This document shows, one piece after another, positions 1 to 64,000 of a stretch of DNA of 64,000 nucleotides. The notes below the pieces were generated by a model that saw only the letters and a list, made by a program, of their open reading frames with translations, was not told the DNA's origin and ran no database searches. Positions within the stretch are counted from its first letter, which is position 1. Every line of letters starts with the position of its first letter. The DNA is from Nymphaea colorata (lineage: Eukaryota > Streptophyta > Magnoliopsida > Nymphaeales > Nymphaeaceae): NCBI RefSeq assembly GCF_008831285.2, contig NC_045138.2:10678571-10742570 (forward strand). Reading direction: 5' to 3'. Made by a program: the position numbers and the translations under genes.

Positions 1-575
<575 letters not shown>

Positions 576-664
576 TCAGAATCAACTAATATCCATCGAC
601 TCTCTAGAAAGGGTAGAAGAATGAGACCTATTATGTGACATACGATGCATTACAGATGAATGAG

Positions 665-665
665 C

Positions 666-727
<62 letters not shown>
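665..727. repeat. Compound (TA)n(TG)n microsatellite
   Basis: A second, shorter TA-then-TG tract about 90 bp after the first, with the same order and orientation. This suggests a local duplication or a shared repeat source. Confidence 0.95.
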
Positions 728-728
<1 letters not shown>

Positions 729-2200
729 TAGTGGAGGGCAAAAATTGGATAACAAAGAGTAGGTATCATATGATAGTAGTATGTTACTATTATTCTTATG
801 TGTTGAGAAAAGCTGAAATAATTACATTTTATTTTGGTTCTATGTTGGGCAAGTTTATAATATTTAAATGGAGTTCACGATTTTTTGAAATTGCCAAGAA
901 GAATAATGCATTTATTGATAAGAAAATTAAATGTCCTTGTTGAAAATATAGATATACGTAGCATCGTCCACAAGAGATGTTCTTTAGGAGCATATGAAGT
1001 TATTATAATGGATAATACTATATTGCTGCAAGTACACATTTATATTCTTCAAGAAACCTATTTATGTTACCTTTCAGCAATGAACATTAAAATTAAATCA
1101 TATGACATCATTTCTCAAGGTATTGGTGTTGATAATAATGGATGTGTTTGTAGAGAAGGAGTCTTGGGTATTGGTATCAAAGCTTCTACCGTATTTGGTA
1201 GAGAAGGACTTACTCGTGATGAGTTCATAGCATAAAATACTGCATTGAAAGCCAAAAGTAGCTAACTTAGAAGCAAAGTTTGCTCAATGGAAAGAACACC
1301 TTGCTAAATTAACCAAATTAGATTAATGTATTACAACCTAACTTCTTATTCGTATTGGCAGCCAACTGGCAATAATTGTTTTCAACATTTTAATGTTGTT
1401 TTACAACATAATTTCATTGTACCAAACTGGCTAGATTAATATTTTTGACATTACATGTATGTTCCATGATATGTATTGACTAATGAAAAAGGTTGCGATT
1501 GTGGAAGCATAGGACATAGTGGAACAATACTTCTTTTATTGATTTCAAACTTTGTCATACGTTTTTATTTAATCTTTATGTTAGTTTGTTGGCACAATTA
1601 AACAACTAATTGGTTCTTTTATTGCATGATAATTTAGTAGTTTCTTGTTCATTTGCGGATGGTCACTTTTGTTTCTACTTCTTTCAATTTATAACCTTTA
1701 ATTAGCCAAAAGAGCCTTTTTCCATTATTTTTTTCTTTTGCATCATCTTATTGCAAATGCTTTTGGAGGAAGATCTCTATCTTGTAGCGAACCTAGAATT
1801 AAGGAACACAATGGGTGATATTATTGTGGCAGCCATATCTATAGGTACTATTAGCAGCTGACTATTTTTTACAATTAATATCATTGTGTTTTTTCTTCTT
1901 TGGGTGAAGAAGAATGTTGCTTCCATATATGAGTGGCATGTGGTCTTCATCGGCGGAGGGATTCTCACACAAATTACTGAAGGAGATGCTTGGAGGAGGA
2001 AGAAAATTAGGGAATTTTGGATTGTCAAGGTAAGGATTATTGGTTTCTTTTCTTGGGCTTTTTCACACTGTAATAGCTAGTCAACTTCCTAACTCCTAAA
2101 TCTTCACTTGTTATCTTCACTCAGGTGCGTAGAGTCCAAACCTTTGTGGACACACTCGATATGCTCAAGACAAAAAACACTAATCCATTCAGCTAAGGGC
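728..2200. other. Intergenic DNA with unassigned short ORFs
   Basis: Several short open frames lie here (for example 885-1235 on +), but none has a motif I recognise and none has convincing splice borders with a neighbour. Treat as non-coding or decayed. Confidence 0.4.
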
Positions 2201-2202
2201 AG

Positions 2203-2322
2203 ACTATGATCCACCGCAAATCAGCCTCAAGGCAATACAAAGTGCTGCAAACAATTTTTTGAAAGAAAATAAACTTGGAGAAGGTGGATATGGTTCTGTT
2301 TACGTGGAAATTGGAGTTACCC
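2203..2322 (+). pseudogene. Receptor-like kinase fragment (glycine-rich loop)
   Basis: A short frame at about 2218-2321 reads ISLKAIQSAANNF followed by ENKLGEGGYGSVYV. This is the start of the kinase domain in plant receptor-like kinases: the 'I..AT.NF' lead-in, then the ATP-binding loop GxGxxGxV, here GEGGYGSV. The VAIK lysine and everything after it are missing, and the frame runs into non-coding DNA. No extracellular or transmembrane part is identifiable upstream. I infer a captured or decayed exon fragment, not a working kinase. Confidence 0.6.
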
Positions 2323-4859
2323 TAGTTGATTTCTCCATGCCATTTGTTGATAAAGATAGCAAATTGTCATTTAAAAGTCATCCGTGTAACTTAAGTGTAA
2401 AAGAAGCTTTCAATTTCTGAATTTTTGTGTGGTTGCAGTTTTTTCAAGCATTGCTGAAATAGGTTTTTTGTTAAAAATTATTCCTTGTGCAGTGCCCAAT
2501 TGAATTGAAATAATGACTGTGATGATATTCTTTAACATCTAAGTGGGAGTGAGCAACCATGATAGCTTGTGAGCAAGATCTTATAATTCATTGTGTTCTT
2601 TACTGACCAACATGAAACTCTTGGTTTGTAGGAACCGGGGTGACCCTCATAAAGAAGAGTTCTACTTCTATATGAAATCATACTATCCAGTTGATAATGT
2701 GTCTCCAGTAACCCTCATTCTTATCATTTTTATTTTTCCTCCAACTATTTTGTCCATTGGTCTTATGATTTTTTTATATGTTTCAATTTCATCACCTATT
2801 TTGATGTTTTTCTTTGAGTTTAACTTGTTATAGCCTATTTACTAAATACTTCCTGTTTTCATGCTTTTTACAAGTACATGTTAGTTGAAAATTTATTGTA
2901 CCTTGTTCCAAAAGTTTTTGTTCTATTTCTGTTGGTCGTTAGTCTTTCCTTTCTCAAAGTTTTTTCCTATCTAGACTCTTGGTTCTCGAATCCAATACAA
3001 TATAATAACACTTTTTTAATTTGTATGTATGATACCAATGATGGAAAAATGCAAAAACTTATGCATAGTGTCACTAAACTAGTATACTCTCAAACATTTG
3101 TTTCTCAAATGCTTTAGGAGTTTTTTCTTTTTGAAATAAATATCAAATAACAGTGATGGGGATGGCCACTATTCTTATTGCAAATAATTGGCACATTTAA
3201 TATGTATAAAGAATAATGCACTAACTCCTTATGCTTTTCATGTTTTGATGCATAATCTTTTCGGGTCCTGTGACAATAAAGAGGCACGTCTTTACCTGTA
3301 GTAAGAGTTTACAATGGAAACTTAACTAAACTAGTGGAATGCCATCTAGTTCCATAACTGAAGCTTCAACTAGGTAGAATTGCTTGTTTAGAAGCTGGAA
3401 GCTTCATTATTCTCTTGAAAGAACAAAAGTCTAGGAATGTGTGGTTTATCATAATATGAAGTTTGCTTTCTACGCATCAGTAAGCTTTGTTTACATTTCA
3501 CATCCCAGTTGATCCTAACACTTCTTCATCAATTTCATCCTATTTGATTGAGAGCAAGAAAGAAAGATAAGCCAATGGTATAAGGATAACTTTCAATGGA
3601 AATTCTCATTGCAAGTTGAGGTTAGGTTTGCAAGCCATGTTCTATGGGAAGACATGTAATTGGATAATGGGGTCAAGCTGGATAGTATATCATCCACTTT
3701 CATCTTATCCCTTTAACATTTGGATTTGGATGAGTTCGTTATTTCACTTTTTATTTGATTTCACTAGATTAATCCATAAAATTATCCATACATTTTGGTA
3801 ATCGCTAAATGGTGAGTAACATGGCTTATAGTTATGCATAACTTTTTCCTCCTATAAGTCCCTTCCATCTATTCACCATACAGTTTTGGTCTAGATCCAC
3901 GTGTTTTGTACCCTGAATCTACAAAGTTTTTGGCAAAGTTAAGACATGAAAACTGATAATAATCTTCTTCCATTCAAATGTGAACTTGGTGCTGGCCACT
4001 TCTTGAAGTCTGGAAGATAATTCTGATCACATTTTTCTTTGGAAATAATCAATTGTTAAAGTTACTTTTGAAATATTACTAGTGCCAACGTAGGTTGTCA
4101 TCCAGGTCCTTGTTAATTAGACATTGCAATAACTGTGTCATCATGCCAACCATTTGTAGTCAATGATGTGACATGTATAAAGCTCTTAAATTTCAACTAT
4201 AATTAAGTAATTGGTTGCAATCATGCAGTAGGCTAGTTGCTAGGAGTCAGAGACCTTGATGTTCTCTACTTAGTTCTTTGTCTATTTGATTCTCATACGA
4301 TTATTGGTCTTGCAACAAGATGGTGATGTTCTTAAATCTTCCTTTTTCTGACAGGTAGCCCTCTTGGTTAATTTGTGCTTTCTTTTCATTTTCATATTTT
4401 TGCACACAATAAACTGTACATAGACCAGAACGTGCACAGACCCCTCCCCCAATGGATGTATAAAACACATAGCACTCATAACATGTAGCCCAAATTCATG
4501 TTTGTCATATAGGCAATTGACAGATTTATCCATGTTTTTTTACATACGTATGCCAAATTAGGCTATGAGATTAAATTCATTAATTATGTTTTATCATGAA
4601 AATGACATAAATACATTGAAAAAGGAAAGGAACATTGATTCAATAAATATCAAGAAAGCATTTGATCACAATGAGGCAAGAATTCATCTTGTCAATTACC
4701 CATACAAGTCGGGGATGACTTTGGGGAAAACACCGTGTATAATTCTAACCTATTTGTGTATGGTTGGTGTAGATTTGAGAAACTACAAGGAGATGCGAAA
4801 ACCTATTTGTAGGGGGTGATTGATCTTAAGTTTCTATTGGAAAAAATGGAGGCTAAACT
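2323..4859. other. Intergenic AT-rich DNA, no gene seen
   Basis: About 2.5 kb with only short, unsupported ORFs (2591-2833, 2878-3117, 3616-3801 on +). None shows a known motif. I see no clear terminal repeats. Confidence 0.4.
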
Positions 4860-5131
4860 AAAGCAGAAGCATTTAACAGGAAAGAAATTTTGGAGAAAAT
4901 AGAGAAGTGGTTGGCTGCATGTGAGGAAGAAAATTGGCTTGATGAGAAGTACAACAGGGTGAGGTGATTTTTTTGCAATGGGAAAGCTAACTTAGTAAGC
5001 ATGCTTTAGCCATCCCAAAACTTATGACTTATTCTTTTGGTAGAATGAGAACAAATACAATGTTGGCAAAGGTGCACACTTGACACTAAAGAGGGCTGAA
5101 AAAGCTCATTCAATAGTTAAGAACCTATCAG
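4860..5131 (+). pseudogene. MAP65 (microtubule-associated protein) two-exon fragment
   Basis: Exon 4860-4958 encodes [18 protein letters not shown], then YNR. A GT donor follows at 4959, and an AG acceptor precedes the next exon at 5044, which encodes NENKYNVGKGAHLTLKRAEK. These are hallmark strings of the conserved central region of the plant 65-kDa microtubule-associated proteins (Ase1/PRC1 family), which bundle antiparallel microtubules in the phragmoplast and cortex. Just upstream (about 4820-4859) a related segment is out of frame. No N-terminal coiled coil or C-terminal part is visible nearby, so this is a broken fragment. The retained intron shows it came from genomic DNA and not from a processed transcript. 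Confidence 0.72.
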
Positions 5132-5375
5132 TTTTTTGCGTATCTATCTTGGAAGATAATTAGCTTGAGGAATACAAACTATAGCAGAGATAAATCACCT
5201 ATGAAAATCCCTTGATCAGCTCTCAAGGTAGAGAGAGGCATAGCTGGCAAAGACCTTTATTGATTTTCTTCACCGCTATAGATAAAAAAAAATCTCCAAA
5301 ACCAACAAGAGTTGGGAAATTGTTCACAATTCCCAATAACTGATACCAACAAAAAGATTTTCCCTTACAGAATTT

Positions 5376-5503
5376 TTGCCAATGGCTCTATAACTGTCAA
5401 TATATGAATAGGAAATGTCTCTATGGGGTCTTTGCCAATGGCTCTATAGCTGTCAACATATGAATTGCCAATGTCTCTATGGGGTCTTTGCCAATGGCTA
5501 GAG
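5376..5503. repeat. 56-bp tandem repeat, about 2.3 copies
   Basis: The string 'gccaatggct' recurs at 5434 and 5490 with an exact 56-bp period, starting at 5378. Copies differ by a few substitutions. It lies at the 3' side of the minus-strand copia remnant. Confidence 0.9.
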
Positions 5504-6270
5504 CTGTTGGCAATACCCAAAATTATTATAGTTTCAAATGGGCATTTATATATGGTTGCTTGCTTTTTGATGACTTTCCATGATATGGGGCTATCTTCAA
5601 TAAAGATGGAATGACCAGATCAACCTCCTTATTATGGGACAAAAAAACCAAACTGGATCACAAAAACCTTTTATCTGAAGTTGGTTGTTGAACTGAAACA
5701 ACACCCCAAATCCAAGAGTGGGTTTGATGTATGAAAGGATTCTAGAACAACATCAAGATGAGTAGTTCTTGGATTGTCCATGAATTGATTGATAATGTGG
5801 ACACTGTGCACGATGTCGGGTTGAGATATTGTTAAATAAATAAGTCAGCCAATCAACTTCAAGAAAAAAGTGGGATCCTTTAAGAGTTGACCTTTCTCAT
5901 CACCCATTTTTAGATGTTGCTTCATTAGAAAATCATTGGATTTAGCATTAGTGTATCTTGATTCTCACAAGATGTCCATCATATACCTTTTCTGGGATAA
6001 AAATATCCCTTTTGAGATCTAGCAACTTCAACGCCTAGTAAGTATTTCAATTCTCCTAGGTCCTACGAGCTGAATTTGTTATGGATGATAAATTTCAAAC
6101 CATGTATGACATCAATGTTGTCACATGCGATAACAATATCATCTTCGTGTACAATCATAAACACACTATCATGCATGTTGGTCGATTTTCAAAAAGAATG
6201 ATCACCTTAGATTCGGAGAAGCCAAGCTGTTTCAAGAGTTTAGTAAGTTGGAAGAACCAATTAGGAGAAT
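5504..6270 (-). pseudogene. Ty1-copia reverse transcriptase C-terminal remnant
   Basis: Read on the minus strand, frame-shifted pieces match the second half of a copia reverse transcriptase in order. KQLGFSESK is like the GFxxSxxD element. A DDIVIACDNID-like stretch corresponds to the YxDD loop. Then come a LKLLDL...IFIPEKVYDGHL block (cf. 'YFLGxE...G..L.Q.KY') and an RILSYIKPTLGFGVLF block (cf. 'RILRYLKGT...GL.F'). Stops and shifts make it non-functional. It abuts the gag remnant directly, so the protease, the integrase and the first part of RT are missing. Confidence 0.65.
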
Positions 6271-6271
6271 A

Positions 6272-7066
6272 TTAGAAGAGTTCGGCCGGTTTGGAGAGGA
6301 CGAAAGAATCACTCGGGTTGGGTCTTGTGAGCATCTGTAGAATAGAAGCTGCCGGAGAAACCGAGTTTATCTTGGGTGGTTGTTTTCCTTTCCAAAGAGT
6401 ACTTGTATGTGGTGGAAGACCATGAAGATGAAAGCACCAATCCTTAGGATGGCCTAGCTTTCCACAGTGCTGGCACTTAGGTTGTGATTGTCCCTTGTAC
6501 CACACACAGTTCCCTTTGTTGGATTGTCCATGGCAACAGCAGATACACTTTCAGATAGACAGGCAATAACGCGGACATCACGCTGGCATTTTAATCAATC
6601 GGCACAAGCTTGGGAAACTGAAGGAGTCGGGTCCATGAGAAGACTTTGCCTTCAAATGGGACCATATATAGCATTGGTTAACTCCCATTAAGGATTGGAT
6701 TAGCCGATCTTTCTGTTGAACATATGGAAGAGGGAAATGAGCACCATTCTCATCCCATAGACCTTTTGTTTTGGTAAAATATAAACCGATGGAGGACTCT
6801 TTTGTTTGCAATTAATGATTTGTTGTTGGATTTGAAATGAGAGAGGCGTTAGATTGGGAGAATTTCTATTTTAACTCAGTCCATACTACCACAGTGGATT
6901 TGAAATGTTTTTTTGGAGCAAGTTCAGCAGCCAAGGTGGAACCATGTTGTTGCAGTGTTGCCATGAGATGACGAGAGACGGTGGTTCCTTGGGCTTTGGT
7001 ATATTCCCATCGACGACGCCAAGTTTTTAAGTTTATTCTTAGCCAAAAGTACCATGGGCATTGCAC
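6272..7066 (-). pseudogene. Ty1-copia gag remnant with zinc knuckle
   Basis: Minus-strand ORFs carry a UBN2-type gag core (SSIGLYFTKTKGLWDENG, then a LMGVNQ..IWSHL segment, as in 'YF..LKGLWDEL...FL.GLN..Y..VR') and a CCHC zinc knuckle (CQHCGKLGHPKDWC, spacing C-X2-C-X4-H-X4-C, all four ligands present). Several stops interrupt the frame. Gag packages retrotransposon RNA. The order primer-binding site (7187-7198), gag, then RT end fits a minus-strand copia element with an internal deletion. Confidence 0.75.
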
Positions 7067-7186
7067 GGCACCATATCTCCTAATATATATGGACCATCTA
7101 CAGTTAGAGTAGATAAGATGAAGTTGTTTTCATATCTGGTTGAGGAGACCGATAATCGACCATGGAGAAGGGTTAAGGTGTCACTT

Positions 7187-7198
7187 GCTTTTATACCA
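7187..7198 (-). other. Probable copia primer-binding site (initiator tRNA-Met)
   Basis: The minus strand reads TGGTATAAAAGC. This matches the common copia primer-binding site TGGTATCAGAGC at 10 of 12 positions, and it lies just 5' of the gag remnant as expected. Confidence 0.6.
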
Positions 7199-7620
7199 TA
7201 ACGAGAGAGAAAAGATAAAATGAGGCAAATCTTATCGTTTTCTTTATTAGAACATTGTGAATATATATACAACTAATTAAGGAGGAGGAAGGACACACAA
7301 TGTATTGATCTTCAATGAAGGAAATAAAGTATTACTCAATAGGAGCAAGAAAGGTAAGTGTTCTTGCCGCAACAAGTTAGAGGAGTAGACGTTAAAGAGG
7401 ATTAATGTTCAACACTTAATGTCAGAAATGTTAACGTTCAAGAAAAAGTTCAGCATATAGACTAATATGTAGAGTTTGAATTTGGTCTCAGATACACGTT
7501 TCAACAGCATTCAGCCAGAAAAAATATCTGGAGGGACTGCAGTCAGTCACTGGTTTCTATATCCAAAAGGGCACTATGTATATAACAGAATAAATATTTG
7601 ACAGTTGATATAAAAATAAA
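7199..7620 (-). mobile_element. Probable 5' LTR of the minus-strand copia remnant
   Basis: This follows immediately upstream (in minus orientation) of the primer-binding site. Its outer border is not resolved, and I could not see a matching 3' LTR near 4300-5400. The extent is inferred from position only. Confidence 0.4.
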
Positions 7621-7848
7621 GAAACATTGAAACGCTGGTGTCGGCAATTGCCCACTACACCAGCCCATATGTGGCTCCGCCTCCTAGCTCTAACTTGACT
7701 TGCCTAACTAATGAAGTTTATCTTTTAATATAGCTTGACTTATTTAATAAACGAGTCAAACCTGAACCGAGCATATACGAGTTTGTGGTTGAGTTGCTTG
7801 ACTTGTTCCGCCGACATATTCAGATTCTTCTATTAATTAGTTACCATG

Positions 7849-7850
7849 GA

Positions 7851-7931
<81 letters not shown>
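7849..7931. repeat. (CT)n(TA)n microsatellite
   Basis: A CT run changes into an interrupted TA run. Confidence 0.95.
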
Positions 7932-7933
<2 letters not shown>

Positions 7934-8060
7934 TTCTTTCATTTTTTTTCTCGATTTTTCATTCTAATGTTTGAGAATACCTAAGCAATCAAACTCGCCC
8001 CTTCTTCAAAGCTCTACATACCTGCATTAATCCCTCAATCACTTGGTTTTCTAGCAAAAA

Positions 8061-8212
8061 ACTGGAAGAAAATCTTGTAAGTATACGAAAGGAAAGAGGA
8101 TTCGGAAGCTGTTTAGGCTCATGGCTTTGAATATAGACTGGAAGAAAATCTTGTAAGTATACGAAAGGAAAGAGGATTCGGAAGCTGTTTAGGCTCATGG
8201 CTTTGAATATAG
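8061..8212. repeat. Perfect 76-bp tandem duplication
   Basis: Bases 8061-8136 and 8137-8212 are identical base for base, beginning 'actggaagaaaatcttg' and ending 'ttgaatatag'. Absence of any mismatch points to a recent duplication or to an assembly artefact. Confidence 0.97.
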
Positions 8213-10286
8213 ATTTTTTACTTGATTAGATTTAAATATTATTGGAGAGTGACAAAGTGATAGAGTTTATTTTTGTGTCGGGTGATCTTTAGACAATTGA
8301 TCATTGATGATTGATTGTTCCGCCCTCTTCTTCTCCCTGTTTTGCTTTGGCTTTTGCTTCATTTGCGCAGGTTCACATATTTTACACGTTAGACATAATT
8401 CTATGGGAAAGGAAGTTTTTGAAATAAATTACAAAATCACCACCAAACTTTTCAAGCTCTTAAATATACACCTCAATTTCCTATAATTCTCAAAATCGCC
8501 ACCTTCAAATAAAAAGCTTCAATTTAGAGGGATAATTTATACAATTGTCCTTCTCGAAACAAAATATCTAAAAATGAAAAAATATATGTATAAAAATGAA
8601 AAAAAGCTCTCGCTGTCCGATGCAGGACCCATGCTAAACACGGAGGGGGAGCCACCAGCTCTCCCTCGCTATCGAAAGAGGACCATCAAGCCAAGCGGTT
8701 TTTCTATAGGTTTTATTTTTTTATGTTTTTTTGGGAGATTTTTATAGAGATAACTATGTAATTACCTCTTTAAATTGATGTTTATTTCAAGGGCGTTATT
8801 TGTTATTTGACCATTTGTTAGGAGCATTTTATAAATTTTCATTTTTTTAAAAAACATGAGCACTCAACTTGATCAGTGAAGCTTGTCCGTTAGTTAAAGT
8901 ATCTTGGAAGCTTTTCCATTGAAGACGCCTTGCCTTGGACTTACGCTCACCGTGACATCCACCATGGCAATAAGTGAAGCAACACCCAAGTCTCATGCCC
9001 AAAACAATGTATCGAAAATCAGAATATAGGAAGCGAGCTTTTCAAAGTCAAGAAGTTAGGGACTCCCGCTGGGTCGAGTAACCGATTTGTGAGTCACTGG
9101 GTCAATCTGGTGACTCGGTCTGGTTCTGGCATTTTGATTTTTACCCTAGAAAATATGTACCTATTTACATAAAAAAATGTTAGTTTACATATTATGTATA
9201 TACTAATGTTTCTAATGCACTATAATAATCATATGTTACATATTTTCAATAGGGATATTGTCGACATTGGATTCAAAGTGGAGTATTCTTTACTATATTC
9301 AGGTGTTCACATATTCATGAGATTCGATTAAGTGTTCGAATATGAATGGAGAAAAGTTTAATAGCATATCCAAATTCACAATCTGAATCTGACTTCCAAA
9401 TTCACAGCTAAATTCAAACTGGAGAAGCAACTGCAATACAATCTTTTAAGAACCAACTTTGAAAATGTATGGATACTGGACGTAGGATACTTGTTTAAGT
9501 TCGAACCAATCCAATTTCTTAATCAGATGCTAATCTTCTTCTATATGACTTTTTTGGAGCAGTTTAGGATGATATTCGATCTAAATCAGATATATCAACA
9601 CCTCAAATTTTCACTCAACCTTACATTTGTAAGATAAAAGAACATTTATCTGCCTATTATAGGTAAGATGCAAATTTTAGTAATATGTTTGATACAATTG
9701 CACTATTAACGTCCAATAAAATTAGAACGATGCATGCGTATCTTCTGCATCACACACATTTAATGAAAATTTGAAAGAGTACATACATATATTTTTAACA
9801 TCATTTAAATAATCTTTTGTGCAATATAACCTTATGTTGTATACATGAACAAACCGATCAAACCGACCTGCGACTCGACTGATTCGGTTGAAACTCAAAC
9901 AACTCGGCCGAGCCTAGCTAGCCTCTTCTTGGTTTCGCCATTCTTCATACCAAGCTAGGGACCAGGAAAATACAAGGGGGAATCTTGACCAATTAATGTA
10001 GAGCAAGGTCGTCGGAGAGTGGGAAGGATGGAGGGGAAGACACAAAAGAGTGAGCAATTGGGTCGTGGGGGTTCATGCAAGGGGCGAGCCGGAACAAGGA
10101 GAGGGCTCACTTTCTGACGTGACTCCAAAGTCTCAAAGAATCACACGCAAAAGCAAAGAATCCTCCTACCTGTTGCTTGGACCCTCCTTCGTCCTCCTCT
10201 TCTCATGAAAGTGATGTGAATCCCATTCCCCTCCCTTGGCTTAAGCCAGAAGCCTCAAAACTGGAAAAAGTTGCGTGTTGGTGCAT

Positions 10287-10323
<37 letters not shown>

Positions 10324-10398
10324 GGGGTTCATTGCTTGGTGGCTGCCGCACAGCGCCACTAGTATCACAAAATTTGGATTGTGGATAGGATTGGTGAG
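8213..10398. other. Intergenic DNA with decayed repeat ends
   Basis: No gene is recognised. Blocks near 9050-9130 and 9850-9920 are rich in 'gactcgg/cgagtc' motifs in opposite orientation and may be the two ends of an old inverted-repeat element. Confidence 0.35.
10291..10320. repeat. (CT)n microsatellite
   Basis: About 15 uninterrupted CT dinucleotides. Confidence 0.95.
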
Positions 10399-10762
10399 TG
10401 GGAATGTCAATTGATTGGATTCAGATCAGATATTCAACTGAATTACTTCAAAAACATTATACATAAGAAAATTTTCAACATCCAGATCAGATTCAGAGTT
10501 GGTTTTAACTAAATATTCAAGTGAATTTGGATTCCAATTCACATTTAATTGTGAAAAAGTATCCTATGCCCATTAATATGTGTTCCTAATTTTTGAAAGT
10601 TTGTGTATTTAAAAAATGGATTGGGATTCGGTTGTGAATTTTTATATTTGGATTAGATTTCGATTTCAAATTGGAAATTGAAAGTCCAACCTAAATATGT
10701 GAACATATGATAATCAAGTATGGTACTTCTTACTCCAACCTCTGATCTACTGACATCCCTAC
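10399..10762. mobile_element. MITE-like element with 'GGGATGTCA' ends
   Basis: The left end reads gggaatgtcaattg and the right end tgacatcccta, which are inverted repeats with one mismatch. Inside are AT-rich 'ggattcagatcagat' blocks in inverted orientation. A similar right end occurs at 14952. No clear target duplication was found. Confidence 0.5.
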
Positions 10763-11686
10763 TAATGAAGCAATCGGTCGATTCACCAATCCAAGTGAAA
10801 TCAGCCGTAATTCAGCTAATATATTTAAAAAGTTATTTTTGAAAAATAATTAAAAGCTATACTAAAAATAATTAAGAAATAAAAATTCTAAAATATACTA
10901 AAAATTAGTTAAAAAATTCTAAAATCTACTAAAAATTAGTTAAAACTTGTCAGGCGGCACTCTTGGATCGGCCATTGCACATCGAATCCAACCAATTTTG
11001 TCTTGCACTGAAATTGATAGGACTTGAGCTTCATATGAAAGAAAGGAAGATGCGTCGAATGCGTAGCCGTACGTTTTGATTATTAGAGTAGCTGAATATC
11101 GATGGGGAAGTTTCACATCAAAACTAGAATCTCGGCCCCACTTTCACTCAACATCAATGACTTATTTATGTAACGGGATATAAAGGGAGGTATAACTATA
11201 CTATATATGACAGATTTAGAAATACTTACAAAAAGCCACTCAATAAGTAATCATATTACAAATACATGTTAAACTTTTGGAATATTATGATTAACCCCTC
11301 ATATTTTTGAAATAACAGTTTGGACTGGTTCTGCTACATGGTGAACAGTGTGCAGAAGGAGCCGGGCAATAAGAACATATAACGGTAGGTTCCTTCTGCT
11401 CCAGGGAATGGTTTGCTAAGGGTGACGATCTTAGGTCAAACCCCTGATTGGGAAACTATGAGCTTGTTGAATGTGCCTCTATGGAGGCACTTTGCGAGAG
11501 AGTGGAGTCATTTTCCTTAGCCTCCTTACTGAGCTCAGGTCTAGGCCCATTCTGTTTCTTTTTTCCCTATTCTTTCATTTGTTGTATTCTTTCTTTCTTG
11601 ATTGCATACAAAGGTAGGGAGCCTATTTCCCAGTGAAGTTGATTGGAGATTTCAAAATTTTACTACAAAGCTGATCAGTTACTTTT
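10763..11686. other. Intergenic DNA, no gene seen
   Basis: Only short unsupported ORFs (for example 11448-11636). Near 10870-10950 an A+T-rich segment holds short imperfect direct repeats of 'aaaattagttaaa'. Confidence 0.4.
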
Positions 11687-11826
11687 AGGGCATTTGGTGA
11701 TAGAAACATTAACATGGAATGTTTGGAAGTCTGTCCCTAAGATTGGGGTAGATTTACAGAACACTAAAATGCAGTGTCCTATAAATTTGTCCCAATCTTT
11801 GGTACAGATTTGTGGAACATTGTGTT
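11687..11826. mobile_element. Foldback MITE (about 140 bp)
   Basis: The two halves are imperfect reverse complements: 'gggtagatttacagaacact' pairs with 'agtgtcctataaatttgtcc'. The left end 'agggcatttggt' resembles the end of the foldback element at 52451, suggesting one family. Confidence 0.5.
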
Positions 11827-12587
11827 AGGGTTCATATTTTCAAATATTTCCTTAATTACCTCACTTTAACTGTTTTAGTATACAGTGGATTACCGTGCAC
11901 GGTAACTAATGAAGGCTGGTTTCTACTCTTTTAGGAGAGAGGTACTATTAGTTTTTTCTTGAAAAAGTTATTCTTTCAGTCTTCAATTTTGACCTTGTAG
12001 GAGTGAGTCCTTTCTTTTACCATCAATTGTAATTTAGTCTTCTAGCTTCTAATACATAGTCCGGTGCTAGAGGCCTAATAAATGCTCTGCTCCAAGTCCA
12101 GCGACCACCTTGAACAAAAACCATCAATCTTTGCAAGCACAATATCGATTTCCAAAATTTCATGGAACCCACCTGGTTTATACCCAGTAATCTTTTTCAT
12201 AAACACTTTTTACCTAAAGAATTGGATCTTACTTCCAATTCACATTCAATTATGAAAGTTTGGTTTTAAGTGTTGATGAAAAAGATTACTTAAAACCCAG
12301 TAATCTTTTTCCTCAACACTAATTCCAGACACCCCCTTATTACAGAATTTCAATTTCACGAATGATAACAACACTCTTGTCTAGAGGTCCAATAATTATA
12401 AAATTTAAATAAATTTAAGCCAAATCTTCTAGACTCCACAAATCAAGAGAAATGATTAGTTCATTATAATTCAAAATAGACTTTGAAACACCTGAAGGCC
12501 AAAAGCAGTTCAAGATAAGTGTCTCCAAATATTATTCACCATTGTCCAGTCAAGTGTCTGGTAATCCTTTACTCCTAATCCAATTGT

Positions 12588-13290
12588 TATATCAGAATGT
12601 AGAGTTGTGTGGGTCATGAAGAATGTCGATGTTACACTTATTCCTTAAATTTATTAAAATCTCTACACCAAACCCCATGAAATCTTCTACCAATATTATT
12701 ACTCTCATTTCACACACAATTGCCAATAACCTTACAAGGAATACTTATGTTTTTAAAATTGTAGTAAGTTGCGCAAAGGATATTCTCCATTCCATGCCAT
12801 TGTTATGCAAGCATAAACTCCACAGCAAGGAACCGCATATCTAAGTGTCCCTCCTGCAATCAACTAATGTCTTGCCATGTGAATGACTTTACTTGCAACC
12901 TTGACTGAACCCTAGCAGCTTGACTCCCCACTATTGTTATACTAGAATCTAGAGTTGTGTAAGTCATGAACAATATCAAAGTTGCATTCATTCCTTGAAT
13001 TTATTAAAATCTTTTCACCAAACCCCATGCAATCTGCTATCAATCTTAGCTCCTTCATTTCACATATAGTTAGAGTTGCCAACAACTACACAAGGGATAT
13101 TTATGTCCTTAAAATTATAGTAAGTTGCAAAAAGGATATTCTCCTATCAATGCCATTGTTATGCAAGTATAAACTCCACAACAAGGAACCACATATCTGA
13201 GTCACAAAGTGTCCATTCCGCAATCAACCAATGTCTTGCCATATCAATGAATTTAATTGAAACCTCGACCAGATCCTAGTAGCAAATTAT
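12588..13290. repeat. Tandem duplication, period about 358 bp
   Basis: Two diverged copies (from about 12588 and 12945) share long strings such as 'ccattgttatgcaag' and 'caatcaac.aatgtcttgccat'. The parallel plus-strand ORFs at 12623 and 12982 merely reflect this. The content is unidentified and may be part of the LINE remnant next to it. Confidence 0.8.
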
Positions 13291-14079
13291 CATGTCCCAT
13301 AGAATCATATATAAAATCAATTTTAGGATCGTAGAAATGCAACTCCTAAAACAATTCCTCTCTAGCGACAGATCTCACTAAACCTCCTTTATCCCAATTA
13401 AGAATTTTCATGATTTGGAGATTAGATTGAATCGATCATGACTTTAATTACTTTCGTTAGGATTCAACATATCACTGGTTAAGAGGTTGGGCATTCATCA
13501 TAGTCCCTTGATCCAAACTCAATTCTGCAGCATGAACCTCCTCAGTCTCACTGAAAACATCTTAACTGGCCATCACACCTAATTGGGTATTAGTAGTGTC
13601 CAAGCCCTTTTACCACTGCTACTCGAGTGAAAGAAATAGCATTATTTCTCTTCTTCTATTTCCCATCCACCCTATTTACTTTCTCAATCTCAGCTCCCAC
13701 TTTTCTCTCTTTTCATCAACCTGGCAATTTTCCTTTCTATTTTTATCAAAGAAACTCTTCCCCAATGATTTATCTAAAGTAAACCCCACGCGGAACATAA
13801 AGTTGGATTACATCTTTTCTCCACAAAATATTTTTCAGGCTTTAGATGTCTGATAGTCATCTCATTGATCATCTACCATAAGCTTCATATCATCTTTCTT
13901 AACCCAATGCCTCTGTGAATCCTCATTTGAGCCTTAGTGGTCTGCTTCTCAAGATTCATCTATCTGACCGCAACTCCTCCAAGGTCACTTCCATTTGTCC
14001 CCACATTCCCTATTGTCTTCAAGGACTTGAAATTGATTTTTCTGTTTGCCTTCAACCCTTCTAGATGACAACCCCTTGT
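13291..14079. other. Probable LINE-derived DNA, decayed
   Basis: No frame is conserved. It adjoins the LINE ORF1 fragment and may be its 3' continuation on the minus strand, but I cannot align it with a domain. Confidence 0.3.
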
Positions 14080-14530
14080 TAGTCCCTCTCAGCCCATTTT
14101 CACCTTTGGGAGGCATTCCCATACTTGACCTCTTAGCCATCTTAATATTCAACTAGCCCTCATCTTGTTCCACCTCCCCATAGCAATCTCATGGCTTGTC
14201 TTATGCATCTTGCAATTCCCCATCGTATGAGTGGTTTTACAACATATTTTATATTTGATTTGAATCCCACTTCCTATAGCTAAACCTTCCTTCAAACTCC
14301 ATTTCCACTAAATGAGGCATGAAGCAAAGCAACACCATGATACAGAGGAAAGCAAAGCTTGGCCTAGAGAGAGGAAATGAGTGAACACATCCACCTCCAC
14401 CAGATCACCTCATGGCTATTGCTAATTCTCTAAAAAGCTTTCTATTCCACAAATAAGTGACCATACCAAGAGTACGAATCTACATAACAACACAATGTTT
14501 CTCTTCAATTTTCAGAGTCCCCTAGCTGGT
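14080..14530 (-). pseudogene. L1-like LINE ORF1 remnant (DUF4283 plus zinc-knuckle-like end)
   Basis: On the minus strand, shifted frames give RTLGMVTYLWNRKLFRELA, like the DUF4283 'VRLxGLPxxLWN...' core. A DLVEVDVFTHFLSLGQA block follows, then a YKICCKTTHTMGNC end that recalls the CCHC knuckle closing plant LINE ORF1 proteins. ORF1 is the RNA-binding chaperone of L1-type elements. Several stops are present. It is not in the right order relative to the RT remnant at 16850-18810, so it comes from another insertion or a rearrangement. Confidence 0.45.
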
Positions 14531-14952
14531 ATGTGAATAGATCTGATTTAGATCAAATATTAGACTGGATCGTTATGAAAAATCGTATATGGAAAAAAAT
14601 TTAATATCCAATTGAGGAATTAGGCCTTAATTGGATTTGAAATGACATCCCATCAGATTTGATTCAGATAAACATAAATATTCAATCGAATTCAAACTCG
14701 GATTCAGATTGGATTTAGTTTTTAATAAATATCATAATGTGAATGCCCCTACGTTTTGATTGACCAGATTCGATCCATAATTTGGATTTAGACGTGAATG
14801 TGAAAATTGGATTTGGATTGTGAAATATGGTTTTAGATTCGGATTTGTATATGACTTCTTTGTTCGTATTTGAATATGAACATGTAATATCCATTAAAGC
14901 AGATATGGATAAAAGTAATATGATTTGGATCCAATCCATTGACATCCCTACA
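14531..14952. mobile_element. MITE-like element related to that at 10399
   Basis: The interior is rich in 'ggattcagat/gatttggatcc' blocks in both orientations. The right end is attgacatcccta, matching the end of the 10399-10762 element. The left border is uncertain. Confidence 0.4.
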
Positions 14953-15946
14953 CCTGGCTTCCAATAATGATCCACTAGCATTCTTCCTCCTACTTTCTAG
15001 ACTCTTCTTCATAGCACAGGTGATGATTCCATTTTGGAGTCAACACGGACAAGCAAAGCCCCATGTCCAAGGAAAGAAAACCTTGGATTGTTGATTTCTT
15101 GCTACAAAGATCTCACATCACAATGTATCCAAACTCCATGCTAACACCACCTTCATTGCCTCCAACTTTTCATTTGGAACCAACTTTTCATTTGGAATCA
15201 AGATTCTTAGTCTCTCTACTATCATCTGAATTTCTAATTTTCTTCCATCGTCACTCTCACCCATCCGAACTCTAGGTAACATTTTTCAGCCCATGATTGA
15301 GTGGTTGGAAGCTTCCTTGGCTTCATTAAGATTAGGGTTTCGAGGAGCAAACCCTCCTTTCCACCTCTTTCTTTCCTTGCCTAAAAGTTGAATTCAATTA
15401 GCTATTTTTTTAGTACTACTACTTAGAACAATGCAACAACACAATTAAATCAAAAGAAACATTGACTTGGTAACCAAAAAATATAGAAAATTTTATCCAA
15501 TATTCACTATGCATCTAATTTTTTTGACAAACTGGATAGAAAGAAGTTGCAAACAAATGCTTTGAAAAATATTACATTAGCAAATACCTTAAGCAATAAG
15601 GTTTTGGAAATGGAAAAAGTGTATAAAAGAAAAATGAATGTTTGAAAAGTCAAACACTCTATAAGAAGGTCAATATCACTAAACGATAATATAATTTTTT
15701 TTCCTTTTTAAGACCCCAATAGTAAAAGTTAGCCTATTTGTCCTTGAGGGGGTTGGCACGACGTTCGATGGAGGCTGGTCGGTGACCAGTTTCCATTTCA
15801 AATCTCTATAGTATTGAAATATTGTCGCACATTGTTTTATAAATCCACCCTAATTTTTAGACAAATTCATCGAACAGTACCAACTTGTTATTATTGCCAA
15901 ACACCTCATCAATCGTCACTTTTTGCCAAACTTGATCTCTATAAAC
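14953..15946. other. Intergenic DNA, no gene seen
   Basis: Short ORFs only (15063-15275 on +), with a small direct repeat 'caacttttcatttggaa' at about 15168-15198. Confidence 0.4.
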
Positions 15947-16375
15947 TAGGCCTAAACAATGAGTCAAGTTCGAGCTGACCCACCTTGTAAATGAGTTGAG
16001 TACGAGTCTGGAGCCCCAGTTCTAGCTGACTCATCTCATAAACAAGTTGAGTTCGAGTCATTTGTTTGCATGAGTCAAGTTTGAATTCACTTAAATTGAC
16101 TTATGAAGCTTGAGTCAACTTGTGAAGTTTGTGCATCAAAGTAAAAGACAATGACAACCTTTTTCTGTCTCTCTCAACTACATATTTAATGGTCGTTTTT
16201 CTCTCCCTCTCCATTAATTTCTTTCTCTCTCTTTTTCTCTCCTTAACTCACAGTTTCTCTCTCTCCATTGATTACTCTCTCTCCCTCTCCCAATTAACTC
16301 ACCCTCTTTCTCTCTCATATTGTAACTGGGGGACTTTTTGTCCTCAAATTTTGGTATAGATTCTCATTTTATTGG

Positions 16376-16414
<39 letters not shown>

Positions 16415-16758
16415 TTACTGTTATCTGATAACACTCATTTCTCATTTCATTATATCAATAGACAACACCCTCCTGGTTTAGATATTATTTTAAATTTTTT
16501 TACATTCACAAAGTTAGTAGCAAAATATTTTGGTTAAAAGTTTGTAATTCAAAAAAATTTCCCCCATTCTCTTTCCTTCATATTTGTAGCTAAACAAGCT
16601 TAAACGAGTCGATGGGTTGAGCTCGAAGTTGACATTATCGATCAAGTTGAGCTTGAACTAATGTTCTTAAGATTGACTTGAGCCAAGCAAAATAAGAGTT
16701 GAGACAAACTTGAGCTAACTGAACTAGAGCTCGACTTGGCTCGTGTTCAAGCCTCCTA
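15947..16758. mobile_element. Element rich in GAGTCAAG/CTTGACTC blocks
   Basis: The ends (15947-16120 and 16610-16758) carry 'gagtcaagttcgagctgac'-type blocks, inverted at the other end. The interior is pyrimidine-rich with CT and CA microsatellites. The composition matches the elements at 19692 and 23158. Target duplication not recognisable. Confidence 0.4.
16375..16411. repeat. (CT)n(CA)n microsatellite
   Basis: A CT run is followed by a short CA run. Confidence 0.9.
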
Positions 16759-16839
16759 GAAACTATACGTTGACAAACAAATCTCCAAATCAACTCATCC
16801 GTGCCCTTGTTCAATTGCACACTACAACAAAATAGGACT

Positions 16840-18810
16840 GATTAATTACCATTCCACCTGAGAAGTTGTCTACTATAATTAGAAACTACTCCCTCCCTGA
16901 GTAACTCAGATCTTATTCAACATCCATATAAGGTTTCCTTTGAAAGGTATGCTCAAAGGATCCCCTTGCCATGGATCAAGCCAGAAGTTGGCCAAAGTAC
17001 CATGTTTAACTTTAACATTCCATACAATCTCCTTCTCCTCTTCTAACACTTCATTATATCTTTCCAAAGAGGAAAATGAAATCCATAACGAGCATTCCTC
17101 CTAATCCAATATTTAGTTCTACATTTGCAAGCCCACAACCCCTGGTTTGAAAGAGCTATACATCTCAAATAAGTAAGGATTGCTATATTGACCTCCTCTA
17201 GTTTCCTAAGGCCTACTCCACCTTCAATGGTGGCAAGAACAAAGTTTTATATGAAACCAAATGAGGCCTGCAATGACTACTAAAGTCTCCCCATTGGAAT
17301 TTCATTCTAATAAGTGGGCTTACAGAAATGCTCAAATTGTCTTTATAGGACATAATCTGCCAGTATAGAAGAGTGATCTCCCTTTCCAAACACTCAATTT
17401 CATATCAACCCAGCTGGAGAATAGGCCTCCTACCTTTTATTAAACAAAAATGGCCATACAAAGAGCGAGCATTTATGCGATCTTTACAAAATGATTAAGC
17501 ATAACTACAGTATCAGAACTTGACTCAATACAAAGAACAACAAACCTATGCCTATGAGCCTTCACCCTATCCAAGACACCAAGCAAAGGGGATTTCTCTT
17601 CTAGGCGACCCTTGAGCCACCTAAGCCAAGATCCATTGTTGGAGACAAAGAAGATGTTCCATCATCGTCCACAAAATTATGGCATTTAAGGCTTCTTCCA
17701 ACAAAAGAGATAGTAGTTTGGTAACCTGCTAGGAAAAACTTATATCCCCAAGTCAAGCTTCACCGATGCTACCTCTTTGAATTCCAAGCACACCAATCCT
17801 GCAGTCCTCCTTTCTGTGGGTGAGAATCTGGATACAAGAGTCCTTCTCCATAACGCTAGGTTAGGCTCCAACCAAAGAGCCATTGTTAATCCAAAACTCC
17901 ATCTCGCAACTGTCATTAGATTCCTTGTTAAAATATCACCGTGAAGTTCTCTTCACATGTTTTACACATTCTTATGCAATGCTCTTAGGGGAAAAGGAGT
18001 TGGTGCCATGAAGTACACCATTTCTGTTAGTCCATAGCTTCCATACAGGTACTGGAAACAGATCATCCAACACTTCACGAGCCAACCAAGTTTAAAGCTG
18101 GCTAAGTAGCACCATTTCAATTCCACTAAGAAGCTTTTATGAGTTCAATTTGTTTTGTAGCTTTCAGAATAAAGTCATCTGATGAAGAAGCACTAAGCGG
18201 TCAGATGAGGTAATCCTAAAATGCTTGATAAAGAAAAAGCCCATGCACCCAGTCAAACTGCTGAGGATTGCACCTATACCCAAATCCTCAAAAAATTAGG
18301 TGAAAAATGCGATTTGCCCACATTTATATGCTTACCAGCCCCCTTTGGAATTTCATATAAAGTAGTTGTGATATTCCTTAAGGACTTGCAAGTAGCTTTA
18401 GAAAATATAAGGATGGCATCAGCACAAACAATTGAATTAACTCCAACAATACCTCTATCCTAGGTGGGACATGTCTCGTAACTCCTGAATTCAGCCTGCT
18501 AACTATCATTTCTATAAAAATAAAAAGCAAGGGAGAGGAGATCGCTTTGTCTTAATCCTTTCTCACTATTAAAAATCTCACCCTCTTTGCCATTGACAAG
18601 TAAAGCATAGAGTCCATTTAACACGCAAGCCATAACTCTATCTGTCCAAAACTGATTAAAACTAAGGTAAGAGAGATTTGCCTACGGGAAATTCCAGTTA
18701 ACACAATCATAGGCCTTGGAAAGATCAACTTCTAAACAAAATCATCTCAGGAGTCTAAAGTCTTACCTTGCAACATTACTCATGGTAGTCGGCAGTCACA
18801 CCGGTGCAGT
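16840..18810 (-). pseudogene. L1-like LINE reverse transcriptase remnant
   Basis: Minus-strand pieces follow the order of a plant L1 ORF2. They are LEVDLSKAYDCVNW at about 18690-18740 (the K.D..KAYD.V.W motif), LVNGKEGEIFNSEKGLRQSD at about 18560-18610 (the NG...GLRQGDPLSP motif), VCADAILIFSKAT at about 18400-18440 (the catalytic F/YADD box, here CADA, so broken), and GKHINVGKSHFSP. Downstream comes the zf-RVT tail: EGGVGLRKLEEVNIA at about 17200-17240 and GTLANFWLDPWQGDPLS near 16960-17010. Frameshifts and stops abound. No endonuclease domain was seen upstream, so the copy is 5'-truncated, as is usual for LINEs. Confidence 0.75.
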
Positions 18811-19014
18811 TAATGCCACAAAATTTGAAAGATACTAAAGATTGAATAAAAAGAGTATGTTTATTACATTTATTGAGCATGACTTGTGACCTAACCTTTG
18901 CTCGTCAATGCAAATGAATAGTTTAAAACGAAAAACTTCACAAATTAAAGACTCGTTTATTTTTCTACTGTTTTATTTCCTATGAACAATGGTCTCGAAT
19001 TTATAAACGATAAA

Positions 19015-19015
<1 letters not shown>

Positions 19016-19046
<31 letters not shown>
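19016..19046. repeat. (CT)n(CA)n microsatellite
   Basis: A short compound dinucleotide repeat. The flanking text 'cacaaattaa.gactc.tt.atttttctactgtttta' is duplicated at about 18938-18990 and 19088-19128, so the region was tandemly duplicated. Confidence 0.85.
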
Positions 19047-19047
<1 letters not shown>

Positions 19048-19140
19048 ACTCGTCATTGCAAATAAGGGAAGGTTAAAACGAAAAGCTTCACAAATTAACA
19101 ACTCATTAATTTTTCTACTGTTTTATTCCCCTACGAACAA

Positions 19141-19691
<551 letters not shown>

Positions 19692-20190
19692 TAGGATGTA
19701 CACGAGCTGAGTTGAGCAGGGACGTACACGAGCTGAGCTGAGCTAGAGCTTGGTCAACTCGACTCGACTTGACTCGACTCATATCTTGCACAGCTAGAGC
19801 TCGAGTCGAGCTCTACAATGTCAATTTGAGCTCAAGTCAAGTTACAAAAGATCAGCTCGACTCAATAGACCAAGTCTCGGCTCAAAGTTTGAATTGTTTT
19901 AAGCTTTTCTATCAACTCCTCATTTGACTTGATCTCTTTCCTTAATTTTAAGTTTGAAAAATACCAAAAAAAAAAACACACACACACACACACACATAGA
20001 TTAAACCAGCTTACTCGATTTCAATCGAATCAAGTTCATGTAACTCGAACTCGACTCATTGATAAGTTCAAGTTCAAGTTTTCAGTTACGCTGCAGCTCA
20101 ACTAGTTCACAAACAACTGGAGCTTAAGTCTAGCTTAACTGAATGAGTTGGGGTCGAGATTGAGCCGGCTCGACTCATTGTACAACCCTA
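19692..20190. mobile_element. hAT-like MITE rich in GAGCTCGAGTC blocks
   Basis: The left end is 'taggatgtacacgagctgag' and the right end 'ctcattgtacaacccta', whose complement is TAGGGTTGTACAATGAG. The ends are therefore inverted repeats of a TAGG.TGTACA type, like the element at 23158. The left end is partly duplicated at about 19719. A CA microsatellite (19976-19996) sits in the middle. A target duplication is not clear. Confidence 0.5.
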
Positions 20191-20440
20191 ACTATTGAGA
20201 GTTGCATCAACATGGGCACCAAAGGTAGAATTAAGTTACTAGTGGATGTGCACTGAGGTGGGGATGGTAAATAACTGTTAAATGTATTGGCGGCAAGGAT
20301 TCTAACAGATTCATACAACACTTTACGAAGGGTTTCATGAATGTGTTGCAATATTTAAAACAAATACATGAAACAGTAGCATGTTGTTCTTGCTCCCTAA
20401 AGGTTTCACATGGAGCACCGATGCAAACCCTAAAAGAGGG

Positions 20441-20618
20441 TCTCTCACTTGACATCGGGATACTCCTTCCTCCACCCAAAAAATCTCTCCCTCGGACGAT
20501 AGGATACTCGTTCCACCATCAAAAGATGGCTCTCACTCAAGCGGTAGGATACTTATTCCCTCCTCAAAAAATGGCTCTCACTCGAGCGGCGGTAAGATAC
20601 TCATTCCGCCAGGAAAAA
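20441..20618. repeat. 45-bp minisatellite, four units
   Basis: Units start at 20441, 20484, 20529 and 20574 (spacing 43, 45, 45), each with 'tctca/ccctc...ggatactc.ttcc' and an A-rich end. On the + strand it stays open as a degenerate 15-residue repeat (within the 20337-20657 frame), but no other coding evidence supports a gene. It lies about 380 bp upstream of the DUF6821 start codon. Confidence 0.85.
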
Positions 20619-20997
20619 AAAAAAAAAAAGTCTACCATGAAACCCCACAATATATAACTTTCGAATCACTCGCATTAAATAACAGATAATACATGGACTC
20701 AAATAGTAAATTAAGGTAAAAAATATCTTCCTTGACAATGCTAACAGAGTTTATCCGGGGGTGGGCGCCACCGACTACTGCTTAAGAAAGACGGCAAATG
20801 CGATGGTAAGTAAGCGCCCGCAATCATAAGCTTCATTGGCTTCCTTGTTTAGTTCCGTCTCCGCCTCCCTCCTTCCTCCATAAAAAAGCAGCCTTGACGT
20901 GGGCTTCTCTCTGCCCTCTGATCAACCTGCCCTCTTCTTCCTCTTCCTCTTCCTCTTCCTCGATCGGGCCTTGGGCTATCCATCTTTTTCAGAGAAC

Positions 20998-23900
20998 ATG
21001 GAAGACGTAGATGGTTGGGAATTGCTTGCAGGGGATGGATCTCTTGAGGGGGGGAAAGGAGAACCCATCCCTAGAGAAGTTGAGACCGATCATGGCGCCT
21101 TACTTGACGCCAGTTACTTCATCTGCCCTGCTTCTCCATCTCATCCTCCTCATATCCATCCCACGACAGGCTCTGAAACTGCTCTCGATCCCATGGCGGT
21201 TGATGAGACTAAGGATGAGGCAGGACCCGCAGAAGAGATCAAGGAGATTCCGGTTGTTGATGTCAGCGTAGTGGAGGAAGTTGTCGGTGATAAGGTGGTG
21301 ATAGAGGAGAACAAATTCGTCGACATGAAAGTGGCAGACCTGCCGGAAATCGGCAAGAAGGATCTGCTTCAAGAAGCAGTCAAATCGAATGTTGATAATG
21401 ATTTGGGCGTTTGCGAGTCAGTTCCTGTGAAGGAGGCGGCGGCCTTTGTCGGTGGCTTGGTGGAAGAAGAGAAGAGCGGCAGCGATGGTAGCAGCGGTGG
21501 CAGTGGAGGCGGTTTTGGGATTTGGGGATGGAGGGTGACGGGACTAGGCGCTCTGTGTTCGTTGGGCGTCGCTGCTGCTACCATCTGCATCATATTACTT
21601 GGTCGCCAGAGGCAGATGCAGCGGCAGCAGCAGAGCCAGAAGTTCAGATTCAATTCCTGCGGCGATGAATCGGTTAGTGTTTTTCCTTTCTTTTCCATCT
21701 ATTTAGTAGCGTTAAATCGTAGTTCAGTTGAGAACGCAACTCCATCAACCGTAGTGATCGGCTCGCTCCATTCCCCTTTTCTAAAGGTGCGTTCGATTGC
21801 CTTGAAAAAACATTTGGAACCTAAAATTGAAGTCTTGGAAGACAAAGTACACTTCGCATTGTTCATGATAAATATTTTAAACATTTTCCGTTATCTAATC
21901 GAGGAAAGTAACTTTTTATAGAAAGTAGGTATCCAAAGAAATTGCTGGCTATCAAAACACCCCGAAAAACATGCTAATCTCCACTGTCAATTTTTCATAC
22001 CAGTGTTACTAATCATAGACGTGGAAGAAGAAATAAGAGCTTCGCCCTGCAATTCTTGCCCGATCTTGGGTAGAAATTTTAGGGGCAGTTATGGATTCTG
22101 CTTGTCAACGGGGCAATCATAAGATTAGCAAGTAAGTTAAGGCGACCTTGCCTATGGCAAGTTGAAAATGGCGATTAAGTTCTTGTAAGACTTTCTAGAC
22201 AGAGGTGAAAAGCAAGAACAGCAGCCTCACCCCTGCCATGCTTCCGGGGCCTCTGGGGTTCAGGAGACTTTCTGGCCCAAATTTTATGAAGCTGGAAGGG
22301 AACCTTGAATTCGACAAATTGTCAGAGATGGGAGAAAAGGTGACTGGTATTTGTTTAAGATTTAAAACGGCTTTCTATAAAGATACAGTTGTGTTCAGGT
22401 GGCATCTTCAAAATATGATGCTACTACTTTATTTTTTACTACTTTTTCGAGTCTGATTTCTGTGTTTGGATCCCAAGTCAAAAGGAGTTTTATATGGAAA
22501 AACAGAGGGAAGGCTAGGTGGTTTATGCTTTTTTAAAACGCCATTTTGTCAGAGCTGAGTTTTTTTGTAGACCCGGCTTCGACTATCCAAACATACTTTA
22601 AATGTTATATACCCTTCAACGTCGTTTTGCCTCCAAAACAATGTTTCTAGAGCTCATCTTCTTGATCAATTTCCTTCATGGGCTACTTAAGGTGAGAAAA
22701 TGGAATAAAAAAAAAAAAAAAACCCTGCTTTTGAGGATGATCTCCTTGAATTGGTGCTGATCTGGTGTTCCTTAATGGGAGATATGATCAAGTTGGGTAG
22801 AGGGGAAATTGTTTTAAGCTTGTGCTTTGGGAAGATAGGGCGAGTTTTTCGACTCATAGCATGCGTGAGACTTTTCTCCTTCATCTTTTCTGTCACGACT
22901 TAGAGGAGATCGAGTGTTTGGGGATTGCGGTGGGCCATTGGATTAACGATGGTTCCTCCCATGCCTTTAAGACATAAACAAAGACATAAAAAGATGGGTC
23001 TTTGATTCTCGGTGAGCAAAAGCTGACCAACCAATGGTTTAAGCTTCCTTTTCCTGTTGCCTTCAATGGCCTCCAAGATCTGAGACTGTATTGAACCTTT
23101 GTGTGGATTCAAAGCACTGCCAACTTGGTGTTGCTTATGACCTACAAGCAGGGGATCTAGGGCTGTACAACTGGTCGAGTCAACTCAAGTTGTACTCGAA
23201 CTCACTCCGTTGAACTTGATTCGAGCTCAATGCTTTTAAAACGAGTCAAGCTCGTGCTTAACTTAAAACTTAAACTTCTCAATAGGTCGAGTTCGAGTTA
23301 TATAAGCTTGGTTCGAGTACGCTTGTCTAACTTAGGTTTTTTTTTGTTTTTTAATTTCCAAACATAATTAATTAAGGAAGGAGATCAAGGCAAATGGGGA
23401 GTTGGTAAACAAGCTCAAATGAGTTGAACTCGAGCCGATACTCGGTCTATCAAATCTGAGTTTGAGCTGGCCTTGTCCAGCTCGACTCGACCTGAGCACA
23501 TAATATGAGTAGAGTTGACCGAGCTTGAGGTTGACTCTGCTTGTATACAGCCCTAATAGCATCTACCAGCATCTGGGGGATGGAATTAATAGCGTGACAC
23601 CTTCAAGCCAACCAGCTGGAGCGGCCATTTTTTATCCCCTGAACGACGGTAGAGGGAACATGGCCCTTCTTGACTGGGGGGTGTTCAGTAGTGGCCATCG
23701 ACGCCTCAAGTTTTGATAATTTCAATTTACTGGTTAAAATTTTTTTAAAAAAAATCGTTAGGCCCCTATAGAATTTTGGAAGAAATAAAGGTTACACTTA
23801 TTAAAAATTTCAAAAATTTTGTTTAGTGGTTGCACAATTGTCTGGCCTCCCTAAAATGGAATCTTATCTGCCTCCTGAGTTTTTTTTTTTTTTTTTTTTG

Positions 23901-25394
23901 TAAATAAAATTTTCCATATAAAATTTACCAGAATTTCACTTGGCCCCCTTCAAACTTTTAAAAAATTATATAATGGCTCTGCTAGGAAAAAACATCCTAC
24001 CACCGCCCATAACCCTCTGGCTGGTGGCTGGGTCTCAGTTAATATGCTTTGTATTATTCTGAGAGGTGCAACAGAAATTTCCCTGACAACCCCCGTTTTA
24101 AGGTTGTGTTTGATTTGCTTGAGTATTGTGGAGATGGAACATGATGTTCTCATCCACCACACCCAGAAGGTTCATTAGTGTTTTAACACCAGGTAAAGTC
24201 GTGCAGCTGAGACCAACAAGATGAAAATCTCAGATACTGTAGATAATCTAAGAATATCCAGAAACAACTATAAAAGAAGGGAATAACGAAAGCTATAATT
24301 CCAGGCAGACAAGAAATACTCATTCCCCTCTTCAATCGCCCACGCGTCCAATCAATGTTGGTTTTCTTGTCTAGATAAAGCAAAGTAGTAATCATGATAA
24401 GGCGTAAAACTGTGGCACTTTCAAGGCTTTTACAATTTTCTGTTTTTGATAACTACAAAGGGAGGACTAACCTTACTAGGAACGGGTATGTAACGTTCGG
24501 ATCTGGTATATATCTAGATTAGCACTTATGAACCAAATTTAAACTACTACGATAATAAATCTGAGTCTAAATGGATCCCATGGGTCCAGGCCCTGTCATC
24601 TTGCACTCTGCGTCATTGTTATGATCTACATTATTTGGGGAATGCAATTCGGAGAGGGCGACTTCACTTTACTTTCGGAGAATCATGTTCGATTTAAAAT
24701 TAGGGGACCAATTAGCGATTCTTGGACCAACCAAAAACCAGTACCATCTCATCTGCAAAACGGTTTCTTTGGGTCCTTTTGACTTGTTTACCTGCATTAA
24801 GTTGCCATCCACATGGAAATTTTTGGTATAAAAACTAGAAATGCCGAGTCGATATAGACCAATATTCTTCTTACAGGTAATATTATTCTGTGGGAAAGAG
24901 ACCTTCCACCCAACTTGGATATGCCTTTTTTATGACTGCTGCAAATGGGCCCAATATGAGACAAGCTAAAATGCACTAATGGTGAGACCCTCTCCAATAC
25001 AATACAATACAATACAATATGGAACAGTTAAACGTACATTAATGGTGGTTTGGCAGCAGAGATACTCTCATGAACCTGCTTCCAGTTTCCGGAAAGTTTC
25101 ATGGAACACATCTGAGTGTGTCCATGATGCCAAACGACCTGTCGGATTGGAACTCAAGTTTTGGGGCTCAAACACTAGCTAATAAACTGGACTTGTTCTT
25201 CGACCATGCCTATTCATGCGGTAATACTTGTTAGTTAGTGATGGGTTATGATTGAGTTAGTGATACGGTTTCTGCAGAGGATTAAGCAGGCAGTTCGCCA
25301 AGCCAGTAGACTGAACCAAGCAATGTCAGCTGTTCGGGGTGTTCCTTTTACAGGAGCGCAGATTACCTTTGGGGGTTCTTATAATGGTCTCTGA
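20998..25394 (+). CDS. DUF6821-family single-pass membrane protein
   Basis: Two exons, 20998-21672 and 25278-25394, joined in phase 0 (tcg|gttagt donor; tttctgcag|agg acceptor), give 263 residues. The acidic N-terminal three quarters is low in structure, with a Ser/Gly run at about 160-175. A hydrophobic helix follows at about 183-202 (GALCSLGVAAATICIILLG) and then a basic, Gln-rich stretch. The second exon is the family hallmark: RIKQAVRQASRLNQAMSAVR, ending in GVPFTGAQITFGGSYNGL. Plant DUF6821 proteins share this tail; their function is not established to my knowledge. I start at the ATG in front of EDVDGWELL. The earlier in-frame ATG at 20899 would add a Phe/Leu-rich stretch read from a CT-rich leader. 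W7-L10 (WELL, after acidic residues) fits an ATG8-interacting motif. The topology suggests an N-cytosolic, tail-anchor-like membrane protein. Confidence 0.88.
21786..21964. mobile_element. MITE-like insertion in the DUF6821 intron
   Basis: The left end 'ggtgcgttcgattgcc' and the right end 'ggctatcaaaacacc' are imperfect inverted repeats bounding about 180 bp of AT-rich DNA. These ends are of the common GTGCGTTTGATT-type MITEs. It begins about 110 bp after the exon 1 donor. Confidence 0.45.
22205..22339 (+). CDS. Candidate in-frame cassette exon within the DUF6821 intron
   Basis: A 135-nt open stretch (45 codons) is preceded by AG (gacagag|gtg) after a pyrimidine-leaning tract and followed by a strong donor (gaaaag|gtgact). 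Both borders are phase 0, exactly as needed to sit between exon 1 and the last exon. The peptide contains TPAMLPGPLGFRRLSGPNF and looks protein-like, but I do not recognise it and the DUF6821 family does not normally carry it. It could be an alternative exon, an exon of another gene, or a captured fragment. Confidence 0.4.
23158..23555. mobile_element. hAT-like MITE in the DUF6821 intron
   Basis: The terminal inverted repeats TAGGGCTGTACA (left) and TAGGGCTGTATA (right, complemented) bound 398 bp of GAGCTCGAG/CTCGAGTC-type blocks with an AT-rich core. The flanks aggggatc and atagcatc match at 5 of 8 positions and could be a decayed 8-bp target duplication. Same family as 19692-20190. Confidence 0.6.
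24992..25018. repeat. (ATACA)n pentanucleotide microsatellite
   Basis: Five near-perfect units of 'caata' in the DUF6821 intron. Confidence 0.9.
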
Positions 25395-27055
25395 GATGCA
25401 GAAAAGAAATGTCTGGCATTCCCACTTAAGTAAAAACATTGCATGCAGAAACCGAAGATATTGCAGGGGAGGAGATACTGCATTCCCATATTGGTGGTTT
25501 TTAGTTTGTCACTATCATAGTGGACTGCATATTTACTGGTATGGATGCTTTTGGTGTACAGTTTGTCTTGTTGAATACGTGATGTGATATATATGGTTTA
25601 CCCTAAATTACTTCATTTTGGGTGATCAGAATATTTTGTTTTCTGTTATATTTATTAATCGTACTGAATCATGTATGACCGAAAGGTTTCACCAATCCTT
25701 TCTAATCTATCAATTTACCGTATACAGTGTTTTAAATCAATTTAAAATATTTTAAACTATTATTAGCTAGAAGAAAAGGATGACATGGACAAACGCCTGT
25801 CGGCGAAAAATACTGATATTATCCGTCCATTTCCTATAGGCCGTTCAATGAAGTGCTTGATCAAATTCAAATTTTTTTAAGGTTTTCTTGTCCCAAGTTC
25901 AACTTTACTTACAGTTGACACATTCATCCTTGCCTTGGTGACAACTCGATCCATAGTTTACCTCTTGGTCTGTCTGGTTGGCCAAAATATTTTAAAAAAT
26001 GGAAATTAAAACATGAAAACCTACCTAGTTTTCTGTTTTTTGTTGTTCGAATAAAGATTAACCAAAAGAAAATAAAAATCCGATATCAGAAAGTCAAAAT
26101 TCCAGGTATCCGGTGTCTTTTTTAACAACATAATGAGTGAGTGGGATGGGCTACCAAGTTTTAGAATCCATCTGTCGGAGCAACTCATGGAAACTAGGGA
26201 GGATACAGAGAGACCAAAGTAGGCAAATTAGCGAGAGTAAATATTCAAAAAGGTTCGGCAATGGAACCCATACGGCCAAGGCAGCTGTGGGCACTGACCC
26301 AGGAAAAATTTGCTTATTTATATATCGGATTCAAGGTAATTTTTCTCATATTAATGCTTCTTAAAAATATTAAATTTTATTACTATTGCCCCTGCATATG
26401 GGTCAATCTAATTTTTGCATAGGGAGACCTCACCGTTGTATAGTTGGCGCTTTGGATTTTCCTACCGCCTCACCAGCAAAGGAGATAAGAAGTTTTATTT
26501 TAAAAATCATTTTATTAGAAACTTTGAAGCTGTTTTTCATAATTGATGAATGGGGCTCTCTCATCTGTTATGTTACAGAGAAGTTATCACTCATGGTCAT
26601 AATCCCACGTCTCTCGCATGGCCATGAGATTGCTAATTTGTTCTGAGCAGCTTCATTCAGAGTCAATCACGAGGTTTTTTTTATATCCGAGTTTTTCCAT
26701 TGCAGCTCACTATAAGTTCAAAGTAAGTTACCTAAATACTTTATATTTCATAAATTGAATTCGTTGGTTATGCGTTTCTGGTATCTAAGGCTCGGCAGCC
26801 CAGCCCAAGGCTCAACAAAGTTGGGGACGGCTGGGCTGGCCGGAAAGCCTTGCCGGCTGCTCAAGTTCAACCAGCTTAGTTATTGGGTCAGGCCTTCCAT
26901 GTTCACATCTATTTGAAACCAGCCTTAACATTTCATATTTTAATACTAAAACAGTTATCAAGCGACATGTAAAAGCTTCTAAGGGAGTTATCGGCAATGC
27001 TCCAAGAGTTTCCAAGAGAGACGAATGAAACAAAATAAAAAATATGAAGAGATAA

Positions 27056-27059
<4 letters not shown>
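25395..27059. other. 3' flank of the DUF6821 gene and intergenic DNA
   Basis: No further exon found. A fragment at 26793-26905 with 'ggctcggcagcccagccc' and inverted 'ggctgggctggccgg' blocks looks like a MITE remnant. The other short ORFs have no support. Confidence 0.4.

Positions 27060-27086
<27 letters not shown>
27060..27086. repeat. (TA)n microsatellite
   Basis: About 13 TA units. Confidence 0.9.
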
Positions 27087-27599
27087 CAAGCCAAGAAGCC
27101 AGCATGCCCCGGTGTGTTTACAAATGGGGCACAGAAACGGATCTCACAAATGGAGCTATAACGGTCCGATCGTTGTTTATCGGACGGTTTATATTTTAAT
27201 TGAAAAATAAGAGAAACAGAGAGGGGGTCCCCTTCTCGCCTCTCAATTCTCATTCCCCCTTCTTCACTCTCTCTCCTCTCGCCACCTCATGACTTCCTCC
27301 CTCATGCTTGCTTTTTGTGCCTTTCCCCATCCCTCCTCTCCCTCGTTGCCCTCCCCATTGATGGTGACAATAGTTGTCGGCGACCATTTCAGACCAAGGG
27401 AACGGTGACGACGAAAAACACACAGGTAGGCCTCCTTCCTCTCTCGCTCTCTCGCGCTCTCTCTCTCTCTTTGTGTATAAAAGGGGATGCTCTCTGGCAG
27501 CCTCTTTCTTTTTTCTTTTTGTGGGCACTGCCGGGAAGCGCAGCCCATTCGATTGTGTTCGTTGCTCATGGAGCACATGATTGTCTTTCTTTCTTTTTT

Positions 27600-28262
27600 T
27601 GCCATAGTAAACCCAAATTTTGAAAGTTGGTGGAGACTTGATCAGGCGGCAGTTGCATTCAATACTTCCCCTCTTTCTCGAGAGGTATTAGCCCGAGTTC
27701 ATAATGAATGTTCAACTAAAGAATTATGGGATAGACTTGTCAAAACATATTCACAAATTTCAAAGGCTCGACTTTTTCATCATCAACGGGAGTTTCAGAA
27801 CTTGTCAAAGAAATCAATGTTTTTTATGGAATATCTGAATCAAGTGGCATCTATTTCTGATCAGCTGGCTACTATTGGATACGAATTGTCTGAAAAGGAC
27901 AAAATGCGTAGGACATTGGATGGACTTGGGCCAAAGTGTCATGTGTTGGTCACTTCATTACAGCGTTTCGTGCAATTCCCTTCCTTTGATGACTTGCAAG
28001 CCAAGCTTACAGTATGAGATGACTTTGAAGGGGTTTTCTAATGAATCAGGCGGACAGATATTGGCCACTATGATCTCTACTGGACAAGGGGAACGATCCG
28101 ATGGCTTTGGAGCAGGACGCAGGCAAGGCAAAAGATCCTTTGGAGGGCATGGACTATTGATAACTCCTAACACTGCAGCCACATCATTGTCTAGAAATGT
28201 GCCTACCTACTTTGATTGCAACAAACGTGGTCATATCAAGGTCAACTGCTGGAATAATCCTT
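27600..28262 (+). pseudogene. Ty1-copia gag remnant
   Basis: From about 27617 a long open stretch reads as UBN2-type gag: LWDRLVKTYSQISKARLF, then a MEYLNQVASISDQLATIGYE block and a LDGLGPKCHVLVTSL block, as in copia gag ('LW..L...Y...S.ARL..L...L', 'YL..IK.I.D.LA..G', 'L.GLG..Y..F'). After a stop at 28017 another frame ends in a zinc-knuckle-like YFDCNKRGHIKVNCW. The first cysteine of the C-X2-C-X4-H-X4-C motif is replaced by tyrosine. The protein is broken by this shift and by the lost ligand. Confidence 0.82.
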
Positions 28263-29900
28263 AGAATAAAGGAAAATTCAATAAGATAGACAGTTCTTCG
28301 GGAAGAAAAGCTAAGGAGAAAGGCAATTCAAATAGACCTGCACCGGATGTAAAGGATCTATTCTTATCTGCTATTTCAGGATTGGATATAAAGTGTGACG
28401 ACCAAAAAGTGTAGTCTATAGATTATGGGGCTGCTGCACATGTTGCAAGTAATGCGAGTCAGTTTTCTAGTGTAATTCTTGTTTTGGAAAAGGTAGTATA
28501 ATCAAAGGAGATGGATCTCATCATCTCATTACTCATTCTAGAAGGGTTTCTATTCCTATGTCTAATTTTATCTTAAGGTTTCTCATGTCCTTTATGCTCC
28601 CAGCATTAAGAAAAATTATCTTTGTATCCAAACTTGTTGATCATTCAAATTCTTTTGTTGAATTCACATCTTCTTCCATCTATATCAAGGAACTTCAAAC
28701 AAAGATGACGTTCATTAAAGGGAACCACCAAGGGAACATGTACAACTTTAAGGAGGATCCTACTGTTTATCATGACTTGAAGCTCATTTCTCAGCAATCG
28801 TCTAAGAGTCATAATCTTCTTAGTATGGAGGAATGTAATAAGTCTTTATGGCTTAGTGTCTCATGGTTTTATTCCAAAGTCTAGTTTACAATTTCTTTCA
28901 AATGAAAAGTTGTGTTCAATTTGTCAAACTTGTAAGAGTCATGTTCTTCCTTTTAATTCAATAAATTAAAGAACTTGACGACCTTTTGAGATAGTTTGTT
29001 CTGATGTATGCAAGCCAACTTCTGAGATTTCAAACTCAGACAGCAAGTATTATGTCATCTTCATTGATATTTTCTTGCACTTCACTTGGATTTATTTTTA
29101 AAAGATAAATCTAAGGTCTTTCTTGTTTTGTGTCGTTTTCATGTGTTCATTAAGCCTCATTTTTCTCTTAGTATTCTGCACTTGCAGTGTGATGGTGGAG
29201 GAGAGTAGTTTTCCAATGACTTTATTAACTATCTTCAAAATAATACAATTAATCGAGGGATATCTTGCTTCTACACACCTCAACAAAATGACATTGCCAA
29301 GCGAAAGCATCAACATATTGCCGAAACTGCTAGGGTATGATCCATGCTAGTGGGCTTCCCATGGGATTGTGGATAGAAGCCTTTCGCTCTACTGTATATG
29401 CAATAAATTACCCCCCCATGTCTATTTCAGGGAATAAGCCCCCTTATTTTTTTCACTTTCATAAGATTTCTGATTACTCTACTTTACGTACTTTTGGATA
29501 CGTTTATTTATGTTCACATTGACTCCTCTCAGGAAAACAAGTTCCATCCTAAGGCGCTCAAATGCATATTGGTGGGGTACGTAGATGATTATGAGGGATA
29601 TAAGTGTTATGATCCTATGAGCAAGAGAATTAAAATTTAAAGAAATGTAATCTCTGACGAATACAATTTTGATGACAAAGAAGTCATTATGTGCCTTTGA
29701 CTCACACATAACTCATTACGATCTTTGGCTCAGTGTTGGGCTTCTTTCTACTAGTAGTATTAATGATTGCTGTCCATCCATACAGATTCTGAATTTATCA
29801 CATAAATAATATAACTCTAATACGGATGATCCAACACCTACTAATAAGTTCTTTGGGTAGGTACATGTTAGAGGAGATCGAAAAGTTTTTTGCAGCTCCA
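28263..29900 (+). pseudogene. Ty1-copia protease/integrase remnant
   Basis: Continuing from gag with stops and shifts: a protease-like stretch near 28410-28450 (DYGAAAHVASN, like the 'DSGATxHV' active site but with Tyr for Ser), an integrase zinc-binding CQTCKSHVLPF at about 28923-28955, and the core IVCSDVCKPTSE...YYVIFIDIFLHFTWIY at about 28990-29100. HLQCDGGGE at about 29180 holds the second catalytic Asp. YTPQQNDIAKRKHQHI at about 29270-29320 has Lys where the third catalytic residue (Glu) should be. FHPKALKCILVGY (about 29545-29580) ends the domain. Integration could not be catalysed. Confidence 0.78.
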
Positions 29901-31329
29901 ATGATGATGAACAAAATACTTCTATGGATGAACATTCCCCTGTAGAGACTATTCTATGTACTAAAAGATTAGAGGGGATTCAACGTCCTATAGATTGACG
30001 GGTTAGTTATGACAATTTCAATTTGAACTTTAATGTGAAACATGATGTTATTTGGTGTTACTAGACACCTTAGAAGTGCAAGACATGATTGTGTTTACTC
30101 ATGGCATTATGATATGTGTGTTAAAAATGTAAATGTGAATCCTCCTTACTGTTGGCTATGAGGTTTACTACCTCGCATATAAGATTTTTGTTCAATTGTG
30201 GGAGAAATACATTATTGTCTTAAAATAGTACAGTAGAAAGCACAAGGTCAATAAATTTGTATAACAATAAAGTGTTTCTATGTGCTAACTTCATTTGAAA
30301 CATTGTTTTTCTCTTTCCTCCATTTTTGTGACTTCCCTATAATTGAACGATCTACGTTAGATTTAAGATTTACATTTTACCAGCCTATCATTGATACCTT
30401 TTACTCAGAATCTACTTAGGAAGGTCATCAGATCAAACTAGATCTAAGGTTATCAACTGTATGTTTCTTGGTAAAGAGGATATGCTTCTTAGAAATAACA
30501 TTTCACCTTCTATTAAATCAATTAACATAAACAAATTTTCAAATTTTGAAGTTCTTACATGACACCATCACACTCCATTCTAATATCTAATGAATCATTT
30601 TGCAAGTTTCCGTGTGTATGTTGGAGTTGCCCAAGTGCTCAATTTGTGGTAGTAACTTGTATCAATCTTTATTTTGAAGGATAGAATGTGGTCAAAAGCC
30701 TAACAAAGATATGATAAAAAAAACACAATGAAAGAAGGAAGTTGCACTAAACAAAGGGTATTTATATTGATAATTGCATGTCACTTCTTACAAAAGGATT
30801 ATTACAGTTTTCTTGACTCCCACAAACACAAGCACTCCATGTTTTCTTGAGGGTGAGACTAAACGAGCTGTTGTACTTCTCTACCAACCCATGCAGGAGA
30901 AATACTATCACCTTTCCTCAATTTTTTTGGTGTAGATGAGAGAAAGAGCTCATCCTTACAAAACCATCTTCTAGATGTGGCCCTCAATTTGGAGGCCTTG
31001 CTATTCAATTTGCAGTGTTTATGAATAAGTTGCATGGACATTTACAATAATGATGGCTAGACCAAGCAATTGTCAGAATTTTGATGTCCCATCCAGGATC
31101 TGTACGCACAACATTAGCTTGCAACTTAAACATGCACCAAAGCAACAACCCACAGCAACAAAACGGGAGAGAAAAGGAGAGAGAAAGAGATTAGATTGAA
31201 AAACAATGGTGAGTATAGAGGTTTAGGCTTTGCTTTAAGGAGCCCTCTGTAGTCATCAAAAATCACACACATACTGAGTAGACGTTGGGCTTATAAAATA
31301 GGCTGCCTTGGATTCCTAGTATGCCAAGT
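29901..31329. other. Region where the copia RT should be; unassigned
   Basis: No reverse transcriptase motif is seen between the integrase (before) and RNase H (after), so about 1.4 kb has been replaced or heavily rearranged. A minus-strand frame at 30859-31041 is open for 60 codons but I do not recognise it. Confidence 0.4.
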
Positions 31330-31771
31330 GGGTTGTAACGCGGACTATACTGGAGACTTATCAACACGAAGGTTGACCACTGGATTTACATTCAATTATT
31401 GAAGTGGTGCAATTTCATGGTGCAGCAACAAACAGCTGACAGTTTCACTATCTACAACAGAAGCAAAATATAGAGCAGCATCTCAAGCAGCACAAGAATG
31501 TGTGTGGTTAATGCGACTGCTGAAAGACATTAAACAAGATGTGAATTATGCAGTGAGACTCTACTACGATAATAAAAGTGCAATTAGACTTGCAGAGAAT
31601 CTTGTCTTCCATGCTCGAACGAAACATATGGAGGTGGAGCATCATTTTATCAGAGATAAAGTACTTAAAGGAGCGATTCAGTTGCAGCCAATCACTTCAG
31701 AGATCAAGTTGCTGACATCTTTACTAAAGACTTGCCAGTACAAACATTCGCCAAGCTTCGAAGAATGCTAA
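31330..31771 (+). pseudogene. Ty1-copia RNase H remnant
   Basis: After frame changes this reads AISWCSNKQLTVSLSTTEAK, then YRAASQAAQECVWLMRLL, LYYDNKSAIRLAENLVFHAR and TKHMEVEHHFIRDKVLKG. These are the classic copia RNase H blocks ('SWxSKKQxxVxxSSxEAEY', 'DNxSAIxLAxNPVFHxRTKHIEVxxHFIRE'). It ends about 35 bp before the LTR, as normal. The first part of the domain is shifted. Confidence 0.85.
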
Positions 31772-31806
31772 GAGTTCTGAGTAGAGAGTCGGTAATGAGA
31801 GAGATA

Positions 31807-32500
31807 TTGTAAAAAGTCACCACCGACTCTCTTGGAAGAGTCGAGATGACTCAAGAGGCAACAAGCTTCTTTCTTTTGTAAGGCGGTGCTTATGTAATGA
31901 TTAAAGGAAAACAAAAATAATATAAAATAAAAAAATGTAAAAATCGATGGAAGCATCCACCACCGACTTCTTCTCCCCTATAAATAGGGATGATGGGGCA
32001 TATTGAGTGGTGTGTGAAAAGAAGAGTGAGTTGGGTTGAGTCTCCTTTGAGCTAAAGTTTGTGTGCTCACTTTGTGAGCTGGTGTGTGAGAGTTTTTAGT
32101 GTATGCTCAAGTGCAAGAGCGTCGGGCTTGGAAGTGCTTGGGTGTGGAAGTTCACTACATGAGCTTAGGTGAGTTTTCTTAAGTCCTTTTCTGTAATGTT
32201 CATTTTGATGAATAAAGCAGTTTACATTTTGAGATTATCAACTACTGGGCTTTAGCGCTTTTTTATGAGCTATTTTCGTTTGGTTATTAAGTTCTTATCA
32301 AGCATACTTTATCAAGTTTATTATTGGGAATTATTTTGGTTATTAAGTCCGGTTTTTTCTCTGCATACATTCGGGTTTGGATCTAAGTTACATTTAGGGC
32401 CCACACTTGTTTTCTTACACTTCTTTCATTCACTCAATAACATTTTGTACAATTGTGGTTCTCAGTTGTCCAGCAAGGGTCAAGGTGGAAACCTTATTTA
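31807..32500 (+). mobile_element. Copia 3' LTR with TATA box and poly-A signal
   Basis: The LTR starts at TGTAAAAAGTC right after the purine-rich 'gagagagatat' tract that follows RNase H. A TATA box (ctataaatag) lies at about 31977, followed by a GT-rich leader, and an aataaa signal lies at about 32210. This is the usual U3-R-U5 order. The 3' border is uncertain, and no matching 5' LTR is visible upstream of the gag at 27600. Confidence 0.65.
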
Positions 32501-33980
32501 GGTGTCCTTAATACATTACTGTACAAGTTAACGTAAATACAAGTATACAGTCGAAAAGTTTGCATAAAAAAAGGGAATCACATGTTAATATTTTGTAAAA
32601 TTTGACATCTTATTGTGTTATTCTGTTGACATGTTATATGTTTTATTTCATGACAATGAATTTGTGATGTTTTGGAATGTAATCTTTGGATCGTCTTATA
32701 TTACGACCCACCAAGAGAGAGAAAGAGAAAACAGAGAGTCCCTACAAGGGTAGCCCCAATCCATCCTTGATTCAGACATGACCCCCATATCTATATATAT
32801 ATATAAAAAAAAGAGAGAGAGAGACAGACAGACAGACAGAGAGACCCTGACCAATTATCAATGGTTTTAGCAGAGAGAGAGTTTTTCTCAGCCCAACCTG
32901 ACCAATTATTTATTGGTCCAGGCTAGGCCTACTGAATTTGGGCCCATTGATGCGTCCTGTGCCAGGCCCAATGCCCACCCTTAATTGCAAGAAATTCACT
33001 ATCATTCTACCCAATGGTTGACATTGTTTCCCACCTTGCCAATTTTGGGAAATGAACATAGAAGAAATAGATTCTTATTGGGATGAAGGACAATGAAATA
33101 AACCCGTAGACCAAATGTAACTTTGAAAATGCATCATGCAACTATCTACTTTATATCATCATAAAAGAACACGTTACTCTTCATAATGGATACTAAGCCA
33201 TATATCTCTTGACAACCAAAATTCTTCAACTTTGTCATCTTTGGCCTATGCAAATGATTGTACAAATGGACAAGGATAATCCACACCCCAAGCACATTCA
33301 ACTATAACATCTACGTCCTCTATGTATTATAATAACGTGCATGGATTTGATAGGGTATATTTTCCTTGAAGGGATGGTGGCCAAAGAAGAGTAAGATGCC
33401 TATTCCCGATTATATGTTTCTTCAAGAGGCACACAAGTGCACATACAATACTTCAATCAAAGCACTTATATCTTCAGGACAGATGCAGAGTCACAATGCA
33501 TTGGCTCTACTCGTTACTCATTAGCATGAAAAGTTCCATGCATTTGTAGTATGCACCATAGTCTACATCGCTTAGAGTCAGGCTACCATGTAATGTGAGA
33601 CTCATTCTACACGTCTTTCAAGGTAATTAAGATTTTAAAAATCATGAAACTACAGAACGCTTGAGCTAGAGTTCCATCTCATTATAAATGCACCGCAAAT
33701 AGGAGTTTATTAGCGCTCCTATAAAGGATACACTAACTCGATCCCTTGTAGTCAAGACTATTAAAAAGATTGTAATTAACTGTATCGGCTTAGCTACATT
33801 GACTACTCATGCTTGTCTTTTCGTTCTTTACACCATTTGTAGAAATATTGTATACCACTCAACTTGAGGTGGAGGCCTTCCCCCAGATTTTGAAAATATA
33901 AATTTTACTTGTTTAAATTTTTGAAAATTTCATTTCATCTCCTGCAAGAATTTTTTAAATATATATTGGTCCCTGTGACA
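32501..33980. other. Intergenic DNA with a MITE remnant
   Basis: Includes a GA/GACA microsatellite at about 32805-32845. At 32880-32990 a piece ends in 'aggcccaatgcccaccctta', the same end as the hAT-type MITE at 36722. No coding frame is recognised in 33000-33900. Confidence 0.45.
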
Positions 33981-34760
33981 GTCTTCTCAACTATTCCATT
34001 CCTCTTCTCTTCTCGGTTTTTTCTCCCCTTTTTTCAATGTTCTTCATTTTTTCACTTCTTACTTCTTATCTTCTTTTTTCTCTGTTGTTCTTTTTTCTTT
34101 TTGTATTTATCTTCACTTCTCTTTTCTTCTCCATTATTTTTCTCTTTGTTCATCTATTCCACTTCTATAAACTATTCTCTTACATATAGCTTCTTAATTC
34201 CTTTTATATCTATTGTTTCTCTTTCTTTTATTTATTTTTTCCTTCTATTTTCCTTTTGTCTAATATTTCATCCTTTTCCAATAAATGATCTGCGAGGGAG
34301 TTAGGCTCCCCAAATATTTCATCCTTTTCTTTCTCGTTTCTTCCTTATTTTTCCCTTTTTTTTCTACTTTCTCTTCACTTTCCTTCTCTTCCCTTTAACT
34401 CATCTTCCTTCTTTATCTATACTTCTTTCAATCATTTTCTCTTCCTTTCTCTTTCCTTCATTTTCTTCTTCCTCTACTCGCAGGTTGTTTATCCCCTTCT
34501 CTCAACTCTTTTTCTCTTTTCTTTGTCTTCTTCTCTTTTCATGTTTGCTCTTTGCTCTCCTTCATTATTCTTGTTATTTATTTCACAATGCCTGTTGCCT
34601 CTTTATATCCCATTCCTTTTTTTCTGCTTCACCTTCAATTTCAATATCTTCTCTCTTCTTTTCTCTCACCTCTCCCTCTATTATCTTTAATTTTCATCTT
34701 TTCATCACCTCCATTTACCTCCTTTCTTTTTTGTTCTCTCTTATTTCCTTGAGCATGTTG
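33981..34760. repeat. 780-bp pyrimidine-rich tract
   Basis: The plus strand is almost entirely C and T ('ttctcttttcttctcc' style). The long Phe/Ser/Leu ORFs at 33909-34304 and 34485-34802 come from this composition and are not genes. Such tracts can form triplex DNA or arise from expanded CT-rich microsatellites. Confidence 0.85.
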
Positions 34761-35435
34761 CTAACTTGCGTGCCCTCAAAAGAAATGCCAGCTTGGAATT
34801 GACAATAGTTGCTTTCTTATCCTTTATTGTTTTTAGCTTCTCTAATGATCAAATTGTCACACTTATGCATAGAGTACCTCATATTCAGCCAGCACATCAC
34901 GTTCTTAAATAACTTAGTTGTCACTTACACCTGACCTCAAGAACAACACCCTTTTTTTGGTGTTTGGTTCACCCTTTTGGCATGAGAAGAAATGAAGATT
35001 CATGATGAAGAGATTTTTTTTTTTTTTTTTGCTTTCATTTTGAGCAATCTTTATGCCTTGTCATCTCTCTTTAGCATTAAACTACTGCTGCAAGAATATT
35101 TGTCAGACGAGGCACTGCAACACAGGCCATTTTGGTGCTTGGTGATGCAGACACTTCCTAAGTAGTTCCTCCTCCTCTTCATGTTTCATGAAAAAATAAC
35201 AACCCCTCGTGATGCTCCCCAAGATTGGTGATGCTACACCTTAACTAGTTGGCCTTACCAACATTCTGAAGTATTATTTGTGAAGAGACCTCTGCTATAA
35301 TTGATCCCAAATCCAATGACTTTTCCAGCTATGTTTGACTTTATCACCACAAACAAGATTGGAGACTGTGTTCCCGAAGTTATTTAATGAAATTGTGGAA
35401 AACTTTCTCTAGGAATTCTTCAAGGTGCTTATAGG

Positions 35436-35685
35436 TAAGGGTGGCATGGGGATGGAGACCTGTCGGGCTTTTGGGCCGGCCCTGGCCCGTGACGAAATCT
35501 GGCTGAGGCCTGGCCTAATAATTTTTTTTATTTTTTATTATATTTATATATTCAAATATTTTATGTATAAATATATACATATATATTGTATGTATATATT
35601 TTTTTTAAGTAAACCAGGCTGGGCCGCCAAATTGAGTCGCGGGCGGGGCCGACTCCGAATCAGCCTAGCCCGATGCCCACCCCTA
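35436..35685. mobile_element. hAT-type MITE, 250 bp, GC-rich ends
   Basis: The left end is TAAGGGTGGCATGGGGA and the right end (complemented) TAGGGGTGGGCATCGGGC. GC-rich 'gggccggccctggcc' arms flank a TA-rich core. Flanks cttatagg (35428-35435) and cctatagg (35686-35693) are an 8-bp target duplication with one mismatch, as hAT elements make. Confidence 0.75.
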
Positions 35686-35693
35686 CCTATAGG

Positions 35694-36290
35694 ATCTTTG
35701 CATGATAAACAATAAAAGGATAACAGCATTTGAGTGGGACTTACTTTGATCTCTAAAGAAAATAGAATTATTTAACACATTTCAATAATAAACTAATATC
35801 AGTTATTTATGTAAGAAAATTAAAATACGAAATTTATTATTTGAATAATTGTTGTTTTATATGCAATGTGTTGATGACTTGCTCCAACACTAGTGATAAC
35901 ATTACCAATTAACATGATTAATTTAATGTACTCATACTAGTGATTTACAAAAATAAATTAAATATTAGTTAGTGATTTATTATTGTGATATTAAAGTATT
36001 TATCAATCATTTACCCCAACAATAGCAATTTAATCAAATAAGTGATATCTGTACGTAAATGCAATTGATTAGGGATAAAAGTGGCTATTTACTTCAATTG
36101 TAACACTACTAATTAACATGATTTATTATATACAGTAACATTAATTATTTATGTAAGCAAATGAATTGTGCTAGTGATTTACTATGGTGATAGTGTAACT
36201 AACTTGCATTAGTCCATGTGGTGTATTAATGATGAGACTAGTTATCTACCTTACATCGATTTTCGTCATAAAGGAAACCTAATATTTGAT
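35694..36290. other. AT-rich intergenic DNA, no gene seen
   Basis: It contains degenerate repeats of 'agtgatttac/attaacatgatt' every 60-100 bp, without coding potential. Confidence 0.45.
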
Positions 36291-36298
36291 AACAAAAC

Positions 36299-36722
36299 TA
36301 AGGGTGGGCATCGGGCCGGCCCGGCCCGATAAAGAACCGTCGGGAACCGCCCGATGGGCCGCTGGGTCGGGCCCGGGTCCGGCCCGGATATTTAACGGGT
36401 CGGGCCGGGCCGGGCCCGGATATATGAAACCTGAGCCCGGGCCCGGCCCGGTTATAATAAAATAATATTATTTTTAATTTATAAAATATTTTTTAAAAAA
36501 TAAATAGTATTTATTAGTGATAAATATATAATATTAAAATTAAAAAATTAAAAAAAATATATATTTTAATTTTTAACGGGCCGGGCCGGGGCTGACCCGG
36601 GCCGGCATATCAGGCCCGAACCCGGCCCGTTAACAGTTTTTCCCGGGCCGGGCCCGGGCCCGGGCCCGAGGCGGGCCGGGTACCGGGTACCCGGCGGTGG
36701 CCCGGCCCTGTGCCCACCCTTA
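36299..36722. mobile_element. hAT-type MITE, 424 bp, perfect ends
   Basis: Perfect 12-bp terminal inverted repeats TAAGGGTGGGCA bound the element. The flanks aacaaaac (36291-36298 and 36723-36730) are a perfect 8-bp target duplication. Both arms (about 150 bp) are dense GGGCC/CCGGG tracts and the centre is almost pure A+T. Related to the element at 35436 and to the fragments at 32880 and 37128. Confidence 0.85.
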
Positions 36723-37127
36723 AACAAAACTAAATTGCTATAAGTAATTTTACGCAAAAAAAAAAAGTGACAAACACCAACAATGTTTTCAAAATATTCA
36801 TCAATTTACTTCCATGCCATGAACACCCCCACCTCATGTGAGCTCCTTTGGCTATCACAATAATCACAACAGTGATGTACTTACACGTGACAGTGAACTT
36901 AAAAAACTAACAATGGTTTACTATAAAGTAACTGTGTCCTTCAAAAACACATGCAACCATAAAGAGGCATTTGCTTAGTGTCCCAAGCCACTAAAAATAC
37001 TATGTTCAGTCTAGTCGAATCTGATGCAAATGATGGACATGGAATGCATGGAATGGGCGGACTTGGAGGACCCTCATATAAAAGGGTCCATTAAGTATTG
37101 TTCTGTTGTTTACCGTGAAACAAAAGG

Positions 37128-37345
37128 CATGGAACTTGGGCTGGGCATCAGGCCAGACCGGCCCAGTGGGTTCATTTTCATGTTTAAGACCTGGCCCGTC
37201 AATAATCGGGCTGAGTTGGGCCCAAGGCCTATCAGGTACTAGGCGTCATGACTTGCCCAATTCCCAGCCAGACCCGACCATGAACATCAAAAATCAGGCG
37301 GGGCTGGGTGGGTGTATACCAGGCCTAATACCTGATAGGCCTGAA
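37128..37345. mobile_element. Fragment of the GGGCC-rich MITE family
   Basis: 'gggctgggcatcaggcc' at the left and 'taggcctgaaa' at the right, with gggcc/ggccc blocks between. The ends have decayed and no target duplication is clear. Confidence 0.5.
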
Positions 37346-38010
37346 AAAATGCACCATATTAAATCTTGAAGATAATCTTTCGCATCACTGAAAGAAGAAC
37401 CGTCTAAACAAAATTTTCATCTCTTTGTTGATTAACAATCAAGAAGCAGCGACCGTGCCAACTAAATTAGGCTTCCACATAGCCGTTGGACACGATAACA
37501 TCAAAAATAAAATATGTGCAGTTTGTGGTGTTTGCATCCCACATCTCCCAAATATTGGTGTTCTTGTACAAATAAATAATCAATGCTCAAATTTACATAA
37601 GATATTCAACAAATGCTGAAAAAATGAAATTATGTCAGTGAAAACAAAGTACACAACACAAGGAATGAAGTTCAGATGTATTGCAGGCAAAACATTAAAG
37701 ATTTAAAAGGTTCACCATCCACTAAAGTCATTATTTGGAACAAAACTGGAACAATGACATGGAACACATAAATTCTTCTACAAAAATAAAAATAGTTTTA
37801 CATAGTGTCATACTACAAGCTCAAAGTACTTGCGTATATATCGGAATATGTAGGTTTAACATTGTAAAAATAAGTACATGCACCAAGAAAACCCCATATA
37901 CAAATCAAAAGTTCATGTAAATGACTAAATATGAAGATGCCATGCATGGGCCTCAAATCCTAGAAAACACATGGCCTAGCTGAAAATAGATAAATTAAAA
38001 CGATCCATAC

Positions 38011-38095
38011 AGCTATTATTCCTTTTCGGGCCTCTTGTAATTTATCATTTGCAATCCGCTCTTTGGCTAAAAGGGTGGTATTCATATGATCCAAG
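38011..38095 (-). pseudogene. FDM/IDN2-like coiled-coil exon, truncated copy 0
   Basis: On the minus strand only the last third of the repeated exon remains (LLAKERIANDKL-type text, cf. 'LNQTLIxKERxSNDELQEARKEL' in FDM proteins). Its 5' part is cut exactly where the MITE block of the first array unit begins. It marks the low-coordinate edge of the array. Confidence 0.6.
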
Positions 38096-38551
38096 GGGAA
38101 ATGCAGGCATCACGCAGCGCGGCCCGATACAAGCCTGCGTCCTTGCCTGATGGGCTGGCCCAGATCGGCCCAACGGAAGCCCGACCCGGTCCAATAACAC
38201 TTAAATATTTTTAATATATTTTATATTTAAAAAAATTATTTTATGTTTGTAAAAAAGTTTATTTTATATTTATAAAAAAACTTATTGTAACCGAGCGAGG
38301 CCAAGTAAGAGCCGAGTCCGGGCTGACCCGACATCTGAAAGTAGGGCTTGGGCCCGAGCCCGATACCCAAAACTCGGGCCTGGGCTTGGTCCGACCCCGA
38401 TCGGTTATAATAATTTTTTCTTTAAATATAAAATAATTTTTCTGCCCTGATCGGTAGTTGAGCATAGAATAATTCAGGATAATGAAGAGAAGTATGACAA
38501 AATATCTAAGCATAATAACAGTATGCGAAAGAAAAGGAGAACGATCCATGC

Positions 38552-39014
38552 GGCCATTATTTCTTTTCGGTTCTCTTGTAATTCATCATTTGCAATTTTT
38601 TTTCAGCTAAGAGGGAGGTATTCAGTTGATCCAAGTCATCCACCTCAGTTTCTTTTTCTTTCAGCATGGTCCTTATGGACTCCATTTTGTCTCTAATATG
38701 CTCCATCATTTGTATTTTTCCTTTCAACTTTTCTATCTCTACAACCAAATTCTGCTCCAGCCTCTTTTGCATATCAAGAACCTTCCTATGTGATTCATCT
38801 TTCTCTCTCTGTACATTTAATAAGTATTATTTAGCCCATACTCAATTTTTGTATGACAAGCAATAAATTTTGTCAAACTAAACTACACATTGAAAATTTT
38901 CATAGAGAGAAGCTTTCATAGACCTTATGATTCTCATATAACTTCATTAAATTTTCATCAGTGTTCTTCTACTCCATACTGGCTGCTTGAAAATTAGCAT
39001 ATGTGGCAACAAAA
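38552..39014 (-). pseudogene. FDM/IDN2-like exons A and B, copy 1
   Basis: Exon A at 39014-38924 (minus) reads ANFQAA..EQK.TDENLMKLYE, and exon B at 38808-38552 reads LVVEIEKLKGKIQMMEHIRD followed by KMESIRTMLKEKE. In plants these blocks belong to the coiled coil between the XS and XH domains of FDM1-5/IDN2, which bind RNA intermediates in RNA-directed DNA methylation. Exon B here has a small deletion after QKRLE, a frameshift after LLAE, and a GC in place of the donor GT. The acceptor of exon A is damaged. Confidence 0.72.
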
Positions 39015-39654
39015 TAGAAATATAGAAATTTAACATAGTAAGCTAACGTGTACACATTTTAAAAGACAACTCATATGCACTTATATAGTACGAAGAAAGA
39101 CATGTCATAAAAAGTTGAAAATTCATATACTCTTTAAAAAACAGCTAGGCATCACTAGACATTGGGAAATGCAGGCATCATGCAGCCCTGCCCGATACAG
39201 GCCTGGGTCCGGGCCTGATGGGCCGGCATGGATCGGCTTGACGGGGGCCCGCTTTGGTCCAATAACACTTAAATATTTTTAATATATTTTATATTTAAAA
39301 AATTATTTTATGTTTATAAAAAAGGTTCTCTTATATTTATAAAAAAAATTATTGTAACCGAGCGAAGACCGGTAAGAGCCGGGTAAGAATTGAGTCTGGG
39401 CTGCCCCGACCCAGTGAGAACTGTGTCTGAACTGGCCCGACGTCTGAAAGTCAGGCCTGGGCCTGAGCCCGATAACGGAAACCCAGGCCTAGGCTTGTCC
39501 CGACCCTAATCGGTTATAATAATTTTTTTTAAATATAAAATAATTTTTCTACCCTCATCGGTAGTAGAGCATAGAATAATATAGGATAATGAAGACAAGT
39601 GCGATGTATCAAAATATTTAAGCATAATAACAGTATGCGAAAGAAAAGGAAAAC

Positions 39655-40116
39655 GATTCTTTTCGGACCTCTTGCAATTCATCATTTGCAATCTACTGTT
39701 TGGTTAAGAGGGTGGTATTCATTTGATCCAAGTCATCCAACTCAATTTCTTTTTCCTTTAGTGTGGTCCTCATGGACTCCATTTTGTCTCTAGTATGCTC
39801 CATCATTTGTAATTTTCCTTTCAACTTCTCTATCTCTACCTCCAAATTCTACTTGTCCTCCAGCATCTTTTGCATATCAAGAATCTTCTTGTGCGCTTCC
39901 TCTTTCTCTCTCTGTACATTTACTAAGCATCATTTAGCTCATAATCAATTTTTGTATGACAAGTAATAAATTTTGCTAAACTAAACAACACATCGAAATT
40001 TTTCAAAGAGAGAAGCTTTCATAGACTATATGATCCTCATATAGCTTCATTAAATTTTCGTCAGTCTTCTTCTGCTCCATACTGGCTGCTTGAAGATTGG
40101 CATCTATGGCAGCATA
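39655..40116 (-). pseudogene. FDM/IDN2-like exons A and B, copy 2
   Basis: Exon A lies at 40116-40027 and exon B at 39911-39655 (minus). Exon B keeps its acceptor (tgtacag) but has an in-frame TAG after LEDK, another stop near LLTKQ, and a deletion that removes its 3' splice donor region (the 'cgatccatac' block of other copies is shortened). Confidence 0.7.
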
Positions 40117-40749
40117 CTAGAAATATAGAAATTTAACATAATAAGCTAACATGTACACATTTTAGGAGACAACTCATCCATTATACACATATACAGTACG
40201 AAGAAAGGACAAGTCATAAAACATGAAATTCAGATACGCCTTAAGAAACAGCTAGGCATCACTAGACATTGGGAAGTGTAGGCATCATGCAGCCCTGCCC
40301 GATACAGGCTTGGGTTTGGGCCTGATGGGGGCCCAACCAGGTCCAATAACACTTAAATATTTTTAATATATTTTATATTTAAAAAATCATTTTATGTTTA
40401 TAAAAAGTTCATTGTATATTTATAAAAAAAAATTATTGTAACTGAGCGAGGCCCCATAAGAGCCGGGTGAGAACCGAGTCTGGGCTGGCCCGACCCAATT
40501 AGAACCGGGTCCGGGCTGGCCCGACGTTCGAAAGTTGGGCCTGGGCCCTAGCCCGATACCCGAAACCTAGGCCTGGGCTTGGCTCAGCCCTGATTGGTTA
40601 TAATAATTTTTTTTTAAAATATAAAATAATTTTTCCATGTTGATCGGAAGTTGAGCATAGAATAATATAGGATAATGAAGAGATGTGTGATGTATCAAAA
40701 TATCTAAGCATAATAACAGCATGCGAAAGAAAAGGAGAACGATCCATAC

Positions 40750-41060
40750 GGCTCTTATTTCTTTTCAGGCTAATTGTAATTCATCATTTGCAATATGCTC
40801 TTTGGTTTGGCTAAGAGGGTGGTACTCAGTTGATCTAAGTCATCCAGCTATGCTTCTTTTTCCTTTAGCATGGTCCTCGTGGATTCTATTTTGTCTCTAA
40901 TATGCTCCATTATTTGTATTTTTCCTTTCAACTTCTCAATCTCTACCTCCAAATTCTGCCTGTCCTCCAGCTTCTTTTGCATATCAAGAACCTTCCTGTG
41001 TGCTTCCTCTTTCTCTCTCAGCATCTCTGTCAGCATGCTAGAAATATAGAAATCTAACAT
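40750..41060 (-). pseudogene. FDM/IDN2-like exon B, copy 3
   Basis: Exon B (to about 41020) reads REKEEAHRKVLDMQKKLEDR, then EKLKGKIQIMEHIRDKIES. It keeps a good GT donor (gtatgg), but has an in-frame TAG after KEKEA and a frameshift near LLAKP. Exon A and the intron between are deleted, so the unit is about 180 bp shorter than its neighbours. Confidence 0.7.
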
Positions 41061-41681
41061 AATAAGCTAACATGTACACAATTTAGAAGACAACTCATCC
41101 ATTATGCACATATACAATACGAAGAAAGACGGGTCGTAAAAACATGAAATTCACATACTCGTTAAGAAACAGCTAGGCATCACTAGACATTGGGGGAATG
41201 CAGTTATCATGCAGCCCTGCCCGATACAGGCCAGGCTCCGGGCCTGATGGGACGGCCCGTATAGGCCCGACCGGGTCCAATAACACTTAAATATTTTTAT
41301 TATATTTTATATTTAAAAAATTATTTTAAGTTTGTAAAAAAGCTTATTTTATATTTATAAAAAAAATTATTGTAACCGAGCGAGGGCCGGTAAGATCCGG
41401 GTAAGAACCGAGTCCGAAACAGCCCGACCCAGTAAGAACCGGGGCCGGGCAGGCCCGACGTCCGAAAGTCAAGCCTAGGCTAGAGCCCGATACCCGAAAC
41501 TCGGTCTAAGAATTGGCCCAGCCATGATCGGTTATAATAATTTTTTTTAAATATAAAATAAATTTTCTGCCCCAATCGGTAGTTGAGCATTGAATAATAT
41601 AGGATAATGAAGAGAAGTGCAATGTATCAAAATATCTAAGCATAATAACAGTATGTGAAAGAAAAGGAGAACGATTCAAAC

Positions 41682-42149
41682 GGCTAATATTTCTTTTCGG
41701 ACCCTCTTTAATTCATCATTTCCAATCCGTTCTTTGGCTAAGAGGGTGGTATTCAGTTGATCTAAGTCATCCAGCTCAATTTCTTTTTCCTTTAGCATGG
41801 TTCTCATGGACTCCATTTTGTCTCTAATATACTCCATCATTTGTATTTTTCCTTCCAACTTCTCTATCTCTACCTCCAAATTCTGCTTGTCCTCTAGCTT
41901 CTTTTGCATATCAGGAACCTTCTTGTGTGCTTCCTCCTTCTCTTTTTGTACATTTAATAAGCATTATTTAGCACATACTCAATTTTTGCATGGCAAGCAA
42001 TAATTTTTGTTGAACTAAACTACACATCGAAATTTTCAAAGAGAGAAGCTTTCATACACCTTTTGATCCTCATATAGCTTCATTAAATTCTCATCAGTTT
42101 TCTTTTGCTCCATACTTGCTGCTTGAAAATTAGCATCTGTGGCAGCATA
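41682..42149 (-). pseudogene. FDM/IDN2-like exons A and B, copy 4 (best preserved)
   Basis: Exon A at 42149-42060 reads YAATDANFQAASMEQKKTDE, then NLMKLYEDQK. Exon B at 41945-41682 is fully open: MQKKLEDKQNLEVEIEKLEG ... TMLKEKEIELDDLDQLNTTL ... KERIGNDELKRVRKE. This is the nearest copy to an FDM-type heptad coiled coil. Its acceptor is lost, however (tacaaaaag where other copies have tgtacag). No XS or XH domain is found within 5 kb either side, so it is not a complete gene. Confidence 0.75.
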
Positions 42150-42777
42150 CTACAAATATATAAATTTAACATAGTAAGCTAACATGTACACATTTTAGAA
42201 GACAGCTCATCCATTATGCACACATACAGTACAAGAAAGACAGGTCATAAAAAGATGAAATTCAGATACTCGTTAAAAAACAAGTAGGCATCACTAGACA
42301 ATGGGAAATGCAAGCATCATGCAGCCCTGCCCGATACAGGCCTGGGTCCGGGCCTGAGGGGGCCCTTCCCGGTCCAATAACACTTAAACATTTTTAATAT
42401 ATTTTATATTTAAAAAAATATTTTATGTTTATAAAAAAGTTTATTTTATATTTATAAAAAAATTATCGTAACCAAGCGAGGCCCAGTAAGAGCCAGGTAA
42501 GAACCAAGTCCGGGCTGGCCCGACCCTGCTAGAATCGGGTCCGGGCTGGCCTGACGTTCGAAAGTCTGGTCCAGGCCCGAGCCCGATACCCAAAACCTAG
42601 GCCTGGGCTTGGCCCGGCCCTGATCGGTTATAATAATTTATTTTAAATATAAAATAATTTTTCTACCCTAATCGGTAGTTGAACATAGAATAATATAGGA
42701 TAATGAAGTGAAGTATGATGTATCAACATATCTAAGCATAATAACAGTGTGTGAAAGAAACATAGAATGATCCACAC

Positions 42778-43250
42778 GACTCTTATTTCTTTTCGGGCCA
42801 ACTGTATTTTATCATTTGCAATCCGCTCTTTTGCTAGGAGGGTGGTCTTCAGTTGATCCAAGTCATCCAGCTAGGTTTTTTCTTTCGTTTAGCATGGTCC
42901 TCGAGGACTCTATTTAGTCTCTAATATGCTCCATCATTTGTATTTTTTTTCCTTTCAACTTCTCTCTCTCTACCACTAAATTATGTCTGTCCTCCAGCTT
43001 CTTTTGCATATCAAGAACCTTTTTGTGTGCTTCCTCTTTCTCTCTCTGTACATTTAATAAGCATTATTTAGCCCATACTCAAACTTTGTATGACAGGCAA
43101 TAAATTTTGTTAAACTAAACTACACATCAAAAATTTTCAAAAAGAGAAGCTTTCATAGACCTTATGATCGTCATATAACTTCATTAAATTCTCATCAATC
43201 TTCTTCTGCTCCATACTAGCTGCTTGAAGATTAGCATATGTGGCAGCATA
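42778..43250 (-). pseudogene. FDM/IDN2-like exons A and B, copy 5
   Basis: Exon A lies at 43250-43161 and exon B at 43045-42778 (minus). Exon B has an intact tgtacag acceptor but carries an in-frame TAA after MMEHIRD, an inserted lysine run and a frameshift near LNERK. Its donor region reads gtgtgg. Confidence 0.7.
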
Positions 43251-44949
43251 CTAGAAATATAGAATTTTGATATAGTAAGCTAACATGTACACATTTTAGA
43301 AGACAGCTCATCCATTATGCACATATACAAGAAAGACAGGTCATAAAAAATGAAATTCAGATACTCGTTAAAGAATGGCTAAGCATCACTAGACATTGGA
43401 AATGAATGCATCATGCAGCCCTGCGCGATACAGGCCTGGGTCTGGGCCTGAGGGGCCATCCCGGATCGGCCCGATGAGGGCTCGACCCAGTCCAATAACA
43501 CTTAAATATTTTTAATATATTTTATATTTAAAAAATTATTTTATGTTTATAAAAAAGCTTATTTTATATTTATAAAAAAAATTATCGTAACCGAGCTAAT
43601 GTGTGCCTTGCATTTGCACCTTTGCGCATCGCGCGCTGCACGCCAAGATGAGGCCTGGGGGGCAGTTTTGGCTTGGCTGGGTGGGCATCAGTCCTGCCCA
43701 CACCCCAAAGGGGTGTTTGAAGGGCTAGTGGTCAATCCCACTTAGTCGAAGCCTATCTTAAAAAAAATAAAATTAATTCAAAAATAGTTGAAATTCGCAT
43801 GAAAATCATGTTAAATTAAAAAAAATCAAATTTTGAGTTTTGACTTCAAAATTCTTTATAAATACTCCCACAATCCTTTCTACCGGGTATGAGTTAACCC
43901 TTGAGAAATTTTTAATGTTTTCTCACTTGAAGTTTTAGAGTTTTTCCTTAACTTTTTTTCTCTATTTTTCTTTTCTTCTCTTCTTCATTTTCTCCTAACT
44001 TGGAAGCAAGCTTTTCCAAGTTCAAACTCTTCAAGGAAGCACGAGGAGACCTCTTGGAAGGATATTTTCATCATTTTGGAGCTTCATCCTATGCGATCCT
44101 GAGATCACTCAAAGAAGAAAGCTCATTTCTAATATCATCTATTTTTTAGGTATGTGGTCCTCCATTTTATTTTCATTTCCTTTTGCCACCTCCCCTTGGT
44201 CGTGCTACAAAGTCTAAGGATTTCCTCTCTAGAGTCAAGAGCTACTCTTGAGGCAACGAGAGTATGAGTAAGGCGAAATAAATTTCATTTCTCATTTATT
44301 TTCAAAAATATGTTAGTTATATGTTTGAGATGATGTTCATGTGTGATATACTAATTTTCTTAATTAATGAGAAAATACACGACGAGAATGAGTGTTTGGG
44401 TTGAGATATTTCTTCATTCTTGTGTTGATATTTGATGTTGAGACTTGTTCAACCTAAGAAAGCCCTTAACGAATTTGTACATGTTAAAGTGCATTTTTAT
44501 GTCATTCTCACGTTTAGTTTATCTCTTAATCATCTGATTAGGAATCCAAATGGTGCTTTATTACGTGCTTGATTCTCTTTCATACCCAATGATGGAAGAA
44601 ATAGACTTTCTTGTAGGAAACGAAACAAATATGAGTTTATGTTTATGTATAAAATATTTGAAATCATGTTTTTCAAAAGATTTTTAAAAGCAAATACGAT
44701 CTTTAACGAGGTCTTGGAGATTTAGCATAGACTCTTGCATGAGTCCAAGTTCCTCTCTGGCCTACATAGAAGAATTGAAGTCGGATATTTTAAAGTCATT
44801 TCTTGATTTCAACTCTCCTGAAAACATATATGTATATACATGTTATATATGTACATATTAAGATGACTACCTCTCTTTGTCCTTCTTTTTTTATGATTTA
44901 ATATATCCTTTTAAAAATTCTCATACACGTACATATGAACATATATACA

Positions 44950-44950
<1 letters not shown>

Positions 44951-45003
<53 letters not shown>
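44951..45003. repeat. (CT)n microsatellite
   Basis: About 52 bp of CT with one interruption. Confidence 0.95.
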
Positions 45004-45008
<5 letters not shown>

Positions 45009-45103
45009 ATTTTCTCTAAAGTCTCTGTCTTTCTCTCTTTTTAAAAATCTTCTTCTCCCTCTCCATTTGATTTGATATTTCCTTTTCATAAAACTTTCAT
45101 ATA

Positions 45104-45116
45104 CGCGTGTGTGTGT

Positions 45117-45152
<36 letters not shown>
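45104..45152. repeat. (TG)n microsatellite
   Basis: About 48 bp of TG with one TA interruption. Confidence 0.95.
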
Positions 45153-45153
<1 letters not shown>

Positions 45154-46029
45154 TTTTTAAAAAATCTTTTATTTTATGATTTTAGATTTTTTTTTCTCTT
45201 TTTCACTCTTTCTCTCTATGAAGCCTTTCATCTTTTTCATTCTTCCAAATATTTTTCTCCCATGATTTGAAGTTTTAATTTCTTATTTGTCAGCTTCACC
45301 AAGACCAAAACTCAAGTAATGACCCAATATTAGAATCATGCTTGATGGTCTACAACCCTATTCCATTTTCAAAAAATTCTCTCTTTTCATAATAATATTT
45401 ATGATAACCTTATAAATAAAAACGAGAAACTTAGATGAATGTGGTGGTAGGAATGCTTTTAGATGAATGTCATGGAAGGAATAAATGATTTTCATCTAAT
45501 CATGTAGGATCAATGCATTCATACATTCACTTTTACTTAACATCACAAATGATCTATAAAAGAACTTAAGCAAGATGAAATGGAGCTCTAACTAGATAGT
45601 AACCAAATAAGAGCAAAATCTCAAACCTACTTAAAGTGTTAAGAGAACACTAAAGTGACTTCAAACAGTGATCTCCAAGGTTTTTCAAAAATTGTAAAGA
45701 TTTCTCAATTCAAAATTTCTCAAACCAAAATGTTTTACACTCTCAAATTGTTCTTCAAAACTTTTTTAAAATCTTGAAACATCAAATTTTCAACATTTTT
45801 CTCAAACACTACATCGCATTTAGAATGAAAAAGATGTTTAAATGAAAACAAAATGCATCAAGAATAAATGTAGTCCTTGGATTGATTACTCCCTGTAAAG
45901 GTGCCGGGAACGGTCAATCCTCATACCGACAGGCGAGTCCCCTTCTCTCTTATTTAAAATAAAACCTTATTTTTTGAGAGCACTCCAAAAACCAAATATT
46001 TTGGGGATGCAAACACAAACTGTGAAGCA

Positions 46030-48330
46030 ACTATAGATACATGGGTTGCTATATGTTTTGAGCCATCATGGATAAAACTTTCTATTTACTTTTACTTAAT
46101 TTTCACCAAGATAATATGTTGAATTTTTTATCAATTGGAGCTTCTTCTAGTCGATCAGTCAAACCTATTTTCAGATCTACACGGGGTACTTGGTGAAAAC
46201 AAAAATTCATATAATATGTCTTGAACTTAATGCAATTTCTGTCGCTCATATCATACATGCTTTTGCACTTAGCATATAGTTCAAGAAGGGTGCTCTCGAT
46301 TTTCTCGTATAGAGTCAATGTATTAGGTACATTATTTTTCTCAGGAAAAACTTCACATAATACATTTTATACCTTGGATCTAAGACAATGTAATTGTAAA
46401 CATGACATTTTATTATTTTCTCAATATTTGTCAAAATTTTCTTGCATTTTATGAGCTTATATCCTTACATATTCATTACCTACTACACGATACTCATGCA
46501 AATTTTTTTAATGCATTCACTTCTTACAAAACTGAATTAGTTGCTGCATGCTTAGTGACAGAGAAAAGAATTGATTTATTGTAGAAAACTTTTAACAACT
46601 GACAAAAAAAAAAGATGCATAGCTCGGTTCATCCTCAAAAGGCAAACTTGTATGATAGTATTGATGGAATCGAAATGTAGAAAGACATTTTTGTAGAACA
46701 ATACATTTTGGAACATTATAAATGCATAATTTTATTGATAAGAACATCAAATGATAATTTCGTTACACCATTCAAACTCACTGTTAGTGTAGTTAAATAC
46801 AATGAGATGAAACGAAGCATTGAGCCTATGAAGTGAGGCAAAATGACATGAAGCAAAGTGAAGTAGCTTCATGACCAAAATTTAAGTATATAATATCCAT
46901 AAAATAATACCAAAAAAGAAAAGAACAACTAATGTGCAATAAGGACATAAAAAAGTATATTTTACAAATATTCATCATTGTTCATAGCTCATAAATAGTT
47001 CCTAAACAATTACCTACCACACTATACAACAGCAAATCACATGAATTCAATCAGATGAATACACAGACAATCAAAAGTTAGTTACATTTAAAAACAAAAA
47101 AAGAGAACTATAAGGGCTACAACTTTTTTTATAGTTGATTACTTGGATACACAATGGTACACCATGATAAAAATTAAAATTTGATCACAATAAGAAATGA
47201 AGTAAGCTCTATCAGAAGCAAGAATGCAAAAAAAAAAAAAAACTAATCTGTTTGACAATAGGCTAGCAAAAATTTTAAAAAAATGAAAGAGAGAGTGCCA
47301 AGAGCTGCTAGATAGCAGACCTTTGCAACAAAAAAAAAAAAGATGTTTTGGGGCAGGGGGTGGGGAGGACTACCAGCTGTCCTTATTTGCAATAGGTATG
47401 CCAAGGAATTGATGGCCGTTGAAGAGAAGAAGTTTGTAGAAGACTGGAGACAGTCACCAGCCTTCATCGGAAAGTGGAGGTGCTGACATGTTTTGAGGGA
47501 AGAGCTTAGCAGGACTTCTCCCATAAATTTTGAAGTGTCGCGAGAGGTTGTTTTTGATATTGTGCCTAAAGTCATGCTCCACACACCAGGTGTGCATTAG
47601 GACAGGGCCACTTCACCCAACTGCTTTGAGGCATTTTGTTGGGTGAAGCATGTGAGACACTCACTCCATGTAGTGAAATGTGCGCCCTTAACAACACTGC
47701 CATTGCTTTTGAACAATACATAGAAATATGCAATCAGTTTGGAAATTCCTTTACATAGTTAACACTTTCACAATTTTTTTAAATTGCATCATGCATATTC
47801 TACATTCTATCATAAACCATAAGATTTAAAATATGTGAGCTGCAATGAATATGAAAGTGTTGCCCTCTCAACAGAATAAAATTTCTTTCTCCTTAATTCC
47901 TTTAGTTCACCTATTGCACTAACATTTGTCAAACGATTATCAGTAGTAACACAAAATAATTTTGATTGAATCTTCCATATAAAAGTACAATATGATAGTG
48001 TCTCATACAAACTATTTGCATTATGTAGTTGAGGTACATTTATAAAACTGAATGAGAATGCAACTTTCAATGATTATCAATATATTGTCTGGTCACAAAT
48101 TTTTGAATTACATTTTCGCAGCCTTGTGTATTGACATAGTATTTCTCTCTAGTGTTTTCCTCAAAATTGGTATAAACTTTGAATTACAAGATTGAAAAGC
48201 GATGATTATATATTTTTGTTGCACTAATCTAAATGAAAACTTATGTACTATTATTGTCTTAGTTATTAACTCTCTTGTATGAAGTTGCACTAGATTCATA
48301 AATTTAGGTGACAAAGTTTGTTGACCACTG
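46030..48330 (-). pseudogene. hAT transposase remnant (RICESLEEPER/Ac type)
   Basis: Minus-strand pieces lie in transposase order. RELITKTIIVHKFSFRLVQQ at about 48280-48220 is the 'RELLAKAIIIHxxPFxFVE' block. NVPQLHNANSLYETL and LFCVTTDNRLTNVSAI at about 48030-47890 match 'H.G..I......W.I..K.F.ITLDNASNN'. VLDPRYKMYYVKFF lies at about 46390-46350, and FNILSWWKL plus a MMAQNI piece at about 46140-46060 match the C-terminal dimerisation domain ('FDILxWWKxN...YPxLSxMAxDIL'). Stops and shifts are frequent. About 1.2 kb (46600-47760) between the blocks shows no transposase text and is probably an insertion. Confidence 0.72.
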
Positions 48331-48479
48331 TAATCACCCCAAAATTTTCAATCTCTATTTAGCATTTTTCGAACATTTTATGATAACTTTATAACAACAT
48401 TCAAGGATTTTCAGCTTCAAACACTTCAATTTCTGTTAATTATGGTCAATTTCTTCTTTTATTTTACAATCAACAATAT

Positions 48480-49080
48480 TTATAACTTATTTGGATTTAT
48501 TTCAGAATTTGGACACAAAGGCCAATCTCAATTTAGACTTATTATATATTTCAAACTGGGATCCGATTCAAAAATTCATATAGAAGCCTAAAACAAACCC
48601 TAGATCCGAATCCGGACCCAAAGGCCAGCCCTGGATCCGAATCCAGTTCCAAATACTAGCCCTAGATCCACAATAGATCCTTAAATCCAAATCACATACA
48701 AAATGGATCCATATCCAAATCCAAATTCTAAAACTAGATCTATAGTGGAACTTTAGATCTAGACCTTGATCCAAATCTCAATTTTAAACTCATTTGACCC
48801 CAATTTGTGCCTTCATATCAATTCGAACCCGATCTGAACCCAAAATCCAAAGTCTAGATCCATATCCTTATTCAGTTCCAAATTCTTGATTTGGAACTAA
48901 ATTTAAATTTGAGATTCAGAACCAAATATGAGTTTTACATCAAAATTTAAGATCCAAATCCAAATATATTATTTTTTATCCATTCTAAGCTTTTGATCCA
49001 AATGCCATTCTAAATTTGAGAGGTAGATCCATTTTTAGATCCGAATACAAGTCACTAATCATTCTGAATCCAAGTGTTGA
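48480..49080. repeat. Degenerate GATCCAAATCC-rich region
   Basis: Motifs of the type 'gatccaaatcc/gatccgaatcc' recur irregularly every 10-40 bp over about 600 bp. The composition gives a spurious minus-strand Trp/Ile-rich ORF. It is not the plant telomere repeat (CCCTAAA). Confidence 0.6.
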
Positions 49081-49259
49081 GGCATGATGACCATTTTCCA
49101 AATACCAATAAATTTCTAATTTAAGATTCTCAAAATACCCTTGATTTTATGAAAATATCATTGAATTTCTCAAAATGCCCTTGATTTTCTTGAAATATCG
49201 TTTCATTTAAAAAAGACCTTACTTCTTCACAAAAAGACCAAAATACCCTTTGTGGGGTC

Positions 49260-49530
49260 CACAGCCAACGTGGCAGGCTAACCAAGCCTGGTCTGGCCAA
49301 TCCAGGCCCGAGCAGTCCTGGCTTGCGCGCCTTGGCACAACCTAGCATAGCTTGGCCTGGCGTAGCCCTAGCCTGCGGGCTTGCCTCGCATGGCGCAGCC
49401 CTGGCCTGCCCAGTGCGGCATGGCCCTGGCAAGCATGGTCTAGCACTGGCGGGCCTAGCATGCCCAAGCATGGCCCTGGCACACCCTAGAATAGCACAAG
49501 CATGGCCAAGCATGGCCCTGGAGGAGCTTG
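49260..49530. repeat. GC-rich minisatellite-like block
   Basis: Imperfect short repeats around 'catggccctggc' and 'gcatggccaagc' stand out in an AT-rich region. The Ala/Gly/Pro-rich ORFs on both strands here (49130-49513 minus, 49323-49646 plus) are composition artefacts. Confidence 0.6.
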
Positions 49531-49769
49531 CGATGGACTCTTGGGGTCATCTCCAACCTGTTCAAGCTACCATCAAGGAGTTCTCTTTGCCCAGAAAAGC
49601 TACGGAGCTGCCTCTACATCAAATCCTTTTTTTAACGTATTTCTAAATTTTCTTTGTACAATTTTCTTGTATCTTCTTTTTATAACAAGCCGATGAAGGT
49701 CTAAAGTATCTCTTAAGCTAAGGATCCTCCTTGAAGCTCCGGGAGCATAACAAAGGCAAACATTTTCAT

Positions 49770-50200
49770 CAAGATCTTTTTTTCTCTATTTTTAACTTAT
49801 TTTTTTCATTTTAACTAATTTATTCATTTCTTTTAATTTGTTTATTTATTTTAAACTTGTTTTTCTCTCTTTTTAATTTCTCTCTTCTTCATTTTAACTT
49901 TTTTTCTCTCATTCTTTACTCCTCTCTTTTTCATTTTAATGTTTATTTCTCTCATTTTAACTTTTCTCTATCATTTTAACTTATATTCCTCTCATTTTAG
50001 ATTTCTCATCTTTATTTCCTTCTTTTTTTATTCTTCTTTTCATTTCTCTCTTATTTAATTCTTTCTCTTTCAAATCTCTCTCTCTCTTTCTCCCTCTTTC
50101 ATTTTTATTTTTCTCTATGTATTTTCATTTTTGTTTTTCTCACTTTCTTTACCTATTCTTGCTCTTTCATCGTATATCTATCTTTTCATTTCTCTATCTG
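49770..50200. repeat. Pyrimidine-rich low-complexity tract
   Basis: Repeated 'ctctcattttaactt' units, diverged, on the plus strand. Same character as the tract at 33981-34760. Confidence 0.75.
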
Positions 50201-50917
50201 ATTCTCTATTTTGATGGCTTGATTGTATATGGATGTGTATTACGATGTGAGGATTTGGGCCGGGTTATTTTTCTATTTTTTTCATTTTGAGGTTGGGACA
50301 TGTTCAACCCAAAAAACACCCAAACACGCTTGATGTACATGTTAATTTGCATTGAGCATGTCATTTTCGATTTTTCAAATTGCAAATTTATCTTTCATAT
50401 TTTTTTTAATCATTCTTCTAACCTTCTATTGGTCCACCTATATTTTGAATACACCCTTGAGTGACTCGCTAGATGAAATTACCTATATCAATTTCCATCA
50501 AATTTTTCTTTTTCATTGCTTCATAGATGTATGCTATGATAGGAATGATGTATTTGAACATTTTGTTACAGACATATCTGCTTTTTCTCATAAAATACAG
50601 TTTTATTCAGTTCATTTTTAGTTAATTTGGTTGTGATCTCACTAAAGTTTAAGGTTGAAACAGTTGAAAATAGACATGTTAACATCACATTACATGTAAT
50701 TTCTATGATGCACAACCATGTTTGATCTATGTCATTAAATTACGTTGATATGTGTGATCACTTATGGGTCTAGTTATGATGACACAAGTCATGATCTTTT
50801 TTATCCCATATTAGCATGGTTAATGGACAAGATTGTATGAGATGAAGATAAAGATAGGTTTTAAGCTCATAGAGATTAAATTGTAATGTACAATTCTGTC
50901 ATGACATGTATGATCCA

Positions 50918-51200
50918 AGTGGGAGTTTGTTAGATATCTATATAGTGGGCCTATGTATAGGTCGATTATTGTACACTGCAGGCCATTTGTACAGAAAGAG
51001 CTAATTTAAGGTGAATGTGAACTCAGCGAAATGGTTCATTACCTTCTAAACCATTTCATCCCAAGTGAAAAATGAGTTGTTCTTATTGTACCACCTAAAT
51101 TAACGCATGGCTTCTCATTCAAAGTATAGGGAGTCTATGGTCACACGGGTTTTTACAAGCACTTATTGGCATTAAAAGAATTGACTTTAAAACCCAATTT
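50918..51200 (+). mobile_element. Possible copia polypurine tract and LTR start
   Basis: 'caagtgggagtttgttagatatc' at about 50918 resembles the frequent copia junction AAGTGGGAGATTG|TTAG, where the LTR starts with TGTTAG. No RNase H is readable just upstream, and the LTR 3' end is not resolved. Confidence 0.4.
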
Positions 51201-51439
51201 GGTACATGTTTGCCATTTAATTTATGAAAAACAAATGTTAATCTAGTTAATTTTAATTTATTCATTTGGCTTTTGTTATAGGTAAAACGGTGCCCAATGT
51301 GTAAGAATGGTGGGAGGGTGGTGTGGGTGATAGTATCCTATAAGATGCATATGAATGCAAGTGGTGGATGGTGAGTTCTCTCCTTAAGATAATCCCTTTT
51401 TTGTTATCTTCTATCATGCTTTAGTCTCTCTTGTAGAAG

Positions 51440-51660
51440 TTAATCGATCTTCGCTTGTTATGGGACAAGTTTGTTCATGGCTCTTTCAAAGTTGACTGCC
51501 ATGTTATTTACTTGAGTGGTCATGTTTTGCACTGTCCCCTGAAGAGCTTCATGTCTCATTGCATGGTATTGATGTTGGCCCTCAATTTGTTGATTTCCTC
51601 TTCCACGTTGTCCACTTAGTCTATGTTGTGGGGCACCATATAACTAGTGCTCTGATATTA
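51440..51660 (-). pseudogene. Possible Ty3-gypsy primer-binding site and gag start
   Basis: On the minus strand 'ccaattctaatatcagagca' (about 51640-51660) resembles a tRNA-Met-type primer site. Downstream a broken frame begins MVPHNID and continues VDNVEEEINKLRANINTMQ, like the coiled-coil N-terminus of many plant gypsy gag proteins. The remainder is not recognisable. Confidence 0.4.
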
Positions 51661-52450
51661 GAATTGGTGTGGCCTATCCCTATGGTCCCTAGTGCAATAT
51701 AAGATGGAACGTGCAAACAAACCTTTGAGCAAAGTAACAAGTACAAGCAACCCACTGCCAACCACTCTTCACAACAATGCACACTCTCTATGTGCAGCCT
51801 GCCTAGTTGTGTATGTTGGCCACAATGCCGGCTGACCTCCTACTATTGACACTATTAGGCATAGACTAGGCAGTGCCCGAGTCCAAGCCCTGGTCGAGCC
51901 AAGTACAAGATACCCGTCGGATACCCAGCGCATCTTCCAGCCCTACATGGAACAGGTCATGGGCTACTGCGAATTCCAACTCCATGTGAATCTCTTACCC
52001 TCCCCTCTCCTTCCTTTCTCCTACTCCTTCAGACAGACCACCCACCGTTGTGAGAGTAGATTTTCCTTCTCAGGCAGTAGTGATGGTGAGATGATAATAG
52101 ATATCCAGCCACCACCACAATGAGAGTGGCTCTTCTATAATGATCAAAAGGGTAAATCCCTTCTTTTACGTTTTCTTCGTTTGTTCCAGTGATTTAGGGA
52201 AATGGGGTTTCATTTTGGATTTTCACCTACAGATCAGTTCTGTTGCTTGATCTTGGCATGGATCTTTTTATTTTTGTGATTCAACTGAGTTCTTGTGGAC
52301 ATGGTCCTGTTTTTTTTTTTTTTTTTGCAAATTCTGCTTGTGTAATTATTTGAGAGGAAGGGTTTAAGGGAAACAAAGTGGTTTATCCATCTATGGATAG
52401 GATGACTTGTTCCTCTTATCCAGGGAGTAGGCAATTAGAGAGCTCCAAAG
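51661..52450. other. Intergenic DNA, probable LTR remains
   Basis: In minus orientation this lies upstream of the primer-site-like sequence, so it may be the LTR. I could not fix its ends. No gene is seen. Confidence 0.3.
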
Positions 52451-52612
52451 GGGCATTTGGCTAATGGAATAGTAATAAACCTTTCCATGAATCTTCCCTA
52501 AAAGTTAGGGTAGGTTCAAGGAGCACTAGAACTAGTGCTCCATAAACCTGTCCCACAATTTGGTGTAGGTTCATGGAATGGTACATTAACCATATTCCAT
52601 TAGCCACATGTT
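52451..52612. mobile_element. Foldback MITE (about 160 bp)
   Basis: 'atttggctaatggaata' at the left pairs with 'atattccattagccaca' at the right. Inner arms 'cctttccatgaa' and 'ttcatggaatgg' also pair, meeting at 'gcactagaactagtgc'. The whole can fold into one hairpin. The left end resembles the element at 11687. Confidence 0.7.
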
Positions 52613-53508
52613 TTTTTACCTCGGATATGAGATTCAAGGTGTTTCCCTTCTATGAGACTTCAGATGTGGGGTTTTAGCCACATAAGATCTCAAATTCTCA
52701 TTTTTACATAGTGTCGAAATCTAATGTTTATTTGTTTTTCCTTTGCATGTATCATGTAGAAGGGATTAAAGTTCAGCCTTGAGCCAAGATGGAAGCTGTT
52801 AAAGACACCCTATTATAACAAATTTATAGAATTATATACCAATACTACAATGCACATTCGTAGGTTTCCAATGCTCGATCACATTGAAGTTGTTCACAGC
52901 GAACTCAAGCAAACAACGATCAATGAATGACTAAGAGACACTACACTCGACCTTACCCAAGAAGCCGAGAAAGGTATTATAAACTACCAAGAGATGAGCA
53001 TGATTAGTTGCAGGTGAGTGAGAGGTTAACAAACCACTGTTTGGAAGGAGGGCTGAAGGCCCTTTATTCCCTCTCTCTTTTGTCAAGAGTTGCATCAGCG
53101 TTAACAATGGTAGAGCTTCAACTTAAATACCTACAAAACCAGAAGTATAGCATTTATGGGAATCGAATTAGGGACGTGCGTTTTTTACATTCCCCTCCGC
53201 CGACCAGCTAAGAAAAGGAAACTTGCTGGTCTCGAAATCAAATGGGTCCGTTGGTGCTCCAGCTAGTCAACAATCTCAACATCGCCGAGTTGGGAAAACT
53301 GCCATTGTCTCACTCTTGGCCCGGCGGATTCTCTATTTCATCCCCTCGCCGAAGCTGGATTAAGTACTGTATCTCTGGAATAATCGTCCCGGCAAGTCAA
53401 CCGAAATCATGCCTTCCTTTCCTTGCTCTTGCTTCGGTTTTGCAGTCCTCGGCAGGAACCCCAGAGCTGCATAGTCTGAGAGAGAGAGAGAGAGAGAGAG
53501 AAGACGAG
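52613..53508. other. Upstream region of the ATXR4 gene
   Basis: No other gene is recognised. An AG microsatellite (53479-53501) sits immediately in front of the ATXR4 start codon, probably in its 5' leader. The ORF at 53242 enters the gene in frame from upstream but has no homology before the 53509 ATG. Confidence 0.5.
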
Positions 53509-56500
53509 ATGATGCGCGTATGCCGCTCAAAGCGCCTCTGCCTCTCCATGGTTACCCGTCGAGAGTTCACTTCTGTCTCAGAAGAATGCCCATCGGCAGC
53601 TGCTGCTCGTCCTCCTCCGATCAGGGTTTCGATGACGGAACATGCTGGAAGAGGTGTGTTTGCTACTCGAAGGATCAACTCCGGGGACTTGATCCACACC
53701 GCGCAACCTTTGGTCACTCATCCGGCTCTTTCCCTAATAGATAAGGTAACATCGTTGTCTCTCTCCATTGCTCCACCTTTCTCCATTTTCCTTACGCTGA
53801 TAGAAAATCATCAGCGCCTCGAGCGTCATATGATTCTGCACAATGCTTGTCTCCTTTACATTTTGAACTTTTCTGAGCTCCTGGATCTTCTTGGTTGGGC
53901 ACCTTTTTGCTGAAAGTTTATGTTTATGTCAGTAATCTGGGTTTTTCTCGTGCTTGTATCTTTGGTCTTCTCTTTAAAAGCATTTTCTTGGGCACCGAAA
54001 AGAAGGTTGTGTCACTGCATTCTATGCCATGTATAAACAACATTTTGATGTGAAACTTATCTATGTAGAGTTGGAAACTAAGTAGAAGAGAAAAAGCAAA
54101 AATAAATAATATTCTTGTGATACTTGGTATTTCGGCCCTTCGGGGCCCACCACAGTAAGGGAAGAAAGCACCTTTCTTCCTTTCCTTTCCTTTCTTTTCT
54201 TCTCTTGTTTGTTACTGTTAGCTTGTGATCTCTTATAGATTGAGATATAGCAGTAATTATGGCTGATACTGGTAGAGATATTAGACATAAAATGAGATAA
54301 GGTGTATGGAAGAATTGCCTTCTCCATTTTATGTACTTAGGCTTTGGAAGAACGATAACATAAGGCAACTGAAAATGAAAATATTGGCTAAATTGCTTAT
54401 CAATCATGCAACTACTAATTTATTCCTTTCTTCTTGCTTGGTTGTTGCCAACTGTTGACATCTATTTTTTGCATTGTTTTGATGCTTTACTAATGGTTGT
54501 TGACACCTATTCTGTTACTTATTACCTAATGTTAATGCTACCAGGTTTGTTACCTATGTCTGAAGCGATTGAAGTTGGGCCCCAAACAGAAAGAGATGCC
54601 TGATGGTGATACCCTTTTCTTTTCCAGTGAACATAGGTTGCACCAACACAATTTAAACAATGGGCTGCATGTTTCTTTCTGCAGTGAGAAATGTTATAAT
54701 TGTTCAAAGGTTGGTGTTAGTTCTTCTTAGTTCTTAGCATCAATTGGTATGTAAGGACATTTTTACTTCAATGAGAAGTCATCTATGGATAATTTTTCTA
54801 ATGAAAGGGCATGCATGGCATGTTTGAGTTGACTTTCTTTTGGTGTTGCATTGAAGAGGGCAAATCCCACCCGTTCATGTGCTTCCCAAGAGAGGTTATT
54901 CATTTTTGTGATCAATCATTCCTTATTCTTTTTTGAGATGCTAGTGTATCTAAAATTATTATTCATTTATGTAATCGGTATCATTGTCACAAGCAATTAA
55001 AGTGGTCGTGCACAAGCAGTCAATGATCTAATGAAAGACCTTGGGTGCTTGAAATATTTCATAGGGGTTGAAGTTGATAAGAAGGACGGCAGACTATCCT
55101 TGACTCAACATAAGCATACATTGTATCTATTGGATAGAGCAAGGATGCTTGTGAACCCCTGGGCCCTAGCCATTATTAACATATTGCACCACAACCTTAG
55201 CTATCAATATGTTGAGGTATATGATAATTCCATGGGATACCAAAGTATATGAGATACGTCTTATTACTTTACTTTGCTTGACTTGATATTGTTTGTCTTC
55301 TTAACTAAGTATCACAGGTTATGCATGAGTCATAGACTAGATTCATGGACACCGTTAAAAGTTTACTATGATAATTGAAAGGAACTATTGGAGATGGGCT
55401 CTTGCATATGCTATGTAAGTTTGTGGAAGGAAGACATATCTTATTGTTTATGCAGATACAGATGATCCAATGTTGTAAAAGGCGTATCATAAAGTATATT
55501 GGTTGGGCCGACCTATACATAATGTATCGTAAACGTAGCGTAACGTATCGTAAATTAATTTTTTAATTCATAAAAATTTTTAAAATTGTAAAAAATAGAG
55601 AAAAAATCGGTAAAATCAGGAAAAACAAAAAAAAATTGAAAAAAACGTGATATATATAAAAAAAAACTCATCACATCATTCATAAGCCATAATATATTAA
55701 CAAAACGTTTAGAAATGACAAACAAGAAATTCATAACAACATAATAAACGTCCATCACAACTTTAAAGTTTAAATTTTAAAGTGTTTTGGATTACATTAC
55801 AAGTTTACAACAAATAATATATTATGATTATCATCAATCAAGGTCCTATCATCCCCACGGGCCACGAGTAAACCTTCTTATCGACAAGCGAGTTCTACTC
55901 TAAATCGACGATTTTTCACATAAATGGGCGACTTTTGTAGAAAAACTAGTAAAACTTTCCCCTCTCACAACTTTTAGACATGTTTAGAAAGAGGGAGAGA
56001 GAGGTTCTTTTGTAAAAAACCACAAAAAGATCATTTTATCCCTGTATCATACGATACAAGGATGTATCTGGTGTATCGTCCAATACGGCCTCCGTATCGC
56101 ACGATACGCTTACAATACACAAGTGTAAGTGTATCGGGTATCGTACGATACATATCGCACGATACGGGCCCATACCGTGCGATACGGATAACACTGAGAT
56201 GATCATTATGAGAGGTGGTTTGCCTCAAGGTATTGCATCTTTGCTAGAGAAAGTTTGGTATCTTGGACCAAGAAGAAGCAAAAGAATGTTTCTACTTTCT
56301 AGGTCCAAACAAATGAAGCAAGTGTATCTTCATGGCTGCAACAGCTAAAATCATATGATTTAGATATTTGCTACTACAACATGGGGAAATTACACTATGT
56401 CTCATATTATGTTATAATCAAAGTGCCATAAAATAATGTCATTCAATCCCATTTACTGTAGCTGAATATAGCACATTGAAACTGACTAGCATTTTTCATT

Positions 56501-59500
56501 CGACAAAAAGTTGAAGACAAAGACATTGAACCTCATTATAGGTGGAGTGAGAATTAGGTGGCTAATTTGTTCACCAAAGGGCTAACCATTGTCCCATATA
56601 TCATGTACAGGTATTATACATCGAGGAATTTCTCTGGTATAATACGACAAAATTGTATATCTCAAAAAAATCTCGGTAAATTTTTTTAAAATTAAAAAAA
56701 TTTAATAAATCCTAAAAATTATAAAAAAAAACAAAAAATTAATAAAAAACATTTTTTATTTTCTGGCATTTTTTGAAAAAAGATGCGTCTAATTGCCGTT
56801 TTTTATGGCTTGCTTATTTCTCAGGGATTATACGCGTTTTTTTCGAACAATACGCGTTAACAAAGAGCAAATCAATTTTGGTATTCAAGAGCAAGTTGTC
56901 TATGCTTTAGGACAATCACAACTTTAGGGAGATTGTTAAGAATCCTCATTGAATTTGGATCTTCATCCAATTGGATCAGATCAGCCCAGTCGATGTCTAG
57001 TCTTGTTGTTACGTATATGCTGTAATTCTTTTATAAGTTCAGGACATGCTGTCCTTTATACATGTTTCCCTTTGTATGTAATGAATGAAATTTGGTTACA
57101 GTTTGTGACCTATTGCAGCACCCCTCCTCTTTTCCTCCAGCTATTTTGTACAGCTTAAGTATGGAGAAACACATAATTGAACATCTGAATGTGAAAGTTT
57201 AGTTTAATCTTGTGGTTAATTTAGTAATGTCTTCTTTTGTCAGATTTTTTCCTTTTGGATTAAAAATGTCTTTTGACAAAATTTGTGTTTCTTCTGATAT
57301 TTTTATATTATGTTATGTATATTACGTTATATTATCTTGCTTGGCACCTGTGGTTTTATTGTATATACTATGTCCAATCTGTTATAATGTATAATATATG
57401 TACAAACTGAAATAATGTATATTTACGTATTGTATATTAATATGTTATATATGTATTAGTACAATCTGAAGCAATTTTTAAAGTAGTTCCATCTGCAGTT
57501 GAATCTGTTATAATGTATATTATATGTACTCATTTGTACAATCTGTTATAATGTATATTATATGTTATATGTACAATCTGTTGTAAACTCTTATGTATAA
57601 CATATGTACTGATTTGATACGATTTTTGTTTGAAATGATTCAAATGAAATAGTCTATAGGATCTATAACTGAAATAGTCTATAAGAAATGCAAGTATTGT
57701 GTCCAGTTTGTAAACAAGAATGATGTGTCTTCTTTTGTGCATCAAACTAAGTCATCCGCTATTAGCCTAGAACAGAACAGCACAGTTTCCAGTATGTAAA
57801 CAAGCTGGAAATGTACTATTAGTCTATTATGTAAACAAGTACAAAACAGTTTTCATGTTTTATTTTTTGGCTTTCCTTACAAAGTGTAATCATTCAATTA
57901 GAACAGAACAGAACAGTTTTTCAAGTTTTACTTGGAATAGAAGCTTACAGTTCAGTCAGTAAGTGCATAATTTTATTATGCAATGGTTAACATAACTTAA
58001 AAAAAAAAAGAGAATTCGGGTCACCTTTTTTGCCTAAGTGTGCCTAGTCTCGCCTAGGCACTAGTCGCTGCGCTGCCTGGGTGCATTGAAAACATAGAGC
58101 ATGATAGAGGTTCTAATCTTTGCCAGCCACCATATGAACTAATGCTTGCCTTACTTGCTGAAGCATTTTCAACATGATCATGATGAAAGCAAATCATGTT
58201 TCAACAACTTTCAATAATTTCAAGTTTGAAAATCTACTAAAAGGAGACAATACATGCTGGTGATTAACAATGATTTCTGATATTCTTTGCATCTTTTTCC
58301 ATATCTTGAATCCATGGAAATAGTTCATGTTCTCGAGTATCTTCTTCTTCACTTGGTGGAGTGCATGTCTTTCAATGCCAAATTTAGAGTATGCATAACA
58401 GATGAAGTCCAAAAGACATGAGGAAACTCACTCCTGAAACCTAAGCCATCATTCTTGAGACATCAGCATTATCTATGATGATCTGCACTACTTTATCAGA
58501 ACCAACCTCTTTGATTACTTCTATTTGAGTTGAAAGAACTCTTGCTCTTGTTCTCTAAATAGGTATCAAGATAATATTTTTTATGAAGAAATCAGCCCAT
58601 GTTATAACATTTGAATTCAGGTACCTCCCATAAATAGTTTTCCACCAAGCTTCTGTTGTGCACTGTAGCAAGAACACTAAGCAACCAAGTCTGTCCTCAT
58701 CAAAACTGTGCAGATAACCAAAGATCTTCCTCATCTTGTGCAACCACATCTGCTTCAACAAAGAAAAAGAAAAAACTGCACAAAAAATAAAAGAAAGACA
58801 AGAAAAAATCTATATCTAAAAAATAAAAGAATAGGAATTTCGGTTGTCAAAGAAAAAAGCCTAGGTTATTGGGTGTGAGGCAATGGATTAGGTGTTTCAA
58901 GGTGGCAGGTTGCCTAGGATCATCTAACCTAGGCAACTAGCCTATCCTGTCAGCCTAAGCAAGCCTAGTTACAAGGCTTTCTTGAGCCGTCAACACAACC
59001 TAAGGTATACTTTTATATGCCTTCTTCAAGAAGAAAGTGGTATGTTGTGCAAAATTCTCCATACTTGATTCTGTCATTAACATGATTTTCCATGTGTTGG
59101 TAACTTACACCAGAGTTCCTTTCTGTTGATCTCTTTTACACTGCAATTACCGGTTTGGTTTCAAATTTCATCTTAATTTTATTCATTCAACTAATTAGGG
59201 ATTCTTTGATGTGGAGAAGAAAGCAGATTGGTCATCTTTCCATGATCATTGCAGGTAAGATTGCTTTTCCTGTTTTTCAAAGGTACTGCAAATGATTGTT
59301 TGCTCTTTAGCATATCTTGCTAATTAGTGATACTATTGCCTGATTATTTCAGAAAGCAGTTGGAGTCTGTTCCTTTGATTGATTGTGTACTTGTCCCATT
59401 GTTAAGGTGTAGAGAAATGTAATTCTTGCAAATTCGTTCTATTGCAACGGTTGTGTATGCATGACGGCATAACAATAACAAAATGCCAATCAAAGGCAAC

Positions 59501-61190
59501 CAAGGGACGAGGATAATTTTAGCATGAGTATGGAATGAAATAACTGTTGTGAAGTCGGGAGAAAAAGCCATAGACACATTGGAATACATATTTTCTGATC
59601 CAACTCAAGTTGGAGTGAGGATATTCATTCTTTAGCCCATGGTACAACCTTTACAGCACAAGAGGTGAATAAAAGCCTCTGTTTGCTCGAATTTGATCAA
59701 AGTTGTCTGTTCCTATGCTGATATTGAAGCCATCTTCTTGGAGAAATTTGCAACCATTGGCTGCTAGTGCATGCATCAGTTGGCATATGAACAGTTGATG
59801 AGCAGTATCTTGAGCCACAGGCATATTGCAATACATCCAATCTGACTCTGACATGTTCATAAGGCTGTCTGTTCATCCCATTTCAATTGCTTTCTTGTCT
59901 TTTAATCCCCTTGCTTGCAATATGGGTCATTAGAGAAGTGTTACTTCTAGTCTCTATTTGGCCTTGCATATAGTTAAATATCTTCTGTTGTATTTAAGAA
60001 TCTTTACCTGTTTTTCCTGTCTCATATAGGTGATTCAGTATCTTTCAGATTCAGAGTATGGAGTTGATCCTATCAAACATTTACAAATTTCTTGCATAAT
60101 TTATTATGTGCATCAATAGAAGATGAGATTTCAGTGTACAGAGATTGGAACATTCACCACCATTACTCTGTATTCTTTAGGCTTGTACTATCTATTATTT
60201 TTATGCTTGTTATTTGTATAGGTTTCTGTCATTTTATACATTAGCCAACTGATTGATAGGGCCTCTAGGAAGTCATTGTTTTCCAAGGTTTTGTCATCCT
60301 AACTGGAGATGGTATTTAGGAGTTTCCATCCATTTGTTTCCATTGATTCCCATTTTCTTTGCAATGTATGTGGAATTAGTATGTTATTGAAGTCAGTAAT
60401 GTCACTGCTTCCATAATGCCATTTAATTTAGACATATGGATATGAAAAGTGAGCTTTTTAATTTGCATTTTCCTCTTTTTCTTCATGAAGTATGAAGGGG
60501 CTGAAATATCCATTTTTAGTAAAACGGCTGTCTTGCATGGTTCTCTCAGGGGCAGCACCAGCTGATAGTCTTGACATACTTCAGCCTGCTGTTTTACCAT
60601 CCAACTTGATTTCAGAGGTAGTTTGTCTCTCATGATCCAAAGTCACAAATCATTTTTTTTCTAGCAACTTAGAATGATTGGTCACTTGACTGCATACTTT
60701 TGGGAACAGATGTTCTGTCTTACTGGAATTTCTCATGATCCATAATCAATGTAAGCATGGACACTGGACAGTGTTTTGTTCCTGTCTGTTGACCATGAGA
60801 AGCAAGGGCAAAAAAATAAGAAAAGACAACGTTTACAGTGTAGGATTCTAAACATATGTTTTTGATGACATAAAATATCTCAAGCTTCTCCATCCAGTGT
60901 CGATTCTAATGATGACATCTTTAAATTCATTCTCCTACATAAAAGTTGGAGTGACATGATGAGCTTAGATGCATTTGGACGTTATTAAACGCATTAGAAA
61001 TTGTCCTGAGCTGCAAGTCAAAATTTGCAATTCACCCAAACTTCACTAAAGGAATCTTTTCATCTTCCACCAGTCCCAACTCCACATGAGATCCTACCCT
61101 CGTTTGCACCCTATGTCACATGGGGTGTGGATGCAGCAAATATTTTCACAAAACTCAGGTGCAGAGAATATAATTTATATTTATATATAT

Positions 61191-61245
<55 letters not shown>

Positions 61246-64000
61246 TATAAAACACATATATTCGTTATTTATGTTCATAAAGTATAAATTTCTAAAAAAA
61301 AAAAAAGCAAAACAAAACAGGCAAGAAAATATGAAATATTGATATGCTGTGTCCAAGCCATGTCCTACATCCAAACCTGTGTCCAACCTTGTCAACACAG
61401 GTGCAGCGCCTTTCTCCTTGTGTTCATATGAGATGGTTTTCACGTTAACCCTTTTCTCTTTAGCTGGTATGCTGGTTGAGGCTGTTAGTTCTGTTCACAG
61501 TTGAATGTTACAAGCTATTTATAACTTCTCTAGTAATCATATTCTCTACACTGGTGTAACCTGACCCAACGATTTGTCACCTGCTGCTTATTTTGAAGTT
61601 GAATGTGGAGTTCCAGTTGCTGAGAAGCATTCTTGTAAGGTCGGGAGTAACTGATGAACAGTTGTTCTGTATCCTTTGATAATCATGAGAATATGAGTGG
61701 TATTTCCCATTTCCTGTCCATGTTCATTGTTGCTTAAGCAGTTCCAGCTCTTCCATTCTGTGTTTACTTTGACTTGAGTAGTTCTTACTCGAGAATGGTA
61801 CATCAATGTGCTTTCTCGCATTCGTATCAACTCATTCCGTGTCGAATTGGTTGGAGGAATTTCGGAGGATCTCCTGGCATCAGCGGTGGCCTCCATTTCA
61901 GCAGAAGCATCCGTAGGAAATGCAGTTTATATGATTCCATCCTTCTATAACCATGATTGTGGTACTCAACTGCTACCTGCATGCTTTCAGTTTTCAGGAG
62001 AATAGGTTGGACTATGGGGATTTATACTCTTTTGTTTGGTAACAGAATGGCAGCTTTATTTATTTACTAGTGCTTATGCTTCTGCTGAAAGCAGCAGTAT
62101 AGACCACATACATGTGGGTGCATCGCAGAGTTTGATTCATGACCAGTTGAAATTGTGTTGACAAGATTTGTGGCCTGATACATCAACCTTCTGCTTGAAA
62201 AAAATTAAGAAAACAAATACTTGCTTAAGTGTTTTAGCAAGAAATTATACATGACATCAAGTCAACTTATCGATTAATTGTGAGCATTGGGTCCTGCTTT
62301 GTCATGTAAAGTACATGTAAGACTGTAAGGGATATGAAGGAGAAAAAAAGCTTGTCATCTGTTTCTAGAAGTAATTATGTGCTTGTGTACTTTGGTGTGT
62401 CTGTATGCATTTACTTGTCTATTCCTGGTCCCTTCATGTCTGTCGTAGCCTGAATCTGCAATTTAAGCCATTTAACTTTGTTCACTGGTAATTTGATGTC
62501 CTTTTAGTTGGAAGCATGCTTAATGTGCAACAAAATCTAACAGATCTGATTTCATTTCATCTTAAGTGTGAAAAGTGTCGCAGATCCGAGCAGAGATAAG
62601 TGCATTTTTACAGATTGCCAACAAGAAAGAACATTCTGATATTATTTTAAGTTTCTACCTGAATGTAATCTATTATTGGAATTGTGACTGGGCAATGCTA
62701 ATCTGTTATGCATGCTTAAAAACCATCAACCTGCAACTTGTCAGGAATTTAGGAATTTATTAATATCCATGAGAAATCTAAGTTAATTTCATGTTTTAAG
62801 TGCAAGTGCAGCTGATAGGAGCAATTATGTGTGAACAGCTCTAGAACTAGCTTTTGTAGATGTTTGGTTTTTGTGTTTCTTTTATCCTGCTAAAAAACTC
62901 GAGGTTGTGGACATCCAGTCAGATCCTGCATGGTTTCTTTTCTATATATAAAAAAAAGAGTTATATACAATTACATAGGTAGCTTAATTGAATCTTTTTT
63001 GCTGATTCAACAATTGTTAATAGTTCTTCAACTTTTAAATTACTCTCTGCTGCCACGTGTTCATGATCTGATACTAAGATTCTGAAACGGATGAAGTTGC
63101 CTTTTATCAGATCCAAATGCACACATAATATGGATAGATAGTTCACACGCAAGGATGAAAGCCCTGAGCAACATCGAACCAGGTGTGTACTCTAATACTT
63201 ATATCATGTCAGACTATTAGACGTAGATCATCAGTCATCCAGAAAAGTGTATAATGACCTATTTTCTTTCCGTTGTCTGCACATTTGTGATATGTGAAGT
63301 GGAAATCTGTAGTATCATCAGTTCAAAAGCAACTTTGCCTTCCTATACCGTCAAAATGTACACATGGTATATTTTAAAGATATTTCTTTTCTTAAACGAG
63401 GTGATCAAAGGCACATCATGTTTGTAGTTGAAAGAAACAATGAGAAATTATATGAAGGAGAAGCAATATGTTTTGATTGACAATGATTTAATAGCTACGC
63501 ATGATCTTCTGGGTATGTAAAATCAGTAGGAAATCTCTGATAAATTATTTGGAATTGTGCAAATATTTACTTTGTGTTAAGCATGTCAGTTAAATTCCTT
63601 CATCTCTTGATGTCTTTCTTGTTAAATCTTTATTTGTATTCTTGCAAACAGTTTTGATTTCCCAGAACTGTCAAGAAGTGTTTCCTTTCTATTTGAAACG
63701 GTTTATTCAGTGATTCCATAATGTTTTTCCTACCTGATTGATATGCCACCATGTTCAATATGAGATTATCAGTTTGATAAACATGTCTCTTGTACAATTG
63801 GCAATTCAATAATCTGGTATATGCAGCATTTATGATAATCAGGAATAATCTGGTATGTGTAGCATTTACGATAATTCTTGAGAAATAAACGTTATGATCT
63901 GTGATTCATTGGTGACTGAATGAAGGGGCAAGTTTTGTACCACTTAACGATTTACAGGTGAAGAGATACGGATATGTTACATCGATGCAAGCATGGACCA
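53509..64000 (+). CDS. ATXR4: SET-domain protein, ATXR4 (SDG38) orthologue; 3' end outside the window
   Basis: Eight exons with GT-AG borders and matching phases: 53509-53745, 54545-54709, 59199-59254, 60491-60617, 61599-61668, 61782-61961, 63111-63182, 63958-64000 (cut). They give about 316 residues; Arabidopsis ATXR4 is roughly 325. Recognised blocks in order are PPIRVSMTEHAGRGVFATRR (SET start), VCYLCL...VSFCSEKC (Cys-rich insert), FFDVEKKADW, LKYPFLVKRLSCMVLSGAA, LDILQPAVLP, SRIRINSFRVEL, AVYMIPSFYNHDC plus PNAHIIWID (the SET NHxCxPN motif), and GEEIRICYIDASMD. ATXR4 is a predicted lysine methyltransferase with a split, SMYD-like SET domain; its substrate is not firmly known. The ATG at 53509 is the first that leads into homology, and the Arg/Ser-rich start could be an organelle-targeting peptide. 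No stop or frameshift was seen. Intron 2 is 4.5 kb and full of transposon remains. Confidence 0.93.
54990..55467 (+). pseudogene. Ty1-copia RT/RNase H fragment in ATXR4 intron 2, left part
   Basis: LMKDLGCLKYFIGVEVDKKD then LSLTQHKHTLYLLDRARML is the conserved 'MKDLGxLxYFLGIEV...G..LSQxKYxxDLL' part of copia reverse transcriptase. Frames then drift, and the fragment ends at an A-D-T-D-D stretch (cf. 'DADWAGxxDDRRST' in RNase H), where the hAT-like element at 55468 is inserted. It is 5'-truncated, since no gag, protease or integrase precedes it. Confidence 0.8.
55468..56196. mobile_element. hAT-like non-autonomous element with perfect 8-bp target duplication
   Basis: Flanked by AGATGATC on both sides (55460-55467 and 56197-56204). 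The left end is CAATGTTGTAAAAGGCGTATC and the right end, complemented, CAGTGTTATCCGTATCG, which are imperfect inverted repeats. Both arms are full of 'gtatcgta/tacgatac' motifs and the core is A-rich. It carries no transposase. It splits the RNase H of the surrounding copia fragment, whose reading resumes directly after the duplicated octamer. Confidence 0.85.
56205..56929 (+). pseudogene. Copia RNase H fragment in ATXR4 intron 2, right part
   Basis: Continues the fragment on the other side of the hAT-like insertion: ASRYCIFARESLVSWTKKKQ then KNVSTF (cf. 'STSGYCxFxGxNLVSWxSKKQxxVSRSS'), then after several stops WSENQVANLFTKGL (cf. 'TxxQxADIFTKxL', the end of copia RNase H). A 150-bp A-rich stretch (56640-56870) intervenes before the purine tract and LTR. 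Confidence 0.75.
56930..57160 (+). mobile_element. Copia 3' LTR in ATXR4 intron 2
   Basis: It starts TGTTAAGAATCCTC immediately after the purine-rich 'tttagggagat' tract, the normal polypurine-LTR junction. 'ctttgtatgtaatgaatgaaat' may be the poly-A region. The end is placed only roughly. Confidence 0.6.
57390..57620. repeat. Degenerate AT-rich tandem repeat
   Basis: 'tctgttataatgtatattatatgtacaa'-type units recur about five times with variable spacing, in ATXR4 intron 2. Confidence 0.7.
58020..58990 (-). mobile_element. Chimeric element: gypsy gag piece plus hAT DUF659 piece between CCTAGGC-rich ends
   Basis: On the minus strand, 58761-58555 reads WLHKMRKIFGYLHSF and LLQCTTEAWWKTIYG, like the Ty3-gypsy gag core ('W...M..IF..L...D...V..A...L...A..WW'). 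Directly after it, 58540-58195 reads KVVQIIIDNADVSRMMA and WKKMQRISEIIVNHQHVL in shifted frames. This matches the hAT-associated DUF659 block ('VVQVVTDNASNYxxAG...I..FIYNH..VL'). The pair is flanked at 58035-58085 and 58905-58975 by repeated gcctagg/cctaggc words. It may be one composite transposon or two nested remnants. Confidence 0.5.
59344..59860 (-). other. Unidentified open frames in ATXR4 intron 3
   Basis: Two minus-strand frames (59860-59651, 69 codons; 59589-59344, 81 codons). The first contains SESDWMYCNMPVAQDTAHQL and LFICQLMHALAANGC and looks more protein-like than chance ORFs here, but I do not recognise it. It could be a captured exon or the remnant of a mobile element. Confidence 0.3.
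61175..61246. repeat. (TA)n microsatellite with AATATA interruptions
   Basis: Interrupted TA tract in ATXR4 intron 4. Confidence 0.93.
61962..63110. other. ATXR4 intron 6
   Basis: No second coding signal is seen; short ORFs (62575-62763) lack support. The intron interrupts the Asp codon of the NHDCDPN motif: g at 61961 joins at at 63111. Confidence 0.75.
63808..63879. repeat. 36-bp imperfect tandem duplication in ATXR4 intron 7
   Basis: 'aataatctggtat.tg.agcattta.gataat' occurs at 63808 and again at 63844 with three or four substitutions. Confidence 0.85.

Follow-up and report, generated by a model that had tools for sequence, protein, structure and literature searches.

A decayed head-to-tail array of FDM/IDN2-derived coiled-coil exons and a MITE-like block in Nymphaea colorata

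Proteins of the FDM/IDN2 family combine an XS domain, a coiled coil and an XH domain. IDN2 and its paralogs function in RNA-directed DNA methylation (available text of PMC3342958). In Arabidopsis accessions, a cluster of truncated FOLT2 copies expresses siRNAs that silence FOLT1, according to the accessible portion of PMC8042742. Transposon-captured gene fragments have been described as siRNA reservoirs (available sections of PMC13317346), and satellites may start as short tandem arrays within retrotransposons (available sections of PMC7004042). The array described here lies on contig C1 of the Nymphaea colorata genome (NC_045138.2), within an analysed stretch of 64,000 nucleotides (the window), and resembles each of these systems in part. 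Its exons A and B match the coiled-coil exons of three FDM/IDN2-like loci in the same genome at 89–91% DNA identity, but the array consists of these two exons only, decayed, and no XS or XH was found in the scanned flanks. Like the FOLT2 cluster, it holds truncated gene copies away from a functional gene, whereas the FOLT2 copies express siRNAs and, here, few exon 24-mers of the genes match the array. It shares with transposon-captured fragments the pairing of a gene piece with transposon-like DNA away from the donor, yet the copies run head to tail and no element ends were recognised. It is also a short head-to-tail array built from non-satellite DNA, as in the retrotransposon-born satellites, but it originates from a host gene and a MITE-like block and counts only five to six copies. 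The long, homogenised arrays typical of satellite DNA are not seen, as the five full units differ from one another by 12–14%.

The array spans positions 37992–43598 and contains five full units of 923–1109 bp. The original prediction had five full units and one partial unit; the full units stand, but a remnant was found at either end rather than at one. Unit-to-unit anchor spacings of 1068, 1107, 923, 1109 and 1094 bp reproduce those predicted (1068, 1107, 922, 1110 and 1094 bp) to within a base pair, and direct repeats at the unit period of ~1.1 kb were recovered. A full unit combines a GC/AT-rich block with introns and two minus-strand exons, A and B, whose consensus lengths are 90 and 264 nt. 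The predicted two exons per unit were present in units 1, 2, 4 and 5; unit 3 is the exception, where a private deletion of 186 alignment columns removed the intron and most of exon A. The features are as follows, with all block edges, and those of the right remnant, approximate.

37992–38095, minus strand: left remnant, the exon B tail and donor, then a deletion joining the block
38103–38457: GC/AT-rich block, unit 1
38552–38808, minus strand: exon B, unit 1; 257 nt, frameshift, acceptor intact, donor GC
38924–39013, minus strand: exon A, unit 1; 90 nt, one stop, acceptor AG lost
39171–39564: GC/AT-rich block, unit 2
39657–39911, minus strand: exon B, unit 2; 255 nt, two stops, donor deleted
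40027–40116, minus strand: exon A, unit 2; open
40278–40650: GC/AT-rich block, unit 3
40750–41018, minus strand: exon B, unit 3; 269 nt, stop and frameshift
41201–41582: GC/AT-rich block, unit 4
41682–41945, minus strand: exon B, unit 4; 264 nt, open, acceptor AG changed to AA
42060–42149, minus strand: exon A, unit 4; 90 nt, open, splice sites intact
42310–42678: GC/AT-rich block, unit 5
42778–43045, minus strand: exon B, unit 5; 268 nt, stops and frameshift
43161–43250, minus strand: exon A, unit 5; open
43404–43598: right remnant (start also placed at 43408), half of a block, forming the array end

The tandem array is confirmed as real, and the 12–14% divergence in every pair of full units argues against an assembly artefact. 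All five full units carry at least one coding or splice defect, in agreement with the claim that the copies are defective and that copy 4 is open without its acceptor, here that of exon B. The right end is cut within the block and the original junctions are lost. An LTR insertion was considered as the cause of this cut but is not supported. TG occurs at 43600, yet a search up to 52000 found no CA with the 5 or 6 bp that precede this TG repeated behind it. The 4-bp form of the same sequence has five matching places over that distance.

Exons A and B derive from the FDM/IDN2 coiled coil between XS and XH. The unit consensus has an open frame of 118 codons, its four inferred splice sites all show the canonical AG/GT, and both exons are phase 0 with lengths that are multiples of three. 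The proposed search for a parent gene in the same genome returned three FDM/IDN2-like loci on two other contigs, whose coiled-coil exons match the consensus at 89–91%. Counted over the gene-derived part only, the values for these C10 and C6 loci are 90.7, 89.5 and 89.8/88.8%. The C10 locus (L014) matches over 756 bp at 90.7% and was the one of the three checked for both domains; it carries XS (E 7.6e-14) and XH exons. Relative to these three loci, the consensus has a 15-bp in-frame deletion. Six gene loci were fetched in all, and L012, L013 and L014 were used for the comparisons of 24-mers, block boundaries and mutation bias. The others were left out: L010 did not align to the unit, and the similarity of L011 (79% over 314 bp) and of L009 (two stretches, 76% over 104 bp and 73% over 73 bp) is weaker. 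The predicted absence of XS and XH nearby was borne out on both strands. Pfam found no family at E 0.1 on the minus strand of 28.1–38.0 and 43.6–53.5 kb, and hence no XS or XH, and none at E 0.01 on the plus strand of 33.1–38.0 and 43.6–48.6 kb, so no gene uniting the two domains, as a functional FDM/IDN2 gene does, was found in these flanks. On the array itself, Pfam gave five weak matches, all below cut-offs and none FDM-related. The best hit of a PDB sequence search was one chain at E 2.4, a plasmid tblastn gave no match, none of the 135 and 25 matches from pattern scans of genome and viral contigs was confirmed, and Rfam had 0 matches in 36000–45000.

In-frame, phase-0 exons raise the alternative of a functional tandem exon duplication that lengthens the coiled coil. 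The consensus exon lengths and canonical splice sites would suit it, and at the C6:3.15 Mb locus, whose sequence was examined, exon B and intron are duplicated in tandem within the gene. It would also gain from a count assuming uniform rates, in which synonymous changes exceeded expectation (39 versus 29.2). The same count gave 85 nonsynonymous changes versus 97.1 expected and 9 stops versus 6.8; codon positions 1, 2 and 3 had 43, 38 and 52 changes, respectively. However, when context-dependent rates learnt outside the exons were applied, nonsynonymous change was at the neutral level (50 versus 49.8 expected), as were stops (5 versus 5.1). Together with the defect in every full unit and the lack of XS or XH in the scanned flanks, this makes a functional exon duplication barely credible. 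Decay under little or no protein constraint is supported by a test of modest power, although one result leans the other way. Under context-dependent rates, 24 synonymous changes were observed against 16.8 expected. Because of this excess and the uniform-rate counts, the units may have experienced brief or weak protein constraint.

The GC/AT-rich block (~365 bp) separates all units. Its presence in every unit supports the view that it was already there before or during amplification; the original prediction placed it before. The block is absent from the three aligned gene loci and sits at the seam between gene pieces, where homology to those loci stops on both sides. These observations led to rejection of the block as an intron insertion common to the gene loci. 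A separate, complete hAT-type MITE at 36299–36722 has both terminal inverted repeats and an 8-bp target-site duplication. With the low-complexity filter off, the block resembles it at 71% across 155 bp (E 4e-11) and, inverted, at 71% across another 99 bp. However, the block has an internal inverted repeat and no pairing between its ends, and no target-site duplication was recognised around it by eye, so it does not show the features that define a hAT-type MITE. A hAT-like, Pack-type transposon could have captured the gene piece, the array then being such elements head to tail and the block the fused ends of two of them. The resemblance to the complete MITE and the position at the seam would be expected from such an origin, and the gene piece is bounded by the block. 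With the inverted repeat internal, the ends unpaired and neither element ends nor a duplication recognised by eye, an origin of this kind is considered unlikely.

Pairwise divergence, which the original prediction had suggested for dating the copies, gave p-distances of 0.121–0.138 over all ten pairs of full units and a nearly star-like tree. Among gap-free sites, 195 were singletons and 36 parsimony-informative, the latter spread over nine groupings, and internal branches made up 3.5% of the tree length for the five full units. The near-star shape at 12–14% divergence indicates that amplification occurred mostly in one burst and was followed by decay. The best tree improved on the star by 5.7 log-likelihood units, a gain reached in 1 of 100 star simulations, and paired units 3 and 5 (SH-aLRT 89.6, bootstrap 85), which also nearly share a gap of 23–24 columns. 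This gap and the departure from a perfect star point to at least one later step. Gene conversion between units was rejected, adjacent informative sites sharing a pattern 4 times versus 3.46 expected (p 0.46). Stepwise unequal crossing-over between the blocks flanking the exons might instead have made the array. The block that lies between all units would have offered the substrate, and the union of units 3 and 5 is in keeping with it, but the near-star divergence carries little sign of time-separated steps, which leaves this route possible but doubtful. Unequal crossing-over and a Pack-type origin both concern the mode of making and can overlap with the burst-and-decay history.

Very probably, then, a piece of an FDM gene and the block were multiplied together mostly in one burst and then decayed into a pseudogene array that yields no protein and is non-functional. 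The history would begin with a piece of ~735–755 bp from an FDM/IDN2-like gene, comprising the end of the upstream intron, exon A, an intron, exon B and the start of the downstream intron. As the unit anatomy shows, this piece became joined to the hAT-MITE-like block. The founder, as read from the consensus, had open exons and canonical splice sites and already carried the 15-bp deletion. Tandem multiplication of this ~1.12 kb composite unit then produced six or more copies, the majority of which arose in quick succession, as the near-star divergence shows. It presumably went by way of a circle or some other fast mode of replication, and not by slow unequal crossing-over. Neither a circle junction nor an insertion-site duplication was identified for the array. 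Decay appears to have proceeded copy by copy, and the array today most likely encodes no protein and is satellite-like.

The original prediction also proposed that the amplified pieces could yield small RNAs homologous to the FDM genes. By analogy with FOLT2, whose truncated copies silence FOLT1 through siRNAs (accessible portion of PMC8042742), the array would be a source of small RNAs silencing FDM genes, and the role of IDN2 and its paralogs in RNA-directed DNA methylation (available text of PMC3342958) adds to the appeal. The block of unit 4 is predicted to fold as RNA into a long, strong hairpin (z -5.67), 88% of 308 24-mers taken from the exon consensus of the array find a counterpart with at most one mismatch in at least one unit, and the genome search table lists another array of the same exon, and a facing inverted pair of it, elsewhere in the genome. 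However, exact matches between the five full units and the exon 24-mers of the gene loci are few (32 of 323 for L012, 15 for L014 and 1 for L013), which tells against the proposal, and no extra exon copy, direct or inverted, turned up in the window outside the array (best E 6.2). In the array, transitions affected 20/240 CG, 31/397 CHG and 45/1275 CHH sites, with no transversion excess, but private changes in the three gene loci (CHG 6/69, CHH 8/504) showed the same bias as the array under the same test (CHG 9/107, CHH 25/799). The bias thus does not mark the array, and a methylation fossil was rejected. The small-RNA reading is weak for the window array, where silencing of FDM genes seems decidedly improbable, and appears more plausible for the other amplified copies.

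Elsewhere in this genome, too, the same FDM exons seem to have undergone amplification, an unusual situation. The genome search table lists a second, regular direct array of the same exon at C6:10.99–11.01 Mb (period 1762 bp), apparently young, and a facing inverted pair of exon B copies at C6:3.83 Mb, separated by 124 bp, with an FDM locus ~12 kb away; the in-gene exon duplication at C6:3.15 Mb is a further case. Small-RNA feedback is known to act on some genes of small-RNA pathways, through SGS3 and DCL2 phasiRNAs, miR162 and miR168 (available text of PMC5902766). It is conceivable, if improbable, that the genome repeatedly amplifies FDM coiled-coil exons and that the young array and the inverted pair feed siRNAs onto FDM genes, the window array being a dead earlier round; RNA-directed DNA methylation would then be tuned through its own machinery. 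Taken by itself, the window array is a decayed curiosity, and its value lies in the company of other apparent amplifications, within one genome, of these exons from a DNA-methylation gene family. The inverted pair near an FDM locus would make small-RNA feedback on RNA-directed DNA methylation directly testable. No published report of such FDM exon arrays was found in the literature searched, most subscription papers falling outside its scope, and the available parts of PMC6631971 and PMC3237417 hold nothing bearing on them. Further exon pieces are listed in the genome search table on C2 and at C6:2.87 Mb.

The tandem amplification in the original prediction was confirmed: direct, head-to-tail repeats span 37992-43598, with anchors at 38107, 39175, 40282, 41205, 42314 and 43408 and five full units of 1068, 1107, 923, 1109 and 1094 bp. 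A deletion private to unit 3 accounts for its shorter length. The array is flanked by remnants, consisting of an exon B tail only on the left and half of the GC/AT block on the right. Each unit reads, on the minus strand, as an intron end, exon A, an intron, exon B, the first part of the following intron and the GC-rich/AT-rich block. In the all-unit consensus (16 tied columns), exon A (90 nt) and exon B (264 nt) are both open over 118 codons, and AG/GT is present at all four exon edges; these edges were inferred from frame and splice signals. Unit 4 is missing the exon B acceptor, and the other four full units carry stops, frameshifts or deletions within their exons. The exon protein had no match in the window outside the array (best E 6.2).

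A coiled-coil origin in FDM/IDN2, a plant family of RNA-directed DNA methylation, was also proposed. Alignment of the array exons with an IDN2 segment scored 232, against 94 for the best of 2000 heptad-preserving shuffles. Stronger evidence for exon identity is provided by comparison within the same genome, for which searches covered a genome of 783 contigs and 407.8 Mb (C1:10678571-10742570 is the window). An XH profile search gave 12 matches, confined to contigs C6 and C10, and six loci from these contigs were compared with the array unit. The gene-derived part of the unit is 90.7% identical to L014 (C10), 89.5% to L013 (C6:3.85 Mb) and 89.8 and 88.8% to L012 (C6:3144500-3152500, near 3.15 Mb), an FDM locus in which a tandem duplication inside the gene repeats exon B and intron (85% over 300 bp). 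L011 (79% over 314 bp) and L009 (76% over 104 bp) matched more weakly, and no match to this part was found at L010. L014, the one locus covered by the XS test, has both XS and XH exons. The FDM origin of the array exons is well supported. Exon B of L014 carries a frameshift, and this locus is possibly damaged. In L013 and L012, both exons are open.

On one side, homology to L012-L014 begins just past the GC/AT block; on the opposite side it stops at the block or a little short of it. The block is absent from these genes at the corresponding position and therefore marks a seam between gene pieces. It partly resembles a complete MITE in the window:

36299-36722, complete hAT-type MITE, 424 bp, with terminal repeat TAAGGGTGGGC and 8-bp duplication AACAAAAC

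Unlike this element, the array block has no ends that pair. As RNA, one block copy (unit 4) is predicted to form a long hairpin (z -5.67), with none of 100 shuffles as good.

The common block, together with the absence from all five full units of 15 bp present in the three genes, points to a single founder of the array. Full units differ by 0.121-0.138 in all 10 pairs. Gap-free variable sites comprise 195 singletons and 36 informative sites, the latter spread over nine groupings, and internal branches make up 3.5% of tree length. A star tree was nevertheless 5.7 log units worse, and of 100 simulations on a star, one reached this difference. One gap is also almost common to units 3 and 5, so the majority of the copies, though not every one, arose together. 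In the gene-derived part, distances were 0.103-0.150 from array to gene, 0.082-0.105 between genes and 0.113-0.143 within the array, and L012-L014 clustered together at 96.1/96 in an unrooted tree. By these comparable distances, the age of the burst is of a similar order to that of the gene duplications, although the two cannot be ordered because constrained genes change more slowly.

Selection on the exons was assessed by counting changes. One count used context-dependent rates learnt outside the exons and was restricted to columns that four or more units cover and in which no more than one unit deviates. It gave 50 nonsynonymous, 5 stop and 24 synonymous changes, against 49.8, 5.1 and 16.8 expected. 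Under uniform rates, with all untied columns, the counts were 85, 9 and 39 against 97.1, 6.8 and 29.2, with codon positions 1, 2 and 3 taking 43, 38 and 52 of the changes, a result that slightly favours weak constraint. Alignment with the genes gave, as raw counts, 35 nonsynonymous, 18 synonymous and 4 stop changes private to the array and 16, 12 and 2 private to the genes. Collectively, and with modest power, the counts fit a decay in which the protein was constrained little or not at all. Most likely, the array consists of pseudogene copies that arose in a burst, decayed and have no function. A methylation-like mutation bias was rejected as a signal after its control with the gene loci failed.

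The exon protein had at least 43 matches in the genome. Those listed comprise 11 in the window array, 8 in gene loci, one on C2, one at C6:2.87 Mb, and 20 and 2, respectively, in two features outside the window, described from match coordinates and scores only:

C6:10993990-11005112, further tandem array of these FDM exons, regular, with period 1762 bp
C6:3831767-3831997 (+) and 3832122-3832373 (-), exon B inverted pair

In this second array, five exon B copies are spaced by exactly 1762 bp four times, and four of them are identical in score, identity and stop, which suggests, at the level of match coordinates and scores, that this array is young or homogenised. By their coordinates, the two matches of the inverted pair point their tails at each other across 124 bp, and the closest XH match of locus L013 lies some 12 kb away. 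The window array stands out from the ordinary in that one set of exons from a DNA-methylation gene family was seemingly amplified several times in one genome, which may reflect chance, local instability or small-RNA feedback. The earlier speculation that the window array could yield homologous small RNAs fared poorly. Among 323 exon 24-mers, exact matches to a full unit numbered 32 for L012, 15 for L014 and 1 for L013 (148, 90 and 62 with at most one mismatch), and the few exact matches make this array a poor trigger against these genes.

Elsewhere, the window contains a DUF6821 open frame at 20884-21918 (PF20705, E 1.7e-19), a Copia-type gag remnant at 27481-28014 (PF14223, E 2.4e-12), two perfect copies of a 76-bp repeat at 8061-8213, and a direct duplication at 12583-13283 whose copies, each about 340 bp long, are 79% identical.
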